From Chryseobacterium sp. JUb7 (lineage in GTDB: Bacteria; Bacteroidota; Bacteroidia; Flavobacteriales; Weeksellaceae): a stretch of DNA of 64,000 nt. The stretch lies in the NCBI RefSeq assembly GCF_024806495.1, contig NZ_JANUFF010000007.1, positions 62,001 through 126,000 on the forward strand, read 5' to 3'. This document shows positions 1 to 64,000 of this stretch, one piece after another (positions within the stretch are counted from its first letter, which is position 1; each line of letters begins with the position of its first letter). Under the pieces are notes generated by a model. That model searched no databases, was not told the origin of the DNA, and worked only from the letters and a program-made list of their open reading frames with translations. Made by a program: the position numbers and the translations under genes.

Positions 1-53
1 AAACTGAAGACCCTCTTACTTTTAAAGCCTATTTCGATCCTCAGTCACATTAA
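1..53 (+). CDS. Possible 3' end of an upstream gene (partial)
   Basis: The frame beginning at base 3 is open to the window edge and stops with TAA at 51-53; its last residues read DPLTFKAYFDPQSH. A second frame is also open and stops at 58-60, so the frame choice is uncertain. A strong plus-strand terminator 30 bp further on supports a plus-strand gene ending here. The product cannot be named from so few residues. Confidence 0.35.
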   Translation, partial: TEDPLTFKAYFDPQSH

Positions 54-82
54 AAAGTAACATTTACACATAAAAAACTACC

Positions 83-110
83 AATCCTTTAAGAAATTAA
101 AGGATTTTTT
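83..110 (+). terminator. Intrinsic terminator
   Basis: A perfect 10-bp stem (83-92 with 97-106) around a GAAA loop is followed by a T run. It probably ends the transcript of the gene that leaves the window on the left. Confidence 0.75.
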
Positions 111-146
111 CTTTCCTAGTTTTTAATAAACCAAATTATAATAACC

Positions 147-1232
147 GTGCAACCAATTACCAAATCAGCCTGCTTAGCGACCTTGCTATTATTTCAGATC
201 TTTTATTCTCAGAAGATATCTAAAAAACTGGAATATAAAATTGACAGTACTATTTTATCTGAATTTAAAGATAAAGACGAACCCGGTGGAGTTTTTATGG
301 TAGCTCAGAAAGGGAAAAATCTGTATAGAAAAGCATTTGGAAAGGCTAATCTTGAACTGGAGGTGAATATGACTCCGGATCATGTTTTTCAGATCGGTTC
401 CATGACAAAACAATTTACGGCGATTTCTATACTGATTCTGGAAGAACAGGGAAAACTTAATGTAAATGATCCCATTTCAAAGTATATTAAAGACTATCCT
501 TCAGGCGATAAAATCACCATTCACCATTTGCTGACCCATACTTCCGGAATTAAAGATTTCACAAAAATGAAAACCCTCTCATCGATTGCCCAAAAAGACA
601 TGAAACCTGAAATAATGGTAGATTTCTTCAAAAATGAACCTGTTGATTTCGCACCAGGAGAAAAATTTGAATATAATAATTCAGGATATGTGGTGTTAGG
701 CTATATCATAGAGCTGATTTCGGGAGATTCTTATGAAAGCTTTATCAAAAAAAATATTTTCGAAAAAGCAGGAATGACCCATTCTTATTATGCAACCGAT
801 CGACAGATTGTACCTAAAAGAGCCTATGGATATCATAAAAAAGAATCTGGATATGTGAATAAAACAATGATCAGTTTCAGCATTCCATTTTCTTCCGGGT
901 CCCTTATGTCGACTGTTGACGATATGCTGAAGTGGCAGAATGCTTTATCACAAAATACCTTATTAACCTCAATAGAATCACAAAAAGCCTTTCAGAAATA
1001 CACATTGAATAATGGTGAAAAGTTTACCTATGGATATGGATGGCACCTTAAAGATATCAACGGAATATCTACCAGAGAACACGGTGGAAGCATTTTTGGA
1101 TTTAAAAGCATGGGCGTTTACATTCCTGAACAGGACATCTATGTCATTGGATTCAGCAACTGCGACTGCCACTCTCCCACTGAGATCACGAGAAATATAG
1201 CAAAAATGGTTTTGGAAAATATGAAAAATTAA
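147..1232 (+). CDS. Serine beta-lactamase/DD-peptidase-like hydrolase, secreted
   Basis: The 361-residue protein belongs to the Beta-lactamase (PF00144) family, which includes class C beta-lactamases, DD-peptidases and esterases. Seen: a hydrophobic N-terminal signal ending near residue 22, the SxxK motif S85-M-T-K88 with the nucleophilic serine, a YNN motif near residue 177, and an HGG motif near residue 315 in place of KTG. The start is GTG (147); no in-frame ATG lies close enough to keep the signal peptide. The family does not allow the substrate to be called; esterase or peptidase is as likely as beta-lactamase. It stands alone, with the VOC gene 47 bp downstream. Confidence 0.85.
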   Translation: MQPITKSACLATLLLFQIFYSQKISKKLEYKIDSTILSEFKDKDEPGGVFMVAQKGKNLYRKAFGKANLELEVNMTPDHVFQIGSMTKQFTAISILILEEQGKLNVNDPISKYIKDYPSGDKITIHHLLTHTSGIKDFTKMKTLSSIAQKDMKPEIMVDFFKNEPVDFAPGEKFEYNNSGYVVLGYIIELISGDSYESFIKKNIFEKAGMTHSYYATDRQIVPKRAYGYHKKESGYVNKTMISFSIPFSSGSLMSTVDDMLKWQNALSQNTLLTSIESQKAFQKYTLNNGEKFTYGYGWHLKDINGISTREHGGSIFGFKSMGVYIPEQDIYVIGFSNCDCHSPTEITRNIAKMVLENMKN

Positions 1233-1279
1233 TCACAATTAATTAAATTAAAAACAGTCTGAAAAATTAAAAATCACCT

Positions 1280-1657
1280 ATGAAGACCAACCCTGTTATT
1301 TATTTTGAAATACCGGTTCATGACCTGATTCGTGCCGAGCAATTTTATACTTCTGTTTTCAATTTTAATTTTGAAAAGGAGATCATTGATCATTATGAAA
1401 TGGCTTTATTTCCATTTGAAGAAACAAAAAGCGGAATTACGGGAGCATTAGCAAAAGGAGATGTATACCAACCCACAAAAAAAGGAATCATCATTTATTT
1501 TAAAACTGAAAATATCGATCTTACTTTAGAAACAGTCTTAAAACATGGTGGAAAAATTTTATATCCTAAAAGAATCGATGAAAAATATGGCTTTGCTGTA
1601 GCAGAATTTGAAGATTCTGAAGGAAACAGAATTGCGTTACATGAAACGATACATTAA
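1280..1657 (+). CDS. VOC (glyoxalase/bleomycin-resistance) superfamily protein
   Basis: The 125-residue protein has the length and beta-alpha-beta pattern of a single vicinal-oxygen-chelate module pair. It opens with NPVIYFEIPVHDL, continues with a central GDVYQPTKKG stretch and closes with the family-typical end EDSEGNRIALHE. These proteins bind a metal and act as lyases, isomerases, dioxygenases or drug-binding proteins; the specific substrate cannot be read from sequence. It follows the beta-lactamase-like gene by 47 bp and may share its transcript. Confidence 0.8.
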   Translation: MKTNPVIYFEIPVHDLIRAEQFYTSVFNFNFEKEIIDHYEMALFPFEETKSGITGALAKGDVYQPTKKGIIIYFKTENIDLTLETVLKHGGKILYPKRIDEKYGFAVAEFEDSEGNRIALHETIH

Positions 1658-1778
1658 AAAAAACAGAATATCATCATTTGACTTTGATGAAACAAATTAA
1701 ATAATATACTCAATTTATGTAAAATTTTTCGCTACCTTAGTCTGAGAAATCACCAAAAACAAGGCATTACATAACATT

Positions 1779-2396
1779 ATGGCAGAAGAACTTTTTTTCA
1801 TAAAAACCAACCCTGTTGCTGCAAAAATTAATTTGTACAATAAGATTTGTCGTGAAGAAACTCAGGTTCTTAATTTTTTAAAAAATGATAAAAAAACCAG
1901 CCTGGAAATTATTAAAAACAAACTGACTGAGTCCGTTGAAAGCCTTAATAAGGAAGAACTCATATCAATAATAGACTGGTTTGAAAACGAGTATCAATCC
2001 GACAAAGAAGAAATAAAAACTCAGCTTTTCATTAATGGAATTGATGTTTTTTATGAGATTCCCCAGAAAGATCATGTGGATAATTTTCAAAAAATACTGT
2101 CTGATTACGAAAAAAATGCTCAATGCCATTTAAACTTCACGTTCAATTGTGACAGTTTTAATCAGTTTTTGATTTATGGAATATTTTATACAGGAATGGT
2201 CATTCAGGGTGAAGAAAATATTTTATCCCGGTATCTGAAATACGATCATCAGAAATTATTCTCTCTTGCGGAAAATCAGTTTAGTCTCAATGGTGTAGAC
2301 AAAGGAAATACAGATCATCTTTACCGCTATTTTACTGACCTTTATGACTTAACCAAGTTTTATAAAGGAAATATCATGAAACTTCATAATGATTAA
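1779..2396 (+). CDS. Hypothetical protein (205 aa)
   Basis: I do not recognise a family. The protein has no signal peptide or membrane segment and is rich in Lys, Glu, Asn and Phe, with a likely helical N-terminal half (residues 30-75, alternating Lys/Glu) and a more hydrophobic middle around IYGIFYTGMVIQGEE. Composition matches neighbouring chromosomal genes. It is flanked by about 120 bp of AT-rich sequence on both sides, so it is probably a single-gene unit. Cytoplasmic location is inferred. Confidence 0.7.
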   Translation: MAEELFFIKTNPVAAKINLYNKICREETQVLNFLKNDKKTSLEIIKNKLTESVESLNKEELISIIDWFENEYQSDKEEIKTQLFINGIDVFYEIPQKDHVDNFQKILSDYEKNAQCHLNFTFNCDSFNQFLIYGIFYTGMVIQGEENILSRYLKYDHQKLFSLAENQFSLNGVDKGNTDHLYRYFTDLYDLTKFYKGNIMKLHND

Positions 2397-2524
2397 AAAT
2401 CTCTCTCATCAGAAGCCATTCTTCTAGTTTTTTATCCATTATTTTTTTTAAGATTAATAAAATTATTTTCATCATAATGTAACATCACTCACCATTGAAT
2501 TGTCATTAGAGTAAAACATTACTC

Positions 2525-4909
2525 ATGAATAAAAAACTCGTTTTTCTTTTAAGCTTGGCATCTTCACCTTTTCTTTTAGCTCAAAGCATTGAAGGCACCA
2601 TTACTGACAGAGAAAATAAACCATCTGCAGAAACTGAGATTCTGGTCACAAAAGATGAGTTAAAGTTTTCTGCTATTACAGATGAAAAAGGGATTTTTAA
2701 AATACCGCTTAAAGAAAATGGAAATTATTTACTTGAAATTATCAAGGACGGAATAAAAACCAACAGCGAAAAAATTTCAGTTACCGGAAATACGAAAAAA
2801 GATTTTACCCTAAAAGAAGAAGCTCCTGCAACCGAGCAGAAAATAGAAGGAGTAACTATCACCGGGAAGAAAAAACTCTTTGAAAGAAAAGTTGACCGGT
2901 TGGTTTTCAATGTCGAAAATTCTGTTGCTTCACAGGGAATCGATGCGATTGAAGCATTGGCAAAGACTCCGATGGTACGGGCTACCGATGATGCCATTTC
3001 TATTGCAGGAAAAAGTAATGTGGCCATTATGGTCAATGACAGACTTTTGAATCTATCCGGCCAGGAGCTCATCAATTATTTAAAAACATTACGTTCAGAC
3101 GATATTGCAAAAATTGAAGTCATCACAACCCCGCCGGCAAAGTACGAAGCGGAGGGAAAAAGTGGACTTATTAATATCATTCTGAAGAAAAACACCAACT
3201 TAGGCTGGAATGGCTCCCTTCAGACTTCAGGAAGCTATTATTGGGGAAGACCTGCTGTTTCTACGAGAAGCGGGGTCAGTTTTAACTATCAGGGAAATAA
3301 ACTTTCTGTAACAACAAATCTATCTTTGGGAGACAATTTCTGGGAAAATACCTCTTATAATTACCTTAGTGGAACCAACGGCTACAACAATTACTGGAAC
3401 ACCGATACAAAAAGCTCCAGTAATTACCGCTATAAAGGCGGAAATGTAAAAGCTGAATACAAGCTGAATGATAAAAACCTTGTCGGAATCAATTACAATT
3501 ATTCCTATAGCAACCCTTTAGAAAAAGGAGAAAGCCGCTCAAAAATTTTCAGTGGGACCGATCAGAAAGATGTAGCTTCCAACTATCAGAATTTAAACAA
3601 AAGAAATGTTCATAACGCTTCCGCTTTTTATGATCTTAAACTTGACACACTGGGAAGTAAGTTAAGCTTATCTGCTAATCTGATGCTGAATAATTCTGAT
3701 GCCCGGAATTTTTATAATACCATTACAAACACTACAATTTCAACCTTTGCCAACCCAATCAGTAAGTACAGAATCTACTCCGGTCAGGCAGATCTTGAGA
3801 AAAATTTTAATAAGATCAAAACAGAATGGGGGGCAAAATATACAAAGATTAAAAACGATTCAGAATTTAATTTTTTTAATATCGAGGATAATCATTTTAT
3901 CATCAACGAAGGACGAACCAATACTTTTCTTTATGATGAAGAAAATTACGCAGTCTATGCTTCTGCAGGATTTAAAATCAGCGAAAAATGGGATGCTAAA
4001 GCAGGAATCCGTTATGAATATACTCGACTTGAAGGAGTCTCTATGAATGATGATACATCAGCAAAAATAAAGTATGGTAAATTTTTTCCAACCGCTTACA
4101 TAAGCTATAAAGCCAATGATAACAATACTTTTTCACTCAACTATTCCAGGAGGATTAGCCGTCCGTATTTTGGAAATTTAAATCCTTTTAAGTTTTATAC
4201 TTCCGAATTTGAATACAGCACCGGAAACCCGTATTTATTACCTTCTTTCTCGGATAATTTTGAATTTGGATATGTTTTTAAGAATAATTTTAATGTGACA
4301 CTTTATTATAATTATAACAAAGACAACTGGGACCGAATTCAATATTTGGAAGGAGCCGATCTGAAATACAGCATCGTAAAGAATTTTTATAATGAAAATC
4401 AGGCAGGAATTAATATTAGTTATAATTACAACAAATTAAAATGGCTTGAATCCAATGCTTTCGTCAATGGTTTTTATGCCAAATCAAATTCTTATGATCC
4501 GGATGCTCTGGCAGCGCCGGCCGGTTATGGTGCCAACTTCAATCTTGACAATAATTTCTTCCTGAACAAAGAAAAAACACTTACTCTGATGCTTGGACTA
4601 TGGGGAAATATCCCCAACCGAAGCGGAAATACTTATTTTAACGGAAATGCATCTGTATACACAGGCATGAAACTGAATCTAATGCAAAAGAACCTGATGA
4701 TCAATCTTTACATGAATGATGTTTTCAACACCAACAGATCAAAAGGAACAGAATATTATGCGACTTACGATGCAGTTTATTACTACAAGGGCATTACAAG
4801 AAACCTTTATCTTTCTGTAACCTATAAATTCGGAAACAACAATATCAAGGGAGCAACAAAACAGGTAAAATTTGAAGAATCAAGCAGAGCCGGGGGAAAT
4901 GGAAATTAA
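2525..4909 (+). CDS. Outer-membrane beta-barrel receptor, OMP_b-brl_3/TonB-dependent receptor family
   Basis: The 794-residue protein has a signal peptide (residues 1-19, ending LLAQ), an N-terminal carboxypeptidase-regulatory-like Ig fold (about 20-100), a plug-like domain (about 110-220, with IAGKSNVAIMVNDRLL and VITTPPAKYEAEGKSG), and a long beta-barrel rich in alternating aromatic strands. This order is typical of the OMP_b-brl_3 (PF14905) group of Bacteroidota. No SusD partner is next to it, so the ligand is unknown and glycan import is not supported. The C-terminus ends with a short Gly/Asn/Arg tail after the last barrel strand. Confidence 0.85.
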   Translation: MNKKLVFLLSLASSPFLLAQSIEGTITDRENKPSAETEILVTKDELKFSAITDEKGIFKIPLKENGNYLLEIIKDGIKTNSEKISVTGNTKKDFTLKEEAPATEQKIEGVTITGKKKLFERKVDRLVFNVENSVASQGIDAIEALAKTPMVRATDDAISIAGKSNVAIMVNDRLLNLSGQELINYLKTLRSDDIAKIEVITTPPAKYEAEGKSGLINIILKKNTNLGWNGSLQTSGSYYWGRPAVSTRSGVSFNYQGNKLSVTTNLSLGDNFWENTSYNYLSGTNGYNNYWNTDTKSSSNYRYKGGNVKAEYKLNDKNLVGINYNYSYSNPLEKGESRSKIFSGTDQKDVASNYQNLNKRNVHNASAFYDLKLDTLGSKLSLSANLMLNNSDARNFYNTITNTTISTFANPISKYRIYSGQADLEKNFNKIKTEWGAKYTKIKNDSEFNFFNIEDNHFIINEGRTNTFLYDEENYAVYASAGFKISEKWDAKAGIRYEYTRLEGVSMNDDTSAKIKYGKFFPTAYISYKANDNNTFSLNYSRRISRPYFGNLNPFKFYTSEFEYSTGNPYLLPSFSDNFEFGYVFKNNFNVTLYYNYNKDNWDRIQYLEGADLKYSIVKNFYNENQAGINISYNYNKLKWLESNAFVNGFYAKSNSYDPDALAAPAGYGANFNLDNNFFLNKEKTLTLMLGLWGNIPNRSGNTYFNGNASVYTGMKLNLMQKNLMINLYMNDVFNTNRSKGTEYYATYDAVYYYKGITRNLYLSVTYKFGNNNIKGATKQVKFEESSRAGGNGN

Positions 4910-4910
4910 C

Positions 4911-5267
4911 CTAAGAAATGACTGAAGTTTTTTTTCTGAAAAAATAATACCCCAATCCACCGATGGAATAAGCAACGATATCAAAAACATCTCCCGTAAA
5001 TCGATCTGAAATCATCGGACAAAAAACTTCAAATAAAAAAGATATATACAAAATTGATGTCAGTATAAATTTCAAATCGGGTTTCCATCGGAAGCCCGGT
5101 ATTTTGTTGACAATATACTCAATAAGATACGCATACATTGGTATGGTAATCAAATCCGTCAAATAATTATTGATAACGGGAATAATTATTCCGTTTTTTC
5201 GCAATAGAAATATAATAAGCCACATGGAGAGCCCTGATAAAAATCCGATAGAAAATTTTCTGTCCAT
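4911..5267 (-). CDS. Small multi-pass membrane protein, TetR-linked
   Basis: The 118-residue protein has about four hydrophobic segments (roughly residues 8-26, 34-52, 66-84 and 93-111) separated by short charged loops, and no recognised catalytic motif. Its ATG overlaps the stop codon of the preceding 45-codon gene by one base (TAATG), which suggests translational coupling. Both genes point away from the TetR gene and share the palindromic control region. A role in membrane stress, efflux or a VanZ-like function is possible but only inferred. Confidence 0.75.
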   Translation of the reverse strand: MDRKFSIGFLSGLSMWLIIFLLRKNGIIIPVINNYLTDLITIPMYAYLIEYIVNKIPGFRWKPDLKFILTSILYISFLFEVFCPMISDRFTGDVFDIVAYSIGGLGYYFFRKKTSVIS

Positions 5268-5404
5268 TACATATGAAAAATAGCCATAATAATTCCCACA
5301 ATCACCTGAACTATTTTTACCACAATTTCCTGAGGTTCTTTTTTACTGTTTTCTGACTGTTTCCCATCTTCTTTTTCATAATTAAACATTTTCTTCCCTT
5401 CCAT
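5267..5404 (-). CDS. 45-aa single-pass membrane micro-protein, coupled to the next gene
   Basis: The short ORF begins with ATG at 5404 and encodes a charged N-terminal half (Lys/Glu-rich, about residues 2-27) followed by one hydrophobic helix (about residues 28-43, IVVKIVQVIVGIIMAIF). Its stop codon overlaps the start of the four-segment membrane protein, forming a two-gene unit. A TAnnTTTG element reading leftwards lies at 5430-5423. The TetR-type palindrome covers that promoter, so expression is probably repressed by the divergent regulator. No family is recognised. Confidence 0.6.
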   Translation of the reverse strand: MEGKKMFNYEKEDGKQSENSKKEPQEIVVKIVQVIVGIIMAIFHM

Positions 5405-5427
5405 ATTTTAGATTTATATGGACAAAG

Positions 5428-5463
5428 ATATTAAAATTAGAACAATTGTTCTAATTTTAATAT
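5428..5463. promoter_or_regulatory. 36-bp perfect palindrome, probable TetR operator
   Basis: Every base from 5428 to 5463 is matched by its complement across the centre; the core is TTAGAACAATTGTTCTAA. It lies between the tetR gene and the divergent small membrane-protein genes. It covers the leftward -7 element and reaches the -33 region of the tetR promoter, so one dimer pair could control both directions. Confidence 0.75.
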
Positions 5464-5481
5464 TATTATTTAAAACTCTCT

Positions 5482-5489
5482 TATATTTG
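5482..5489 (+). promoter_or_regulatory. -7 element of tetR promoter (TATATTTG)
   Basis: An exact TAnnTTTG match sits five bases before the tetR ATG at 5495. Transcription would begin at or next to the start codon, implying a leaderless or nearly leaderless mRNA. No good TTG -33 element is seen; that region is the edge of the palindrome. Confidence 0.55.
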
Positions 5490-5494
5490 GGGGC

Positions 5495-6121
5495 ATGAAA
5501 ACCAAGGAAAAGATTTTAATAACAGCTTTACGTTTATTCAATGACAAGGGCTACCATGCGGTTACAACGAGGCATATTGCTACAGAATTGTCGATGAGTC
5601 CGGGAAATCTGCATTATCATTTTAAGCATTCTGAAGACCTTGTCAAACATCTTTTTAATGATTTGAAAGTTAAAATGGATCATCTTCTCGAAAATTTAAA
5701 AAACATAGAATATAAAGATCTTGAAACCCTTTATCATTATATAATTTCTACTTTTGAGATTTTGTATTCTTATCGATTTATATTTCTAAACTTTGTTGAC
5801 ATCCTAAGACAAATCCCCGAAATAGAATCTCAATACAAAAACTTAAATATCAGCAGAAAAGAAGAATTCCAATCTATTTTTTCAGATTTTCAAAAAAATA
5901 AAATCTTTAAAGAAAATATCCCCATCTTTATTTTAGACAGCCTCGTTACCCAAATTTTTATCATAGGAGATAATTGGATTGCATATAATAGCTTAACTCT
6001 AAAATTAAACAAAGAAAAAGCCCTTCAACAATATTCTGTAATTTTTTTAAACTTATTTTACCCCTGGCTGAATGATGATCAAAAAAAAATATACGAACTG
6101 AAATACATCACAGAAAAATAA
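5495..6121 (+). CDS. TetR/AcrR family transcriptional regulator
   Basis: The 208-residue protein has the TetR N-terminal helix-turn-helix: residues 1-25 (KEKILITALRLFNDKGYHAV), then TTRHIATELSMSPGNLHYHF with the typical recognition helix and HYHF end. The remainder is a helical ligand/dimer domain matching the TetR_C group common in Bacteroidota. It probably represses itself and the divergent membrane genes through the palindrome at 5428-5463. The effector is unknown; the length is normal for the family. Confidence 0.9.
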   Translation: MKTKEKILITALRLFNDKGYHAVTTRHIATELSMSPGNLHYHFKHSEDLVKHLFNDLKVKMDHLLENLKNIEYKDLETLYHYIISTFEILYSYRFIFLNFVDILRQIPEIESQYKNLNISRKEEFQSIFSDFQKNKIFKENIPIFILDSLVTQIFIIGDNWIAYNSLTLKLNKEKALQQYSVIFLNLFYPWLNDDQKKIYELKYITEK

Positions 6122-6213
6122 AAGGTATTTATTTTATTCATTGCAAAGTCCCCGTCAATAAAAATCATATAAAATTATGACAGCAAAGGAAGCCCTTATT
6201 CAATCCCGTGATG

Positions 6214-6241
6214 TTTGGATGTAAATAAATCTTTATCTTTG
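6214..6241 (+). promoter_or_regulatory. Promoter of the tyrS leader
   Basis: An exact TAnnTTTG (-7) element lies at 6234-6241 and a TTTG (-33) element at 6214-6217, spaced 16 bp, slightly short of the usual 17-23. Only seven bases separate the -7 element from the leader ATG at 6249. Confidence 0.6.
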
Positions 6242-6248
6242 CAAAACA

Positions 6249-6347
6249 ATGAAGCACTTAAATAACATATTACGTCTTCCATTTTTCAGCGAATATTATA
6301 ACCCGTTCTATCGTTCGGGAATATTTTCTATAGCTGCAATTCAGTAA
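6249..6347 (+). CDS. tyrS leader peptide (32 aa), Tyr/Phe-rich
   Basis: ATG at 6249 opens a 32-codon ORF ending TAA at 6345-6347. Its centre reads FFSEYYNPFYR, with tyrosine at codons 16, 17 and 21 and phenylalanine at 12, 13, 20 and 26. It lies between a promoter and an intrinsic terminator, directly ahead of tyrosyl-tRNA synthetase. That is the layout of a ribosome-mediated attenuator in which slow decoding of Tyr codons signals low charged tRNA-Tyr. Too short to be a conventional protein; inferred to act by its translation rather than its product. Confidence 0.65.
   Translation: MKHLNNILRLPFFSEYYNPFYRSGIFSIAAIQ
6313..6319 (+). promoter_or_regulatory. Candidate antiterminator arm (GTTCGGG)
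   Basis: This 7-mer within leader codons 22-24 is identical to bases 6386-6392 in the 3' arm of the terminator. It can therefore pair with the 5' arm at 6373-6379 (one G-U pair) in place of the terminator. It can also pair weakly with CCCG at 6302-6305, giving the three alternative structures of a classical attenuator. Confidence 0.5.
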
Positions 6348-6370
6348 AAATTTAATCTAAATTTATATAG

Positions 6371-6399
6371 AGCCCGGACATTTGTGTTCGGGCTTTTTT
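6371..6399 (+). terminator. Intrinsic terminator inside the tyrS leader (attenuator)
   Basis: A 10-bp stem (6371-6380 with 6385-6394, one G-U pair, GC-rich base) closes a TTTG loop and is followed by six T. It ends 20 bases before the tyrS ATG, so it would stop transcription before the gene unless prevented from folding. Confidence 0.8.
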
Positions 6400-6419
6400 A
6401 TGTCTAAAAACTTATCAAA

Positions 6420-7619
6420 ATGCTCAATCAATTAAAAGAAAATGTAGAAATTATTCTACCGGAAAACGGCTTACAACAGAAAATTCAGCAAGCCGAAGAA
6501 GAAAACAGAAAACTTATCATCAAACTGGGTTTTGATCCTACCGCTCCGGATTTACATCTGGGTCATGCCGTGGTATTGAAGAAATTAAAGCAATTTCAGG
6601 ATCTAGGACATCGGATTATCATCATCGTAGGAAGCTTCACCGCAAGAATCGGTGACCCTACCGGTAAAAACAAGGCACGAAAACCTTTAACAGGAGACGA
6701 AGTTCAGCATAATGCCCAAACCTATATCAACCAGCTTTCAAAGATCATTGATGTAGAAAAAACAGAAATTGTATTTAATTCCGACTGGCTGGATGCATTG
6801 AATTTTTCAGAGGTCATTCAGCTCATGTCGAAAGTAATGGTCGCTCAGCTCATGCACCGAACAGATTTTAATAAAAGGTATACAGAAAACACTCCCATTG
6901 CCATGCATGAACTCGTTTACCCTATTTTACAGGGATTTGATTCTGTTCAGATTAAATGCGATATTGAAATGGGCGGTACTGATCAGCTTTTTAACTGTAC
7001 CATGGGAAGACAGCTACAGGAAAGCCATCATCTGTCACCACAGATTGTCATGTGTATGCCTTTACTGAAAGGGCTTGACGGCAAAGAAAAAATGAGTAAA
7101 TCTTTGAATAATACCATAGGACTGACCGATGAGCCTAACGAAATGTTTGGAAAAACCCTATCAATCCCCGATTCTTTAATTAATGAATTTATTGACCTGG
7201 CAACAGATTTTTCATCTGAAGAAAAGCAAAACCTGAAATTAAAAATCGAATCCGGAGAAAACCCAATGAATATAAAAAAACTCATTGCTAAAAATATCAT
7301 TTCTCAATATCACACATCGGAATTGGCAGAGAAAGCAGAGGAATTTTTCAGTAACCAGTTCCAAAATAAAAATTTTGAAGAGAAAGTTTTTGAGCCCGTC
7401 TTTATTAATTCATTGTCTCATATAAACAATAAAATAACATTAATAGATCTTTGTCAGCAATTAAAAAACAACGAGAGTAAATCATTCATCCGACGGTTGA
7501 TTGAAAATGGCGGAGTTCAAATCAACAACCATAAAATAATCAATTCTAATGAGGAAATAGAAGTAATACAACACACAAAAATCAAAATTGGAAAAAGAAG
7601 TTTCTTTGAACTTTTGTAA
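6420..7619 (+). CDS. tyrS: Tyrosyl-tRNA synthetase
   Basis: The 399-residue class I synthetase charges tRNA-Tyr with tyrosine in the cytoplasm. Seen: the HIGH-type motif HLGH (residues 46-49), the KMSKS loop (224-228), a DQLFN segment in the catalytic core and a C-terminal S4 RNA-binding domain (about 350-398, SFIRRLIENGGVQINN). The length fits the S4-containing TyrRS group. It is preceded by the leader peptide and attenuator described separately, suggesting control by charged tRNA-Tyr. It has no T-box leader, as expected outside Firmicutes. Confidence 0.95.
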   Translation: MLNQLKENVEIILPENGLQQKIQQAEEENRKLIIKLGFDPTAPDLHLGHAVVLKKLKQFQDLGHRIIIIVGSFTARIGDPTGKNKARKPLTGDEVQHNAQTYINQLSKIIDVEKTEIVFNSDWLDALNFSEVIQLMSKVMVAQLMHRTDFNKRYTENTPIAMHELVYPILQGFDSVQIKCDIEMGGTDQLFNCTMGRQLQESHHLSPQIVMCMPLLKGLDGKEKMSKSLNNTIGLTDEPNEMFGKTLSIPDSLINEFIDLATDFSSEEKQNLKLKIESGENPMNIKKLIAKNIISQYHTSELAEKAEEFFSNQFQNKNFEEKVFEPVFINSLSHINNKITLIDLCQQLKNNESKSFIRRLIENGGVQINNHKIINSNEEIEVIQHTKIKIGKRSFFELL

Positions 7620-7672
7620 TAATGAAAAATAAAATAGATTTTTTAATATCTTAGTCAGAATAAGGAAATCCA

Positions 7673-8218
7673 ATGACCCAAAAAGAAATTTTCAGAATTA
7701 TAGAAGAGGAACTTCATGAGCAGAATGTAAAAACGACCATTTCTGAAGATGAAATCATATGGCTGGATCATTATGGTGCCGAGAACTTGGTATCTGGTTT
7801 TGCCATTGCTATTGGAAATAATGAAATGCTTGCCTGGTGGCAGCAGAATGAAGTGGGTAATGATCAGGTAAAAATGAGAATAAGAAAAGATCTCATTGTG
7901 ACTTGGCGTCCTCCGCTTAATACGATGTCTATGCCCTCATCAGGAGCTTCTTTTATTGAATTCTGTGGTAATTCTTTAATTTTGAAATATAGAGATAAGC
8001 ATCGCGCAAGAATTTTCATTTTCAATATCAATACATTAAGAGCAGAAGAAATTTTTTCAGAAGGATTTCAAAAAGTTATAAAATTAATTGGCAACGAATT
8101 ATTTATCCGTGATTATCTTGGTGATGAAATATTGAAAATAACCATATATCCTGAATATTTTGAAAAAGAAAATATTGATCATGATTATTTAATTACAAGA
8201 AATATTAATCTGGACTAA
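7673..8218 (+). CDS. Hypothetical protein (181 aa)
   Basis: No family is recognised. The protein is cytoplasmic by appearance: no signal peptide and no membrane segment. It contains a Trp-rich stretch (AWWQQNEVGNDQ), a middle TWRPPLNTMSMPSSGASF and a beta-rich second half in which short strands alternate with charged turns (KYRDKHRARIFIFNI). Such compact, acidic-ended proteins in accessory patches are often immunity proteins, but no toxin is next to it, so this is only a possibility. Confidence 0.65.
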   Translation: MTQKEIFRIIEEELHEQNVKTTISEDEIIWLDHYGAENLVSGFAIAIGNNEMLAWWQQNEVGNDQVKMRIRKDLIVTWRPPLNTMSMPSSGASFIEFCGNSLILKYRDKHRARIFIFNINTLRAEEIFSEGFQKVIKLIGNELFIRDYLGDEILKITIYPEYFEKENIDHDYLITRNINLD

Positions 8219-8380
8219 AACAATAAAAATATAACAGAATATAGTTCAAATTATGGTAGATATTCCTCCAGAAGACTCTCTGATCTTTATTGTGGATTAG
8301 AAAAAACACTTTTGCCTGGAAGAACTTGAGAATTGGGTTGAAATAATACATTTTCTTATTTTTGCCATTCAAAATTATCC
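8219..8380. other. Intergenic stretch with possible gene remnant
   Basis: Short open pieces (for example DLYCGLEK in frame at about 8280) are interrupted by stops. The segment around 8286-8308 resembles 9128-9149, both coding FYxGLEK-like residues and sharing GGATTAGAAAAAA. This suggests degraded copies of one gene family. Confidence 0.35.
8338..8364 (+). promoter_or_regulatory. Promoter of the DUF2628-like gene
   Basis: TTG at 8338-8340 and an exact TAnnTTTG element (TATTTTTG) at 8357-8364, 16 bp apart, precede the ATG at 8381 by 16 bases. Confidence 0.5.
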
Positions 8381-8848
8381 ATGAAAAACAATATTGAACT
8401 ATACGAAACCTTTTTCCAGGAAAGAAAAGATTATTACATCAACAAACTAAGTAAATTTGAAAATAATGAAAAATTAACGTTCAACTATGCTACTTTAATT
8501 TTTGGATTTTTTTGGTTTCTTTATAGAAAAATGTATTGGGAAGCAATATTCATTTATTCATTTATCCTTATAGAAACATTATTTGAAAAATACTATTTAC
8601 TTCGTATTATTGGGGAGGACAAGACTAATGCTTTCAGTATTATTTTTACAATTACTTTTTTAATCTGTATCGGATTTTCTGGAAATTATTTGTATTTAAG
8701 AAAAGCTAACAGGATTGTTAATAAAGCTACTGACAAATACAAAGAGACAGATCAGCAGACGAAATTTGTTTTAAAGAAAGGAGGAACAAGTTTTGTATTT
8801 ATTGGGATTATACTAGCATTAATAGTAATAATTTTCATTTTGCAGTAG
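8381..8848 (+). CDS. DUF2628-like membrane protein
   Basis: The 155-residue protein has a charged cytoplasmic N-terminus, then the DUF2628 hallmark LIFGFFWFLYRKMYWEA (residues about 47-64), in which two hydrophobic half-helices flank an RK turn, followed by three further hydrophobic segments (near 68-80, 95-112 and 135-154). Function of the domain is unknown; it is usually found in small inner-membrane proteins. Neighbours are hypothetical genes and decayed sequence. Confidence 0.7.
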   Translation: MKNNIELYETFFQERKDYYINKLSKFENNEKLTFNYATLIFGFFWFLYRKMYWEAIFIYSFILIETLFEKYYLLRIIGEDKTNAFSIIFTITFLICIGFSGNYLYLRKANRIVNKATDKYKETDQQTKFVLKKGGTSFVFIGIILALIVIIFILQ

Positions 8849-8850
8849 AA

Positions 8851-8905
8851 GTGAGCTTTAATCTTAAATATTGTAAAGCACAGAAAGTGACAGCGACTTC
8901 TTAAC
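8851..8905 (+). pseudogene. Broken duplicate of the start of the GNAT gene
   Basis: The first 44 or so bases closely match the first bases of the intact GNAT gene at 9759 (GTG for ATG, a few substitutions). One base is missing in the AAAGC-ACAGAAAG run, which shifts the frame, after which a stop follows. The similarity fades beyond about 8895. It is a remnant of a tandem duplication or of a replaced copy. Confidence 0.6.
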
Positions 8906-8908
8906 CTT

Positions 8909-9013
8909 ATGCTTGAGTATTTTCAGGCTTCGGCAAAGAAGAATCTTATTTTTAATGATCATAAAGAGGTAATGTCTGAATTTAAAACCTGGATTAAAGA
9001 AAATTCTAAATAA
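8909..9013 (+). pseudogene. 34-codon ORF, probable 3' remnant of a lost gene
   Basis: ATG at 8909 to TAA at 9011-9013 reads a hydrophilic peptide ending FKTWIKENSK, which looks like the C-terminus of a longer cytoplasmic protein. It directly follows the broken GNAT start and has no promoter of its own. Bases 9014-9271 continue with interrupted coding-like pieces (DNDGFDWIFIYSYFS, then FYFGLEKR before a stop). No parent gene is present in the window. Confidence 0.35.
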
Positions 9014-9271
9014 AAGTCTACCTTTATATGTGATAATGATGGTTTTGACTGGATATTTATCTATTCGTATTTTTCATTATTTCACGGGAGAAATGCTTTT
9101 GGCTATTCCTTGAGAAAACTCTTTTATTTTTATTTTGGATTAGAAAAAAGATACATTTACATCTGAGAAAACAGGACACACCTACCATCCCGTTGATAAT
9201 GCCGAATGAAGGGTTTATTATATATGCAAAGAGATGGTTGAAAATTAGTTTGGGTTAAAAATTAGTATGTT

Positions 9272-9742
9272 ATGAAAAAATTATTACCAATTATGTTTTT
9301 TATCGTTTTTTTCACCTTAAGTAATGGACAGGTTGATAAAGAGAAAACAATCAATAGAATTGAGCAAGAAATTAAAGGAAATCGTATTTTAAAATTAGAA
9401 GATTTAAAAGAAGATCAAAGTCCTATTTACGAAAAAACTACGATTTATCTGAATGAAAAAACTCCCATTTTAATCATCAAAGAAAGTAATTCGATTATCA
9501 ATGCTCGTAATGCAGATGGTACAAGGTCTTCAACAATCACTAATACTTCTGCTAAATTTTATATCACTAACTGGGAAAAAGATGGATACATAAGAGTTGG
9601 AGAAATCAAGCATGAATTTAAAAAGTATGATAATACAGTCAACGGAAAAACTAAAACGTCTCAAATTCCGATGCCTGAAGATTACACATTCAGCTTTGAT
9701 AAAAAAGAAGTTGAAACGGTTATAAATAACCATAACTTTTAA
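9272..9742 (+). CDS. Hypothetical secreted protein (156 aa)
   Basis: A clear signal peptide (MKKLLPIMFFIVFFTLSNGQ) is followed by about 135 residues that look mostly beta-structured and rich in Asn, Lys, Thr and Glu. No lipobox cysteine and no membrane anchor is seen, so a periplasmic or exported protein is inferred. No family is recognised. The GNAT gene follows after 16 bp and may be co-transcribed. Confidence 0.7.
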   Translation: MKKLLPIMFFIVFFTLSNGQVDKEKTINRIEQEIKGNRILKLEDLKEDQSPIYEKTTIYLNEKTPILIIKESNSIINARNADGTRSSTITNTSAKFYITNWEKDGYIRVGEIKHEFKKYDNTVNGKTKTSQIPMPEDYTFSFDKKEVETVINNHNF

Positions 9743-9758
9743 GCTTAAATATTATTCA

Positions 9759-10196
9759 ATGAGCTTTAATCTTCAATATCGTAAAGCCACAGAAAGTGAC
9801 ATGAATTTTTTAATTCATTTAAGGGAAAAAACGATGAGTGAGCATTATATCAGCTCGAACCTTCCTGCAACAAGAGAAGTTCATACTCAAAGAGTTCTGT
9901 ATGAATATGATAAAGCAAATATTGTTATTTTTAATAATGAGCCGATCGGGTTGCTGAAAATCAACAGAAATAAAGATACTATTTATATTATTCAGCTACA
10001 GATTGATCCGGGCTTACAAGGAAAAGGTATTGGAAGATTTATTTTAACCGAAATCATTGAGGAAGCTAAAAACAGTCAGAAAACAATAACTTTAAGTGTA
10101 CTGAAAACCAACAAAGCCCAACATTTATATTCAAGTCTGGGATTTGTAATCATCGATGAAAACGACGATTCCTATTTTATGGAGTTTCAAAAATAA
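9759..10196 (+). CDS. GNAT family N-acetyltransferase
   Basis: The 145-residue protein has the GNAT fold: an N-terminal FNLQYRKATESDMNFL start, a beta4 strand IYIIQLQIDPGLQ followed by the acetyl-CoA-binding Q/RxxGxG motif in GKGIGRFIL (about residues 88-96), and a C-terminal LYSSLGF motif. It transfers an acetyl group from acetyl-CoA to an unknown amine. A decayed copy of its 5' end lies about 900 bp upstream, showing that the locus has been rearranged. Confidence 0.9.
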   Translation: MSFNLQYRKATESDMNFLIHLREKTMSEHYISSNLPATREVHTQRVLYEYDKANIVIFNNEPIGLLKINRNKDTIYIIQLQIDPGLQGKGIGRFILTEIIEEAKNSQKTITLSVLKTNKAQHLYSSLGFVIIDENDDSYFMEFQK

Positions 10197-10222
10197 AAAA
10201 GTATGCTTTTCAGCATACTTTT
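10197..10222. terminator. Bidirectional terminator between GNAT and terD genes
   Basis: A 10-bp stem (10197-10206 with 10213-10222) begins with A-rich and ends with T-rich sequence on either strand. It serves the convergent genes ending at 10196 and 10226. Confidence 0.75.
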
Positions 10223-10225
10223 TCT

Positions 10226-10894
10226 TTATTTATACGAATAAGGAACGAGAACATCAATAAAATTATCGGTTCGATGAGGTTCGCCCAAAGCTCTGAATTT
10301 CCAGTCTCCGTCATGCCGGTATGCTTCTGCAAAAACCATAGAACACATTCCATTCATACTGGCATCACCTGACAGGCTGAATTTTGTAATCTCTTTTCCT
10401 CTGGCATCAACGGCTCTGATAAATGCATTTTCTATCATTCCAAAGTGTTGCCTGTTGGTATTTCCCTGATAAATGGAAACTACAAAAACAATTTTCTCAT
10501 ACCGCAGAGGCAGCTTATCCAGCTGAACAATAATCTGCTCATCATCGCCATCTCCTTCTCCGGTTCTGTTATCTCCCGTCAGCCAGATATTTCCGCTTGG
10601 ATGTCTCATGGAATTAAAGTAAATAACATCACTTTCGTACAGAACGATATTCTTTCCGTTTTGTCTTTGCAAAGTTTTTCCCATATTGGCTACTTTGCCG
10701 TTTTTATCAAGAAGAAACGCAATGGCATCAAGATCATATTCCGGGGCACTGCCAAACAGTTTACCGAAAAAACCTCCTGATTTCCGGACATCCCATCCCA
10801 ATCCTATGGTAACTTGTGAAAGGTCGTATGCATCATCTCCTTTCTCATTCTTTCTGAGATTGATCGTCTGCCCTTTTTGTAAATTTATAGCCAT
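10226..10894 (-). CDS. TerD family stress protein (second of pair)
   Basis: The 222-residue protein starts MAINLQKGQTINL and carries the TerD fold, including the acidic calcium-binding stretch PEYDLDAIAFLLDKNG (about residues 53-68), TGDNRTGEGDGDDEQIIV (near 106-123) and the conserved KIVFVVSIY strand. TerD-type proteins bind Ca2+ and are tied to tellurite resistance and general envelope or phage stress; exact action is not settled. It follows the upstream TerD gene by three bases, so the two form an operon. An insert (SGGFFGKLFGSA) distinguishes it from its partner. Confidence 0.88.
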   Translation of the reverse strand: MAINLQKGQTINLRKNEKGDDAYDLSQVTIGLGWDVRKSGGFFGKLFGSAPEYDLDAIAFLLDKNGKVANMGKTLQRQNGKNIVLYESDVIYFNSMRHPSGNIWLTGDNRTGEGDGDDEQIIVQLDKLPLRYEKIVFVVSIYQGNTNRQHFGMIENAFIRAVDARGKEITKFSLSGDASMNGMCSMVFAEAYRHDGDWKFRALGEPHRTDNFIDVLVPYSYK

Positions 10895-10897
10895 ATA

Positions 10898-11473
10898 TTA
10901 TTTTATGATTTGTCCTTTGTAATATTTTTCAAGGAAGAAACCAAGATCAGCTCTGTAGCCTATTCCTGAAGCTTCAAATTTCCAGCTTCCACCACGTTTG
11001 TACAGCCTTCCGAATTCCACTCCTGTTTCAATGGAAAAATCTTCATCCAGCTCGTATTTTGCAATTTCCTGATTGGTAACATTGTCGATAATTCTGATAT
11101 ATGAATTCCTCACCTGTCCGAAGTTTTGTTTTCTTCTTTCAAAATCTTCGATAGTGACTACAAAAAGAATCTCCTCTACTCTAGAATCTACTTTTTCAAG
11201 ATCAACAACGATGGATTCATCGTCATCTCCATTGCTGTTTTTACCGCTTGGATCATCACCTGTATGTTGTAACGCTCCATCGGGAGACTGCAGATTATTG
11301 TAAAAAACAAAATACTCTTCACTTACCAGTTTTCGGTCTCCATCGATCATAATTGCTGAAGCATCCAGGTCAAAATCATATCCTACTCCATCATTAGGAT
11401 CCCAACCCAAACCGATTGTCATTTTTGTAAATCCAAGTTCAATTCTTTGTCCTTTCTGTAAGTTAATTGCCAT
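10898..11473 (-). CDS. TerD family stress protein (first of pair)
   Basis: The 191-residue protein has the TerD motifs GYDFDLDASAIMIDGD, TGDDPSGKNSNGDDDESI and ILFVVTI. The start is placed at ATG 11473 (MAINLQKGQRIEL), which aligns exactly with the start of the neighbouring paralogue; an in-frame ATG at 11560 would add 29 residues unlike the family. The pair is transcribed leftwards. The other ter genes (terB, terC, terZ) are not in the window, so the calcium-binding module acts alone or with unlinked partners. Confidence 0.88.
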   Translation of the reverse strand: MAINLQKGQRIELGFTKMTIGLGWDPNDGVGYDFDLDASAIMIDGDRKLVSEEYFVFYNNLQSPDGALQHTGDDPSGKNSNGDDDESIVVDLEKVDSRVEEILFVVTIEDFERRKQNFGQVRNSYIRIIDNVTNQEIAKYELDEDFSIETGVEFGRLYKRGGSWKFEASGIGYRADLGFFLEKYYKGQIIK

Positions 11474-11601
11474 AATAATATTTCTGTTGTTTCCTCTAAG
11501 ATAGGGCAGATTTGGGAAATTTCCAAAATATTTCAGGGTAAAAATAATGTGAATTGTCAATTATTAAAAAATAAATTAACCGCCATCTGTCCAATGAAAA
11601 A

Positions 11602-11622
11602 GTCCGGTCTTTATGACCGGAC
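11602..11622 (-). terminator. Terminator of the panD-flippase unit
   Basis: An 8-bp GC-rich stem (GTCCGGTC/GACCGGAC) is followed on the minus strand by five T. It lies 28 bases beyond the stop codon of the flippase-like gene. Confidence 0.8.
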
Positions 11623-11649
11623 GCTATATATTATAATAAAGTTTAATGT

Positions 11650-12726
11650 TTAAATTTTGTGATCGGTAACCACTTTATTTCTTTCCTTTGCCAGCATGGG
11701 AATAGAAATTAATCCCATCACAAGCATAATGGTTATCTGCAGTGGCAATGAAATAAATGAATAAGTCAATCCAACCTCACCCCCAATTTCGCCACTTTTT
11801 CCCATAGAAATAAATAACGCCATAAAGCCATATTTCATCGCTAAGTTAAAAGCTCCGATTCCGCCACTTGCCGGAATAATCATCCCGAATGTCCCAACTA
11901 CAAGAATCAGAAACCCGTCTGCAAAAGCAAAATCTGAAGTTTCAGGAAGGGCAAAACATACTAAATATGCCGCAAAATAGTAAGAAACCCAAATTGCTAT
12001 TGTATAAAAAATAAACTTAGCTTTCTGCTTTAATTTAAAAATTGAAGTCAGTCCCTGGAAAATACCTTTTCCAAAATTAATTAAACTTTCTTTTTTGTAT
12101 TTATAAAAAATGATTAGTCCTACTATTATTAAAAGACCTATAATAATTTTTAAAGAAGAATAAAATGTATCAAAATCATCAACTCCGATTTTAATCATTT
12201 GTCTTTCAAAAAAGTTAGGTTCAAATTTTTCCTTTTTATCTTTTTGTTCAGTCACAAAATTGTAGAAAGAAAGAATAGCATTAAATTTAAATACTAAAGT
12301 CAATCCCAAAAAACCAACCATACATACAAGATCCACGACTCTTTCCAGAATAATTGTCCCGAAAGATTTATCAACCGGAACTTTCTCCACTCCGTACAAA
12401 GCTGTCGCTCTTGCCACCTCGCCACTTCTTGGAATGGTAAGATTCATTAAATAGCCAAACGAAATTGACCATAGTGAATTAGAATTCGAAATTTGGTGTC
12501 CCATGGGTTCCAGCATCAGATTCCAGCGTATCGCCCTGAACCAGTAAGCTGAGATTCCAAAACATGCTGCCAGCAACACCCACCAATAATTGGCCTTAGC
12601 CAGTGATTTCTGAATAACTTTAAAATCCAAACCCTTAAGGGCAAACCATAAAAAAAAGCCTGCAAAAGCAAGCGATATTACTATTGTTAAAATTGATTTT
12701 AAAGGACTCTTTGATTTTTTCTCCAT
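11650..12726 (-). CDS. Flippase-like / lysylphosphatidylglycerol synthase transmembrane domain protein
   Basis: The 358-residue inner-membrane protein has seven to nine hydrophobic helices and the signature of the UPF0104/LPG_synthase_TM family: a WFRAIRWNLML motif near residue 65, NLTIPRSGEVARATALYG near 95-112, and PASGGIGAFNLAMKYG near 280-295. The soluble aminoacyltransferase domain of MprF is absent, so lipid transport rather than lysylation is inferred. It begins three bases after panD and the two form one transcript. Confidence 0.85.
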   Translation of the reverse strand: MEKKSKSPLKSILTIVISLAFAGFFLWFALKGLDFKVIQKSLAKANYWWVLLAACFGISAYWFRAIRWNLMLEPMGHQISNSNSLWSISFGYLMNLTIPRSGEVARATALYGVEKVPVDKSFGTIILERVVDLVCMVGFLGLTLVFKFNAILSFYNFVTEQKDKKEKFEPNFFERQMIKIGVDDFDTFYSSLKIIIGLLIIVGLIIFYKYKKESLINFGKGIFQGLTSIFKLKQKAKFIFYTIAIWVSYYFAAYLVCFALPETSDFAFADGFLILVVGTFGMIIPASGGIGAFNLAMKYGFMALFISMGKSGEIGGEVGLTYSFISLPLQITIMLVMGLISIPMLAKERNKVVTDHKI

Positions 12727-12729
12727 CGA

Positions 12730-13080
12730 TTATGTCAAAAGGTTTGTTTTTTCATCCGGAAAAACAATCTTTGGCTGGAAAGTTTGTGCCTCCTCGGGAG
12801 TCATCTGAGCATAGGCAATGATAATAATGATATCATCTCGCTGCACTTTTCTAGCTGCAGGGCCATTCAGACAAACCTCTCCGGATTTTCTTTTTCCTTT
12901 GATAACATACGTATCAAAACGTTCTCCATTGTTTACATTAACGATATAAACCCTTTCTCCTACTACCAATCCAGCAGCTTCAATAAGGTCTTCATCTATC
13001 GTGATACTTCCAATATAATTAAGATCCGAAGCCGTAACTCTTACCCTATGAATCTTAGACTTAAAAACTTCTATTAACAT
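12730..13080 (-). CDS. panD: Aspartate 1-decarboxylase
   Basis: The 116-residue pyruvoyl enzyme converts L-aspartate to beta-alanine for pantothenate and coenzyme A. Seen: the self-cleavage site Gly24-Ser25 ([11 protein letters not shown]), in which Ser25 becomes the pyruvoyl group, and conserved [22 protein letters not shown] and IIIAYAQM segments. Its length is normal. The -7 element at 13092-13085 is four bases from the ATG, implying a leaderless transcript. No panB or panC gene is nearby. Confidence 0.95.
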
Positions 13081-13084
13081 GGTG

Positions 13085-13092
13085 CAAATTTA
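13085..13092 (-). promoter_or_regulatory. -7 element of panD promoter
   Basis: Read leftwards this is TAAATTTG, an exact TAnnTTTG match, four bases from the panD start codon. No clear TTG -33 element is seen. Confidence 0.5.
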
Positions 13093-13387
13093 TTAATAAA
13101 AATTTATAAAATGAGCTTTTACCATGATTTTAAAACTACCAGATACACAGGAGTTTATTTTTATTAAAAACATTATTTTCAAATTTTAATTACAAAATCA
13201 ATAACCATATCGGTAAAAACATTAATACTTTATACAAAATTCAGGATTTAATAAATGTAAAAAATAAAATACATTTTTTGCTAAAGTCAATACACATAAG
13301 CATTTGGCACGATTTTAGTAAGCTGTAACGTAGATTTTTCGTGAAAAGCCAAATTATCATATTTTAATTATTTTTCGCAAAAATTAC

Positions 13388-13425
13388 AAAAATTGTACAA
13401 TTTTTAATAAAAAAATTGCACAATT
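13388..13425. promoter_or_regulatory. Tandem palindromes upstream of HU gene
   Basis: An 18-bp perfect palindrome (13388-13405, core AATTGTACAATT) is followed 23 bp centre-to-centre by a second AATTG-N2-CAATT copy (13414-13425). The second covers the TTG -33 element. The arrangement suggests two operator sites on nearly the same helix face. The rest of the 399-bp gap (13081-13387) is very AT-rich with no gene seen. Confidence 0.55.
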
Positions 13426-13445
13426 AGAAAATAGTATTATATTTG
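13416..13445 (+). promoter_or_regulatory. Promoter of the HU gene
   Basis: TTG at 13416-13418 and TATATTTG at 13438-13445 are 19 bp apart, the textbook Bacteroidota spacing. The ATG is 34 bases further on. Confidence 0.7.
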
Positions 13446-13479
13446 CTATAATTACGAACTAACTTTAATATTAAAAATT

Positions 13480-13794
13480 ATGAACAAGTCTGAATTAATC
13501 GACGCAATCGCAAAAGATGCAGGTATCACTAAAGTTGCAGCTAAGGCTGCTTTAGAATCTTTCATTTCTAACGTAACTTCTACTTTAAAGAAAAAAGACG
13601 GAAAAGTTTCTTTAGTAGGATTCGGTACTTTCTCAGTAGCTGAGAGAGCTGCTAGACAAGGTATCAACCCTGCAACTAAAAAGCCAATCAACATCGAAGC
13701 AAAAACTGTTGCTAAGTTCAAAGCTGGAGCTGATTTATCTACTGCCGTTGCTACTGCTAATGCACCTGCTGCTGCTGGTAAGAAGAAAAAATAA
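13480..13794 (+). CDS. HU family DNA-binding protein
   Basis: The 104-residue histone-like protein bends and compacts DNA. It has the HU/IHF pattern MNKSELIDAIA, the helix-turn region ITKVAAKAALESF, the beta-arm entry GFGTFSVAERAARQGINPATKKPI and a closing KFKAGADL. A low-complexity tail of Ala, Pro and Lys (about residues 91-104) extends past the usual 90-residue fold. The codon choice is unusually uniform, typical of a highly expressed gene. It has its own promoter and terminator. Confidence 0.95.
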   Translation: MNKSELIDAIAKDAGITKVAAKAALESFISNVTSTLKKKDGKVSLVGFGTFSVAERAARQGINPATKKPINIEAKTVAKFKAGADLSTAVATANAPAAAGKKKK

Positions 13795-13816
13795 TCATTC
13801 AGATTACAAAAAATTC

Positions 13817-13846
13817 AAGGCTGCTTCTATTGAAACAGCCTTTTTT
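13817..13846 (+). terminator. Terminator of the HU gene
   Basis: AAGGCTG (13817-13823) pairs with CAGCCTT (13836-13842) and is followed by a T run. Confidence 0.85.
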
Positions 13847-13992
13847 ATGTTTTTATAATTTTTATCATCAAATTATACCTTTAGATTATCAACGATTAAA
13901 GTTTAAACGAGTTGTTATTATCAAAAATGCTCTGAAAACTCAGCATTACATTTCTAATACGAAGTATAAATATTAGTTTAACCGTTGTTAAA

Positions 13993-14634
13993 TCAAGGTG
14001 CCAGGCGTGAGATTTCCCAGTCCAAATCATCTAAAGTATAAATAATTCTGTCATGAAGTCTGTTTGGTCTTCCCTGCCAAAATTCTATTTCATAAGGTTT
14101 TGCAATATAGCCACCCCAGTTTGCAGGTCTTGGCACTTCGGTATTTTCAAACTCTTTTTCCAATTCCTTTAATTTTATTTCTAGGTATTCTCTATTTGGA
14201 ATAATCTTACTTTGCGGAGAAACTGCAGCCCCCAGCTGACTGCCTTTCGGTCTTGAATGGAAATATCCGTCACTTAAATTTTCAGCAACTTTTTCCAAAT
14301 CTGCTTTAATGATAATTTGTCTTTCAAGGTTGGGCCAGAAAAAATGAAGACAGGCTTTATGATTCTTTTCTATTGCTTTTCCTTTTCGGCTGTCATAATT
14401 GGTATAAAAAATAAACCCTTCATGCGTATAAGCCTTTAACAAAACCATTCTTGTACGTGGACAGCCGTCGTTTTCCAAGGTAGAAACGGCCATTGCATTG
14501 GCTTCAGAAATATTAGGATTCTCACTTGCTTCCAGAAACCAATCTCTGAATTGTTCAATGGGATTTTGTTTTATCTCACTTTCAATAAGTTGGGATTTCT
14601 CGTACACTTTTCTTTGGTCGTGCAGGTTTTCCAT
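13993..14634 (-). CDS. pdxH: Pyridoxamine 5'-phosphate oxidase
   Basis: The 213-residue FMN enzyme oxidises pyridoxamine/pyridoxine 5'-phosphate to pyridoxal 5'-phosphate. Seen: the FMN-binding start ANAMAVSTLENDGCPRTRMV, FYTNYDSRKGKAI, the YFHSRPKGSQLGAAVSPQS segment, and the family C-terminus VPRPANWGGY with WEISRLAP as last residues. The length is standard (E. coli PdxH is 218). It is divergent from algH with only 24 bp between start codons. Several PLP enzymes are encoded in this window but no other vitamin B6 gene. Confidence 0.97.
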   Translation of the reverse strand: MENLHDQRKVYEKSQLIESEIKQNPIEQFRDWFLEASENPNISEANAMAVSTLENDGCPRTRMVLLKAYTHEGFIFYTNYDSRKGKAIEKNHKACLHFFWPNLERQIIIKADLEKVAENLSDGYFHSRPKGSQLGAAVSPQSKIIPNREYLEIKLKELEKEFENTEVPRPANWGGYIAKPYEIEFWQGRPNRLHDRIIYTLDDLDWEISRLAP

Positions 14635-14647
14635 AAATATTTTTTAT

Positions 14648-14655
14648 TAAATTTG
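14648..14655 (+). promoter_or_regulatory. -7 element of algH promoter
   Basis: TAAATTTG matches TAnnTTTG exactly and ends three bases before the ATG at 14659. It supports that start over the in-frame ATG at 14551, which would lie upstream of the transcript. Confidence 0.55.
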
Positions 14656-14658
14656 AGT

Positions 14659-15207
14659 ATGAATTACTCATACAAAGGTAAAATATTAATTTCCACGCCT
14701 GACATTTCCGGAGATATTTTTTCCAGATCAGTTGTCTTGATGATTGAGCATAACGAGCATGGAGCCTTCGGATTAATATTGAATAAAAAAAACAGCCAGA
14801 TGAGTAGCAAGTTCAAAAATTTCTTTGATTTCAAGATTGAAGTTTACGATGGCGGTCCTGTAGAAAATGACAAGGTTTTCTTTATTGTAAAAGGTAAAAA
14901 AGTAACCGAAATTTACACTGATATTTCCAATGAATTCTATCTTACAGAAGATATTGAAAACATCATCAGCGCTGTTCTGAGTCAGGAACTGAATATTGAT
15001 GATGTTAAGATTTTTTCAGGCTATTCCGGATGGTCTGCAATGCAACTGGATAATGAGGTTCAAAAAAAGTTCTGGACGGTAGTAGACGTGTATAATCTTG
15101 ACTATACTTTACCCAATGATCAAACTCTTTGGAAATCTATTATGCAGAATCTTGGTGGTGAATACCTTCTATGGGCGAATTCTCCTGAAGATATTTCATT
15201 AAATTAA
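14659..15207 (+). CDS. algH: YqgE/AlgH family protein
   Basis: The 182-residue protein belongs to the DUF179/AlgH family, widespread and named for a regulatory effect on alginate in Pseudomonas; its molecular role is unknown. Seen: GKILISTPDISGDIFSRSVV, the EHNEHGAFGLILNK motif (near residues 29-42), YDGGPVENDKVF and FSGYSGWSAMQLDNEV. The start at 14659 fits the family N-terminus and the promoter. The 108-bp upstream in-frame extension lies within pdxH and is rejected. Confidence 0.92.
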   Translation: MNYSYKGKILISTPDISGDIFSRSVVLMIEHNEHGAFGLILNKKNSQMSSKFKNFFDFKIEVYDGGPVENDKVFFIVKGKKVTEIYTDISNEFYLTEDIENIISAVLSQELNIDDVKIFSGYSGWSAMQLDNEVQKKFWTVVDVYNLDYTLPNDQTLWKSIMQNLGGEYLLWANSPEDISLN

Positions 15208-15320
15208 TTTCAAATATTACTCAATTCAGCGGGATATATAAAATTAACAAACTTTAAGAATCCGTTAACCAATTTTCACAATATAATTCCCGTTATTTGA
15301 TAAACCAAAAATCACTGAAA

Positions 15321-15902
15321 ATGAAAGGAATCAAATTACTTGCATTATCTCTTTTTTCAACAGCTTTTTTATCATTTACACCTGTTAAAAAGAAGTATAT
15401 TGTAGTAGATGCCGGTCATGGAGGAAATGATTTGGGTGCCAACGTTAATGGAATCGCAGAAAAGGATATTGTTTTAAATATCGCAAAGCAAATCCATGAG
15501 ATCAATGAGAGTCAGGAAAAATATGAAGTTTTCTTGACAAGAACTTCCGATGAATACAAAACTCTTACCGAAAGAACGGATAAAATCAACGAACTGAGCC
15601 CGGTTATGGTAATTTCTCTTCATATGAATAGAACACCAGAAAATGACACTCAGAGACAAGGTCATGAGCTGTTTATTCAGCAATCTGAAGATTCTAAAAA
15701 AATTGCTGATAAAATCACTCAGAAATTAGGAAGCTGCAGCGTTGCAGAGCGTGATCTCCATATGTTAAGAGAATCTAAGTCTCCTGCAGTTTTAATAGAG
15801 CTTGGGTATCTTAACAACAAAAAAGACAGAGAATATCTGTCGAGTGAAAAAGGACAAAAAGAAATCGCACAAAAATTCGTCGATCTTTTCAACGAATACT
15901 AA
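15321..15902 (+). CDS. N-acetylmuramoyl-L-alanine amidase (Amidase_3), secreted
   Basis: The 193-residue zinc amidase cleaves the amide bond between N-acetylmuramic acid and L-alanine in peptidoglycan. Seen: a signal peptide (MKGIKLLALSLFSTAFLSF), the metal-binding DAGHGGNDLG, a glutamate in EKDIVLNIA, the second histidine in VISLHMNRT and the catalytic glutamate in VLIELGYLNNKKDREYL. The ATG at 15321 begins the signal peptide and is preferred to an upstream TTG at 15297. No cell-wall-binding domain is attached, giving a minimal catalytic enzyme. A hairpin follows the gene. Confidence 0.92.
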   Translation: MKGIKLLALSLFSTAFLSFTPVKKKYIVVDAGHGGNDLGANVNGIAEKDIVLNIAKQIHEINESQEKYEVFLTRTSDEYKTLTERTDKINELSPVMVISLHMNRTPENDTQRQGHELFIQQSEDSKKIADKITQKLGSCSVAERDLHMLRESKSPAVLIELGYLNNKKDREYLSSEKGQKEIAQKFVDLFNEY

Positions 15903-15934
15903 AATAAAAAACAAATTCTGATCTATTCAGAATA

Positions 15935-15978
15935 AAACCCGGTAAAGGACTTTTGGAACTTTGTTGTTTACCGGGTTT
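15935..15978. terminator. Bidirectional terminator
   Basis: AAACCCGGTAAA (15935-15946) pairs perfectly with TTTACCGGGTTT (15967-15978) around a 20-base loop, between the convergent amidase and aminotransferase genes. Confidence 0.75.
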
Positions 15979-15987
15979 GTCAATTTT

Positions 15988-16797
15988 CTAGAAACTTTTT
16001 TTCCATTTTTTTACCATTTCTAAAAAACGGCTGTTTCCGAAAGTTTTATTTCTAATCTTTCCTACAGAAAATATACCCTTCTCTTCGGAAATCAATAAAA
16101 TTTCTTCTGCTTTCTGAGATTCAAAAGCAATAATCTCGTGCTCCTGAATGTCTGCCAGTTTATTTTTATGTAAAAAAGTAACAAAATTTTCCATAAAAGG
16201 AGAAATGTAGGCCCCTTCCGTTTGTTTCGGAACTTTAATAACCTCGCCTTCTAAAAATAAAAGATTTCCTGAAGTAGCGCGTGCTATCCTCTTATTTGGA
16301 TTAAGAAGAATAACGTCATCAAGATCATTTTCCTGGGCATAAATTGCACCGTAAATATTTTCCGGACAATGAACCCTGATATTGCTTAAAAGATTGTTAT
16401 TTACATTAATTTCTTTAATTAAATCCAGCTCCAGAGGTCTTTGGTGAGTTTCCAGCACATCTTCTATTTCCACGACTTCATAAAAGTAGGAAACAGAAGA
16501 TTTGGACAGCGTAATCCCATCCGAATTTCTATACACCTGAAAATTGATAATCCCGTTTTTTATTCCTTTTCCGTCGATAATATCTTTTTGAAAAAGTGAC
16601 TGAAAAAACTCCAGTGTATATGTTAAAGGAATATTCATTCTTATCTTTCTCATAGAAGCCATTAAGAAAAAATAGCATTCCTCATCCATAATGAGTTTAG
16701 CCTCTCTGATAAAGAAAGAAACCTTTACAGCATCTCCCAAAAGAAACGCTCTGTTCTGAACATTTAATTCACCTGATGTAAAATATTGATTTTCCAA
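15988..16797 (-). CDS. Class IV (PabC/branched-chain type) aminotransferase-like protein
   Basis: The 269-residue PLP enzyme has the fold-type IV layout: NRAFLLGDAVKVSFFI near residues 15-30, the predicted Schiff-base lysine K128 in LIKEINVNNNLL, and the phosphate-binding end ATSGNLLFL. The line-up with aminodeoxychorismate lyase (PabC) supports folate or branched-chain amino acid chemistry but does not decide between them. The position usually occupied by the ETLR motif reads SFFIREAK, which is divergent. Folate lyase is slightly favoured because of length. Confidence 0.8.
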   Translation of the reverse strand: MENQYFTSGELNVQNRAFLLGDAVKVSFFIREAKLIMDEECYFFLMASMRKIRMNIPLTYTLEFFQSLFQKDIIDGKGIKNGIINFQVYRNSDGITLSKSSVSYFYEVVEIEDVLETHQRPLELDLIKEINVNNNLLSNIRVHCPENIYGAIYAQENDLDDVILLNPNKRIARATSGNLLFLEGEVIKVPKQTEGAYISPFMENFVTFLHKNKLADIQEHEIIAFESQKAEEILLISEEKGIFSVGKIRNKTFGNSRFLEMVKKWKKSF

Positions 16798-16874
16798 TTT
16801 TTGATCTGATTTATTTATAAAAAAATAATGAACGATAAATCGTTCATCAGTTTTACCATTTAATACAGTTTATA

Positions 16875-17261
16875 TTAAGCTGCACCTAGTTTTATTCTAA
16901 GGTTTTCAATAAGATTCTCCCAATACATTGCATTTTCATCTTCATCACCTTCTTCACAGAAATCTGTAATATTTAAAGCTAAATCTTCTGTAATATCATC
17001 AATTGTTATCGTCATTTCAAAGAAGTTTTTTGTTCCTTCATCTTCTTCCCATCTGAAACGTACGAAACCTTCAGGCTTATATCTAATTAAAGTGGCCTTC
17101 TCAGCAGGTCCTCCTCCCCAGCTGAAAAAGAAGTCATCACCTTTCTCTGTCACCTCATCCGCAAACCATTCAGACAATCCTTCTGCAGTCGCCAGATATT
17201 CATATAAAATCTCTGATAGACAATGCATTGGAAATTCGTAATGGACTTTATGTTTCGCCAT
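16875..17261 (-). CDS. START-like domain protein (AHSA1/SRPBCC fold)
   Basis: The 128-residue protein has the helix-grip pattern: HKVHYEFPMHC, the EYLATAEGLSEWFADEV helix, a beta segment RYKPEGFVRFRWEED and the final amphipathic helix NAMYWENLIENLRIKLG. The start ATG at 17261 (MAKHKVHYEF) fits the fold; an in-frame ATG at 17288 would add nine charged residues. This single-domain form is conserved in Flavobacteriia but its ligand is unknown. It is strongly acidic in the second half. Confidence 0.8.
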   Translation of the reverse strand: MAKHKVHYEFPMHCLSEILYEYLATAEGLSEWFADEVTEKGDDFFFSWGGGPAEKATLIRYKPEGFVRFRWEEDEGTKNFFEMTITIDDITEDLALNITDFCEEGDEDENAMYWENLIENLRIKLGAA

Positions 17262-17422
17262 ATAATCTTTGTTTTTATCGTCCCGCAATATATAAATTAA
17301 TTTTTTTATTACACAAAAATGTGTTTACTTTTTTACATAATCTTCATGATATTTGTCAGAGATTTTTAAATGCTTGTTTAACTTGTATTTTAACAACATA
17401 AGTCTACTTTCAAGCCTAAAAA

Positions 17423-17445
17423 AAACTCTTCAGACTGAAGAGTTT
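17423..17445 (-). terminator. Terminator of the class III aminotransferase gene
   Basis: AAACTCTTCAG pairs perfectly with CTGAAGAGTTT; on the minus strand a run of T follows. It lies about 100 bp beyond the stop codon. Confidence 0.75.
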
Positions 17446-17541
17446 CTATGCTTGAAATTCCGTTAATAACCGCAAAACTAGAGATTGAAATTTTACTTTT
17501 TAGAAATGAAAAATTAATTCTTTACTTCGATCACCAATTCA

Positions 17542-18723
17542 TTATATTTCATTTAAAACCTCCAAAATAATTTCACAGCCTTCTCTTATCTCTTCTTTAG
17601 AAATTGTCAATGGAGGAGAAATCCTCAGATATTCATTACGGTAAAGCTGCCAGAAAACAATCAATCCTTTCTCCATACATCTTTTGGCAACTTCAAGAGT
17701 ATAATCCGGAGTTCCAAGATTTACTGCCAACATCAGTCCTTTCCCATTGATATTTTTAATTTTCGGATGAACAAGAAGTTCTCTGTATAATTTTTCCTTT
17801 TCATTCACTTCGTTCATTAATCCACTTTCCAGGACTTCTTTTAAAGTAGCATAACTTGAAGCAGCAATTAAAGGATTTCCGCCAAAAGTTGTAATGTGTC
17901 CTAATTTTGGAGAATGTGCCAGGGTTTCCATAATTTCGCGTGAACTCATAAAAGCTCCTACCGGAACACCGCCACCCATTCCTTTTCCCATCACCAAAAT
18001 ATCAGGAACAATCCCGAAATGTTCAAAAGAGAATAACTTTCCGGTTCTTCCGAATCCCGGCTGAATTTCATCAAGAATTAAAAGAGCTCCCACTTCCTCG
18101 CATCTTGTTTTCAATCTGATCAGATAGTCATCATTCGGAACTAAAAAACCGGCTGCCCCCTGAATTGTTTCTAAAATAACACAAGCAGTCTTTTCAGTAA
18201 TTTTATCGAAATCATTTTCGTTATTAAATTCAATAAAACTGACCATGGGTAATAAAGGACGAAATTCTCTTTTATGAGTCTCATTCCCTGAAACACTTAG
18301 TGCACCATGTGTATTTCCGTGATACGAATCTTTAAAAGAAACGATTTCTTCCCTTCCGGTATATCTTTTAGCCAATTTTAAACTTCCATCGATTGCTTCT
18401 GCTCCACTGTTAACCAAATAAGTAATTTCTAACGAATCCGGAGTAGCTTCTGCCAGAAGTCTGCATAATGCTACCGGTTTTTCCTGAGCATATTCTCCGT
18501 AAACCATGACGTGCAGATATTTGTCTGCCTGTTCTTTAATAGCCTGAACAATTTTCGGATGCGAGTGTCCCAGAGTATTTGCAGAAACTCCGGCTACAAA
18601 GTCCAGATATTTTTTACCGTTTGTTCCATAGATATAGCTTCCTTCAGCTTTTTCCACTTCAAAGCCTGCAGCAAATTTGGTAGTTTGTGCCTGGTATATA
18701 AAAAAGTCTTTTTGCATTTCCAT
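17542..18723 (-). CDS. Class III PLP-dependent aminotransferase (acetylornithine/ornithine type)
   Basis: The enzyme (393 aa from this start) has the class III pattern: YLDFVAGVSANTLGHSHPKI near the start, NSGAEAIDGSLKLAKRYTGR, FKDSYHGNTHGALSVSG, the LILDEIQPGFGRTG motif holding the PLP-pyridine aspartate, and the Schiff-base lysine in VMGKGMGGGVPVG. It probably transfers an amino group between an omega-amino substrate and 2-oxoglutarate; acetylornithine, ornithine and 4-aminobutyrate are all possible. A -7 element reading leftwards at 18749-18742 rules out the ATG at 18744; 18723 or 18717 is the start. No arg genes are adjacent. Confidence 0.9.
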   Translation of the reverse strand: MEMQKDFFIYQAQTTKFAAGFEVEKAEGSYIYGTNGKKYLDFVAGVSANTLGHSHPKIVQAIKEQADKYLHVMVYGEYAQEKPVALCRLLAEATPDSLEITYLVNSGAEAIDGSLKLAKRYTGREEIVSFKDSYHGNTHGALSVSGNETHKREFRPLLPMVSFIEFNNENDFDKITEKTACVILETIQGAAGFLVPNDDYLIRLKTRCEEVGALLILDEIQPGFGRTGKLFSFEHFGIVPDILVMGKGMGGGVPVGAFMSSREIMETLAHSPKLGHITTFGGNPLIAASSYATLKEVLESGLMNEVNEKEKLYRELLVHPKIKNINGKGLMLAVNLGTPDYTLEVAKRCMEKGLIVFWQLYRNEYLRISPPLTISKEEIREGCEIILEVLNEI

Positions 18724-18794
18724 TTTCCTGAAAAATTTTAGCAAAACTAAAAAACATTCGTCAAACGCCGAAATTATACCGATAGAATAAAAAA

Positions 18795-18818
18795 ATCGCT
18801 CTCAATAAAGAGAGCGAT
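18795..18818 (-). terminator. Orphan minus-strand terminator
   Basis: ATCGCTCTC pairs with GAGAGCGAT around a six-base loop and is followed on the minus strand by six or more T. It is upstream, not downstream, of the nearest minus-strand gene, and a separate terminator at 19081-19117 already serves the gene before it. A short untranslated transcript between 19080 and 18795 is possible. The rest of the 428-bp gap (18745-19172) is AT-rich with no gene seen. Confidence 0.65.
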
Positions 18819-19080
18819 CCACCAAATCACAAAATATTAATTAGATTTCAAATCTTAACCTGATATAAATATATAAAATAAAACAATTCAAAATAACAAT
18901 TTAATAAAATTTTAATAAAAACTTTAAACATAATGGAATCAATACAATGTGATATAAAATTAAACCTAATTAAAACTCAATTCCAGTATGAATTTTGTTT
19001 TCACCATTTTTAGAATAAAAAATTTATTCATATTGAGAAAAACTTCATATGTAAGTAACTGAAAGGTTCCATTTTAAACA

Positions 19081-19117
19081 AAAAACACCATTTTCGATTT
19101 TTGAAAATGGTGTTTTT
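19081..19117. terminator. Strong terminator after the DUF922-like gene
   Basis: A perfect 15-bp stem (19081-19095 with 19103-19117) has A/T tracts on both sides and works in either direction. It lies 55 bp past the stop at 19173. Confidence 0.8.
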
Positions 19118-19172
19118 TTGATATTCCATAGCTATCTTTAGACAAAAATATTTAAAAAAAATTAGTTCCAGA

Positions 19173-19754
19173 CTACCCTTCAGTTTTCTTTATCTTAATT
19201 TTTACTGTATTATTATAGTCAAACTCAGAAAGATCTTTCAGCTCATTATCTATTTTCTGCTTCCATCCGTTAAGCTTTTCAAAATCGAATCCGTAATTAG
19301 TTTCTTCATTCATTAAATTCTGTGCTTTCTGATACTCTGAAACCAAAGTGCTGAATGTTTGTTCAGCATAATCAAAGCCCTTCCAAAGTTTACTTTTATT
19401 TATGAGAAGCTCTCTACGCATTCTTCTTGCATAAACTTCTGATAGATCAAAATTCACTTGCTGATAATCTACAAGAGCTGCAATATTGTTTGCATCAGGA
19501 TTTAATACAGAAGCATTACCGGAAAATTTATTGATAATGTTTTTATTGAGATTATTATTAAAAACATTGAAACCTCTTAAATGATAAGAAAAACTGATAA
19601 ATGATTTTATCTCAACATTCATATCATGCGTAATCAATTTATAATCTTCTTTTTTTAATTTTCTATCCTTACTCCATAAAAGCTCGTCTGCTTGCAAATT
19701 TTGTGATAGAATCATTAAAGGAAAAAACATAAGCAGTAATAATACTTTTTTCAT
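19173..19754 (-). CDS. Secreted protein with degenerate HExxH-type motif (DUF922-like)
   Basis: The 193-residue protein has a signal peptide (MKKVLLLLMFFPLMILSQ) and an N-terminal WSKDRKLKKEDY, which resembles the WSxDRxLxWxDF opening of DUF922-type Bacteroidota proteins. Where those relatives read HExxHFDxxExYARRLR, this protein reads DYQQVNFDLSEVYARRMR (residues 96-113), so both metal-binding histidines and the glutamate are gone. It is probably a non-catalytic relative. It is the last gene of the fur-ostA-like transcript, eight bases after the OstA-like gene. The family link is from memory and moderate. Confidence 0.65.
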   Translation of the reverse strand: MKKVLLLLMFFPLMILSQNLQADELLWSKDRKLKKEDYKLITHDMNVEIKSFISFSYHLRGFNVFNNNLNKNIINKFSGNASVLNPDANNIAALVDYQQVNFDLSEVYARRMRRELLINKSKLWKGFDYAEQTFSTLVSEYQKAQNLMNEETNYGFDFEKLNGWKQKIDNELKDLSEFDYNNTVKIKIKKTEG

Positions 19755-19762
19755 ACTATATT

Positions 19763-21514
19763 TTATCTTCTTGTTCTTTTCGGTTTCTTGGCTTCTTCTT
19801 TTTCCCTTTCTTTTTCGGCAGCTTCCTGAACCTGATCGTAAAGTTTATTATCGGATTCATACTTTATTTCTTCGTAGTCTGGTGTATCTACGAGAATATC
19901 CTGCCATTTCCGTATCCTGTCTTTGGTATTCCAGTTAAAATCTGAAAATTTCCGTTTGGAAGGCTCTATTTTACTCATAGGGTAAGTGTCTGAAGTAGCT
20001 CCGATATTACACGAAACAATCTGTAAAGCTTTTTCCTCAAAAAGGGCATCAATAATACCACAAGATGTAAGAGAAATACCTATTCTCTCCGGCTGTTTTG
20101 TTTCCTGATTTACATCATCAGCATAACTGATCGCCTGAGCATTTCCGATTACTGTAGTTTCTTTGATATTATTGTCCTGATAATGTACTGTCATGTATCG
20201 GCCTTTCACCTGATTGAATTCATCTTTTAAAGTTAATGAATCCACTTTACTGATCGCAAAGGCATTTCCGATCACTTTCAGAGAATCGAGATCTTCTGTT
20301 GTCGTGTTAAAATAAGCTTCCACTTTATCACCCGTCACCTGCTTTTCACCACTCCAAAGTATTGGCTTGGTAAACATATGCATTACCCCATCCGTTTCAT
20401 TAAAAGCGATGGAATCTGCTCTTCCCTGTGCATTTGATTTATAGAATCTTGCTTTTTTAAAGGCCCTTAAAAAACTTTTCTTTTTGGTAGCATCAGCCGA
20501 ATCAGGTTTTTGATAGGAAATAATTTTTTCGGAAGCAAAATAGATGGAATCCTTTTCGAAAGCCTTTACAGCATAAGGATTTTTGGTCATCATCGCAGAG
20601 TCTTTCTTTTCATAAATTTCTCCGTAGCCCCCTAAAATCCATCTTCTTTCCTTTGGATCATCAAGTTTAACATTTCCCGTTCCTTTTCCGAACCCTGTAA
20701 GCTGATTATAGTAAAGATCATCCCCTGTAAGAATCTTGTCATTATAGTGAATCCTTGAGTTTTTGTTGAGAAAAGCCTCTTTGGTATTCATTCTGTAAGT
20801 TCCTCTCTCCGTGTATACGTAGTTTTTGGGATTATCACGTCTTGTAATAGTCGTAGGACCGAAAAACTCAGCAACCTTTGTATTCTGATTTTGTTTGATA
20901 TTAACACCTTCAACAATATAATCCGGATTATCAATTCTTACGTTTCCGACAAAATCGATCAGTTTGGTATCCAGAAAATAAGTAGCTGATTTTGTATACA
21001 TCTTACTCTGACCGTCTGTGATTGTACCTCCCGTATTAAAATAGGCCTGATTGGCAAGACGATCATAATACATTATCTCTGTACGGATGGTCTGTTTCGG
21101 ATCGGTAAGAACAACATTTTTTCGGGCAACCCCTTTTTGAGTATTTCCGTCGTATTCCATTTCTCCGGCTGTAATGACAGAACCATCTGTATTTTGAAGT
21201 CTGGTGTTTCCTATTGCCTTGACAAAGTTTTCCTCATCATATAAGACCACTTCATCTGCTGTAAGAATAGACCCCTGGTGTTCAATTTTTACATTCCCTA
21301 CCAGGTAACGATTACCGTCATACTTTTTCGGGTCTTTTATAATTTCATCAGCATTGATAATATGAACCATATCTTCGGGCTTCAATGGCTTTTTTACCTG
21401 CTGCGGATTTTTCACCGGATTTTGTAAATACGGATCCCTTTGCGCAGGGGTCTGTTTGTCTTGCGCAAAAGTAAACGTTGAAATAAAAACTAATAGAACA
21501 AAGATCAGTCTCAT
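19763..21514 (-). CDS. OstA/LptA-like periplasmic protein
   Basis: The 583-residue protein begins with a signal peptide (MRLIFVLLVFISTFTFA) and contains repeated OstA/LptA-like beta-jellyroll segments, for example NRYLVGNVKIEHQGSILTADEVVLYD (split here as short motifs NVKIEHQG and LTADEVVLYD), GNTRLQNTDGSVITA, VGNVRIDNPDYIVEG and GTGNVKLDDP. Such repeats form the lipopolysaccharide bridge in LptA and LptD. The protein lacks an LptD barrel, so a long soluble bridge or a Bacteroidota-specific LPS-export factor is inferred. The C-terminus is very charged (KEREKEEAKKPKRTRR). It follows the Fur gene by three bases. Confidence 0.82.
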   Translation of the reverse strand: MRLIFVLLVFISTFTFAQDKQTPAQRDPYLQNPVKNPQQVKKPLKPEDMVHIINADEIIKDPKKYDGNRYLVGNVKIEHQGSILTADEVVLYDEENFVKAIGNTRLQNTDGSVITAGEMEYDGNTQKGVARKNVVLTDPKQTIRTEIMYYDRLANQAYFNTGGTITDGQSKMYTKSATYFLDTKLIDFVGNVRIDNPDYIVEGVNIKQNQNTKVAEFFGPTTITRRDNPKNYVYTERGTYRMNTKEAFLNKNSRIHYNDKILTGDDLYYNQLTGFGKGTGNVKLDDPKERRWILGGYGEIYEKKDSAMMTKNPYAVKAFEKDSIYFASEKIISYQKPDSADATKKKSFLRAFKKARFYKSNAQGRADSIAFNETDGVMHMFTKPILWSGEKQVTGDKVEAYFNTTTEDLDSLKVIGNAFAISKVDSLTLKDEFNQVKGRYMTVHYQDNNIKETTVIGNAQAISYADDVNQETKQPERIGISLTSCGIIDALFEEKALQIVSCNIGATSDTYPMSKIEPSKRKFSDFNWNTKDRIRKWQDILVDTPDYEEIKYESDNKLYDQVQEAAEKEREKEEAKKPKRTRR

Positions 21515-21517
21515 TGA

Positions 21518-21991
21518 TTAGTCATTCTTGGTGCCATAAAAATACAGCGAATGAGAATCAATTTTTACGCCAAAAGCATCTTCGATAGCTTCTTTAATAC
21601 CTTGAATTCTTGGGTCGCAAAACTCGATAATTTCTTCAATTTCTTTGTCAGAATCTTTTTTGTAAATCACCAAATGATCATGCTGTTTATCAAAATAAGA
21701 TTTTTCGTAAGAAGATGAAGTCAATGTTTTTTCACCGAACTGGTGTTTACGGATTAGCCCTGCATCCAGGAAAATCTCAATAGTATTGTAGATTGTCGCT
21801 TTAGAAACATGATATTTCTTCTGCATCATAAGAAGATACAGATCATCAACATTGAAGTGATGATCCATATTATAAATCTCTTCTAATATCGTATAACGTT
21901 CCGGAGTATTCCTAAAGCCTTTTTCCAGCAAATAGTTTCTTAAAACGTCTTTAATTAAAGCAATATTTTTTTCTTTTTGTAAAGTATCCAT
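21518..21991 (-). CDS. Fur family transcriptional regulator
   Basis: The 157-residue protein has the Fur winged helix (RYTILEEIYNMDHHFNVDDLY, then KYHVSKATIYNTIEIFLDAGLIRK) and the metal-binding stretch DKQHDHLVIYK. Start ATG at 21991 is preferred to TTG at 21994. The C-terminal CxxC zinc pairs of classical Fur are missing; only one Cys (EFCDP) remains in that half, so the structural zinc site is altered. It could be iron, zinc or peroxide responsive. A TAAATTTG element at 22014-22007 precedes it. Being first gene of the OstA-like operon is notable. Confidence 0.9.
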   Translation of the reverse strand: MDTLQKEKNIALIKDVLRNYLLEKGFRNTPERYTILEEIYNMDHHFNVDDLYLLMMQKKYHVSKATIYNTIEIFLDAGLIRKHQFGEKTLTSSSYEKSYFDKQHDHLVIYKKDSDKEIEEIIEFCDPRIQGIKEAIEDAFGVKIDSHSLYFYGTKND

Positions 21992-22060
21992 CAAAAAAAT
22001 TATCTACAAATTTATTGATTTTTATTTAAATAAATACTAGACCAATCTGTTAAAAGGATC

Positions 22061-24052
22061 TTAACTATTATGTCTTAAAAAACCTGCCTGTTCAATTTTG
22101 TTATCGTAAACCGTCAGTTCAGTAATCGGTGCAGACTCCACTACCACGTTGTGTGACGTGACTCCCCAAGACTTGAAATCATCACTTCCGATGTACTTCA
22201 CAAAGTTGTAGATATTCAGTGTAATCTTCTGTTTAACAGTCAAAAGTATATCATTGATATAGGTGTTATCTATGATTACATATTTCAGATCCGGCGGGAT
22301 ATTATGTGCTCTCAATGATGGATGGCTGCTTCTTGAAGGAATTGTTCCGTCAGCCATCAGATCTTTAAGGACCATATTAAAATAGTCATTAATTCTGCGG
22401 TCAACTTTAAATCCTAACAAGAAATTAATTTTGTAAACCGTTCCCGGTAAAATTTCATCAACAGTATATTTAAAAGTATATGGATCTTCCTGATTAACAA
22501 TACTTAAAATAAAATAATGATCTGCTCTTTTCGGTTGTTTTTTAATGATAGAATAGATAATTTTTGATTCTACTTCATCATTCTTTTTTGCTCTGCTCAG
22601 GTAAGCAAGATTGGTACAGTACTTAGGAATGGTTTCATCCAGCTTCATGTCTTTGATGATTGAAACGTACTTATCTATTTTTACATATTGTGTAAATGTA
22701 GATTTAATCAATCGTCCGTTATACCAGGCATACATACATACAGCAATAAATCCACCCAAAACCATAGTAAGCCAGCCACCATCCATAAATTTGATAACAT
22801 TGGCGTAGAAGAATCCTGATTCAAGAGCAATATATACTAAAGCGAAACCAACGAGGAAGATTTTACTTACTCTTGTTCTGCTTAACCAGTATAACAGCAA
22901 TATGGTGGTCATTAACATCGTAATGGTAATTGTAAGTCCATATGCAGCTTCCATTTTCTCAGATTTCTGGAAGAAGATCACCACGATAAAACAGAATGCC
23001 ATCAGTCCCCAGTTGATTCTGGGAATATACATTTGTCCTTTTACCCCTGAAGGATATTCAATGTGCTGATTGGGCCAGAAAGAAGTTGACATCGCCTCCG
23101 AAAACATGGTAAACGACCCCGTAATTACAGCCTGACTCGCAATAATTGCTGCTGCAGTAGCCAAAATCACACCAGGTAATACCGCCCATTCAGGCATTAT
23201 TCCAAAGAATGGATTCACTCCTTTATGAACCAGTTCATGATTATCCAACAACCACGCTCCCTGTCCTAAATAATTAAGAATCAACATTGATTTAACAAAA
23301 ACCCAACTGATTCTGATATTTTTTGCACCACAGTGTCCCAAATCAGAGTATAAAGCTTCAGCTCCCGTTGTACAAAGGAAAACCGCTCCCATAATCACAA
23401 TAGCACTTGATGAATGCGTGATCAGATTATAAGCATAGATTGGATTGAAAGCTCTGAAAATTTCAACGTGGTCAAAAATATGCACAGATCCGAAAATTCC
23501 CAATACCAAAAACCAGGTTACCATAACCGGTCCGAAAAACTTTCCGATAGAGGCAGTCCCAAACTGCTGCACTACAAATACAATAAACAGAATGAATAAT
23601 GTAATAATTACAACAGGAGTTTCAGGATTGTAAATCTTAAGCCCTTCAATAGCTGACATTACCGTTAAGGAAGGTGTAATAACACTATCTGCCACAAGGG
23701 TAGATGCTCCGATAATCGCGACGACATAGAGCCACTTTTTCTTAAGCTTCTTGACTAATGAATACAAAGCCAGAATTCCTCCTTCACCTTTGTTATCAGC
23801 TCGTAAAGCTATTATCACATATTTAATGGTAGTCTGGAGTGTTAATGTCCAGATAATACAAGATAGGGCTCCCTCGATGTATTCATCAAAAGGCATACCT
23901 GCGCCGTCTTTTCTGGCATTGACAATCGCTTTCATTACGTAAAGCGGTGATGTACCAATATCCCCGAATACAATCCCCAAGGATACAATAACTCCTACAA
24001 ATGAAAGTTTTTTAAGGTCAAAATGATGACCACCTTCTGTAACATCTGCCAT
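22061..24052 (-). CDS. kup: Kup/Trk-type potassium uptake protein
   Basis: The 663-residue inner-membrane protein imports K+ with protons. Seen: the Kup N-terminus LSFVGVIVSLGIVFGDIGTSPLYV, about twelve hydrophobic helices, the NKGEGGILALYSLVKK loop, the EALYSDLGHCG segment and a soluble C-terminal part (about 440-663). The length is typical (E. coli Kup is 622). A promoter with TTG and TAAATTTG lies just upstream. It is a single-gene unit between fur and pdhB. Confidence 0.95.
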   Translation of the reverse strand: MADVTEGGHHFDLKKLSFVGVIVSLGIVFGDIGTSPLYVMKAIVNARKDGAGMPFDEYIEGALSCIIWTLTLQTTIKYVIIALRADNKGEGGILALYSLVKKLKKKWLYVVAIIGASTLVADSVITPSLTVMSAIEGLKIYNPETPVVIITLFILFIVFVVQQFGTASIGKFFGPVMVTWFLVLGIFGSVHIFDHVEIFRAFNPIYAYNLITHSSSAIVIMGAVFLCTTGAEALYSDLGHCGAKNIRISWVFVKSMLILNYLGQGAWLLDNHELVHKGVNPFFGIMPEWAVLPGVILATAAAIIASQAVITGSFTMFSEAMSTSFWPNQHIEYPSGVKGQMYIPRINWGLMAFCFIVVIFFQKSEKMEAAYGLTITITMLMTTILLLYWLSRTRVSKIFLVGFALVYIALESGFFYANVIKFMDGGWLTMVLGGFIAVCMYAWYNGRLIKSTFTQYVKIDKYVSIIKDMKLDETIPKYCTNLAYLSRAKKNDEVESKIIYSIIKKQPKRADHYFILSIVNQEDPYTFKYTVDEILPGTVYKINFLLGFKVDRRINDYFNMVLKDLMADGTIPSRSSHPSLRAHNIPPDLKYVIIDNTYINDILLTVKQKITLNIYNFVKYIGSDDFKSWGVTSHNVVVESAPITELTVYDNKIEQAGFLRHNS

Positions 24053-24077
24053 ATCAGCAATTTTAAATTTAAACGCG

Positions 24078-24105
24078 CAAATTTATACTAAATTTATGAC
24101 CTCAA
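24078..24105 (-). promoter_or_regulatory. Promoter of kup
   Basis: Read leftwards, TTG (24105-24103) and TAAATTTG (24085-24078) are 17 bp apart, in the normal Bacteroidota range, 25 bases before the ATG. Confidence 0.6.
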
Positions 24106-24134
24106 GAACTTTTCTTCATGAATATAATAAATGA

Positions 24135-24158
24135 AAAAACTTCCTTTCGGAAGTTTTT
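24135..24158 (-). terminator. Terminator of pdhB
   Basis: AAAAACTTCC pairs with GGAAGTTTTT around TTTC, with T-rich sequence following on the minus strand, 16 bp past the pdhB stop. Confidence 0.8.
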
Positions 24159-24174
24159 CTCTATAATCATTAAA

Positions 24175-25155
24175 TTACTTAACGTACATCGCTTTTTTGA
24201 TTTCCTCTTTTACTTTTTCAAGTTTTGGGAACCATTCTGCAAATAATGCAGCTGAGTAAGGTGCAGGTGCATCAGGAGTAGTTATTCTCTTGATTGGAGC
24301 ATCCAGATAATCAAATGCTTTTTGCTGTACCATATATGTAATTTCAGAAGATACTGATCCAAATGGCCAGGCTTCTTCTAAAATAACCAATCTATTTGTT
24401 TTCTTTACAGATGCCAAAACGGTATCAAAATCTAAAGGACGAACAGTTCTAAGATCAATCACCTCAACAGAGATTCCTTCTTTCTCCATATCTTCAGCAG
24501 CCTGTATAGCCAGCTTCATGATCTTACCGAAAGAAACCAAAGTAACATCTTTTCCTTCTTTTTTGATATCTGCTTTCCCGATTGGTAAATAGTACTCTTC
24601 CTCAGGAATTTCCATTTTATCACCATACATCTGCTCAGATTCCATGAAAATTACCGGATCATTATCCTGAATAGCAGTTTTCAGCAATCCTTTTGCATCA
24701 TAAGGATTTGAAGGAACTACCACTTTAAGGCCCGGAACGTTGGCAAACCAGTTTTCAAAAGCCTGAGAGTGCGTAGCACCCAATTGTCCTGCCGAAGCAG
24801 TAGGACCTCTGAAAACGATAGGACAGTTCCACTGCCCGCCACTCATCTGACGGATCTTTGCCGCGTTATTAATAATCTGATCAATACCTACCAATGAGAA
24901 ATTGAACGTCATATACTCTACAATTGGTCTGTTACCATTCATCGCAGCACCTACAGCAATACCTGTAAAGCCCAGCTCAGCGATTGGTGTATCGATTACT
25001 CTTTTAGGACCAAATTCATCCAGCATTCCTTTTGAAGCCTTATATGCACCATTGTATTCTGCAACTTCCTCCCCCATTAAAAAGATGGATTCGTCTTTAC
25101 GCATTTCCTCGCTCATTGCCTGTGCAATTACCTCACGAAAAGTATATTCTGCCAT
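24175..25155 (-). CDS. pdhB: Pyruvate dehydrogenase E1 component, beta subunit
   Basis: The 326-residue protein is the transketolase-type E1 beta subunit, which with the alpha subunit and thiamine diphosphate decarboxylates pyruvate and acetylates lipoyl-E2. Seen: TFREVIAQAMSEEM, FLMGEEVAEYNGAYKASKG with the thiamine-contacting glutamate, TPIAELGFTGIAVGAA, and the C-terminal transketolase half starting VTLVSFGKI. The alpha and E2 genes are not adjacent; the gene has its own terminator and a -7 element (25186-25179, leftward). A branched-chain 2-oxoacid E1 is less likely but related. Confidence 0.92.
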   Translation of the reverse strand: MAEYTFREVIAQAMSEEMRKDESIFLMGEEVAEYNGAYKASKGMLDEFGPKRVIDTPIAELGFTGIAVGAAMNGNRPIVEYMTFNFSLVGIDQIINNAAKIRQMSGGQWNCPIVFRGPTASAGQLGATHSQAFENWFANVPGLKVVVPSNPYDAKGLLKTAIQDNDPVIFMESEQMYGDKMEIPEEEYYLPIGKADIKKEGKDVTLVSFGKIMKLAIQAAEDMEKEGISVEVIDLRTVRPLDFDTVLASVKKTNRLVILEEAWPFGSVSSEITYMVQQKAFDYLDAPIKRITTPDAPAPYSAALFAEWFPKLEKVKEEIKKAMYVK

Positions 25156-25264
25156 ATTTATTTGAAAAATTTAGACTACAAAAATAGTGTTTTTTTATTA
25201 TTAACATAACAAAAACGACATCTCATTTATTGAAATGCCGTTTTATTAATTTTATTTAACTTGA

Positions 25265-25684
25265 TTAATTAACTTTCTGCCAAGTTTGAGTTCTTCCCAA
25301 TAAAGATACTCCTACATATCCTCTTACACTAAGCTGGTCTCCGCTTTTGGTGATGGTACATTTGTATGTTTTACCTGTTTTAGGATCTGTAATCGTTCCA
25401 CCGCTGAACTCATCCCCATCTTTTTTCAATCCTCTGATGATCTCAAGACCCAGAATAGGTTTTCCTTTTCTGTCATCTTTACAGGCACTACAGTTTGGAT
25501 CTGCAGGCTTGATAAGTAGCTGAGATACCTTTCCGTAATACTTCCCGTCTGATTTTTTATAGATCTCAACGATAGATTTCGCCTGTTTGGTTTCATCATC
25601 TATAGTCTTCCATTTTCCTTCAATCTGAGCAAATGATAATACTCCGAATAGAGAAAGAACGAATGTTAATAATAATTTTCTCAT
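25265..25684 (-). CDS. DUF2147 domain secreted protein
   Basis: The 139-residue protein has a signal peptide (MRKLLLTFVLSLFGVLSFAQ) and the full DUF2147 (PF09917) pattern: IEGKWKTIDDETKQAKSIVEI, DGKYYGKVSQLL, a CSACKDDRKGKPILGL stretch, GGTITDPKTGKTYKC and GYVGVSLLGRTQTW. It is a small beta-barrel domain of unknown role, often several copies per Flavobacteriia genome, probably periplasmic or outer-membrane facing. The two close cysteines in PNCSACKDD are typical of the family. The 170-bp leader to 25855 is AT-rich with no gene seen. Confidence 0.88.
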   Translation of the reverse strand: MRKLLLTFVLSLFGVLSFAQIEGKWKTIDDETKQAKSIVEIYKKSDGKYYGKVSQLLIKPADPNCSACKDDRKGKPILGLEIIRGLKKDGDEFSGGTITDPKTGKTYKCTITKSGDQLSVRGYVGVSLLGRTQTWQKVN

Positions 25685-25855
25685 ATTTTTTATAGTTTTA
25701 ATTCAAATAAAATATTTTCGTTGTCTATTTACTGTTAAAAATATAAATTAATTTCAAACAAACAAAAATTTTTATTATCCTAGGCATATATAACAATAGA
25801 CATACCAAAAACATTGTCTAGAATTTATCCAGCTCAGTTTATCCGGTTCTCAGAT

Positions 25856-27787
25856 TTAATACATCTTCCTGTTAATAACTCTATTCATATAATCCTGATA
25901 CCAGGCTTTACAAATCTGCTTCCCTTTTTCTACTTCCGGATTGTTTTTCAGCTGGTCCATCAGGTTTTTTTCGAGTCCTAAATCTGTTTTATCAAAAATT
26001 CCGACCACTTCTTTTCCGTCAAAACGATAAATATATTCTCCGATGATAAACTGCTCTACTCCACCATCTGAATTGGCAATAATAGCAGGATATTTTTTAT
26101 CACTTACCAAACTTCTTCCCCAGCTTCTTATTTTTTTATTGTATCCGATCAAATCAGCCAATGTAGGATAAATATCAATCTGCTGGGCGAATTCCTGATT
26201 TACGCCTTTTAAGTTGTATTCAGGGTTAGGTGAATATAATATAATAGGAACAGCAAAACGGTTCATCGCTTTTTCATACTCAGGATAATAAATTTCATTC
26301 GTATGATCTCCTGTGAAAACAAAAATAGTGTTATTAAACCAAGGTTGCTTTTTCGCTGTCTCAAAGTATTTTTTAATAGAATAATCGGTATACTGAATCG
26401 GTTCATGCATTTGGTTGGTTCCTTTTTTAAACTTGCCGTTGTATTTTTCCGGAATCTTAAAAGGGTGATGAGAAGACGCTGTAAAAACAGTTGCCATAAA
26501 AGGTTGTGTTTTTCCTACATTTTTCGCAAAATACTGTAAAAACGGTTCATCCCAAATCGCCCACATTCCGTCGAAATCTTTATCATTATTATATTCTGTT
26601 TTTCCAAAATAATGTTTAAACCCAAGAATATTTCCAAAACCTAAAAATCCCATAGATCCATTCGGCGCACCATGGTAAAAAGAAGTATCATAACCCAGTT
26701 CATTACAAATCGAAACAATCGACTGAATTTTCTGATTGGAATATGGCGAACTTGTAAAAGCATCTGTCAAACTGGGAATTCCAGCCAAAACAGAGCTCAT
26801 CCCATGAATTGACTGTCTTCCGTTGGCAAAAGTATTGGGGAAAATTAAACTTTGCCCAGCCAAACTATCAATAAATGGAGTGTAAGAAACGTAATCTTTA
26901 ATATTTTTATCTTTATTAAAAGCTCCCGAATACTCTCTGCTGAACGATTCTACAATAAAAATAACAATATTTGGTTTGTTTTCTACTTTTCTGTCATATT
27001 CTTTATAAGGCTGAATATTTTCATCAATAAATGGTTCATCTACAAAATGAACTTCTTTAAAATTGTTTGTTCCCAATGTTCTGAAAAAAGAAAAAGTACT
27101 GTTCAACACCATATTTCCCTGAGAAGGAATTTTTGCGAAACGGTTGGCATCCACCAGATTGATCGGTCTTGTGCTGTGTTTAAAATCCCCACGAATTCCG
27201 CCAACTGCCAGAACCGCAGTGATACACAACGTAAGAACTGACCATATAAAATACGGAACCAGTTTTATCGGTTTGTTTTCTGTGATTTTTACCCTTTTAT
27301 AAAGAAAAACCCAAAGCCCCATTAACACCACAAACCAGATCAGAATAAAAGGATGCTGCATCATAGACGTTGTGAATACTTTAAAGATATTCGATTCATG
27401 CTGAGCTACCTGAAATGCCGCTGAAGTAAGCCTCGTCTGTGAAAATTTGAAGTATACAAAATCACCGAAATTCATGGCATAGGCAATTCCGTTGGTTATA
27501 AAATAAATCCAGAACAGAATTTTCTGATATCCCTTTTTCGTATTGATAACAATAGGAATAATACTTAAAAGAATAAATAATGCATTGACGTATAAAATAG
27601 CTGTGGTATCAAATGCAATTCCGTGATATGACAAGCTGAAATAATCTGCTACAGAATCAACTTTAATTAATTCTTTATTAAAATACCAGAATAAAAATCT
27701 TGCAATCTGATAAAAAAAGTATGCTAAAAAAATTCTGTACAATAAAACCAGAACTTCCTGTTTTCTAAATTCTTTAAAAAATTTCAT
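25856..27787 (-). CDS. LTA synthase-like membrane sulfatase/phosphotransferase
   Basis: The 643-residue protein has five N-terminal membrane helices (about 10-200) and an extracytoplasmic sulfatase-fold domain. Seen: NIVIFIVESFSREY with the metal glutamate, the nucleophile region ANGRQSIHGMSSVLAGIPSL with serine in place of the LtaS threonine, and a VFTGDHTNEI motif. Relatives transfer glycerol phosphate or phosphoethanolamine; in a Gram-negative, modification of envelope glycans or lipids is inferred. ATG 27787 is used because the -7 element at 27798-27791 lies just upstream; the ATG at 27823 would be outside the transcript. Divergent from pssA. Confidence 0.85.
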   Translation of the reverse strand: MKFFKEFRKQEVLVLLYRIFLAYFFYQIARFLFWYFNKELIKVDSVADYFSLSYHGIAFDTTAILYVNALFILLSIIPIVINTKKGYQKILFWIYFITNGIAYAMNFGDFVYFKFSQTRLTSAAFQVAQHESNIFKVFTTSMMQHPFILIWFVVLMGLWVFLYKRVKITENKPIKLVPYFIWSVLTLCITAVLAVGGIRGDFKHSTRPINLVDANRFAKIPSQGNMVLNSTFSFFRTLGTNNFKEVHFVDEPFIDENIQPYKEYDRKVENKPNIVIFIVESFSREYSGAFNKDKNIKDYVSYTPFIDSLAGQSLIFPNTFANGRQSIHGMSSVLAGIPSLTDAFTSSPYSNQKIQSIVSICNELGYDTSFYHGAPNGSMGFLGFGNILGFKHYFGKTEYNNDKDFDGMWAIWDEPFLQYFAKNVGKTQPFMATVFTASSHHPFKIPEKYNGKFKKGTNQMHEPIQYTDYSIKKYFETAKKQPWFNNTIFVFTGDHTNEIYYPEYEKAMNRFAVPIILYSPNPEYNLKGVNQEFAQQIDIYPTLADLIGYNKKIRSWGRSLVSDKKYPAIIANSDGGVEQFIIGEYIYRFDGKEVVGIFDKTDLGLEKNLMDQLKNNPEVEKGKQICKAWYQDYMNRVINRKMY

Positions 27788-27790
27788 GTG

Positions 27791-27798
27791 CAAATCTA
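27791..27798 (-). promoter_or_regulatory. -7 element of the LTA-synthase-like gene
   Basis: Read leftwards this is TAGATTTG, an exact TAnnTTTG match, three bases from the ATG at 27787. A TTG at 27823-27821 sits 22 bp upstream, inside the inverted repeat. Confidence 0.55.
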
Positions 27799-27813
27799 CC
27801 AAATTAATGTAAT

Positions 27814-27875
27814 AATTTAACAATGTCCCGATGTAACAATTACTGGTACATTGTTAAATTCTTACATTGTTAAAC
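27814..27875. repeat. Inverted repeat in pssA/LTA-synthase divergent region
   Basis: AATTTAACAATGT (27814-27826) is a perfect inverted match to ACATTGTTAAATT (27848-27860) across 21 bases, and ACATTGTTAAAC recurs directly at 27864-27875. The arms carry the TTG -33 elements of both divergent promoters. It may be a mobile intergenic repeat or an operator. Confidence 0.65.
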
Positions 27876-27896
27876 TGATTTATTATTTTAATTTTG
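27867..27896 (+). promoter_or_regulatory. Promoter of pssA
   Basis: TTG at 27867-27869 and TAATTTTG at 27889-27896 are 19 bp apart. Only five bases separate the -7 element from the ATG at 27902. Confidence 0.65.
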
Positions 27897-27901
27897 TGGC
27901 T

Positions 27902-28615
27902 ATGAACTTTATTAAAAATAATCTTGCCAATGCTATCACACTGGGAAATCTTTTCTCAGGATGCGTAGGAGCTATCCATCTTATTCTTGGTGATTATCAG
28001 ACAACTGCTATCTGTATTATTCTTTCATTGATTTTAGATTTTTTCGATGGTTTTGTGGCCAGAGCATTAAAATCCAACTCTAATTTGGGTGTACAGCTTG
28101 ATTCTCTTGCTGATATGGTGAGTTTTGGTTTGCTTCCCGGATTAACGATGTATGCCGCTTTAGAACCTTTCGGAAAAATATTTCTGGGAATGGAATTGCC
28201 TTTTGAGATTAAATATTTAGGATTAATCGTTACTTTATTCTCATGCTTAAGACTTGCTATTTTCAACCTGGATGAAGATCAGAAATACTATTTTAAAGGA
28301 CTGAACACACCTTCCAATACCGTTTTAATATTCGGATTATATTATGCCTTTAAAGAAATAGGAGCTTTTGCTTTTTTATTTGAAAACTCATTATTTTTGG
28401 TATTATTGACAGTCGTTTGTTCATGGCTTTTGATCAGCCCGATAAAAATGATCGCTATGAAGTTCAAATCAATGAAACTACAGGACAATTATCCGAAAAT
28501 AGCCCTTTTAATAGGTTCAGTTATTATTTTGATTATTTTTAAAACCGTCGGTATCCCGATAGTGATTATTTATTATATTTTAACATCAGTTATTTTTCAA
28601 AAACAGCTTAATTAA
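27902..28615 (+). CDS. pssA: CDP-diacylglycerol--serine O-phosphatidyltransferase
   Basis: The 237-residue inner-membrane enzyme makes phosphatidylserine from CDP-diacylglycerol and serine, the step before phosphatidylethanolamine. The CDP-alcohol phosphotransferase motif is complete: DFFDGFVAR, eight residues, G, three residues, D, three residues, D (about residues 42-67). Several membrane helices follow. Start 27902 places MNFIKNNLANAITLGNLFSG at the N-terminus and agrees with the promoter; an in-frame ATG at 27851 is upstream of it. Divergent from the LTA-synthase-like gene, another lipid/envelope enzyme. Confidence 0.93.
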   Translation: MNFIKNNLANAITLGNLFSGCVGAIHLILGDYQTTAICIILSLILDFFDGFVARALKSNSNLGVQLDSLADMVSFGLLPGLTMYAALEPFGKIFLGMELPFEIKYLGLIVTLFSCLRLAIFNLDEDQKYYFKGLNTPSNTVLIFGLYYAFKEIGAFAFLFENSLFLVLLTVVCSWLLISPIKMIAMKFKSMKLQDNYPKIALLIGSVIILIIFKTVGIPIVIIYYILTSVIFQKQLN

Positions 28616-28623
28616 GTTATACG

Positions 28624-28702
28624 TTTTGAGTTATTCGTGATAAGTTGAAAAATATGCAACTTTCTTTTAACTCATAATTCATAACTTTCAACTCATAACT
28701 TA
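28624..28702. repeat. Degenerate AACTCATAA repeat
   Basis: AACTCATAA occurs at about 28669 and 28690, and an inverted relative (GAGTTATTCGTGATAAGTTGAAA in part) lies at 28628-28650. This is a typical short hairpin-forming intergenic filler between pssA and the exonuclease gene. Confidence 0.45.
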
Positions 28703-28708
28703 CAAAAA

Positions 28709-29473
28709 ATGAATTTAAAATTACATAAACCGCTTTGCGTCTTTGATCTCGAAACTACAGGAACGAATATCGGAAAAGACAGAATTGTAGAAATCTGCAT
28801 CTTAAAAGTAAACCCTGATGCATCGAGAGAGAGCAAAACATGGAAAGTAAATCCCGAGATGCCAATCCCGAAAGAATGCAGTGAAATCCACGGAATCTAC
28901 GATGAAGACGTAAAAGATGCCCCTACTTTCAAAGAAATAGCTTCAAAAGTAATGGAAATGATTACGGGTGCAGACCTGGGTGGTTTTAATTCAAACAGAT
29001 TTGATGTTCCGCTTTTAGCTGAAGAATTATTAAGAGTAGGAATGGATTTTGATTTAAGTAAGTTCAAATTAGTGGATGCACAAACCATCTTCCATAAAAA
29101 AGAACCTAGAAACCTGGGTGCTGCCTATCAGTTTTATTGTGGAAAAGTATTAGAAAATGCACACTCTGCAGAGGCTGACGTAATGGCTACTTTTGAAGTT
29201 CTGGACGCTCAGGTAGGCAAATACGATGATATTCCGAAAGAAATTGCAGCATTAAGTGAGTTTACCTTCCATAATAAAAATGCAGATTTAGCAGGTTTCA
29301 TCGGATATAATGATAAAAATGAGGAGGTTTTCAACTTCGGAAAATATAAAGGACAAGGCGTAAAAGCTGTTTTCCAGAAAGATCTTGGATATTTCGGATG
29401 GCTACAGAATGCAGACTTTCCTTTGTATACGAAGAAAGTTTTCACAAAAATCCAGCTTTCTGGTAAATTTTAA
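28709..29473 (+). CDS. 3'-5' exonuclease, DnaQ-like (DEDDh)
   Basis: The 254-residue protein opens with the ExoI motif FDLETTGTNIGKDRIVEI, has ExoII in GGFNSNRFDVPLLAEEL and ExoIII in HSAEADVMATFEVL, the DEDDh arrangement of DNA polymerase III epsilon and RNase T. A C-terminal segment (about 205-254, VFNFGKYKGQGV and FGWLQNADFP) matches the small DUF3820-like module that often follows such exonucleases in Bacteroidota. It trims 3' ends of DNA or RNA; a dedicated replicative role is not shown. The downstream gene starts five bases after the stop. Confidence 0.9.
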   Translation: MNLKLHKPLCVFDLETTGTNIGKDRIVEICILKVNPDASRESKTWKVNPEMPIPKECSEIHGIYDEDVKDAPTFKEIASKVMEMITGADLGGFNSNRFDVPLLAEELLRVGMDFDLSKFKLVDAQTIFHKKEPRNLGAAYQFYCGKVLENAHSAEADVMATFEVLDAQVGKYDDIPKEIAALSEFTFHNKNADLAGFIGYNDKNEEVFNFGKYKGQGVKAVFQKDLGYFGWLQNADFPLYTKKVFTKIQLSGKF

Positions 29474-29477
29474 AAAA

Positions 29478-29876
29478 ATGAATGATTTAGTTAAATTTAA
29501 ATTCTACGAAACCGCTCTTCAGGCTAACAGAGATAAACAAATCCTGGCTGAAAACGGCATCAACAGCTTTATTGCGAATGAGCAGCTTATTCAGTCTGAC
29601 TGGCTGTTGGCTCAGGCAGTAGGCGGAATTCAGCTGCAGGTTTTTCAGGAAGATCTTGAAAAAGCCAAGCAAACTTTGGAGGATTATAAACAAAATGAAG
29701 AATTTTCACTGGAAGTAGAACATACAATTGAAAATTCTGAATTTGATTTTGTCTGTCCAAAATGCGGATCAAACCATATCTACCGGGACGACAGTGCCAC
29801 AAGTTTTTTCGGAGTTTCAATTTTAACGAGTCATAAATTTATTTGCTATTATTGCGGGAATGAGTTTACGCGTTAA
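29478..29876 (+). CDS. DUF2007 protein with C-terminal zinc ribbon
   Basis: The 132-residue protein starts at ATG 29478, four bases past the exonuclease stop, and is probably in the same operon. Residues 1-72 match DUF2007 (VKFKFYETALQANRDKQILAENGINSF in pieces: KFKFYETALQANRDKQ, GINSFIANEQ, VGGIQLQVFQEDLEKA). Residues 95-130 form a zinc ribbon from CPKCG and CYYCG. DUF2007 proteins are thought to bind partner proteins; exact role unknown. The in-frame ATG further upstream lies inside the exonuclease gene and is rejected. Confidence 0.85.
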   Translation: MNDLVKFKFYETALQANRDKQILAENGINSFIANEQLIQSDWLLAQAVGGIQLQVFQEDLEKAKQTLEDYKQNEEFSLEVEHTIENSEFDFVCPKCGSNHIYRDDSATSFFGVSILTSHKFICYYCGNEFTR

Positions 29877-29881
29877 ATAAA

Positions 29882-29905
29882 TGCTTCGACAAGCTCAGCA
29901 TGACA
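29882..29905. repeat. REP-like element, copy 1
   Basis: TGCTTCGACAAGCTCAGCATG matches the copies at 42413, 42471 and (inverted) 42545. It is a short palindromic family of intergenic repeats. Confidence 0.65.
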
Positions 29906-29983
29906 TCTCGGACACGAATGTTCTCATTGAAAAAACAAAGTGAGGTGGGAATTTGAGTTTAAACGCAAAGGTTTTTAAAGTAC

Positions 29984-30010
29984 CATGACTGTCTTTTGAT
30001 CGCAAAGGCG
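29984..30010. repeat. CGCAAAGGCG repeat, copy 1
   Basis: CATGACTGTC followed by a short spacer and GATCGCAAAGGCG closely resembles 54711-54737, upstream of the thioesterase gene. Both are in AT-rich intergenic sequence. Confidence 0.55.
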
Positions 30011-30093
30011 TTTACTCAGCAATTGTGCAGTACGTTTTTAAAGAATCTAAACTTCACGTGTCTTTCTGAAGTATTAAATTAACAAACGAAATT

Positions 30094-30140
30094 CCCCTCC
30101 GGAGGGGTAACGAAAATTTCAAAGAAATTTTCGCCGGGGT
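30094..30140. repeat. Two adjacent hairpin repeats
   Basis: CCCCTCCGGAGGGG (30094-30107) is a perfect palindrome. CGAAAATTTC pairs with GAAATTTTCG (30111-30133). A CCGGGGTGG tail follows. The pair has the look of an abundant Flavobacteriia intergenic element. Confidence 0.65.
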
Positions 30141-30162
30141 GGTTTTCAACAACATGAATCTC

Positions 30163-30240
30163 TAGCCCCGATTGCAACGGCATCCTTTTGTGCAGCTTAG
30201 CGGAACAAAAGATATAGTGGAAAGCGGGAAACAGCTCCTA
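30163..30240. repeat. 78-bp intergenic repeat (TAGCCCCGAT...AGCTCCTA)
   Basis: The stretch begins TAGCCCCGATTGCAACGGC and ends GCGGGAAACAGCTCCTA, with a central ACAAAAGATATAGTGG. I recall this element type from intergenic regions of Chryseobacterium/Flavobacterium genomes, which would need confirming. No ORF is present. Confidence 0.6.
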
Positions 30241-30304
30241 GAAAATAAATAAAACTATTCAAAATAATTAAAGAGTTCAAAAAAATAAAGTGAAAATAAT
30301 TGTG

Positions 30305-30339
30305 AGATTGCTTCTGCGCACTCGCTTCTCGCAATGACA
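30305..30339. repeat. GATTGCTTC...CGCAATGACA repeat
   Basis: An imperfect palindrome with ATTGC/GCAAT ends lies 13 bp before the FAH-family gene. It completes a 475-bp gene-free stretch (29877-30351) filled almost wholly by repeats. Confidence 0.55.
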
Positions 30340-30351
30340 AAATAAAAAGTT

Positions 30352-30957
30352 ATGAAAATTATCTGCATAGGAAGAAATTATAGTGAACATGCAAAAGAAC
30401 TAGGAAATGAAATCCCTGAAAAACCAGTGATTTTTATGAAACCGGATACTGCCGTTCTGAAAGGAAATGATTTTTATATTCCTGAATTTTCAAATGATGT
30501 ACACTATGAACTGGAAGTTGTAGTGAAAATCTCAAAGGGTGGAAAATACATTCAAAAGGAAGTTGCCCATAAACATTATGAAGAGATTAGTTTAGGCATT
30601 GATTTTACAGCAAGAGATCTACAGAGTGAACTTAAATCAAAAGGTCTTCCATGGGAACTGGCCAAAGGTTTTGACGGTTCAGCAGTGGTAGGAAATTTCT
30701 TTAAAAAAGAGAATTATAACCTTGAATCTTTAGGGTTTTCATTATTAAAAAATAAAGAAACAGTTCAGGACGGAAATACAAAAGATATGATGTTTACGAT
30801 TGACGATATCATCGCTTTTGTATCACAGTATTTCACATTGAGAGTTGGAGATTTAATTTTCACAGGAACTCCGAAAGGAGTCGGAAAGGTTGATGAGAAT
30901 GACATTCTTGAAGCTTACCTGGAAAATGAAAAAATTCTTGACATCCGAATATTATAA
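30352..30957 (+). CDS. Fumarylacetoacetate hydrolase family protein
   Basis: The 201-residue protein is a compact FAH-domain enzyme: IICIGRNYSEHAKELG, KPVIFMKPDTAVLK, the metal-binding glutamates in VHYELEVVVKI, GIDFTARDLQ, and GDLIFTGTPKGVGKV. Family members are Mg2+/Mn2+-dependent hydrolases, decarboxylases or isomerases; this short form resembles YcgM/acylpyruvase (FAHD1-like), suggesting acylpyruvate or oxaloacetate as substrate. Standing alone, it gives no pathway context. Confidence 0.9.
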   Translation: MKIICIGRNYSEHAKELGNEIPEKPVIFMKPDTAVLKGNDFYIPEFSNDVHYELEVVVKISKGGKYIQKEVAHKHYEEISLGIDFTARDLQSELKSKGLPWELAKGFDGSAVVGNFFKKENYNLESLGFSLLKNKETVQDGNTKDMMFTIDDIIAFVSQYFTLRVGDLIFTGTPKGVGKVDENDILEAYLENEKILDIRIL

Positions 30958-31017
30958 GTAATTAAATTCTGATTTTTGGCATAATTTTCCTATCTTTAAT
31001 TAACAAAATTAAAGGTT

Positions 31018-31455
31018 ATGATAAATATTGTATTGCCCGTAGATTTTGGGGACAAAACGGAACAGCTTGTAGATGGTGCAATAAAATTTGCAAAACAGGT
31101 ACAGGGTAAACTTTTTCTGATTCATGTAGCACCTTCCGATATTGGTTTTGCCATAGGTGACATGGGATTCCAGTATTTCCCTGAGGTGGAAGAAAATGAA
31201 ATAAGAGAAGAACTTGTTCAGTTAAATAAAATCGAACAAAGAATTATAGCTCAGAATGTAGATTGCGAGCATCTTCTGAAACAAGGTATTGCAAAAGACA
31301 TTATTTTGGAATATGCCAAATCCAATAACGCAGACTTTATTGTCATGGGTTCTCACGGCAGAAGCGGTATTTATGATGTTTTTGTAGGAAGTCTCACCAA
31401 AGGAATTACCAAAGATTCCAGTATTCCTGTTTTAGTACTTCCGATTCACGAATAA
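31018..31455 (+). CDS. Universal stress protein (UspA family)
   Basis: The 145-residue protein has the Usp fold: VLPVDFGDKTEQLVDGAIKF near the start, a middle helix LIHVAPSD, and the ATP-binding signature in VMGSHGRSGIYDVFVGSLTKG (given as VMGSHGRSG and VGSLTKG, residues 116-137). The G-2x-G-9x-G-S/T pattern is present, so nucleotide binding is expected. A terminator follows. No upstream partner. Confidence 0.92.
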   Translation: MINIVLPVDFGDKTEQLVDGAIKFAKQVQGKLFLIHVAPSDIGFAIGDMGFQYFPEVEENEIREELVQLNKIEQRIIAQNVDCEHLLKQGIAKDIILEYAKSNNADFIVMGSHGRSGIYDVFVGSLTKGITKDSSIPVLVLPIHE

Positions 31456-31482
31456 ACGTAAGAAATTTTAATCGTTAATATA

Positions 31483-31519
31483 AAAAAACCGACCAAATAA
31501 AATATTTGATCGGTTTTTT
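31483..31519. terminator. Bidirectional terminator
   Basis: A 17-bp stem with one mismatch (31483-31499 with 31503-31519) and a three-base loop, A-rich on one side and T-rich on the other, separates the convergent usp and DUF6341-like genes. Confidence 0.8.
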
Positions 31520-31536
31520 ACTATATAACCAATTAA

Positions 31537-31770
31537 TTAACCTTCTTTTTTGTAGATGTTTGGATCGTAGTAAGGGTGTTTCCCTTCCGTTGGAGAATAG
31601 TAGTCTTTATCTTTATCGCCACCCAGCGTTACTACTAATACGTAGCACCAATAAGTAAACAGCACACAGCATACGATAAATAAAATCCAGTTTAAAACGT
31701 TTCCAAAGGTATCGTAAAAACCGAAAGACCATTTGAAAACTTTACTTAAGAATAGAAAGAAAGACGTCAT
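31537..31770 (-). CDS. Small membrane protein, DUF6341-like
   Basis: The 77-residue protein has a hydrophobic N-terminal helix (about 2-20), a second longer helix (about 27-51, LNWILFIVCCVLFTYWCYVLVV) given in pieces as LNWILFIVCC and YWCYVLVV, and a polar tail with tyrosines and prolines (YYSPTEGKHPYYDPN). Size and layout match a small Flavobacteriia family that is commonly found beside the next gene. Divergent from it by 42 bp. Function unknown; name from memory, moderate. Confidence 0.7.
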   Translation of the reverse strand: MTSFFLFLSKVFKWSFGFYDTFGNVLNWILFIVCCVLFTYWCYVLVVTLGGDKDKDYYSPTEGKHPYYDPNIYKKEG

Positions 31771-31812
31771 TATTTTCCTTTTTTAAATTAACTTTGTACA
31801 AATTTATAAAAA

Positions 31813-32718
31813 ATGTTTAAATTACTTTCAAAAGAAAGCAATATTTTTTCAATTCCTGTTTATATTGGTTTTCTTCTTTTAGTAGTAATAATATTTAACT
31901 TCCTGAACTTCAATACATATGAAGGAATTATTGCCGGAATTACTTTTCTGGGAATTGCTTTGGGATATTTTTGTTTTCACAGTATTGCGCTTAATTATCA
32001 GACGCATCTGCCTTTATTCTTATATACTTTTTTTATTTTCGGACTTTATCCCGGAAATATGGATATAGGAATTGCTGTTTCCCTGCTTACCAATTCTTTT
32101 CTTTTATTGCTGCTCACAAGTACCAATGAGGATCTCAGAAAGAAATCGTATGTTTTGGTAGGGTCAATTGTAGCCCTGAACTTTATCTTTCTACCAACGA
32201 CCTGGCCAATGGCCGTTTTTGTGATCGTACACGTTATTGCGACTTCAGAAAGAATCAGTTTAAACATTTTCAGATTTTTACTAGGTATCTTATTAATAGC
32301 ATTCAGCTATTTTTCTATCATGTTTTTCCTTGATTTCACTTCATGGAATATTGATTATTTTCCTTTTGGAAAAATGAAACCTGTAACAGATTATACGGAT
32401 GTAATACCATTAATCCCGATTGTACTGCTGCTTATTTACGCAGTATATGACCATTTTAAAAACTATAATAAAAAGAGCCCGATCAGCAGATACAAATACA
32501 CCTTTTTACTGGTATTCTCTGTAGCTCAATTGATTACTATTATTCTTTATATGAATAAAAGTTATGAATATTTACTACTTTTGGCATTTCCTTCCAGTAT
32601 TATTTTAAGCAGAATGCAAAGGTTTTTGCCTAAATACTGGATGCAGGAGGTAAGTTTATGGCTTATCATTATTAGTTTAATTACTTTTAAAGCAGGTACT
32701 TATTTCGATTTATTTTAA
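31813..32718 (+). CDS. Multi-pass membrane protein, DUF6427-like
   Basis: The 301-residue protein has eight or more hydrophobic helices over its whole length with few charged loops (NYQTHLPLF, TSTNEDLRKKSY, YDHFKNYNKKSPISRYKYT). No catalytic motif is visible. Placement opposite the small DUF6341-like gene and just before the DUF3109 gene (five-base gap) fits a conserved Flavobacteriia neighbourhood. A TAACTTTG element at 31789-31796 is 16 bases upstream of the ATG. It could be a transporter-like or envelope-related protein; unproven. Confidence 0.75.
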   Translation: MFKLLSKESNIFSIPVYIGFLLLVVIIFNFLNFNTYEGIIAGITFLGIALGYFCFHSIALNYQTHLPLFLYTFFIFGLYPGNMDIGIAVSLLTNSFLLLLLTSTNEDLRKKSYVLVGSIVALNFIFLPTTWPMAVFVIVHVIATSERISLNIFRFLLGILLIAFSYFSIMFFLDFTSWNIDYFPFGKMKPVTDYTDVIPLIPIVLLLIYAVYDHFKNYNKKSPISRYKYTFLLVFSVAQLITIILYMNKSYEYLLLLAFPSSIILSRMQRFLPKYWMQEVSLWLIIISLITFKAGTYFDLF

Positions 32719-32723
32719 AGATT

Positions 32724-33308
32724 ATGATTCAGATTGACGATAAATTAATTTCTGAGGATATATTTTCCGAAGAATTCGTTTGTAACCTTACAAAATGTAA
32801 GGGTGCATGTTGCGTGGAAGGAGACGTAGGTGCTCCGCTTGATAAGAATGAACTGGAAATTTTAGAGAATATTTTTGATAAAATTAAACCTTATCTGACT
32901 CCGGAAGGCATTAAAGCTGTAGAGGAAATAGGAACATGGACTACCGATCCGATGGATGGAATGTATGTGACCCCCATGGTAGAAGATCGTGAATGCGCTT
33001 ATGTAACTTTCGATGAAAAGGGCATTACAAAATGTGGAATTGAAAAAGCATACGAAGACGGTGCGGTTGACTGGCAAAAGCCTATTTCGTGTCACCTTTA
33101 TCCGATCCGTGTAACAGAATACTCTACATTTACAGCTTTAAACTATCATGAATGGGATGTCTGTAACGACGCCTGTGCTTTAGGAAAAGAATTACAAGTT
33201 CCGATCTATAAATTCCTGAAAACACCTCTAATCAGAAAATATGGTGAAGAATTTTACGGTGTTCTGACAGGAGCAGCCGAAGAATGGAAAAAAGAATACG
33301 GATCTTAA
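32724..33308 (+). CDS. DUF3109 cysteine-rich protein
   Basis: The 194-residue protein starts five bases after the membrane gene and matches DUF3109 (PF11307): FVCNLTKCKGACCVEGDVGAPL near residues 18-39 (cysteines spaced for metal or Fe-S binding), REC and CGIEKAYEDG, PISCHLYPIRV, and DVCNDACALG. The cysteine layout is like that of YkgJ zinc/iron-chelating proteins. The likely role is metal-cluster binding in the cytoplasm. A long-stem terminator closes the operon. Confidence 0.88.
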   Translation: MIQIDDKLISEDIFSEEFVCNLTKCKGACCVEGDVGAPLDKNELEILENIFDKIKPYLTPEGIKAVEEIGTWTTDPMDGMYVTPMVEDRECAYVTFDEKGITKCGIEKAYEDGAVDWQKPISCHLYPIRVTEYSTFTALNYHEWDVCNDACALGKELQVPIYKFLKTPLIRKYGEEFYGVLTGAAEEWKKEYGS

Positions 33309-33318
33309 GGAATTTAAG

Positions 33319-33367
33319 ATAATAAAATAAACAGGCTTCCCGACGGGAAGCCTGTTTATTTTATTAT
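33319..33367. terminator. Bidirectional terminator with a 23-bp perfect stem
   Basis: Bases 33319-33341 pair perfectly with 33345-33367 around GAC. The core is ACAGGCTTCCC/GGGAAGCCTGT, flanked by A/T tracts. It serves the DUF3109 operon and the convergent peptidase gene. Confidence 0.85.
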
Positions 33368-33438
33368 TTTTTAGCCTGGATTGATACCCAACCTTTATTT
33401 AAACCGTCTTTTCACGACTTTCTTGGTATTTATTAACA

Positions 33439-36294
33439 TTAATTGGATGCACCTGCTTTGATGACAGCTGGTTGAGTCTCCTCCTTTTTAGTATTTTCCC
33501 AACCATCTTCAGGCATCAGTGTTGCCACGATTTTGCCTTTTGAAAGATATTTCTTAGCTACATCCTGAAGATCTTTTACGGTTAACGCCTTTACTTTTTC
33601 CTCATAATTCAGAATTTCATATTTATCACTGCCGTCCAGTTGATTTTTGGTAAGTGCATTTAACCAGTAAGAATTATCTTTCAGGCTTGTCTTATGATCA
33701 TTGAACTCCCCTTCTTTGTATTTATCAAGATCTTTCTGCTCAGGACCTTTATCAATTAATTTTTGAAGCTCAGCCAATGCACTTTTTGTCAGTTTATCAG
33801 CATTTTCAGGACCACATGGGAAATTGATGCTGAAACTGTAGTTGCTGTAAGGAACTTTATACATTCCGCCTCTGGCGCCGCCTCCATAAATTCCACTTTC
33901 ATCTTCTCTCAGCTTTTCAATTACTTTAATCGTTGCTACTTCCCCCAAGGCTTCCAGTGCCAAAGCTTCTTTTTCATTATAAGGAGCTTCTCCGCTATAG
34001 GCAATGGTTACCATACTTTTAGGATCTTTCCCTTTCTTGTATACTTTGCTGTAATCCCCGTTTATTTGTCTGTATCCGGTATCTTTAAAGGCCGAAGCTT
34101 TCCCGGTTGACGGTAGGCTTGCAATATATTGTACCACTTCATTTTTCAGGGTGTTGGCATCTACATTTCCTACAAAATAAAAATGGAAATTACCGGCATT
34201 GGCAAATTTCTCTTTATAGATGTCATATGCTTTCTTATAATCTGTATTTGCCCAGTCTTTATCCAGAGGTACAATTCCGATAAATCTCGGATTTTTTTGA
34301 TTCATAAACTTAGCATGCTCACTTGAAAAATAAAACTGAGGATTCGACAGCAGATTATTCAACATGGCAGACTGTTTTGTTTTGTATGCATTAAAAGCAT
34401 CCGGACTGTAATTTAATCCTGTGAAATAAGCATATACCAATTCCATTGTCGTTCCTAAATCTTTCCGTGTAGTTCTTCCCGAAATACCCTCTGTAAGATT
34501 TCCTATTGAAGGATTTACAGAAACCTGCTTTCCTGCGAGATAATTGGTGAGATCAGCTTTTGAATATCCACTTACTCCCGCTTCGGTTAATGCCTGAAAA
34601 GCAAACTGTGTTTTATTGTAATCCGCATCAGAAATTAGAGAACTTCCTCCCAGACTTCTTGCTGTAAATACAATTTCGTCATCTTTAAAATCGGTTTTTT
34701 TGAACGTTACTTTTGCACCGTTACTTAAAATCCATGTTATTGTACCTAATTTTTCGTCGGTTTCGGTTTTCGCAATTTTGCCTTCAGATTTGAAAGGTTT
34801 AATCAAATTTTTAATGGTTGCTTTTTCCTCATAGGGTTTAAGATCAGCTATTTTTACGCTCTCAAATGTATTTAAAACCATTGCTTCCGTAGGCATGGCC
34901 ACATTATCTTTTTTAGGTCCAGTCATGATAATAACACGGCTGTCGTCTTTCACCATTTTTTTGATGATCTCATTGGTCTGAGCCAATGTTACTCCCGGGA
35001 GGAATTTTTTATTTTCTTCATATTCCCACGAAACTCCAGGCATCGGTTCATGCTCCAAAAAGTTTCTCACATATTCATCTACCAACATATCACTTTCTGT
35101 TTTGTCGCGATTGTTATAAGACCTTTCAAGATTTGATAATACCTGAGATTTTGCTCTGTCTAATTCTGATTGAGTGAATCCAAATCTTTTTGCCCTTTCA
35201 ACTTCGGTCAGAAGTACATTAAGCCCATTAAGCTGATCTCCCTCTTTGGTCATTGCAAAACCCTGAAAAGCCTCTTTACTTCTCGCATAGGTTCCTCCAT
35301 GATAAACAGAACCAAATGTGAAGGGCGGATTATTGGAATTGATTAATTCTCTTAACCTGTTATTCAACATTGTGGTGGTAAGATTTTCGATGAGGCTTTG
35401 ATTATACTGCTCTACTGTTATATCCGGCTGATAGGCTTCTGCATCTTTCATTACAAAACGTACCATCGAATTTGTAGCATCAGGATCTGTCTCAATTGCA
35501 ACCAGTGTCTGCTTATGATTAGGAAGCTCAAAATTCTTTCTTTCCCTAGGTTTGGAAGGATTTTTATATTTACTGAAATTATCTTTAATTTTTTTCTCCA
35601 CTTCATCTACATTGATGTCGCCTACCACCACGATCGCCATCAAATCCGGTCTGTACCAGTCCTGATGAAACTTTCTGATCACATCCGGTTTAAAATTCTG
35701 GAGAACATCCTTTGTTCCGATAGGAAGTCTGTTTGCATATTGAGAATTATACAAAAGCTTAGGCAGGTATTTATCCATCATCCTTTTATCAGCGCCTAAC
35801 CCCAGTCTTAACTCTTCTAGAACCACTCCTCTTTCTTTATTAATCTGTTCATCTGAAAGTGTAGCATTGAAAGCCCAGTCTTCCATCACCTTAAGGCCGG
35901 CGTCAAGGTTTCCGGGTTTATCTAATGGTACCGGAAGCATATAGACTGTTTCGTCAAAACTTGTATAGGCGTTAAGATGCTGCCCGAATTTCACACCGAT
36001 TGACTGTAGGAAATCCACAAGCTTATTATCCGGAAAATTCTTCGTGCCGTTGAAATTCATATGCTCCATAAAATGGGCAAGACCTCTTTGATTTTCATCC
36101 TCAAGAATAGAACCGGCATTGATAGCCAGTCTGAAGTCCACCTTTTTCTCAGGCAGTGTATTTTTCTTGATATAGTACTTCATTCCGTTTGAAAGAGTAC
36201 CTGTTTTTACAGAAGGATCTGAAGGGATGTTCTGTGCGAAACCATTTGCAGAAATCAAAAAGACAACAGCAAATGACAAAAGCATTTTTCTCAT
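33439..36294 (-). CDS. M16 family zinc peptidase, secreted, two-domain
   Basis: The 951-residue protein has a signal peptide (MRKMLLSFAVVFLISANGFA) and two M16 (insulinase/pitrilysin) halves. The inverted zinc motif HxxEH is present as H74-F-M-E77-H78, with the distant glutamate expected in GVVLEELRLG. The second half (about 500-930) lacks HxxEH and is the usual inactive partner that completes the chamber. It would digest peptides in the periplasm. The length is typical of Bacteroidota two-domain forms. The next gene, a LolA-like protein, is upstream on the same strand. Confidence 0.93.
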   Translation of the reverse strand: MRKMLLSFAVVFLISANGFAQNIPSDPSVKTGTLSNGMKYYIKKNTLPEKKVDFRLAINAGSILEDENQRGLAHFMEHMNFNGTKNFPDNKLVDFLQSIGVKFGQHLNAYTSFDETVYMLPVPLDKPGNLDAGLKVMEDWAFNATLSDEQINKERGVVLEELRLGLGADKRMMDKYLPKLLYNSQYANRLPIGTKDVLQNFKPDVIRKFHQDWYRPDLMAIVVVGDINVDEVEKKIKDNFSKYKNPSKPRERKNFELPNHKQTLVAIETDPDATNSMVRFVMKDAEAYQPDITVEQYNQSLIENLTTTMLNNRLRELINSNNPPFTFGSVYHGGTYARSKEAFQGFAMTKEGDQLNGLNVLLTEVERAKRFGFTQSELDRAKSQVLSNLERSYNNRDKTESDMLVDEYVRNFLEHEPMPGVSWEYEENKKFLPGVTLAQTNEIIKKMVKDDSRVIIMTGPKKDNVAMPTEAMVLNTFESVKIADLKPYEEKATIKNLIKPFKSEGKIAKTETDEKLGTITWILSNGAKVTFKKTDFKDDEIVFTARSLGGSSLISDADYNKTQFAFQALTEAGVSGYSKADLTNYLAGKQVSVNPSIGNLTEGISGRTTRKDLGTTMELVYAYFTGLNYSPDAFNAYKTKQSAMLNNLLSNPQFYFSSEHAKFMNQKNPRFIGIVPLDKDWANTDYKKAYDIYKEKFANAGNFHFYFVGNVDANTLKNEVVQYIASLPSTGKASAFKDTGYRQINGDYSKVYKKGKDPKSMVTIAYSGEAPYNEKEALALEALGEVATIKVIEKLREDESGIYGGGARGGMYKVPYSNYSFSINFPCGPENADKLTKSALAELQKLIDKGPEQKDLDKYKEGEFNDHKTSLKDNSYWLNALTKNQLDGSDKYEILNYEEKVKALTVKDLQDVAKKYLSKGKIVATLMPEDGWENTKKEETQPAVIKAGASN

Positions 36295-36415
36295 ATTGTT
36301 TTGGTTATTAATTTATTATGATAAAAGTATCATTTATTCACAAAACGAAGAAGTGTTTAAAATATTATTTAAAGTTAAATTCAGTTAAATGAGTGTTAAA
36401 TTTTTCTTCAACAAA

Positions 36416-36439
36416 AAGGCCGGATAAAAATCCGGCCTT
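36416..36439 (-). terminator. Terminator of the LolA-like gene
   Basis: AAGGCCGGA pairs with TCCGGCCTT; a T run follows on the minus strand, 22 bp past the stop. Confidence 0.8.
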
Positions 36440-36461
36440 GGTATATTATATTTACAATAGA

Positions 36462-37160
36462 TTATTTGAAATCAGCATCTGTAACTCCTGAGTTAATCGT
36501 AACTTTCGTTGTTTTGATTTCTACTTTCTGACCATTTCCTTCAGCCTGAATTTCTGACGGGAATTTAATCCCATCTACCGTCATATAGCTTTTCATAACT
36601 GCACTTCCTTCTGCAGAAGTAGATTTATACAATAATCCTGTAGAAGCATCAAAATAATGTTTCCCTTTATCAGAATTCAGTACATTATAATCTTTACCAT
36701 CCACTTTCTCAATCGTAACAGATGTAAAACTTGCAGGATCGAAACCTAGAGCATCAATTGTTCTGCTTTTTTTAAGATCAGCAATTTTATCTGCAGGAAT
36801 AGGATTTTTTGTACCCATCTGATCAAAATATCCTTTTTCACCGTCAAAAAGCTGAACCATTTTCTGTCCCATTACAGACTGCTCAGATTTGAACTTATTG
36901 CCCATTTTTTTTGTCGTCATGGTCACCTCCATTCCCTGTACAGTAAGAGTATTATCAACAACAGTAGTTTTTATAGCTTCCAGTTTATCTTTTCCACCCA
37001 GAGCTTTAAGATAATTATCAATAACTTCTTTAGGAGTAAGTTTAGATTGTACAGCTTCAGTTTTTGCGGGTGCAGGAGTAGCTGCAGCGGCTGTTTTTTG
37101 TGCTGCAACCGATGTTGAAAAAAGTACGGCACAGAAAAACGGAATGATGATCTTTTTCAT
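36462..37160 (-). CDS. Secreted LolA/LolB-fold-like protein
   Basis: The 232-residue protein has a signal peptide (MKKIIIPFFCAVLFSTSVAA), an Ala/Pro/Thr-rich linker (to about residue 38), then LTPKEVIDNYLKALGGKDKLEAIK, the common opening of LolA-like domains fused to or near M16 peptidases in Bacteroidota. The remainder is beta-rich (GEKGYFDQMG, KVDGKDYNVLNSD, MTVDGIKFPSEI). It probably acts in the periplasm as a carrier or chaperone; no lipobox cysteine is seen. It lies upstream of the M16 gene and may work with it, but each has its own spacing and a terminator lies between. Confidence 0.72.
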   Translation of the reverse strand: MKKIIIPFFCAVLFSTSVAAQKTAAAATPAPAKTEAVQSKLTPKEVIDNYLKALGGKDKLEAIKTTVVDNTLTVQGMEVTMTTKKMGNKFKSEQSVMGQKMVQLFDGEKGYFDQMGTKNPIPADKIADLKKSRTIDALGFDPASFTSVTIEKVDGKDYNVLNSDKGKHYFDASTGLLYKSTSAEGSAVMKSYMTVDGIKFPSEIQAEGNGQKVEIKTTKVTINSGVTDADFK

Positions 37161-37219
37161 ATACTAAGTTTAGAACGTAAATATATGAATATTGACGTAA
37201 ATAATAATTGTCAATAAAA

Positions 37220-37245
37220 AAAACCGTCAAAAATTTGACGGTTTT
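37220..37245 (-). terminator. Terminator of tig
   Basis: AAAACCGTCAAA pairs perfectly with TTTGACGGTTTT around two bases; T-rich sequence follows on the minus strand. Confidence 0.8.
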
Positions 37246-37266
37246 CAAATATTTATATAAAATAAA

Positions 37267-38601
37267 TTATTTTTTAAGTTCTTCTAAAAACTCATCGTGA
37301 GAAATCACAGTTTCTTTTTTAGTCGCTTTTTCTAAGATAACATCTTTTAGCTTAGTCATGGCAACTTCAGAAGAAATTTGTCTTACCTGCTCTTGGTCTT
37401 TCAACATCTCAACAGCATATTTCTGGATTTCCTCATCACCTAAGTGGTGGATTCCATAGATAGCCAATTGATTTCTAACCAATTGTTCAGCTTGTGCCAA
37501 AACATCAGCATAGTCTAATTGAATTTCGTTATCAGTCATCAATTTTCCTTCGATGATTTGATATTTCAATTGGTTTTTCTCTGCTTCAAGGATTTCTTTA
37601 GCCTGCTCTTCAGATTGGATGTTCTGATTTGAGAACTGTAACCATTTCACCAAGAAAGTTTCAGGAAGTGTAACTTCTTCTTTCTCAGAAACCTGCTCCA
37701 ATACTTTATTTACAAAGTGAACATCAGCATTCTGTTGGAAATACTCATCCAGTTCAGACTTTACTTTTTCTTTCAATTCTTCTTCAGACTTGATGTTTCC
37801 TTCACCATATACTTTATCGAAAAGCTCCTGGTTTAGCTCAGCTAAGTTTAAAGAATAGAAATCTTTTACCTTAACCTCAACTTCGTTGTGGTGTAAGTGC
37901 TCAACTTCTTCTTTGCTGAATCCTAGTTCTTTAGCCAATTCTTCATCACCAGCAAGAGTTTCTTTAGAAACCTTTACAGATCCGTCCATTTTCAAAGACT
38001 TTACCAGTTTGAAAGCTTCTTTGTTTTCAGCGGTAATAGTAGCGTTCTTTGGGTGGTGGTGGTGCTCTCCTTCAGCATCTTCCTCTACAACCTGAGTGAT
38101 TTCTAAAGCGATGTAAGAATCTTTAGTGATTTTATCCTGAGGAACCTGCTCAGCGAAACGCTTCTGCATGTTTTCAATACTCTTGTTGATTTCTTTTTCA
38201 GAAGCTTCTACTTTGTAGTGAGGCGCTTCATATTTAGCTAAATCTATTGTGAATTCAGGCTCGTACCCAACTTCAAAAGCAACTTCTAACTGATCAGCAT
38301 TGTAATCGAATTCGTTTACCGGCTGAGGAACAGGCTGTCCAACTAATCTTAGTTTGTTTTCATTCACATACCCGTTCAAAGCATCAGAAACCTGCTTGTT
38401 GATTTCTTCAAAAGCAATACCTGCCTCATATTGTTTTTTAACCATACTCAAAGGCACTTTCCCTTTTCTGAAACCAGGAACTTGTGCATTTTTAGCATAA
38501 TTAATCAATTGTTTTTCAACTTTTTCCTTATAGTCAGATTTTTCCAATGTCACTGTAAGCAATGCACTTACATCATCATGGTTTTTTGCAGTAACCTTCA
38601 T
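37267..38601 (-). CDS. tig: Trigger factor-like ribosome-associated chaperone
   Basis: The 444-residue protein has the trigger factor N-terminal ribosome-binding domain with the signature NAQVPGFRKGKVPLSMVKKQY (GFRKGK at about residues 43-48) and the long helical C-terminal chaperone arms (about 280-430). It shields new chains leaving the ribosome. The middle part, where E. coli has an FKBP-type prolyl isomerase, does not show the usual FKBP core (MGQGRxIPGFE) and instead carries EGEHHHHP and HLHHNE clusters. The promoter reads leftwards at 38631-38624. Confidence 0.9.
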   Translation of the reverse strand: MKVTAKNHDDVSALLTVTLEKSDYKEKVEKQLINYAKNAQVPGFRKGKVPLSMVKKQYEAGIAFEEINKQVSDALNGYVNENKLRLVGQPVPQPVNEFDYNADQLEVAFEVGYEPEFTIDLAKYEAPHYKVEASEKEINKSIENMQKRFAEQVPQDKITKDSYIALEITQVVEEDAEGEHHHHPKNATITAENKEAFKLVKSLKMDGSVKVSKETLAGDEELAKELGFSKEEVEHLHHNEVEVKVKDFYSLNLAELNQELFDKVYGEGNIKSEEELKEKVKSELDEYFQQNADVHFVNKVLEQVSEKEEVTLPETFLVKWLQFSNQNIQSEEQAKEILEAEKNQLKYQIIEGKLMTDNEIQLDYADVLAQAEQLVRNQLAIYGIHHLGDEEIQKYAVEMLKDQEQVRQISSEVAMTKLKDVILEKATKKETVISHDEFLEELKK

Positions 38602-38623
38602 TATTGATTAAAATTTTAGGTTG

Positions 38624-38656
38624 CAAAAATATGAAAATTTTATGAAAATCACTCAA
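38624..38656 (-). promoter_or_regulatory. Promoter of tig
   Basis: Read leftwards, TTG (38656-38654) and TATTTTTG (38631-38624) are 22 bp apart, 22 bases before the ATG. Confidence 0.5.
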
Positions 38657-38691
38657 TTAAAAACAACTTAAAACGCCAAATATTGTTAAAT

Positions 38692-38722
38692 AAAAACCCA
38701 CCGAAAAATTCAGTGGGTTTTT
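38692..38722 (-). terminator. Terminator of the lipoprotein gene
   Basis: AAAAACCCAC pairs with GTGGGTTTTT around an 11-base loop and is followed by T on the minus strand, 20 bp past the stop. Confidence 0.75.
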
Positions 38723-38741
38723 ATTCCGGTTATAAGGATTA

Positions 38742-39332
38742 TTAATTCGTAATCTTATAGTTAGCCTGAGCATCAGTTTCACCTCCTGTCTGAGTTCCGA
38801 ATACTACTCCGTTTCCGCTGGCCTGAGAATCTTCAGAAACGCTAGCCGGCTCATGGTATAAAGTAAGCACCAATTGACTTGTTGCCGAAGTATTCTTCAC
38901 CGCTTTAGTTACCACCCATTCAGTTTTTAATCCAACACGTTTTCCGTCTCCTCTTGTAGAGCTGGCATCGTCTGTACGGGTTAAAGCAATGTCTGAATTA
39001 GGGAAATTAAATACTAAAAAATGCTCATCTTTTGCATCTTTAATTTCCTGTGTAGCATCTTCGTTTCCATTTTTAAATTCGACTTCCACCTGGTAAGTTT
39101 TCCCATCCTGTAATACGATAGGCTGAGAACCTCCCGCTCCCATGCTGTAGTTATATGTAGTTGTAGTTTGCGCTGCAACATCTTTTACCTGTAAAAGAAT
39201 ATTCGTAAGATCTTCCTGAGGAATGTCATCTTCTTCTGCAGAACCGTCTCTCTGACAAGAAACCACTGTGATTGCAATAAATAAAACAGCTAATAATTTG
39301 ATAATATTTTTAGTATTGAATAGTTTGTTCAT
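38742..39332 (-). CDS. Lipoprotein linked to TonB receptor
   Basis: The 196-residue protein has a signal peptide with a lipobox ending TVVSC (Cys26), then an acidic linker (EEDDIPQED) and a beta-rich domain (PIVLQDGKTYQVEVEF, FLVFNFPNSDIALTR, TSQLVLTLYHEP). It is encoded 51 bp after the TonB receptor and probably sits at the outer membrane as its surface or periplasmic partner. Similar small lipoproteins are common beside Bacteroidota metal receptors; I cannot name the ligand. Confidence 0.8.
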   Translation of the reverse strand: MNKLFNTKNIIKLLAVLFIAITVVSCQRDGSAEEDDIPQEDLTNILLQVKDVAAQTTTTYNYSMGAGGSQPIVLQDGKTYQVEVEFKNGNEDATQEIKDAKDEHFLVFNFPNSDIALTRTDDASSTRGDGKRVGLKTEWVVTKAVKNTSATSQLVLTLYHEPASVSEDSQASGNGVVFGTQTGGETDAQANYKITN

Positions 39333-39383
39333 TTTAAATAATTTTAAGGTTGTAAAATTTTAACTTAATAAATTTCGAAGTCT

Positions 39384-41768
39384 TTAGAATCTGTATCTAA
39401 AGTTTAAAATAAAATTCCTTCCTGCCTCATCCGCAAAAAATCTCATCCTGTTTAAATAATCTCTGTACGAAACATTGAAAAGATTATTTACGATAAGTCC
39501 GGCAGAAAGATTTTTGCTGATGTTGACTCCTGTCTGAATATTCCAAAGAGAATATCCTCCCGGCGGAGTACTGAAATCAACTGTTTTCTGTACCTCATCT
39601 CCGTTTTCATAAACAGGTATTGTTGCATTATGAATCGGAAATCTGGTTTGTGTTAAAAACGTTTGGTTTTCAACGGTGAAATAGAAATTATTCCATTCTG
39701 TTTTGCTGAATTGCAATGCATTGGAAAAATTAGGCGGCATCATTAAAATCAGCGGCTCATGATGGGTATCATCCTGACCATAAAGGTAGCTTCCTCTTCC
39801 TACATAAGTAAAATTGTCCGTCAGTTTCAGGCTGACATCCAAATCTACCCCATACATTTTCGCATCAATCTGCTGATATGACCAAACAGGAAATACTCCT
39901 CTGATGGTATTTTGTACTCCGGTAGGAATTTCATTAATGAAATTTTTAGTAATGAAAAAGTAAGGATTCACAGAGACATTCAATCCTCTGAGAACATTGA
40001 ATTTTGCATCCGCTGTAAGGTTAAACTGATGTCCCTGCTCATTTTTCAATCCCATATCACCAATTTCAATGACTGCGGCAGAATGATGCAAACCGTCTGA
40101 GAACAGCTCAGCAATATTCGGAGTTCTTCCTACTTTAGCATAATTAAACTTCAAATCAAAATTTGAATTCGGACGATACTCCAAGCCGGCATTGAAAGAA
40201 ACATTGTTATAATTAAGCTGAGGACGCGTCAGAACTCTGTTCTGATTTGTTCTCACATAAAACTGAGGATAAGTATCCGCATATAATTTATCCCAATCAC
40301 TTTTATCATACCATTTTGTAACATCATAACGGGTGAAATCATATCTGGCACCAGCTTCAACATTCAAACTGCTTGATATTTTATATTTAAAAATAGAATA
40401 CACCCCTGCAGAATATTTATCATAATTCGGTATCAGACGTCGTGCTTTTGTTGCCGGATCTGAGTAATTATTTTGAAAGCTGGCATCAATTCCTGTTTCC
40501 AAAGACCACTTTCCTCTTTCCAGTAAATCATTAAGATTAAGCTGATGCGTCATTAGTTCCAAATCCAGAGACGGAACTTCATTCAATTCACCTCTTCTGA
40601 TATCATATTCCTGTCTGTGATTATACTGATAGCTGTAGGTAGCCGATAATTTTCCTATATTTTCAAATCTTTTGAATGCGGAAATCTTTGCAATATGATG
40701 CTCAATAACCTGTTTTGGATTGTCGATATCATAACTGAAGTTTCCGGTATAAATAGGGATTTTTGAAGTCGTTGCATTATAGAAATCTTCATTATTTCCA
40801 ACGTGGGAACCTCTGTAAATTCCTATATTCTGGTTTGTTAAATAATAATCAAATGAAATTCCCCTCTCATAAGTATTATTCTGAACCGTAAAGTTGAATG
40901 AAGAAAAATCCATTCCGGTGTTCATCAGATTATAATCCGGAGCATGCTGATCTCCCAATTTTTTGATGCTTCCCCCTGACTTTACAGCCCATCCGTTTTT
41001 CCATACTTTAGCCACATCTACGTCCAATCCCAGACCTCGACCATTGGAAATCCCGGAAAGTCCCACTGAACCTTTGATGGTATCTTTTTTAGGAAAAATC
41101 TCTGATTCCATGACTACGACTCCGCCAATGGCATCGCTTCCATATTTCAGAGCAGATGCTCCTTTTATCACATCGATATGCTGAAAATTATTGATATCAA
41201 CATTCGGTGCGTGCTCTACTCCCCATTCTTGTTCGGCCAGCCTTACTCCATTATTCATGATGTTGATACGACTTCCATAAAGACCATGAATAATAGGTTT
41301 TGAAATATTATTCCCCGTCTTTAGAGCAGTAACTCCCGAAATTTTTGATAATAAATTCCCCAGATTATCGGTAGAATTTTTTTCTATTTCAGATTTATCG
41401 AGAGTTTTAACGACCAGAGAGCCGTTCTTTTTATGATTCCCATGTATCGTCACAGTTTCAATATCCTGGCTATGATGTTCCAGAACAATAGATACGTGAA
41501 GATCCTGAGTAACTCCTACATTTTCAGTATAATCATTACAATCAGGATGTTTAGCAATGAGAATATAGTTTCCTGCAGGAATTTTATTAAAGGAAAATTT
41601 TCCTTTTTTGTCTGTTTTTGTTGTAAAATCTCCAATTTTAACTTCTGCATTTTCCAGCATCGTTTTGTCATGAAAATCCTGAACAGTTCCTTGTACAGTG
41701 TAAGTCTGCTGTGCGTTTGTAATCGCCAATCCGCAAAAGATCAGCAATAAACTATAGATCAATTTCAT
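39384..41768 (-). CDS. TonB-dependent receptor, probable metal (Zn/Cu) type
   Basis: The 794-residue outer-membrane receptor has a signal peptide, a carboxypeptidase-regulatory-like domain (about 22-100), a plug (about 105-230) and a 22-strand barrel ending in the aromatic FRYRF. The plug contains PIIHGLYGSRINIMNNGVRL and QEWGVEHAPNVDINNFQHID, a form I associate with the ZnuD group of zinc/heme receptors. His-rich loops (LEHHSQ, QDDTHHEPL) add weak support for a metal ligand. It forms an operon-like set with the downstream lipoprotein and the upstream His/Cys protein. Confidence 0.85.
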   Translation of the reverse strand: MKLIYSLLLIFCGLAITNAQQTYTVQGTVQDFHDKTMLENAEVKIGDFTTKTDKKGKFSFNKIPAGNYILIAKHPDCNDYTENVGVTQDLHVSIVLEHHSQDIETVTIHGNHKKNGSLVVKTLDKSEIEKNSTDNLGNLLSKISGVTALKTGNNISKPIIHGLYGSRINIMNNGVRLAEQEWGVEHAPNVDINNFQHIDVIKGASALKYGSDAIGGVVVMESEIFPKKDTIKGSVGLSGISNGRGLGLDVDVAKVWKNGWAVKSGGSIKKLGDQHAPDYNLMNTGMDFSSFNFTVQNNTYERGISFDYYLTNQNIGIYRGSHVGNNEDFYNATTSKIPIYTGNFSYDIDNPKQVIEHHIAKISAFKRFENIGKLSATYSYQYNHRQEYDIRRGELNEVPSLDLELMTHQLNLNDLLERGKWSLETGIDASFQNNYSDPATKARRLIPNYDKYSAGVYSIFKYKISSSLNVEAGARYDFTRYDVTKWYDKSDWDKLYADTYPQFYVRTNQNRVLTRPQLNYNNVSFNAGLEYRPNSNFDLKFNYAKVGRTPNIAELFSDGLHHSAAVIEIGDMGLKNEQGHQFNLTADAKFNVLRGLNVSVNPYFFITKNFINEIPTGVQNTIRGVFPVWSYQQIDAKMYGVDLDVSLKLTDNFTYVGRGSYLYGQDDTHHEPLILMMPPNFSNALQFSKTEWNNFYFTVENQTFLTQTRFPIHNATIPVYENGDEVQKTVDFSTPPGGYSLWNIQTGVNISKNLSAGLIVNNLFNVSYRDYLNRMRFFADEAGRNFILNFRYRF

Positions 41769-41786
41769 TGTAAATAGATTGATTGC

Positions 41787-41866
41787 GTACCCTTATAATA
41801 AGGTACATTTTTTCGTGAAAAATTTGTTGAATGGGTTTATCATGTACACATAAAATGTACAAGTGT
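41787..41866. promoter_or_regulatory. Possible control region of the receptor gene
   Basis: An imperfect inverted repeat, GTACCC...AAGGTAC, lies at 41787-41806, and TGTACA recurs at 41843-41848 and 41856-41861. These could be operator sites of a metal-sensing repressor; no TAnnTTTG element could be placed with confidence. Confidence 0.3.
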
Positions 41867-41939
41867 AATAATGCCAATAGTTTAGGTTAAAAAAAAATTA
41901 ACCTTAAAGCATTAAACTTTAAACCAAAAAAATCTATAA

Positions 41940-42296
41940 TTATGAAATTGAGGGAGGTCCCCTAAGTTGAAAATTGAATTTTGTCTGAGACCAGATTCTT
42001 TCCTGAATGTCAATGATAAGTTCTACTTCATGGGTATAACTTTCAAAAGTAAAACTAAATTCTTCAGGAACTAATGTATGTCCGGTCGCTAAGAAATGAC
42101 ACGCCAAACAGTCGCCGGCTTTTTCTTTCGCAATATTTTCTGAGACTGAATGTTCTGATTTTTTAAAATTAAAATTCTTAAAATAATCTACAGAATCATG
42201 ATGGTGAAAACTTTGAGAAAACAGCGCAATAAAGTATATCCCAAACAATAGCTTGGAGATAAAACTCTTTAGAATTCTGCTTTCTTTAAAAATCAT
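41940..42296 (-). CDS. Small His/Cys-bearing exported protein upstream of receptor
   Basis: The 118-residue protein has one N-terminal hydrophobic segment (about 12-29, SKLLFGIYFIALFSQS) followed at once by FHHHDS, then DCLACHFLATGH (a CxxCH-like motif near residues 62-73), and ends in LRGPPS. The layout is like DUF2946-type small proteins found ahead of metal receptor genes. One heme- or metal-binding site is possible, but the CxxCH alone does not prove cytochrome c. It precedes the TonB receptor by 171 bp. Confidence 0.65.
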   Translation of the reverse strand: MIFKESRILKSFISKLLFGIYFIALFSQSFHHHDSVDYFKNFNFKKSEHSVSENIAKEKAGDCLACHFLATGHTLVPEEFSFTFESYTHEVELIIDIQERIWSQTKFNFQLRGPPSIS

Positions 42297-42412
42297 CGTT
42301 CAAAATTATGAAAATAAATTAAAAACTTAGATTAAAGTTTTATTAAAATGCTTTATGTAATGTGTAGAAATGATTGGAGTTTTGTTACATTTCTTTTTAA
42401 AATATGCTTGAA

Positions 42413-42567
42413 GATCCTTCGACAGGCTCAGGATGACAATGCTAATACTAATTGCAATACTCCATGTTTTGATGCTTCGATAAGCTCAGAATGACATCGT
42501 TAAAAATTCACCACTAATAAAAATAATTAGTATTAAAAATATTATACTGAGCCTGTCGAAGCATCTA
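42413..42567. repeat. 155-bp composite palindromic repeat (REP/MITE-like)
   Basis: Left arm GATCCTTCGACAGGCTCAG with CTAATACTAATT matches, inverted, the right arm (42524-42567) ending CTGTCGAAGCATC. A third copy, GATGCTTCGATAAGCTCAG, sits in the loop at 42471. The family recurs at 29882. It fills most of the 284-bp gap before the ABC-F gene. Confidence 0.65.
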
Positions 42568-42580
42568 TTATTTTCAAAAA

Positions 42581-44509
42581 TTAATTCAGTTGGGATCCTA
42601 AATGCTCCCATTCCTGTAATGCAAGATCCAGGTCTTCTTTAATTTTATTATATTTTTCCAGTGTTTCTTCAGAAGGATTTTCTTTAGCAAAAGAAGCTTC
42701 CATTTCTTCGATCTTGATTTCGAGTTCAGAGATTTTTTCTTCTACTTTTTTTAATTTGTTCTGAAGGTTTTTTTGTTCTTTGCTTACAATAGTTGACTGT
42801 TGGCTGTTGGCTACCGGTTTCTCTTCAACTTTCTTTACTTCAGCTTTGGGCTCATCGCTGTGAAGTTTTGCTTTTTCTGCTGAGATTTCTCTGATGCTTT
42901 CTTTCTGTCTGAATTCCAGATATTCATTGATATCTCCTAAGAATTCTTTCATTTTACCATCACGGAATTCATAAATCTTATCACAAAGTCCTTGTAAGAA
43001 TTCTCTGTCGTGAGAAATTACGATAAGCGTACCCTCAAATTTCTGCAGAGCCAGCTTGATAATCTCTTTAGACTGAATATCCAGGTGATTGGTAGGTTCA
43101 TCCATAATCAACGTGTTGAAAGGACGCAAAAGCAATTTACAAAGAGCCAGACGGTTTCTCTCCCCTCCGGAAAGGACCTTTGTCTTTTTATTTACTGCTT
43201 CCCCCTGGAAAAGGAAAGATCCTAACAAATCTCTTACTCTGGGTCTTGTTTCTTCAGTCGCCGCATCTTCCGCCTCTTCCTGAACGGTTTTATTAGGTGT
43301 AAGAACTTCTTCCTGATTCTGTGCGAAATAACCGATATTAACGTTGTGTCCAAGATTCCAGTTTCCGGAATAATCTTTAATATCTCCGGCAAGGATTTTT
43401 GCCAATGTTGTTTTTCCCTGTCCGTTCTGTCCCAAAAGCGCAATTCTGTCTCCTCTCTGAACGATAAAGTCCACATCATCAAAAATCTGCTTTTCGCCAT
43501 ATGCTTTACCCAGGTTTTCAGCTTCGAAAATCACTTTTCCTGGAACCTGAGACTGTACGAAACGGATATTGAATTTTGAAACATCTTCATTATCAACCTC
43601 AATACGCTCAATTTTATCTAATTTTTTAATCAATGACTGGGCAAAAGATGCTTTGGTAGCACTCGCACGGAATTTATTAATGTTATCTTCCATTTGTTTG
43701 ATTTCCGCATCCTGATTCTTTTTAGCCTGAATCAGTTTTTCACGGCGATCTTCACGCATTACCAAATATTTGGAATAGTTGGCTTTATAATCATCCACTT
43801 TTCTGTTGTTCACATCAAAAGTACGGTTACAGACTGCCGTCATGAATTGTTTATCGTGACTTACCAAAAGAATTCCTCCCGGATAATCTTTCAGGAAATT
43901 CTCCAGCCAGATGATTGACTCCATATCCAAGTGGTTGGTAGGCTCATCGAGAAGCATTAAATCATTTTTCTGAAGAAGCAATTTTGCTAATTCGATTCTC
44001 ATTCTCCAACCTCCTGAAAACTCATCTGTTATTTTTTGAAAATCATCAGCTTTAAAACCAAGACCAAACAATACTTTTTCAATATCACCTTCCAAATTAT
44101 AGGCATCATGATGCATCAAAAGATCATTCAGATCGGTCATTCTGTTGATCAAATCTGTGTAAGAATCACTTTCGTAGTCGGTTCTTACCGTCATTTGGTG
44201 GTTTATTTCCTCCAATTCATCTTTCCAAGCATTGATTTGCTCAAAAGCCTGCATCGTTTCGTTCCAAACGGTTCTTCCCTTCACAAAATCAAGATCCTGC
44301 TTCAGAAAACCAATGGTAATATTTCCTTCAGGAACCACATTTCCTTCATAGAATGTAATTTCTCCGGAAAGCATTTTTAATAAAGTGGATTTTCCCGCTC
44401 CATTTTTACCAACCAAACCAATTTTATCATCCTTTTTAATAGTGAAATTCACGTTTTGAAACAAATAGTTTCCTGAATGATGTAGCCCTAAACCTTGAAC
44501 AGAAAGCAT
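42581..44509 (-). CDS. ABC-F family ATPase (Uup/YheS type)
   Basis: The 642-residue soluble protein has two ABC domains: Walker A GLVGKNGAGKSTLL (about 33-46) and a second GQNGQGKTTLAKILAG (about 353-368), each with its own signature (FSGGWRMRIELAKLL; LSGGERNRLALCKLL) and Walker B LLDEPTNHLD / IMDEPTNHLD. An interdomain linker helix rich in Lys/Arg and a C-terminal coiled coil (about 565-640) follow the ABC-F pattern. Such proteins act on the ribosome as translation factors, sometimes giving antibiotic resistance. No membrane segment is present, so it is not a transporter. Confidence 0.93.
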   Translation of the reverse strand: MLSVQGLGLHHSGNYLFQNVNFTIKKDDKIGLVGKNGAGKSTLLKMLSGEITFYEGNVVPEGNITIGFLKQDLDFVKGRTVWNETMQAFEQINAWKDELEEINHQMTVRTDYESDSYTDLINRMTDLNDLLMHHDAYNLEGDIEKVLFGLGFKADDFQKITDEFSGGWRMRIELAKLLLQKNDLMLLDEPTNHLDMESIIWLENFLKDYPGGILLVSHDKQFMTAVCNRTFDVNNRKVDDYKANYSKYLVMREDRREKLIQAKKNQDAEIKQMEDNINKFRASATKASFAQSLIKKLDKIERIEVDNEDVSKFNIRFVQSQVPGKVIFEAENLGKAYGEKQIFDDVDFIVQRGDRIALLGQNGQGKTTLAKILAGDIKDYSGNWNLGHNVNIGYFAQNQEEVLTPNKTVQEEAEDAATEETRPRVRDLLGSFLFQGEAVNKKTKVLSGGERNRLALCKLLLRPFNTLIMDEPTNHLDIQSKEIIKLALQKFEGTLIVISHDREFLQGLCDKIYEFRDGKMKEFLGDINEYLEFRQKESIREISAEKAKLHSDEPKAEVKKVEEKPVANSQQSTIVSKEQKNLQNKLKKVEEKISELEIKIEEMEASFAKENPSEETLEKYNKIKEDLDLALQEWEHLGSQLN

Positions 44510-44727
44510 GTATGAATAATTAAGAATTAATACTGAATATTTTTCGGGTGCAAAAATACGGAAAAAGAAATGAATTGTCGAATGTGTCGTAAAAGCATTA
44601 TAAATTGTTCATTTTCAAAATTCAGTATGCGCTTTATAATATGAATCACATTTAATCTCAACTAGCTGAACGGCATTTTATTATGTTAAATTTTCAGTGT
44701 ATATTTACTAGACCAAAAACTATTACT

Positions 44728-45891
44728 ATGAATAAAAATTTAACATCAGAAGATCTGGGTAAAATTGACCAGTTAGAGAAATATTTAAGCAATAAAAATA
44801 ACCATTTTTTGGGTTACCCATGTACGATTGATTTTGATTATTCTATCCTGTATAAGTTCATGAAATATCCTATTAATAATGTAGGAGATGCATTTTATTC
44901 CGGTGGTTCTTATCAGATAAACACTCACCCTTTCGAAAGAGACGTCATTGATTTTTTTGCACAGCTTTTTAAAGCTCCTGAAAATAATTACTGGGGTTAT
45001 ATCACCAATGGCAGCACAGAAGGAAACCTTTATGCCCTCTATTTAGCTAAAAGGTTATACCCTGACGGAATTGTTTATTTTTCAGAAGATGCCCATTACA
45101 GTATTGAAAAAAATATAGACATTCTAAGCTTAAAATCTCAAAAAATCAAGTCTCAGCATAACGGAGAAATGGATTATACAGATCTTGAAGAGAAACTGTC
45201 CAATCATCAAAAATTACCGGCTATTATCGTTGCCAATATAGGCACCACCGTGAAAGAAGCGAAAGACGATATTAAACATATCCATCAAATTCTTGATCAT
45301 CTTCGTATCAAGAATCGCTATATCCACTGTGACGCTGCATTTTGTGGAAGTTATGCCCAATTTCTGAGTCCAAAACCTAATTTTGATTTTACAGAAGGAG
45401 CAGATTCTATCAATACAAGCGGGCACAAATTTATCGGATCACCAATTCCCTGTGGTGTGGTGATTGTCCTTAAACATCACAAAGAACAGGTTTCGCAATA
45501 CGTTAATGTTATCGACAGTCTTGATGATACCATTACAGGGTCCCGCAACGGCATTACTTCATTAATCTTATGGCATTTCATAAAAACCGTAGGAGTTGAA
45601 GGATTGAAAAAAAGACTTAATGAATGTCTTGAAATGACTGATTATGCCTACAAGCAGTTATCTGCAATTGGAATAGACGTTTGGAAAAATCCGAATGCCC
45701 TTACCATTCTTATCCCCCGTGTGAGTAAAAAACTGCAGTACAAATGGCAACTGGCTACCCATCAGGAAACCACTCATATTATTTTGAGGCCGGGGATTAC
45801 AAAAAAAATGATTGACCGTTTGGTAAAAGATCTGGAGAAAGAGATTCATAGCCACCTGACAACGGCAGAAGAATCAAAAGCCGGATTGTAA
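44728..45891 (+). CDS. hdc: Histidine decarboxylase (PLP-dependent)
   Basis: The 387-residue enzyme decarboxylates L-histidine to histamine. It fits the group II PLP decarboxylase layout of Gram-negative histidine decarboxylases (378 aa in Morganella/Klebsiella): FLGYPCTIDFDYS, INNVGDAFYSGGSYQINTHPFE, H123 in EDAHYSI stacking on PLP, D202 in HCDAAFCGSYA, and Schiff-base lysine K234 in SGHKFIGSPIPCG. ATG 44728 is preferred to 44683 because it aligns with the family start. No antiporter or siderophore gene is adjacent, so its role (acid stress, signal or siderophore precursor) is open. Confidence 0.9.
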   Translation: MNKNLTSEDLGKIDQLEKYLSNKNNHFLGYPCTIDFDYSILYKFMKYPINNVGDAFYSGGSYQINTHPFERDVIDFFAQLFKAPENNYWGYITNGSTEGNLYALYLAKRLYPDGIVYFSEDAHYSIEKNIDILSLKSQKIKSQHNGEMDYTDLEEKLSNHQKLPAIIVANIGTTVKEAKDDIKHIHQILDHLRIKNRYIHCDAAFCGSYAQFLSPKPNFDFTEGADSINTSGHKFIGSPIPCGVVIVLKHHKEQVSQYVNVIDSLDDTITGSRNGITSLILWHFIKTVGVEGLKKRLNECLEMTDYAYKQLSAIGIDVWKNPNALTILIPRVSKKLQYKWQLATHQETTHIILRPGITKKMIDRLVKDLEKEIHSHLTTAEESKAGL

Positions 45892-45902
45892 AAAAACAAA
45901 AA

Positions 45903-45930
45903 AGAGCTGTCCTAAACACTGGACAGCTCT
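45903..45930 (-). terminator. Terminator of the DUF2235 gene
   Basis: AGAGCTGTCC pairs perfectly with GGACAGCTCT, followed on the minus strand by TTTTTTG, 28 bp past the stop. Confidence 0.8.
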
Positions 45931-45957
45931 ACACCTAAATTTAAAACTGAAAAAGTA

Positions 45958-47295
45958 CTAACATTTATTATAAAAATTCTCTTTGATCAATATTGAACGA
46001 CTCCAGGTGTCGTTATTCGGGATGTTACTTCCGTAGGCATAATCTATAATGGAACCGTCTGCCAGCAGCTGGGTATCGGAATGGAACTTTGAATAATCTG
46101 CCTCAGCTTTGTCGACATTCGCATTACTCGGAACATTCAGACCATTGTTGATCACTTCAACATTTACCTGGTCTTCTGCCTGCTTAAATAAGACACTCGG
46201 ATACAGACCGAAATTCGCGGAAATATGGGTGTAGTCTGAAAAGTTCTGATAATGATAAACAGGTTTTAAACTTGGTGAAAGATCCTTGGTATACGCTTCC
46301 AGTTCATTTGAAAAATGAATCAGAAAAGAATGCTCAGAAGCATTGATTTCGAAATTGGACTCATTAAAATCTGTACTGAATATTGCCTCTACGACATTCG
46401 TTTCAGCCAACATCAGTTTTCCGTATACTTTTGCAAGGTCATTATAAACCGTATTCCTCTCCACATAAGCCTGCGAAAAGAATGCGCCCTCATCTATTTT
46501 ATAATCTTCCAGAAGAAAATTCCAAATCTTATTTCCTTCCGAATCTTTAGCCGTATTCTGTACATTTTCAACATATTCATCTACCTCTTTGTTATTCGTA
46601 TAATTTGCAGAAACATAGACAGACTGTGAACCTTCCAGATAACCTCCGCCGATATCAGCGTGCGCTCCGGGAACAAAAATTTCTTTCCAAACAGAAGTTC
46701 CTACATAAGACTTTGCATCTTCCATCTGTTTTGACTCTTCGAAAATACCTGTGAGCGGAAAAAAATATCGGCATTCGTTCACAGCACAGATATGAAGAAC
46801 ATTTTCTATTTCCGGTAAAATACTGACATTATATTCGTTAAAAGGATCAGATTCTACCGTATCAAAAATACCCAGAAATTTAACCTTTACATTTTCTGAA
46901 AGATTAAGCTCATTGCATAAATTTCTCGCCAGCATGCTTCCTCTGCTGAAACCATAAATATAGAAGTGATATTCCTTCGTTTGATCCTCCATTTTCCCAT
47001 TGATAAAATCAAGAGCTTCGGCAAGTTTATCATCAGAAGAATAACCGGTATAACCATAAGGATTTTTGCACGTTACGATGGCAAAGTCACTGTCTTCCTG
47101 CCCGCTAACAGTGCCTATTCCTTCAATATATTTTTTTTCATTCCCGTTAAACAATCTGAAAAGTTTATAAATATTGGTTATATCACTTTGATAACTCTGA
47201 TTATTTTTATTAGGTTTTTGGGAAGAAGTTGCATTAATTCCGTTATTTCCTGTTCCATCGAAAAATATTCCGATTGAAATCATTTCTTTTTCCAT
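45958..47295 (-). CDS. DUF2235 / Tle1-like alpha/beta hydrolase
   Basis: The 445-residue protein opens with ISIGIFFDGTGNNG, carries the nucleophile elbow G115-F-S117-R-G119 in YGFSRGSMLAR, an aspartate-histidine stretch VPGAHADIGGGYLEGSQ and no signal peptide or membrane helix. DUF2235 proteins include type VI secretion phospholipase effectors (Tle1) and other lipases. There is no VgrG, Hcp, PAAR or recognisable immunity gene in the window, so an effector role is not shown. The RhsA-like context is absent as well. Confidence 0.85.
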   Translation of the reverse strand: MEKEMISIGIFFDGTGNNGINATSSQKPNKNNQSYQSDITNIYKLFRLFNGNEKKYIEGIGTVSGQEDSDFAIVTCKNPYGYTGYSSDDKLAEALDFINGKMEDQTKEYHFYIYGFSRGSMLARNLCNELNLSENVKVKFLGIFDTVESDPFNEYNVSILPEIENVLHICAVNECRYFFPLTGIFEESKQMEDAKSYVGTSVWKEIFVPGAHADIGGGYLEGSQSVYVSANYTNNKEVDEYVENVQNTAKDSEGNKIWNFLLEDYKIDEGAFFSQAYVERNTVYNDLAKVYGKLMLAETNVVEAIFSTDFNESNFEINASEHSFLIHFSNELEAYTKDLSPSLKPVYHYQNFSDYTHISANFGLYPSVLFKQAEDQVNVEVINNGLNVPSNANVDKAEADYSKFHSDTQLLADGSIIDYAYGSNIPNNDTWSRSILIKENFYNKC

Positions 47296-47431
47296 GTCAA
47301 TCCTTTGTATTTTATTTTCAACAGTTTACAATATTCATTGCTGGATATTGCTAAAAACTGTGTCATCACAGACATTTCAAAGTAACAAGGAAAACAACCA
47401 GGATACTAGAGTAGAAACTACTAAATAAAAA

Positions 47432-47451
47432 ATTCCGTATTTCTACGGAAT
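47432..47451 (-). terminator. Terminator of the two-component operon
   Basis: ATTCCGTA pairs with TACGGAAT around TTTC, and T-rich sequence follows on the minus strand. The stem touches the stop codon of the response regulator. Confidence 0.7.
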
Positions 47452-48128
47452 CAGATTCTTTCTACAGGATGGATATTATTAATGATTGCATAAATAACAA
47501 TTCCCACTGTATTTTTAGCGCCAATTTTCTCTACAATTCTCTGTCGGTGGCTTTCTACCGTTCTCGGACTTATGAACAGCTTTTCAGCAATCTCATTATT
47601 GGTACATTCCTGACAGATCAGTTTTACAACATCTTTTTCGCGGTCAGACAGCTCATCATCCATTTCAAATAAGGTTTTCTTCTTAGACGAACTGTTCATA
47701 TAGGAAAATAACATCTGATGATCTTCTGCAGTGAAAAACACACCATTTTTATACACCATGGTAATGGCGTCGATAAATGTTTTTCTGTTTGAGTTTTTAG
47801 GAAGAAATGCTGATACTCCTAATTTCACCATATATCCTAAAATAGTTGTTTTGTAATGAGAAGAGAGGATAATTATTTTAAGATCGGGATATTTTTCTTT
47901 TAAAATTTCCACCAATTCAAATCCGTTCATCGGCTGCATCTGAACATCTACCAATGCGATATCGGGAAAATCTTCTTTGGATATATTTTCCAGACTTTCT
48001 AAGAAATCGGGACCATTGTTTGCTGTAAGTCCTACAGAAATATTCTGTTCGGAAGACAATAGCATTTTTACACCTTCGAGAATCAGCTCTTCATCATCAA
48101 TGAGGGCTATTTTAATTTGGGGTTTCAT
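47451..48128 (-). CDS. NarL/LuxR-type response regulator
   Basis: The 225-residue protein has a receiver domain (residues 1-125) with acidic pocket D11-D12, phospho-acceptor D61 in IALVDVQMQPMNG, and the switch region ILSSHY and FLPKNS, followed by a LuxR-type helix-turn-helix (about 158-215, LSDREKDVVKLICQECTNNEIA in part and KLFISPRTVESHRQRI). It binds DNA when phosphorylated by the upstream kinase, whose gene overlaps its start by 17 bases. Targets probably include its own operon. Confidence 0.93.
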   Translation of the reverse strand: MKPQIKIALIDDEELILEGVKMLLSSEQNISVGLTANNGPDFLESLENISKEDFPDIALVDVQMQPMNGFELVEILKEKYPDLKIIILSSHYKTTILGYMVKLGVSAFLPKNSNRKTFIDAITMVYKNGVFFTAEDHQMLFSYMNSSSKKKTLFEMDDELSDREKDVVKLICQECTNNEIAEKLFISPRTVESHRQRIVEKIGAKNTVGIVIYAIINNIHPVERI

Positions 48129-48930
48129 TGTTGTACGGGATTTTAATAATTAAACGGCTTCCTTTTTCTAAAATATTTTTCCACTTATGCACCGCATTCA
48201 TAGATTTGATACGGGATTCAATGTTTTTTATACCCATTCCTTTTTTTACGGCTTCATATTCAAAACTTTCACCGTTATCCGAAATTACAACTCCCAGACT
48301 GGTCTGATTGTCTTTGATATAAATCCAGATTCTTGTTGCTTTGGAATGTTTCAGAACATTGGTCGTAAATTCCTGTATGATACGGTATAACTGAACTTCA
48401 ATAAAAATATCTTTCTTCTGAAATTTCGGACTTACCGTAAGGGAAATATTAACTCTTGTCGCCAAATTAGCAATTAACTCTTCAATATACAGTACGAGCC
48501 CTACAGATTCTAGATTTACAGGATATAGTGAGTGGGAAATACTTCTTGCAGAATCAATAAGCGATGACATCTGCCCCGAAATATTTTTCTTAATCAGCTC
48601 ATCCCCTTTTGTATCTAAATTATTGAGCCATAGCGAAAGGATATTTAAACGGTTCCCGATATCATCATGAATCATTACCGCAATTCGTCTTCTTTCCGCT
48701 TCCTGAGCTTTAATATTTTCTAAAGCAAGGTTTTTCTGATGCTGAACTTCTGCTTCGTGCTGTGCATTTTTCTCTTTGATAATTCTCTGAATAAAACTTC
48801 TGTAAGCCAGCAAAATAAAAGATACAATAATCACCAGTACGACAATTAAAGTAATAAAAAAACTGATATTTAGGGTTATTTCTTTAATTTTAAAAAGGTA
48901 TAAATGATTGATATATAAAGGAAACAGCAA
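48112..48930 (-). CDS. Sensor histidine kinase, HisKA_3 type
   Basis: The 272-residue protein has one N-terminal membrane helix (about 22-43) with almost no periplasmic part, a coiled coil (about 50-80), the HisKA_3 dimerisation helix with phospho-acceptor H88 in AVMIHDDIGNRL, and a HATPase_c domain (N box IIQEFTTNVLKHSK; G box SDNGESFEYEAVKKGMGIKNIESRI in pieces). It lacks an input domain, so the adjacent seven-helix-like membrane protein may supply the signal. Its gene overlaps both neighbours. Confidence 0.9.
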   Translation of the reverse strand: MLFPLYINHLYLFKIKEITLNISFFITLIVVLVIIVSFILLAYRSFIQRIIKEKNAQHEAEVQHQKNLALENIKAQEAERRRIAVMIHDDIGNRLNILSLWLNNLDTKGDELIKKNISGQMSSLIDSARSISHSLYPVNLESVGLVLYIEELIANLATRVNISLTVSPKFQKKDIFIEVQLYRIIQEFTTNVLKHSKATRIWIYIKDNQTSLGVVISDNGESFEYEAVKKGMGIKNIESRIKSMNAVHKWKNILEKGSRLIIKIPYNNETPN

Positions 48931-49484
48931 AGAATATTATTGATATTCCAGATCAGGAACATTTCTCCTTTCGAAAAATTTTCCATCTGACGAAGAAGGA
49001 AAAATACAAATACAGAAACGGCATAATATAAAAATATCAAACTGTCAGCAAGGATAAATCTGTTATTGATATTATTATTTTTAATCTCTGTCAGAAGTGC
49101 GTAGCCCGCAAAACAGATAACAACAATATTGGAAACCACTTTCTTTATATCATTGGTTTCAATTTTACTGTCTATAAAAAAGTATCCCACCAAAAGAACT
49201 ACCGGAATGTAAAAATAATACGACAGGTTCGATTTTTTTATAAACAGACTCGCCAGAAGCAAAAGCTCCCCCGAAACATAATATGGAAACAAAAAGTTGA
49301 CATCATCATGCTCAAAAACATAAAGAGAGACCTTAACAACAGCTTCTATCAAAAAAAGAAAAATGATATAATAAACATACCATTTTTCTGTATTTTTAAA
49401 AAATTTGTACTTCAAAATGCCTATTAAAGCACAAATGACAAGTAAACTATTATTAAGATAAAGTATTACTTTGTATGTATCCAC
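48876..49484 (-). CDS. Multi-pass membrane protein of the two-component operon
   Basis: The 202-residue protein has about six hydrophobic helices (near 4-22, 34-54, 64-84, 90-108, 118-136, 148-195) and no soluble domain. Its 3' end overlaps the kinase gene by 55 bp. Given that the kinase has almost no sensor region, this protein is a plausible sensing partner in the membrane, by inference only. No family is recognised. Start and overlap lengths depend on the kinase start, which is the first ATG in its frame. Confidence 0.7.
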   Translation of the reverse strand: MDTYKVILYLNNSLLVICALIGILKYKFFKNTEKWYVYYIIFLFLIEAVVKVSLYVFEHDDVNFLFPYYVSGELLLLASLFIKKSNLSYYFYIPVVLLVGYFFIDSKIETNDIKKVVSNIVVICFAGYALLTEIKNNNINNRFILADSLIFLYYAVSVFVFFLLRQMENFSKGEMFLIWNINNILCCFLYISIIYTFLKLKK

Positions 49485-49504
49485 AATTAAGTTTAGTTAA
49501 AAAA

Positions 49505-50245
49505 TTATACTCTACAGATCGGAGGACAAGGCTGTGACCAATCATATGTGTTAGAAGAAATCGGAGTACTTCCGCTACCATTCTCCAACAGATCGTCATA
49601 AAAAGAAATGAAAATAAGGGTAACAAGCATTTTTTGATAAACATCAGAAAATTTAAGCCCGAAAGAACACACGAAATGATCCAGTACTTTTCCCGGCTCA
49701 TGAGGAGTAAGGTTTAGAGAAGGTACATAGAATTGCTGAAAAACGCCATTACCTCTGAATTCTGAACATTCTCTGTAAAACCAGGTCATCCCTTCATCTC
49801 TCCAGCGCTCAATTGCCTCCAAAGCTTTATCCTGTTCCATTACCGGCTTATTAGACACCGGAAAATACATATCCGAATCGCTGTCTACTTTTCTCAAATC
49901 TGAAGAAAGAACAGCATTATTAATAACCGTATATTCTCTTTGTTCTACAAGGGTAAGTTCTCCTTTCAGTGTTTCTAAAGCACTGCATGGGTAGTCTCCC
50001 GAAAGAATTTCTTTTCCATTTTCATCAAGCCCTACCAAAATTAAAACGATTTGATCACTGTAAACTCCTATTTTAGCACAAAACTCTTTGTAGTTATTTA
50101 CTTTTTTGATCTGATCAACCTGAGCGGCTGAAATTTGAAAAATTTGGGTTGTTGAAATTAATTTTTGAACTGTAGAATAATTTACACGGCAATTTGTCCA
50201 GTCTGCAATCGCCAGGTCATATTGTTCTTGGTTTAAATTTGTCAT
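49505..50245 (-). CDS. Hypothetical protein, first gene of the two-component operon
   Basis: The 246-residue protein has no signal peptide and no recognised family. It begins MTNLNQEQYDLAIADWTNC, has a middle with FCAKIGVYSDQIVLILVG and a final EPGKVLDHFVCSFGLKFSDVY, then a C-terminal tail with several Ser/Gly/Pro and two cysteines (PCPPIC). It is separated by 20 bp from the membrane gene, so the four genes are one transcript. It may be the output, substrate or a co-sensor of the system; nothing decides this. Confidence 0.65.
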   Translation of the reverse strand: MTNLNQEQYDLAIADWTNCRVNYSTVQKLISTTQIFQISAAQVDQIKKVNNYKEFCAKIGVYSDQIVLILVGLDENGKEILSGDYPCSALETLKGELTLVEQREYTVINNAVLSSDLRKVDSDSDMYFPVSNKPVMEQDKALEAIERWRDEGMTWFYRECSEFRGNGVFQQFYVPSLNLTPHEPGKVLDHFVCSFGLKFSDVYQKMLVTLIFISFYDDLLENGSGSTPISSNTYDWSQPCPPICRV

Positions 50246-50325
50246 ATTTTCACGGTATATTTAGTTGGATAAAATTAAATAAAGTAAACTACTTGTGCAA
50301 GTATTCACTCATAATTGAAATGTGT

Positions 50326-50946
50326 TTAATAATTTCTTACCGTAATGTGATAACAGCTTTGCTGCTTTTCTTTGATGTAATAAATCATTCCGGCATTCGC
50401 ATAATATTTTAAAACCTTTTCCAAAGCCGCTTCCATTTTGGGATTGTACTTTAAAACATCATTAAACCGTATATAAGAAATATCGAAAGAATTTCCGTAA
50501 TTGTGGGAGCTTATCCCCAAAGATGCATTGGTATTAACTTTTCTTAATCTACATTGATCTTCCAACGTTCTGGTAATCGATGATACCGTAAAAGTGTGTC
50601 CTTTTGTTTCCTTACTGAATCTTGCCCCCATTTTTTCTAAGGTGGCTTTGGCTTTGGAAACCATCCAGGCCCGGCTGTAATCGAGTTTCTGAACCTTATA
50701 TCCTTTGGCCGATTTTTTTATTTTATGAAATTTCCCGTTGTTAATATACTTCTGAACTGCTTTAGAATCTTTCAGCAATGCTACTCCAAAACTTTTGGAA
50801 GCATCCAGGTGCGGTTTATAAAGAGAAGTCGCCTCTACTTTCAATACCTCTCTCAGATCATAGCAAGGTATATGTTTTTTCGGATTCTGAGAATAATGAA
50901 CATTAAAAATAAAAGGTACAAAAATCACACATAACAACTTTTTCAT
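50326..50946 (-). CDS. DUF5715 / M15-like exported protein
   Basis: The 206-residue protein has a signal peptide (MKKLLCVIFVPFIFNVHYSQ), a Lys-rich linker and a C-terminal domain with the zinc-peptidase-like set SSHNYGNSFDISYI (His and Asp ligands, residues about 147-160) and a final CYHITV histidine. This matches the DUF5715 family, thought to be related to D-Ala-D-Ala carboxypeptidase/M15 enzymes. A role in peptidoglycan trimming is inferred. It lies 80 bp upstream of the two-component operon on the same strand and could be part of it. Confidence 0.78.
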   Translation of the reverse strand: MKKLLCVIFVPFIFNVHYSQNPKKHIPCYDLREVLKVEATSLYKPHLDASKSFGVALLKDSKAVQKYINNGKFHKIKKSAKGYKVQKLDYSRAWMVSKAKATLEKMGARFSKETKGHTFTVSSITRTLEDQCRLRKVNTNASLGISSHNYGNSFDISYIRFNDVLKYNPKMEAALEKVLKYYANAGMIYYIKEKQQSCYHITVRNY

Positions 50947-51051
50947 TAAAACAGACTTTTAAATTTTATAAACTAAAACCAATAAACTGAAGTATTAATT
51001 TAACTACAATTAGATTTAAACTAAAAATCAAACACCGAACCAAACAACAAA

Positions 51052-51075
51052 AAATCCCGTCAAACGACAGGATTT
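51052..51075 (-). terminator. Terminator of the PD-(D/E)XK-like gene
   Basis: AAATCCCGTC pairs with GACAGGATTT (one mismatch), followed by TTTTTTG on the minus strand, at the stop codon of the gene. Confidence 0.7.
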
Positions 51076-51619
51076 ATTTTATTTTCTTGATATCGAAAGG
51101 ATTTTTAAAGATCAATTCTTCATGCTTGCCTTTAATTTCCATTTTTCGCTGCAATAGGTTCAGCGCCATTTTCCGGATAAAAAGATCTTTATCATTTAAA
51201 TTCCAATAAGAATCTTCGTGCACTTTTTTTGGTTGACGAAGGCCATAAAATTCAGTTTCCCAGGAATCGACATTATGATAAAATTCGATAATTCCGCAAT
51301 GTTCAGGAATCAGAGAATGATCAACCATTCCCATCGGAAGCAGGAAACTGAATGCATTGCAAACATAATCACCACAACCAATCTTATCATGTTTTAAAAA
51401 TTTCTCACCGGTTTTTGTATTGGTATAAGATTTTTTAAAATCGTTTTTGAAATCACTTTTTGAAAGTTTGATTTCAATTTCATGGCTAAAACCGTCCGCA
51501 CCAATGATCAGAATATCAGCTTCCCAATCGGCCTGAAAATGATTGGTCAATACAACTTCTTTCTCAAAATCGCATTGAGAATGGATAAATGCATGAACTA
51601 ATTCTTCTATTTTTAACAC
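51074..51619 (-). CDS. PD-(D/E)XK superfamily-like protein
   Basis: The 181-residue protein contains the core pattern of restriction-endonuclease-like folds: EADILIIGADGFSHEIEIKLS (given as EADILIIG and HEIEIKLS, near residues 34-54), with Asp-35 and the E-x-K pair as metal and catalytic residues, followed by an amphipathic helix KSDFKNDFKKSY. A second part has cysteines (GCGDYVCNAF) and LIPEHCGIIEFY. MmcB-like DNA-repair nucleases share this look. Length and context do not show a partner methylase, so restriction is not supported. Confidence 0.65.
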   Translation of the reverse strand: MLKIEELVHAFIHSQCDFEKEVVLTNHFQADWEADILIIGADGFSHEIEIKLSKSDFKNDFKKSYTNTKTGEKFLKHDKIGCGDYVCNAFSFLLPMGMVDHSLIPEHCGIIEFYHNVDSWETEFYGLRQPKKVHEDSYWNLNDKDLFIRKMALNLLQRKMEIKGKHEELIFKNPFDIKKIK

Positions 51620-51711
51620 TCCTTTTTTTATTTTAACCCTTCAATTTTAAATTGACATTAAACTCTTAACCCCAAAAGGTCACTGGAAAAATTTTCTCAG
51701 TCTTAAACATA

Positions 51712-52701
51712 CTAGCTCACAAGCAGGCTGCATCCTCGAATATCCGAATGATCTATTCTCCCCAATACCTGAAACTTGCCGCCGGGAAGCGTTTTTCCCA
51801 AATCCTGAGTGGCGATGAAAGCACACGAATGGATATTGGCGAGATCAATTATATTAACTGCTCCTGTTCTTCCTTCTTTTTCATAACTAAAAGGGTCTTC
51901 GGCATTTCTAACCAGAATCCTCATCCAACCCGGACATTCATAAATATTTTGTCCTAAAGAATAGGCTTGCGAAAGAAGCTCTGTCATTGAATATTCAGAA
52001 TAAATTTTATCTGTTTTAAAACCGTCCTTTAAAATTTTTAATAATTCATCTTTGGTCATCTCTTCTTTTCTCCCTTTCATTCCTCCGGTTTCAATAACTA
52101 CGAGATTTTCTAAAAAGTTCAGTGAATCTTCACTCCTTTCAGCCTGACAGTAGTCTAAAAAATCCAGCAGAGCAAAGGAAACTCCAAATAGAATTACTTT
52201 TTTATCTTGTAAAGTATTTAACAGTTCAAATAAATCGGAATGATTATAGAGAAAATATCCGTTTTCCGGCTTGGCAGATTTTTTCATTAAGTAATCTACC
52301 ATATATATTAAGGAAGAATTTTGTTTTTCCAGATAGCTTGGCAATAAACCCAGAAAAATAAAATCTTCGGGCTTTCCTATAAAACGGTCAAAGCTTTTGT
52401 AGATACTTTCCTGATAAATACTTTCGTCGGCAATAAAATGTTTGGATAAATTCATCTGTGTCGTTCCGGAACTTTGAAAAAACAGATCTGTTGTCACATT
52501 TTTGTCCAAAACCTGATGATTTTTAAACATCTCAATTGGCAGAAAAGGAATTTTTGTCAGCTCATTAATGTCAGTCGGATTAATTTTTAAAAAATCCACA
52601 AATTTCCTGTACACCTCAATATTTTCGTATTGATAACGGAATGTTTCCAGACAAATATCTATAAAATCCTGCTCTGTACGTATGTTAAATATACTTTTCA
52701 A
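51712..52701 (-). CDS. LuxE/PaaK-type acyl-transferase or acyl-protein synthetase
   Basis: The 329-residue protein matches the LuxE-like branch of adenylate-forming enzymes: PFLPIEMFKNHQV, the nucleotide-binding FFQSSGTTQMNLSKH (near residues 77-92), IETGGMKGRKEEM, the YSEYSMTELLSQAY motif and a C-terminal LGRIDHSDIRGCSL. It would activate a fatty or other acid as acyl-AMP and pass it to a protein cysteine or CoA. The bioluminescence genes luxCDAB are not present, so the natural substrate is unknown. Confidence 0.83.
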   Translation of the reverse strand: MKSIFNIRTEQDFIDICLETFRYQYENIEVYRKFVDFLKINPTDINELTKIPFLPIEMFKNHQVLDKNVTTDLFFQSSGTTQMNLSKHFIADESIYQESIYKSFDRFIGKPEDFIFLGLLPSYLEKQNSSLIYMVDYLMKKSAKPENGYFLYNHSDLFELLNTLQDKKVILFGVSFALLDFLDYCQAERSEDSLNFLENLVVIETGGMKGRKEEMTKDELLKILKDGFKTDKIYSEYSMTELLSQAYSLGQNIYECPGWMRILVRNAEDPFSYEKEGRTGAVNIIDLANIHSCAFIATQDLGKTLPGGKFQVLGRIDHSDIRGCSLLVS

Positions 52702-52865
52702 TGGTCTTTAAAATTATTTTCATGCTGTTTTATGGTCTCAAATTGGATTTGATATAAACGCTAAAACAGTCTTTTAATATTTTTTTAATTTAGGAACAAA
52801 AATTTTGGTCAAATTATTGCTATTATAATTCCGGAATATGGATTAAAAACAGAATGACATCAAAC

Positions 52866-53678
52866 TCATTCGCAAGTTACCTCTTTTATGGGGTAACTTT
52901 TTTTTATGCTTTCTTCAAAAGTTTTCAATTCAAAATCTTTTTCAAAAACACCATACGTAAAGTACGAAATCCAGTCTCCAAGATTGATATATTTTGCGTT
53001 TTCATTAAGGTCCAAAACCATCGGAAGATGCCTGTGTCCGTAAATAAAATAGTCGATCTTCTGAGTTTTCAGTTTTTCTTTGGAATAAATGATCAGAAAT
53101 TCTTTATCCTCCCCTAAAAACTCTTTGTCTTCATCACCAGAAATCATTTTATTTTTCTGTGACATATACAAGGCAATTTTCATGGCAATATCCGGATGCA
53201 GCCATTTGAAAAACCACTGGGCAACAGGATTGGTAAAGACTTTTTTCATTCTTTTATACCCTTTATCTCCGGGGCCCAAACCATCACCATGAGCCAGCAA
53301 AAACTGCTTGCCGCCCATTTCAAAATATTGTTTCTTATAAAAAACCGTACAGCCGATCTCTTCTTCGAGATAATCTTTCATCCAAAGATCGTGGTTTCCT
53401 ACAAAAAAATAAATATGAATTCCCCGGTCCTTCAGTTCTGCAATTTTTCCTAAAACACGGACATACCCTTTTGGAATCACATGCTTCCACTCATGCCAGA
53501 AATCAAACAAATCACCCATTAAAAACAAAACCTGAGCATCCTGCTTGATCTCATCCATCCAACGGATAAATTTCTCCTCACGCACTTTACTTTTTTTCGG
53601 ATCAGGAGCACCAAAATGCTGATCTGAAGCAAAATACACTTTTTTACCAGGTTCTAAATTGATGGTTGTTTTTAACAC
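52866..53678 (-). CDS. lpxH: UDP-2,3-diacylglucosamine diphosphatase (LpxH-like)
   Basis: The 270-residue metallophosphoesterase hydrolyses UDP-2,3-diacylglucosamine to lipid X in lipid A synthesis. All metal motifs are visible: ASDQHFG (D18, H20), MGDLFDFWHEW, VGNHDLWM, AHGDGLG and YGHRHLP. It acts on the inner face of the inner membrane. LpxI or LpxG is not present. Gene queD lies 24 bp upstream on the same strand, though the functions differ. Confidence 0.88.
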   Translation of the reverse strand: MLKTTINLEPGKKVYFASDQHFGAPDPKKSKVREEKFIRWMDEIKQDAQVLFLMGDLFDFWHEWKHVIPKGYVRVLGKIAELKDRGIHIYFFVGNHDLWMKDYLEEEIGCTVFYKKQYFEMGGKQFLLAHGDGLGPGDKGYKRMKKVFTNPVAQWFFKWLHPDIAMKIALYMSQKNKMISGDEDKEFLGEDKEFLIIYSKEKLKTQKIDYFIYGHRHLPMVLDLNENAKYINLGDWISYFTYGVFEKDFELKTFEESIKKSYPIKEVTCE

Positions 53679-53702
53679 CGTTTTGAGTTTTTATTGAGTA
53701 AA

Positions 53703-54149
53703 TTACTGATTATCTTCTGCAAACCACTCTCCGTAAGAGTTTTCTGTTTCGTGAAGTTTAAGATAGGCCAAAGAAATTCCTTCCGGAAGTTTTGACTTAA
53801 TTTTTGCTGCGATCGCGTATAACATATTCTCGCAAGTAGGCTGAAAAGTACAATAAATCACTTTATGCCCCTGATCTTCTAAACTTTCACCCAGTTCTTT
53901 ATGAGGTGACAGTCCGTTGATCAACACGGCATGATCCCAGACATCCACAATTTCAGACTTTACGATGCTTTTGATATCTCCAAAATCCACTACCATCCCA
54001 TTCTTAGGGTTCTCCAAATCATTTACAGGCTTCCCTTTCACTGTCACAAACAGCTTATAAGAATGCCCGTGCATATTTTTACATTTTCCGTCATAATTAT
54101 ACAGCACATGTGCCGTTTCGAATGTAAAAATTTTTGTAATACGTATCAT
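53703..54149 (-). CDS. queD: 6-carboxy-5,6,7,8-tetrahydropterin synthase
   Basis: The 148-residue zinc enzyme converts dihydroneopterin triphosphate into 6-carboxytetrahydropterin for queuosine, and belongs to the PTPS family. Seen: zinc histidines H14, H27 and H29 (FETAHVLYNYDGKCKNMHGHS in part), catalytic C23, the DFGDIK motif, WDHAVLING and the final HETENSYGEWF. The other queuosine genes (queC, queE, queF) are not in the window. It is clustered with lpxH and the thioesterase in a leftward set. Confidence 0.93.
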   Translation of the reverse strand: MIRITKIFTFETAHVLYNYDGKCKNMHGHSYKLFVTVKGKPVNDLENPKNGMVVDFGDIKSIVKSEIVDVWDHAVLINGLSPHKELGESLEDQGHKVIYCTFQPTCENMLYAIAAKIKSKLPEGISLAYLKLHETENSYGEWFAEDNQ

Positions 54150-54218
54150 AATGCAAAGATAGGATAAAAGAGGTTAAAAGAAAAAAGCTTAACATATATG
54201 ACTTTTTCCTGAGTCAGG

Positions 54219-54602
54219 TTATAATGTATCCAACCAATCACCTTCCAGTCTTTTCACTCTTTTAGTTTCTTTATCCACAAAAACCCAAAGTGTCAGAGAA
54301 TCCACAACCAGCTGGTCATTGCAGTAAAACTCTACTTTTCTTGGCTGACGAATTCCTTCGGGAGATTTCGGATATGTTTTTATCGTCATAATATCTCCTA
54401 AATACACCTGCTTTTTGTATTGAATATGATGATCGAGAAGCATCCAGATATCATTAGGAAAATCGGTTTTATGTTTCACAAAATCCCAATGCTCACCTGC
54501 AATTTCTTCTACCCAATGAACATACTGAACATTATTCACATGATTATTTCCGTCAATATATTCTTTTGTTACCTGTATTTGTTTTTCAAAAATCAAACTC
54601 AT
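54219..54602 (-). CDS. Acyl-CoA thioesterase, 4HBT/FadM type
   Basis: The 127-residue hotdog-fold enzyme hydrolyses acyl-CoA thioesters. Seen: FEKQIQVTKEYIDGNNHVNNVQYVHWVEEIA in parts (YIDGNNHVNN, the catalytic region), HWDFVKH, LLDHHIQYKKQVYLGD and SLTLWVFVDKETKRVKRL. Start 54602 (MSLIFEKQIQVT) is chosen because the extra seven residues of the ATG at 54623 do not fit the hotdog start. Chain-length preference is unknown. It lies 70 bp upstream of queD. Confidence 0.85.
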   Translation of the reverse strand: MSLIFEKQIQVTKEYIDGNNHVNNVQYVHWVEEIAGEHWDFVKHKTDFPNDIWMLLDHHIQYKKQVYLGDIMTIKTYPKSPEGIRQPRKVEFYCNDQLVVDSLTLWVFVDKETKRVKRLEGDWLDTL

Positions 54603-54641
54603 CTTCGTCAAATATTTACTCAAAAATAGCTATAAAAAGGA

Positions 54642-54668
54642 AAAACCTCCCCAAAACAGAGAGGTTTT
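54642..54668 (-). terminator. Terminator after aceA
   Basis: AAAACCTC pairs with GAGGTTTT across 11 bases with T-rich sequence on the minus strand. It lies about 190 bp beyond the aceA stop, upstream of the thioesterase gene. Confidence 0.6.
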
Positions 54669-54710
54669 AACAATAAAATTTATTTAAAATGGAACTTTTT
54701 AATAACCTTT

Positions 54711-54737
54711 TATGACTGTTGGTAAATCGCAAAGGCG
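54711..54737. repeat. CGCAAAGGCG repeat, copy 2
   Basis: TATGACTGTT followed by a short spacer and ATCGCAAAGGCG matches 29984-30010. A related AAGGCGCAAGG and a hairpin ATTTTATC/GATAAAAT follow before aceA. The gap 54603-54853 holds no gene. Confidence 0.55.
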
Positions 54738-54853
54738 CAAAAATATTATAAATTGTATATTTTAAGGCGCAAGGATTTTATCTTCGATAAAATTTACACT
54801 TATCTTACATTGACAATCATTGATTTTCTTGTGTTAAATCCCGGCACTTATAC

Positions 54854-56134
54854 TTAATGAAACTGTGCTGTTTCTGTAGAGTCCTTCATCGCAACTGTTG
54901 CAGAAGAACCATTGGTTACAACATTCTGCACCTCGTCAAAATATCCTGTCCCTACAAAAGACTGATGCTTCACCGCTCTGAAACCCTGTTTTTGCAAAGC
55001 AAATTCTCGTTCCTGCAATTCAGAATATCCAGCCATTCCTTTTTCTTTATATGCTAAAGCCAGTTCAAACATCGCCGTATTCAATGCATGAAAACCTGCT
55101 AAAGTGATAAACTGGAATTTGTACCCCATTTTTGCCAATTCTTCTCTAAAATTTAACATTTCATCGACACTTAATCTCGCCGCCCAGTTAAAAGAGGGTG
55201 AACAGTTATAAGCCAACATTTTCCCTGGAAATTTCGCATGAATTCCTTCAGCAAATTTTCTGGCCTGTTCCAGATCAGGATTTGAAGTCTCCATCCAGAT
55301 CAAATCCGCATACGGAGCGTAGGATAAACCTCTGTCAATTCCCTGCTCTACTCCATTTTTCACCATATAAAAGCCTTCGGAAGTTCTTTCACCTGTTACA
55401 AATTTTTTGTCCCTTTCATCAATATCTGACGTCAGTAAATCTGCTGCATCGGCATCTGTTCTGGCTATAATTAAACTTGGCACACCCAAAACGTCTGCTG
55501 CCAAACGGGCCGCAATCAATTTATTAATTGCTTCCTGAGTCGGAACCAGTACTTTTCCACCTAAATGACCACATTTTTTTGCAGAAGACAACTGATCTTC
55601 AAAATGGACTGCGGCAGCTCCGGCTTCAATCATTTGCTTCATCAATTCATAAGCATTCAGATTTCCTCCGAAACCAGCTTCGGCATCTGCAATAATCGGA
55701 ACCAAATATTCTTTTTCAACACCACCGTTCACCGATTGAATCTGATCAGCTCTCAACAAAGCATTGTTTATTTTTTTAACGACAGAAGGCACCGAATTTG
55801 CCGGATACAGAGACTGATCAGGGTACATTTCACCTGATAAATTTGCATCTGCTGCAACCTGCCATCCTGAAAGATAAATCGCTTCCAGACCTGCATCAAC
55901 CTCCTGTACGGCCTGATTTCCAGTTAATGCTCCCAATCCGGCCACAAAATCCTGATTATTGAGTTGAGTCCAGAATTTCTTAGACATTTCAGTTGCAATC
56001 GTATACTCTAATTTATAAGAACCGCGAAGTTTTAACACTTCTTCTGCTGTGTAAGGCCTTTTTACACCATTCCAACGTGGATTTTCCAGCCAGTCTTTTT
56101 CTATTTCCTGAATTTGTTCTTGTCTTGTTTTCAT
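54854..56134 (-). CDS. aceA: Isocitrate lyase
   Basis: The 426-residue enzyme cleaves isocitrate to glyoxylate and succinate in the glyoxylate shunt, allowing growth on acetate and fatty acids. Seen: the active-site KKCGH motif with catalytic C188, the metal-binding [30 protein letters not shown] in parts, and [13 protein letters not shown]. It is the second gene of an aceBA unit, 116 bp after malate synthase. Regulation is probably by the divergent ScfR-type protein. Confidence 0.97.
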
Positions 56135-56193
56135 AATATTTTTGGTTTAGTTAATTGTTGCCAGTTGTTAGTGATTAGTTCTTAGTTGATAAA

Positions 56194-56230
56194 TTCTCGA
56201 TACGATTTTTCAAAATCTACCCGAGGTGAC
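56194..56230. repeat. Hairpin repeat between aceB and aceA
   Basis: CTCGATACGATTTTT and CAAAATCTACCCGAG form an imperfect hairpin (TTCTCGA... GAGGTGAC) in the 116-bp spacer. It resembles the short intergenic repeat families seen elsewhere in the window; it may also affect mRNA stability. Confidence 0.4.
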
Positions 56231-56250
56231 GGTTTGGTTATTATCTCTTT

Positions 56251-57825
56251 TTAAATAAAAGGATACGCTTTCAGTGTCAGAAATTCTTCAAAGTTTTCAC
56301 AAAAAATCAGTTCATTGAAAAGTTCTTTAGCCAGATTGAATTTTCCATTTTTGAAACGCTGTTCACCCACATATTTTTCAATTCTTTCCAATTCTTCAAA
56401 TTCCCATTGAAGAACCATCTCCCTTGTTAATGTTCGGTCATCACTTAAAACCGCTTCATTTTTCAGCCATTGCCAAATCTGCGTTCTTGAAATTTCCGCC
56501 GTTGCCGCATCTTCCATCAGATTATAAATGGCTGCTGCTCCAATTCCCATTAGCCAGGATTCGATATATAAAATGCCGACATTGATATTTTTCCGAACAC
56601 CCTTTTCGGAGATTTCACCTTTGGAGATTTCCAGTAAATCATTTTCAGTAATCTGATAATTAAATTTTTTATCAATCTGATTTTTCGAAGGCATCCACTG
56701 GTCAAAAATATCTTTCGCTACAGAAACCAAGGCAGGATGTGCCACCCAAGTTCCGTCGTGACCGTTTTTCACTTCTCTTTCTTTATCATTTCTCACTTTT
56801 CCAAACGCCTGACTGTTTGCTTCATAATCATTTTTAATTGGAATCTGAGCTGCCATTCCTCCGATGGCATGAACATTTCTTTTATGACAAATTTCAATTA
56901 CCCTTTTAGAATAAGCACTCATAAAAGGAGAGGTCATTGTCACCTGATCACGATCCGGAACAATAAATTCAGGAAGGTTTCTGAATTTTTTAATGAAAGA
57001 AAAAATATAATCCCAACGCCCGCAATTCAATCCCGAGCTATGATCCTTCAGTTCAAACAAAATTTCGTCAATTTGAAAAGATGCCGTGATGGTTTCAATT
57101 AAAACCGTGGATTTGACTGTTCCTTGAGGAATTTCCAGATAATTTTGAGAAAACACAAAAACGTCATTCCACCATCTCGCTTCTTTATAATGCTCTAATT
57201 TTGGAAGATAAAAATAAGGGCCACTTCCGTTTTCCAATAGCTGTTTTACATTTTTGAAAAAATAAATTCCAAAATCAATTAACGACGCCGATGCTTCTTC
57301 ATTATTAATTTCAATATGTTTTTCATTTAAATGCAAACCGCGTGGACGAACCAGTAAAACAGCCGTTTTATCATTCAGTTTGTAGGATTTCCCCTGTTCC
57401 CCTGTAAAATCAATCTGTCGATTAATTGCGTCAGAAAGATTGATCTGCCCTTCCATACAGTTTTTCCAAGTCGGCGCATTGCTGTCTTCAAAATCCGCCA
57501 TAAACGTTGAAGCTCCGGAATTCAGAGCATTAATGATCATTTTCCGGTCAACCGGTCCTGTAATTTCCACTCTTCTATCCAATAAATCCTCAGGAAGCGG
57601 GGCACACACCCAATCTCCATGCCTGATTTCTATTGTTTCAGATAAAAATTCCGGAAGAACTCCCTGATCGAATTCGAGCTGAGTTTTTTTTCTTTCTTCT
57701 AAAAGTTGTAACCTTCTTTGATTAAAGTTCTGATGAAGCTCAACTAAAAAATCGATTAAATCATGAGTAAAAAGTTCTTCAAACTGCTGTTGTGACTTTA
57801 TTTTTAATTGCGTCTTGGTTTCCAT
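56251..57825 (-). CDS. aceB: Malate synthase A
   Basis: The 524-residue enzyme joins glyoxylate and acetyl-CoA to form malate. Seen: FMADFEDSNAPTWKNCMEGQ in parts (FMADFEDSNAPTW), VRPRGLHLNEKH, the active-site GRWDYIFSFIKK and a late GTWVAHPALVSVAKDIFDQW in parts. The length is that of the bacterial A form. It is the first gene of aceBA, with a leftward -7 element (57861-57854) and a GCGA-N4-TCGC palindrome at its -33 region. Confidence 0.97.
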   Translation of the reverse strand: METKTQLKIKSQQQFEELFTHDLIDFLVELHQNFNQRRLQLLEERKKTQLEFDQGVLPEFLSETIEIRHGDWVCAPLPEDLLDRRVEITGPVDRKMIINALNSGASTFMADFEDSNAPTWKNCMEGQINLSDAINRQIDFTGEQGKSYKLNDKTAVLLVRPRGLHLNEKHIEINNEEASASLIDFGIYFFKNVKQLLENGSGPYFYLPKLEHYKEARWWNDVFVFSQNYLEIPQGTVKSTVLIETITASFQIDEILFELKDHSSGLNCGRWDYIFSFIKKFRNLPEFIVPDRDQVTMTSPFMSAYSKRVIEICHKRNVHAIGGMAAQIPIKNDYEANSQAFGKVRNDKEREVKNGHDGTWVAHPALVSVAKDIFDQWMPSKNQIDKKFNYQITENDLLEISKGEISEKGVRKNINVGILYIESWLMGIGAAAIYNLMEDAATAEISRTQIWQWLKNEAVLSDDRTLTREMVLQWEFEELERIEKYVGEQRFKNGKFNLAKELFNELIFCENFEEFLTLKAYPFI

Positions 57826-57853
57826 AACGTATTGATTTTGTGATTCGACATTA

Positions 57854-57861
57854 CAAACCTA
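57854..57861 (-). promoter_or_regulatory. -7 element of aceB promoter
   Basis: Read leftwards this is TAGGTTTG, an exact TAnnTTTG match, 29 bases before the aceB ATG at 57825. The palindrome at 57881-57894 covers the expected -33 position. Confidence 0.6.
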
Positions 57862-57880
57862 AATAAAAATTTTCACATAC

Positions 57881-57894
57881 AGCGAACGTTCGCT
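57881..57894. promoter_or_regulatory. Palindromic operator 1 (AGCGAACGTTCGCT)
   Basis: A 14-bp perfect palindrome with GCGA-N4-TCGC at its core, at the -33 region of the leftward aceB promoter. It is a likely binding site for the divergent ScfR/RamB-type regulator. Confidence 0.7.
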
Positions 57895-57917
57895 AAATTT
57901 ATTTTTAAAATTATTAT

Positions 57918-57929
57918 GCGAAAAATCGC
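57918..57929. promoter_or_regulatory. Palindromic operator 2 (GCGAAAAATCGC)
   Basis: Same GCGA-N4-TCGC form as operator 1, centred 36 bp away, at the -33 region of the rightward regulator promoter. It would allow the regulator to control its own gene. Confidence 0.6.
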
Positions 57930-57939
57930 TTCTAAATAT

Positions 57940-57947
57940 TATATTTG
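57940..57947 (+). promoter_or_regulatory. -7 element of the ScfR-type gene (TATATTTG)
   Basis: An exact TAnnTTTG match ends four bases before the ATG at 57952, implying a leaderless or very short leader. Confidence 0.6.
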
Positions 57948-57951
57948 AATT

Positions 57952-59433
57952 ATGAATTCTGACAGCGACTTTATTAAAACGGTTTTCGGGCTAAAACTGA
58001 AACAGCAAAGGCAAAAAAAAAACTGGTCTCTGCAGGACCTTGCTGTAAAAACAGGATTATCAAAATCTTATCTCAATGAAATTGAAAACGGTAAAAAATA
58101 TCCGAAGCATGATAAAATAATTCAGCTTTCAGAATCTCTGAATTGTACTTTCGATGATCTGGTATCTACAAAACTGGATAAAAGCCTGGCCCCTTTCAAT
58201 GAAATACTGCAATCAGATTTTTTTAAAGAAGTCCCTTTAGATCTTTTCGGGATCAATAAAAATAACCTTATAAGCATCATCAGTGACGCGCCTAAAAAAG
58301 TAACCGCTTTTATTAACGCGCTGATAGAAATTTCGCAAAACTATAATTTAGGAAAAGAGCGGTTTTATTTTGCAGTATTACGTTCATTTCAGGAGTTATA
58401 TGACAATTATTTCCCTGACATTGAGAAGAAAGCCATGCAGTTTTCTATAGAAAACCAACTTGAAATCAGCAAAAAATTACAATCCGACGCTTTGAAAAAT
58501 ATTTTGACTGAAAAATTCGGTTATACCGTTCAATCAGAAAATTTTGAACAATATGGAACGCTGGATAATCTTCGTTCTTTATTTATACCTGAAAAAAAAT
58601 TACTGCTTTTAAATAAAAAGCTGGAACAAGATCAGGAAATTTTTATTCTCGCCAAAGAAACAGGATTTAATGTTTTAGAATTAAAAAACCGTCCAAATAC
58701 CTATTCATGGCTCGATTTCGGAAGTTTTGAAGAGATTCTAAATAACTTTTACGCATCTTATTTCGCAGGAGCTTTATTAATTTCAAAAACAAAAACGATT
58801 GAGAAAACTTCAGAATTTTTCTTACAAAACGATTGGAAACCTATTAATTTTGAAAATTTAATTGAAGAATTTACCAATTCACCTGAAACATTTTACTACC
58901 GATTAACGAATATTCTTTCTTCTGAGCTAGGCATTAAAGATCTTTTTTATTTATGTCTGGTAAAGAAGAAAAACACCGATAAAATACAGATTTTAAAAGA
59001 GCTACACTTAAACCATCAACAGGCGCCTCATGCCAATGCGACCAATGAGCATTATTGCAGAAGATGGATCGCAGTAAAAAATCTACACCATTTAAAGGAA
59101 AATGAAACATTAACGGATGCACAGATTTCCCATTACAAAGATCAGGGAGTAAGCTATCTCGTGATTTCAACATCACAAAGAAATCCCTTTTCTGACGGCA
59201 GCAACCGAAGTTATTGTTTAGGTATCCTATTAAATTCTCAGACCATCAAAAAAATCAATTTTATAAAATCACCTACCCTTAAAACTATCAATGTTGGAGT
59301 AACCTGTGAGTCGTGCAGCATTGCTGATTGCGAAGTAAGGCAGGCTTCACCGATTCGACTGGAAAAAGAATATTTTAATGTCAGCATGAAAAATGCAGTC
59401 GAAAAAATAAAAAAAGATTTTATTGATTATTAA
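57952..59433 (+). CDS. ScfR/RamB-type XRE regulator of acetate metabolism
   Basis: The 493-residue protein has an XRE helix-turn-helix (residues 14-66, WSLQDLAVKTGLSKSYLNEI), a large middle related to the ImmA/IrrE-like part of RamB, and a C-terminal DUF2083-type end with cysteines C452, C455 and C460 (VTCESCSIADCEVR). The HExxH peptidase site seen in some relatives is replaced by AKETGF, so no protease activity is expected. RamB controls glyoxylate genes in Corynebacterium, which matches its position opposite aceB. The two palindromes are the probable operators. Confidence 0.82.
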   Translation: MNSDSDFIKTVFGLKLKQQRQKKNWSLQDLAVKTGLSKSYLNEIENGKKYPKHDKIIQLSESLNCTFDDLVSTKLDKSLAPFNEILQSDFFKEVPLDLFGINKNNLISIISDAPKKVTAFINALIEISQNYNLGKERFYFAVLRSFQELYDNYFPDIEKKAMQFSIENQLEISKKLQSDALKNILTEKFGYTVQSENFEQYGTLDNLRSLFIPEKKLLLLNKKLEQDQEIFILAKETGFNVLELKNRPNTYSWLDFGSFEEILNNFYASYFAGALLISKTKTIEKTSEFFLQNDWKPINFENLIEEFTNSPETFYYRLTNILSSELGIKDLFYLCLVKKKNTDKIQILKELHLNHQQAPHANATNEHYCRRWIAVKNLHHLKENETLTDAQISHYKDQGVSYLVISTSQRNPFSDGSNRSYCLGILLNSQTIKKINFIKSPTLKTINVGVTCESCSIADCEVRQASPIRLEKEYFNVSMKNAVEKIKKDFIDY

Positions 59434-59695
59434 GCATTTTCAGGTTTAAACTTACATAAGTTCGTCAAAAAACCACAAAAACATTCTAAAATTCTAAAAA
59501 AGTATATTAGACAGAACATCATTTTTTTTAATTTATATTTTTTACCGATAAAATTAAAAAACCAAATCAAATAAATCAAAATAACACCAATTAACTAACA
59601 TTAAGAAAAATATTTTAATAAAAACGATATTAAAATACGAAAATCACAAAACTTAGAAATATTTAATTTAATTTTGTAGAAAATTTTAAACACAA
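59434..59695. other. 262-bp AT-rich spacer before comF
   Basis: No ORF, repeat or strong hairpin is seen. A TAATTTTG element (59669-59676) near its end is a possible comF promoter; no clear TTG partner. Confidence 0.5.
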
Positions 59696-60349
59696 ATGTT
59701 CCTTGATATATTTTTTCCGAATCGGTGTTTACACTGCAACAGAATTATTGAGCATAATCTAGTCTGTTGTAATGTATGCTTTGAAAAAATTCATTTCACC
59801 AATTTTGAATTTTCGGAAGATAATATTGTCAAAGAAAAATGTAAAACCTTTTTTCCGGTAGAAGCTGCCTCTGCTTTGCTGCATTTTGAGAAAAACAGTC
59901 TGACCCGGAAAATAATACACGAATTAAAGTACAGAAACAGAGAAAATATAGGAAAAGTTCTGGCAAACTGGACTACAGAGCGCTTAGATTTCAGACACAA
60001 TCTACCCGATTTGTTGGTAACCATACCTTTACATGAAAGAAAATTAAGACAAAGGGGATACAATCAATTGCACACATTTACTGAAACTTTATCTGAGTTT
60101 TATAATCTTCCCTTCGATCATCAACTGATAAAAAAAAATTACAACTCTAAGGCTCAGGCTTTACAAAATAAAAAACACCGCCTAAAAACAGAAAACTTAT
60201 TTTCACTCAACAAAAACCTCTCCGGCAAGCATATCCTTTTAATAGATGATGTATTTACCACAGGAAACACCATCGCATCAGTAGCATGGGAAATTCTTAA
60301 ATCCGGTGATAATAAAGTAAGTGTTCTGGTGATGGCAATGGATGAATAA
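59696..60349 (+). CDS. comF: ComF family phosphoribosyltransferase-like protein
   Basis: The 217-residue protein has the ComF layout: an N-terminal zinc-ribbon-like cysteine set (NRCLHCNRIIEHNLVCCNVC), an ELKYRNRENIGKVLANW helix, VTIPLHERKLRQRGYNQ, and a PRPP-binding loop LLIDDVFTTGNTI near the C-terminus. Relatives are needed for natural DNA uptake in some bacteria, but the enzyme reaction is not known. The following secreted-protein gene starts 31 bp after the stop. Confidence 0.9.
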   Translation: MFLDIFFPNRCLHCNRIIEHNLVCCNVCFEKIHFTNFEFSEDNIVKEKCKTFFPVEAASALLHFEKNSLTRKIIHELKYRNRENIGKVLANWTTERLDFRHNLPDLLVTIPLHERKLRQRGYNQLHTFTETLSEFYNLPFDHQLIKKNYNSKAQALQNKKHRLKTENLFSLNKNLSGKHILLIDDVFTTGNTIASVAWEILKSGDNKVSVLVMAMDE

Positions 60350-60380
60350 ACAATTATTAATCAATAAAAAACAACACGTA

Positions 60381-61022
60381 ATGAAGATTTTATTAACTAT
60401 TTCGATTTTATTAACTTCTATTTTAAACGCACAAGTAGGGATAAAAACAGAAGAACCAACCAGAGATTTAGATGTGAATGGTTCATTGAGAACCAGAACA
60501 ATAGAAGACAAATCAGCAGATATAAATTATGACAGAGTATTAATTGCTGACAGTAACGGTAATGTAGACTACGTTCCTAAAAGCCAGCTCCGTCAGCCTT
60601 ATGCTGAATTATTTAATTTATCTAGTCTGCCAGCAGTAACTATTAATAACAACACAACCGCGAGTACAATAAGTACACAAACCATTACATTACAGAAACC
60701 GGCAATGGTAACCGTAAACTTTTCGGTTCCGATATCTTTATCCAGTGCAGCATCAGACGGAAGAGCAAGAATATTGAGAACCCATTTGGTTGTAGATAAT
60801 ACTGCGAGAGTGAAAGCAACCAATATATATTCTAACAACACCTCGTTTGGAACAAATCTTACCGGAGTTTATTACAACACAGGTTCATATTTTGTGGAAT
60901 TGCCGGCGGGAACTCACACACTTGCCTTGGAGGGATTTTGCTTTGACAACACTCCATGTACACAAGGTGGATCACAGCCGGGAACAAATTTTCAGGCAAT
61001 GGCTATTTATAACGAATTTTAG
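60381..61022 (+). CDS. Secreted structural-type protein (VGIxTxxPTxxLDVNGxLR family)
   Basis: The 213-residue protein has a signal peptide (MKILLTISILLTSILNAQ) and the opening VGIKTEEPTRDLDVNGSLR, a motif typical of extracellular Flavobacteriia proteins whose N-terminus resembles phage-tail-fibre or surface-fibre proteins. The rest is a beta-rich jelly-roll-like domain (TITLQKPAMVTVNFSVP, FVELPAGTHTLALEGFCF). No type IX secretion signal is obvious. ATG 60381 starts the signal peptide; the ATG at 60342 is upstream inside comF. Confidence 0.75.
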   Translation: MKILLTISILLTSILNAQVGIKTEEPTRDLDVNGSLRTRTIEDKSADINYDRVLIADSNGNVDYVPKSQLRQPYAELFNLSSLPAVTINNNTTASTISTQTITLQKPAMVTVNFSVPISLSSAASDGRARILRTHLVVDNTARVKATNIYSNNTSFGTNLTGVYYNTGSYFVELPAGTHTLALEGFCFDNTPCTQGGSQPGTNFQAMAIYNEF

Positions 61023-61049
61023 ATAAATGATTAATTTCTCTATTTTTGG

Positions 61050-61082
61050 GAGTGTCCGATAATTTGGGCACTCTATTTTTTT
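61050..61082 (+). terminator. Terminator of the secreted-protein gene
   Basis: GAGTGTCC pairs with GGGCACTC (one G-U pair) and is followed by TATTTTTTT. Confidence 0.75.
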
Positions 61083-61140
61083 ACGAATTTATTAAGTAAC
61101 ACTATCTTATTTTTCTTAATTTTCCAGCAAACTAATTCTA

Positions 61141-61833
61141 ATGAAAAATTTGATTCTATTGCATGGCGCTTTGGGTCACAGTGATATTTTTAAGCCTTTT
61201 ACAGAAGAGCTTTCAAATTATTTTACAGTTTATGCCCCTTTATTTTCCGGGCATGGAAATATTGAAATACCGGACAATGGAATTACAATTGAAAAATATA
61301 CTCAGGAACTAAAAGAATTTATTGATAACGAAAACTTAAATGATGTTTATATTTTCGGACACAGCATGGGTGGTTATGCTGCATTAAATTACGCAAGTCA
61401 ATATCCTGAGAAACTAAATTCAATAATAACTTTGGGAACAAAATTCGACTGGACTGAAGAACAAGCAGTGAAGGAAAGCAAAATGCTGAATCCGGATATT
61501 ATTGCTGAAAAAGTCCCCAAGTACGCCCAACTGCTGGAGCTTCAGCATGGTTCAAAATGGAAACAACTACTTCCCGCTATTGCAGAAATGATGATTTCTT
61601 TGGGCAAAAATCCTCCATTAAAAGATCAATTATCATCGATAAATATTCCGGTTCAGATTATGGTTGGGGATACAGACAATATGGTGACTATTGAAGAAAG
61701 TATACAGGCTTACAGAACTCTTTCGAATGCAAAATTAGCTGTAGTGCCAGATACAAAACATCCCCTGGACAAAGTACGACCCGGATTATTATTAGATTTA
61801 ATGAAAGACTTTTGGAAAAACTCCCTTTCTTAA
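61141..61833 (+). CDS. Alpha/beta hydrolase
   Basis: The 230-residue protein has the alpha/beta-hydrolase fold with oxyanion region LLHGALGH near the start, nucleophile elbow G73-H-S75-M-G77 in IFGHSMGGYA, a catalytic aspartate region VGDTDNMV, and a C-terminal histidine in DTKHPLD. It has no signal peptide. Possible activities include lipase, esterase or C-C hydrolase; substrate unknown. It stands alone. Confidence 0.88.
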   Translation: MKNLILLHGALGHSDIFKPFTEELSNYFTVYAPLFSGHGNIEIPDNGITIEKYTQELKEFIDNENLNDVYIFGHSMGGYAALNYASQYPEKLNSIITLGTKFDWTEEQAVKESKMLNPDIIAEKVPKYAQLLELQHGSKWKQLLPAIAEMMISLGKNPPLKDQLSSINIPVQIMVGDTDNMVTIEESIQAYRTLSNAKLAVVPDTKHPLDKVRPGLLLDLMKDFWKNSLS

Positions 61834-62333
61834 TCTAAGAGATTTTTTAATAGAAAATGAGTATAAATTGATCGCTTATTCCCCGCTTCATCATGACATC
61901 AGCATTTATCGGAGAAGACAAAACTCATTATTTCATGAATATTAAATCAATATATGGTGACAATTTATATTAATTCTAAAATACAAATGCCCTCCCTCTC
62001 ATTTTGTCGGAAATGTTGAAATGCTCAAATGATCAACTGCTTTTTTTTATAATGACAATCAATATTTAAAAACATAAGATAATACCTGACTTCATCTATT
62101 AAAAATTAGAAAAACCCTTAATAATTCACTTTTACACACCGAAAAAAAAACAATATAACACACAGGTTATTAGTAATATATACTATTTTTTCAATTTGAG
62201 TATTTCCACTGATTTAATTTTGTTTTCTAACTTCTACCTTTATCCTATCAAAATTAATAAAGACGTCTACAAACAAATTTTGACAGCGGTAACCGAAAAG
62301 CTTTTAGAGTAGGAAATACAAAATATTAATATC
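61834..62333. other. 500-bp AT-rich gene-free stretch
   Basis: No convincing ORF, RNA gene or repeat is seen. A 26-codon ORF at 61893-61973 lacks any supporting signal. The last 40 bases carry the leader of the beta-trefoil-like gene. Confidence 0.5.
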
Positions 62334-62735
62334 ATGAACCCAATCAAATCATCAAAAATAGTGCTATTACAAGCTCAAGGAAAAGAAGTAGGAAAATATT
62401 TAAGCCACGGAAATGGACAAGTTTTTCTGCAAAATGGCATCCAGGGTCTGGGTGAGGTCTTTATTCTTGAAGAATTATCTAATGGTAGAGTTGCACTTAA
62501 GTGTATCAGTCGTGAGGAAGGCTTATATCTGAGTCATGCTTTTGACAAATTATGGTTACAAAACGGAATCCAGGGAGAAGGTGAAGAGTGGATACTGAAG
62601 GTACACAGCCCTAATAAAGTTTCATTTGACTGTTGCGGTAAAGAAGTTGGTAAAACACTTAGTCATGCCTTTGATAAAATGTGGCTACAGGAGGGATACC
62701 AGGGAGAAGGAGAACTATGGGAATTGTTAGATTAA
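62334..62735 (+). CDS. Threefold-repeat beta-trefoil-like protein
   Basis: The 133-residue protein has three copies of a 43-residue unit (about 8-50, 51-93, 94-133) with identical spacing: YLSHGNGQVFLQNGIQGLGE, YLSHAFDKLWLQNGIQGEGE and TLSHAFDKMWLQEGYQGEGE, so LSH lies at 23-25, 66-68 and 109-111. Three units of this size with such turn-rich strands suggest a beta-trefoil (fascin/lectin-like) fold. It has no signal peptide. Carbohydrate or protein binding is possible. The near-identity of repeats suggests recent duplication or symmetric selection. Confidence 0.75.
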   Translation: MNPIKSSKIVLLQAQGKEVGKYLSHGNGQVFLQNGIQGLGEVFILEELSNGRVALKCISREEGLYLSHAFDKLWLQNGIQGEGEEWILKVHSPNKVSFDCCGKEVGKTLSHAFDKMWLQEGYQGEGELWELLD

Positions 62736-62755
62736 TCCACAAAACCCCAATAAAA

Positions 62756-62789
62756 AAACCATCATTTTAGTTTATTAAATGATGGTTTT
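62756..62789. terminator. Bidirectional terminator
   Basis: AACCATCATTT pairs with AAATGATGGTT around nine bases, with A-rich and T-rich edges, between the trefoil-like gene and the convergent upp gene. Confidence 0.75.
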
Positions 62790-62825
62790 CTATTTTTTAA
62801 AAGAATTATTTTAAGTCTGTTAAAA

Positions 62826-63479
62826 TTATCTCTGAAGTTTTTCTCCGTAGCTCAAATCTCCGGCATCTCCCAATCCGGGTGTGATATAGCCTTTCGAAGT
62901 TAATTGTTCGTCAATTGCACCTACCCATATTTTAGCATTCGGGTATGCTTTTTCAATCGTTTCTACTCCTTGTTTTGAAGCAATAGCAGCAACAATATGA
63001 AGTTGAGTAGGATTTCCGTTTGTTAATAAATCTTTGATCGCTTCAATCAGAGAAGCACCGGTTGCCAGCATTGGATCAGCAACAATCAAAGGTCTTCCGT
63101 CGATATTCGGGCACGTTAAATAATCTTGTTTGATCGAGAAATAATCATTTGCATCGTGTTTACGATACGCAGCTACAAAACCACAGTCGGCTCTGTCTAA
63201 ATAATTTAAAATTCCCTGAAACAATGGGACACCAGCTCTCAGAATCGTTGTAATAACGGGCTGAACAGCAATTTCATTTACTTTAATTTTATCTAAAGGA
63301 GTCTGAATTTCAATTTCTTTTTGCTCCAGTCCTTTACTGATTTCGAAAGCCGCAATTTCTCCGATTCTCTCCATATTTCTACGAAACCTCATTCGGTCAT
63401 GTTGGATTTCAACATTTCTAAGTTCATTAATCCAAGTGTTAATCAGTGAAAATTGTTCTGATAAAACGATTGTATTCAT
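62826..63479 (-). CDS. upp: Uracil phosphoribosyltransferase
   Basis: The 217-residue enzyme joins uracil with PRPP to make UMP (pyrimidine salvage). Seen: the PRPP loop ADPMLATGASLIEAIKDL (DPMLATG), LRAGVPLFQGILNYLDRAD, and a final GLGDAGDLSYG that binds uracil. The length is standard (208-220). It lies 73 bp from the der gene, both reading leftwards, and has its own terminator downstream. Confidence 0.96.
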   Translation of the reverse strand: MNTIVLSEQFSLINTWINELRNVEIQHDRMRFRRNMERIGEIAAFEISKGLEQKEIEIQTPLDKIKVNEIAVQPVITTILRAGVPLFQGILNYLDRADCGFVAAYRKHDANDYFSIKQDYLTCPNIDGRPLIVADPMLATGASLIEAIKDLLTNGNPTQLHIVAAIASKQGVETIEKAYPNAKIWVGAIDEQLTSKGYITPGLGDAGDLSYGEKLQR

Positions 63480-63552
63480 TATTTTGCTAAGCTTTTATAT
63501 AAATTTAATTATGAATAAAATCCCTCCTAGAAAATCTAAAAGGGATTGTAAT

Positions 63553-64000
63553 TTATTTCTGTCTGAAATACACCTCAATTGGAACTCCGGTAAACCCGAA
63601 TTCTTTTCTCAATTGGTTTTCAGTAAATCTTTTGTATGGTTCTTTTACGTACTGTGGTAAGTTACAGAAAAATACAAACTGCGGAGACGGTGTTGGAAGC
63701 TGTACGCAATATTTGATTTTAATGAATTTACCTTTGTTTGCTGGTGGCGGAGTCTGCTCAAAAATCGGAAGCATAATCTCATTCAATTTTGAAGTTTTGA
63801 TTTTCTTCTTACGATCTTCATAAACAGTCATGGCCATTTCTACAGCTTTCAGAATTCTCTGTTTCGTTAATGCAGAAACAAAAAGAATAGGAATATCACT
63901 GAACTGGCCAATTTTATCTCTGATCGATTTTTCGAAATCTCTGATGGTATTGGTATGCTTATCTTCAACAAGATCCCATTTGTTCACCACGATCACGATA
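63553..64000 (-). CDS. der: GTPase Der/EngA, C-terminal part (partial)
   Basis: The gene runs off the right edge of the window; the visible 149 codons cover the end of the second GTPase domain (VVNKWDLVED, the NKxD motif; FVSALTKQRI, the SAL motif) and the C-terminal KH-like domain (about 100 residues, with VQLPTPSPQFVFFCNLPQY and EFGFTGVPIEVYFR). Der is essential for 50S ribosomal assembly. The frame stays open to base 64000, so no start is in view. Confidence 0.93.
   Translation of the reverse strand, partial: IVIVVNKWDLVEDKHTNTIRDFEKSIRDKIGQFSDIPILFVSALTKQRILKAVEMAMTVYEDRKKKIKTSKLNEIMLPIFEQTPPPANKGKFIKIKYCVQLPTPSPQFVFFCNLPQYVKEPYKRFTENQLRKEFGFTGVPIEVYFRQK

Follow-up and report, generated by a model that had tools for sequence, protein, structure and literature searches.

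A Putative Leader-Peptide Attenuator Ahead of a Horizontally Exchanged Auxiliary Tyrosyl-tRNA Synthetase Gene in Bacteroidota

Ribosome-mediated attenuation of an auxiliary aminoacyl-tRNA synthetase gene reportedly has a precedent in Streptomyces coelicolor, where Vecchione and Sello are said to have described it in 2010 for trpRS1 and to have linked it to indolmycin resistance; a survey of the same year by Lopatovskaya, which by its title reportedly deals with attenuation of aminoacyl-tRNA operons, might contain a case. Bacteroidota initiate translation without Shine-Dalgarno sequences, and it is because of this mode of initiation, and of the degree of transcription-translation coupling, that leader attenuation in the phylum is a question of interest. 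One paper describes tyrZ of B. subtilis as a T-box-controlled second tyrosyl-tRNA synthetase (TyrRS) gene, with TyrZ protecting against D-Tyr (PMC9437257). An F. psychrophilum transcriptome study reports strong indications that amino-acid operons are subject to leader-peptide attenuation, as well as structured 5' UTRs at aminoacyl-tRNA synthetases (PMC9723704).

Upstream of hisG in Chryseobacterium sp. JUb7, the organism considered here, lies a leader, MKPDFLTVHHYYHHLC, with the pattern HH..HH, followed by a terminator (locus L238); a his leader was present in 30 of the 31 his loci examined, drawn from 58 genomes of the genus with hisG. The trpE upstream region (L239) holds the leader MFTTSNNNWWWLSNSSSGLKLLSCC with WWW, and its terminator starts 68 nt before trpE. 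With his and trp leaders and their terminators in this genome, this kind of mechanism looks at home here. Ahead of PheS in the same genome, a terminator is present and an ATG-started leader of at least 10 residues is not. An earlier note, made from the DNA letters of the present locus, knew of no description of ribosome-mediated control of a TyrRS in Bacteroidota. For tyrosine this agrees with our literature search, in which no paper on a tyrosine leader attenuator was listed among open-licence papers, whereas leader-peptide attenuation as such is not foreign to the phylum, as the his and trp leaders and the transcriptome study (PMC9723704) indicate.

Here we describe a locus at which uncharged tRNA-Tyr very probably governs a horizontally exchanged auxiliary TyrRS through ribosome-mediated, leader-peptide attenuation. 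The analysis computed conservation, covariation, spacing, predicted folds, co-occurrence and horizontal spread, and together these make a sequence-level, covariation-backed case that a tyrosyl-tRNA synthetase of Bacteroidota is under ribosome-mediated attenuation.

The auxiliary TyrRS gene and its leader

The locus lies in a 64,000-nucleotide stretch of the JUb7 genome (the window), and all features given below are on its forward strand. The gene at 6420..7619 encodes a TyrRS of 399 amino acids (TIGR00234 tyrS, E 6.4e-105; PF00579). It is one of two TyrRS genes in the genome, which are 28% identical and which NCBIfam both calls tyrosine--tRNA ligase. Among 59 genomes of the genus, the housekeeping TyrRS is found in 59 and the window-type TyrRS in 45. 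The assignment of the gene as tyrS was thus right, with the amendment that it is an auxiliary second TyrRS and not the housekeeping or sole one; as is reportedly so for trpRS1, the gene behind the leader encodes a second synthetase in a genome that also has the housekeeping enzyme. The window-type gene occurs in 45 of 197 genomes of the family and in 15 of 296 of the order, all 15 belonging to the genus. A search of the phylum gave a match at E ≤ 1e-60 in 272 of 395 genomes, three of the same genus and 269 outside it, and among the matches listed, minus those three, identity was 42 to 49%. Both TyrRS types are present in 11 of the 11 named genomes checked outside Chryseobacterium.

Rechecking bore out the sequence and coordinates of the earlier note, with the leader ATG at 6249, GTTCGGG at 6313-6319, CCCGGAC at 6373-6379 and the tyrS ATG at 6420. 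The leader ORF is indeed one of 32 codons, MKHLNNILRLPFFSEYYNPFYRSGIFSIAAIQ, at 6249..6347. The 206-nt segment as a whole folds better than dinucleotide shuffles (z -4.27; 0 of 200 shuffles as good). A promoter had been proposed ahead of the ORF and one is predicted, for which the Bacteroidota type is the better reading: TTTG at 6214-6217 and TATCTTTG at 6234-6241 (together 6214..6241) match the consensus of the phylum. Of 119 leaders, 70 have an exact TAnnTTTG 4 to 15 nt 5' of their start, 69 of them at 4 to 9 nt, and 49 are without an exact match. As the predicted promoter ends 7 nt before the leader ATG, the leader mRNA probably starts nearly at its start codon, with almost no 5' UTR.

Relatives of the locus were defined by a gene of at least 60% identity. 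This gave 162 loci, of which one (L046, genome G021, whose gene lacks its 5' end) was dropped, leaving 161 loci with 119 unique upstream regions in 35 clusters. The leader is present at all 161 loci and in all 119 unique upstream regions. Its putative control codons, Tyr16 and Tyr17 (both TAT, 6294..6299), are conserved: all 119 unique leaders have TAT as codon 16, and codon 17 is TAT in 66, TAC in 51, GAT in 1 and CTT in 1, and the tandem YY is found in 117, with Tyr16 in all 119. Three Tyr codons (16, 17 and 21, in FFSEYYNPFYR) had been pointed out originally; their positions are right and the first two are conserved, Tyr21 being unconserved. One exception to the tandem (L003) has Tyr-Asp in place of Tyr-Tyr, and in another (L061) a deletion shifts the frame and leaves a single Tyr. 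Two further leaders (L029, L041) have 1-base deletions just 3' of the Tyr codons that alter the frame and keep the RNA arms. The first control codon (6294-6296 and its counterparts) is always TAT, yet the auxiliary genes themselves use more TAC (278 TAC versus 204 TAT, related copies counted).

Over 35 cluster representatives, pN/pS is 0.23 for codons 2-8, 0.07 for codons 9-13 and 0.22 for codons 14-17, and then rises past Tyr17 to 0.70 (codons 18-21), 1.40 (codons 22-25) and 1.24 (codons 26-29). The low values (0.07-0.23) over codons 2-17 make it very likely that the leader is translated, and amino-acid selection, as read from these ratios, stops at Tyr17. Since selection acts on codons 2-17 and not later, the nascent peptide may assist the stall. 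As in arrest peptides of the TnaC or ErmCL kind, the peptide is conserved up to the predicted stall site, although RNA pairing may account for part of the constraint, specifically at codons 9-13.

The sharp change at Tyr17 (from 0.07-0.23 to 0.70-1.40) is also what would be expected if MKxLNxILRLPFFSxYY stalled the ribosome from within the exit tunnel, perhaps in concert with a shortage of Tyr-tRNA or a small molecule, and so opened the same antiterminator. We regard nascent-peptide arrest of this kind as a possible but rather unlikely account. Codons 2-13 in the Chryseobacterium-only leader set (33 unique of 44) have pS 0.73, pN 0.07 and a ratio of 0.10. In the his leader of this genus, the six codons that precede HH have a ratio of 0.49, a control that is suggestive only, being small (13 unique) and low in pS (0.32). 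Against arrest, two adjacent Tyr codons before a TyrRS suffice for a classical stall, and a Sphingobacterium leader (L180) retains YYY with a much altered peptide.

The coding character of the leader also bears on a T-box or another RNA element that would bind tRNA or tyrosine directly, with no part for translation. T-box control of tyrS is established in Enterococcus durans (PMC3315439). The conserved 5' half of the present leader is, however, coding, with synonymous change and amino-acid constraint, and no T-box match was obtained either in the window at gathering scores or in 6180-6440 up to E 5, so we consider this explanation very improbable indeed. Other Rfam families gave no above-threshold match in the leader; sub-threshold matches to His, Leu, Trp and Thr leaders in 6180-6440 probably reflect the terminator. 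Elsewhere in the window, matches to Flavo-1 RNA (30160-30235, E 4.6e-13) and, barely above threshold, to the DUF805b cis-regulatory RNA (62283-62315) were found.

Terminator, antiterminator and protector pairings

An intrinsic terminator between the leader ORF and the tyrS ATG at 6420, as originally claimed, is present at 6369-6396, with a T-run to 6399. Its 5' arm is made up of the final four bases of TATAGAG followed by CCCGGAC; region 4 (GTTCGGGC) forms its 3' arm and, with the T-run, spans 6386..6399. By count, a lone consensus terminator is unremarkable (3 in the region against a mean of 2.8 in shuffles), so it is conservation that decides. A strict terminator scan succeeds in 118 of 119 leaders, the remaining one (L035) having one mismatched pair. 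In an alignment of 72 unique sequences, 98.7% of terminator cells are paired, 6 of 10 pairs show two-sided changes, and four of five covariation measures lie above those of every one of 500 shuffles; for the fifth, the number of pair types, 173 of 500 shuffles reach the observed value. That the whole arrangement is a chance resemblance would accord with terminator-like sites being no more numerous in the region than expected, but a leader found in 119 of 119 unique upstream regions, across 35 clusters and three families, leaves that reading next to no probability.

The presence of a leader and a terminator might also be explained without any tyrosine regulation, by a leader that aids tyrS translation through reinitiation, an effect on translation that one paper has proposed for leader genes (PMC4833913). 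We judge it very improbable. The leaders are anywhere from 24 to 37 codons long, the terminator sits between leader and gene, and the competing arms, the Tyr codons and their near-fixed spacing would be left without a role.

Those competing arms form a predicted antiterminator that excludes the terminator. Region 2, GTTCGGG (6313..6319), is the outer strand and TTCTATA (6326..6332) the inner one, and both pair with region 3 (6366..6379), which comprises TATAGAG (inner) and CCCGGAC (outer). The complementarity of GTTCGGG and CCCGGAC noticed before is borne out, and the antiterminator is longer than had been claimed, running from 6313-6332 on one side to 6366-6379 on the other. The outer helix (6313-6319/6373-6379) is 98.6% paired over the 72 sequences, six of its seven pairs being formed in 72 of 72 and the seventh in 65. 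The inner helix (6326-6332/6366-6372) is paired in 84.8% of cells when scored in one register; a single register across genera was rejected, as other genera use another. In the antiterminator, the percentage paired, the count of cells with changes on both sides and the covariation score exceed all 500 shuffles; its number of pairs with two-sided changes is reached by 317 of 500 shuffles and its number of pair types by 340. One position changes jointly in three arms, from U-A-U to C-G-C, in 11 of the 72 sequences. A comparison of relatives for Tyr codons and covarying pairings, which the earlier note had named as the check on its proposal, was largely passed (Tyr16 in 119 of 119, Tyr17 in 117 of 119, and the three-way covariation).

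The spacing varies little. The distance from Tyr16 to the CGG of region 2 is 21 to 25 nt in 119 of 119 leaders, and for each of 72 unique segments the RNA 3' of a ribosome placed on Tyr17 is predicted to adopt the antiterminator fold (P > 0.9). For 118 leaders (L035 left out), folds were computed with a ribosome of assumed footprint. With that footprint on Tyr16 or Tyr17, the probability of 2:3 pairing is at least 0.89 in 118 of 118, so that the proposal that a stall there would free 6313-6319 is upheld by the modeled folds of every leader tried; covering region 2 sets that probability to 0 by construction. Without a ribosome the median is 0.15, with values above 0.5 in 45 of 118 and 0.97 for the window's own RNA, and the switch would therefore leak without translation. 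At equilibrium the terminator is the stronger structure over the 72 sequences (median -20.3 versus -14.2 kcal/mol), which means that the antiterminator has to form earlier if it is to prevail.

Two candidate protectors of region 2 were considered. Region 1, GTCTTCC in codons 9-11 (6274..6280), is complementary to GGAAGAC, which overlaps region 2 in many relatives. Its pairing with the region-2 zone is better than that of synonymous-codon controls, with a mean z of -1.57 over 119 leaders and, by cluster, of -0.99, 27 of 35 being negative (Wilcoxon p 6.5e-5, the clusters not being fully independent); in the window's own copy the 1:2 pairing is weak (z = +1.0). CCCG at 6302..6305, proposed as a partner of 6316-6319, is a possible extra protector in that CCG is present in 94 of 119 leaders. 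It was rejected as a universal part: when each of the 35 clusters is represented by its first member, 20 have CCG and 15 lack it. Of the three alternative pairings put forward at the outset, the terminator and the antiterminator are thus supported and the CCCG protector only in part. In the models, region 2 comes free on stalling in each of the 118 leaders, and the protector is not universal.

Linkage to the gene and horizontal spread

Leader and gene occur together. After exclusion of the truncated locus, the genus set has 44 upstream regions, and leader, GTTCGGG and terminator hairpin are found in 44 of 44, again with one mismatched pair in L035. Among 80 named loci the leader is present in 80, recognized by the pattern LRxPxF in 78 and by eye in L164 (LQLPFF) and in the much altered L180. 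Unique upstream regions from whole genomes carry it in 77 of 77 cases. A leader profile search of the 197 family genomes gave matches of E ≤ 1.2e-8 in 45, exactly those carrying the auxiliary gene, and the next-best match was a 9-residue fragment with E 0.0155. Two weak matches elsewhere in the JUb7 genome (E 0.27 and 1.2) were judged on inspection to be chance. Upstream of housekeeping tyrS, no such terminator or YY ORF was seen in 12 of 12 regions, and upstream of distant phylum homologues (44-48% identity) no such terminator was seen in the 27 examined, out of 269 genomes outside the genus with a match; one of the 27 (L109) has a YY-containing ORF, with the terminator absent.

Carriers of both leader and gene include Chryseobacterium, Empedobacter, Faecalibacter, Vaginella, Weeksella massiliensis, Flavobacterium, Arenibacter, Gelidibacter, Aequorivita, Sphingobacterium yanglingense and several MAGs, which by NCBI taxonomy (four names looked up) represent three families, Weeksellaceae, Flavobacteriaceae and Sphingobacteriaceae. 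The auxiliary TyrRSs of Sphingobacterium and Vaginella are 87% identical, and their housekeeping enzymes 55%. The genes adjoining the 80 named loci fall into 93 groups, 59 of them single, with the same two upstream neighbors in 35 of the 80. Inspection of 19 loci one by one gave a single neighbor group shared by a Chryseobacterium locus and a locus from a different genus (L113 and L190), and it lies on opposite sides of the gene in the two. The unit shared throughout is the leader plus the gene, and these data point to both moving between genomes as one cassette, by horizontal transfer. Two Faecalibacter species (L190, L168) have auxiliary TyrRSs that are 72% identical and housekeeping TyrRSs that are 94% identical, which suggests separate acquisitions of the auxiliary gene.

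Proposed mechanism and comparison with known systems

The locus has a very likely translated ORF with tandem Tyr codons, a terminator between leader and gene, a mutually exclusive antiterminator and, given the assumed footprint, a geometry that would free arm 2. From these parts we infer stalling, termination and induction as well as the physiological trigger. When Tyr-tRNA is plentiful, the ribosome would pass Tyr16-Tyr17 and cover region 2; region 3 would then pair with region 4, and transcription would end near 6399. When Tyr-tRNA is scarce, owing to low tyrosine or to an inhibited housekeeping TyrRS, the ribosome would stall on Tyr16 or Tyr17, covering region 1 and leaving region 2 free. 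Region 2 and the inner strand could then pair with region 3 and block the terminator, so that auxiliary TyrRS would be made.

Leader-peptide attenuation of this kind offers an explanation for how a spare TyrRS is kept off until needed, and the fact that the cassette passes from family to family suggests that the gene is an inducible back-up or a resistance gene. Protection against inhibitors or tyrosine analogues is a possible role of the cassette by analogy. More speculatively, the leader could be a hybrid sensor, in which the Tyr codons give specificity and the conserved peptide sharpens or gates the stall, serving a horizontal back-up TyrRS cassette that is possibly a resistance determinant; we hold this tentatively, as something that could be so but probably is not. 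Because peptide conservation ends sharply at the stall codons, a nascent-chain contribution is directly testable.

Among known systems, the T-box-controlled tyrS of E. durans and tyrZ of B. subtilis are alike in that a TyrRS gene is controlled; in them tRNA binds the RNA directly, and the window leader is without a T-box match (PMC3315439, PMC9437257). The his and trp leaders of the same genome are built to the same plan, a short ORF (containing HH..HH or WWW) with a terminator behind it. Unlike the Tyr leader, they precede biosynthetic operons and encode other peptides, and amino-acid-level selection is weaker on the his leader. The enterobacterial trp, his and pheST attenuators combine a protector, an antiterminator, a terminator and tandem control codons, a four-arm logic like the one proposed here. 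The present leader differs from them in that arm 1 lies inside the ORF 5' of the control codons, the stop lies beyond arm 2 and no universal protector is seen. The closest precedent is trpRS1, reportedly likewise an auxiliary synthetase gene that has an attenuator and a leader peptide whose codons include those for the cognate amino acid. That system is said to concern Trp, Actinomycetota and indolmycin resistance, whereas the one in the window concerns Tyr and Bacteroidota. Conservation of the leader peptide and horizontal spread are both seen for the Tyr cassette.
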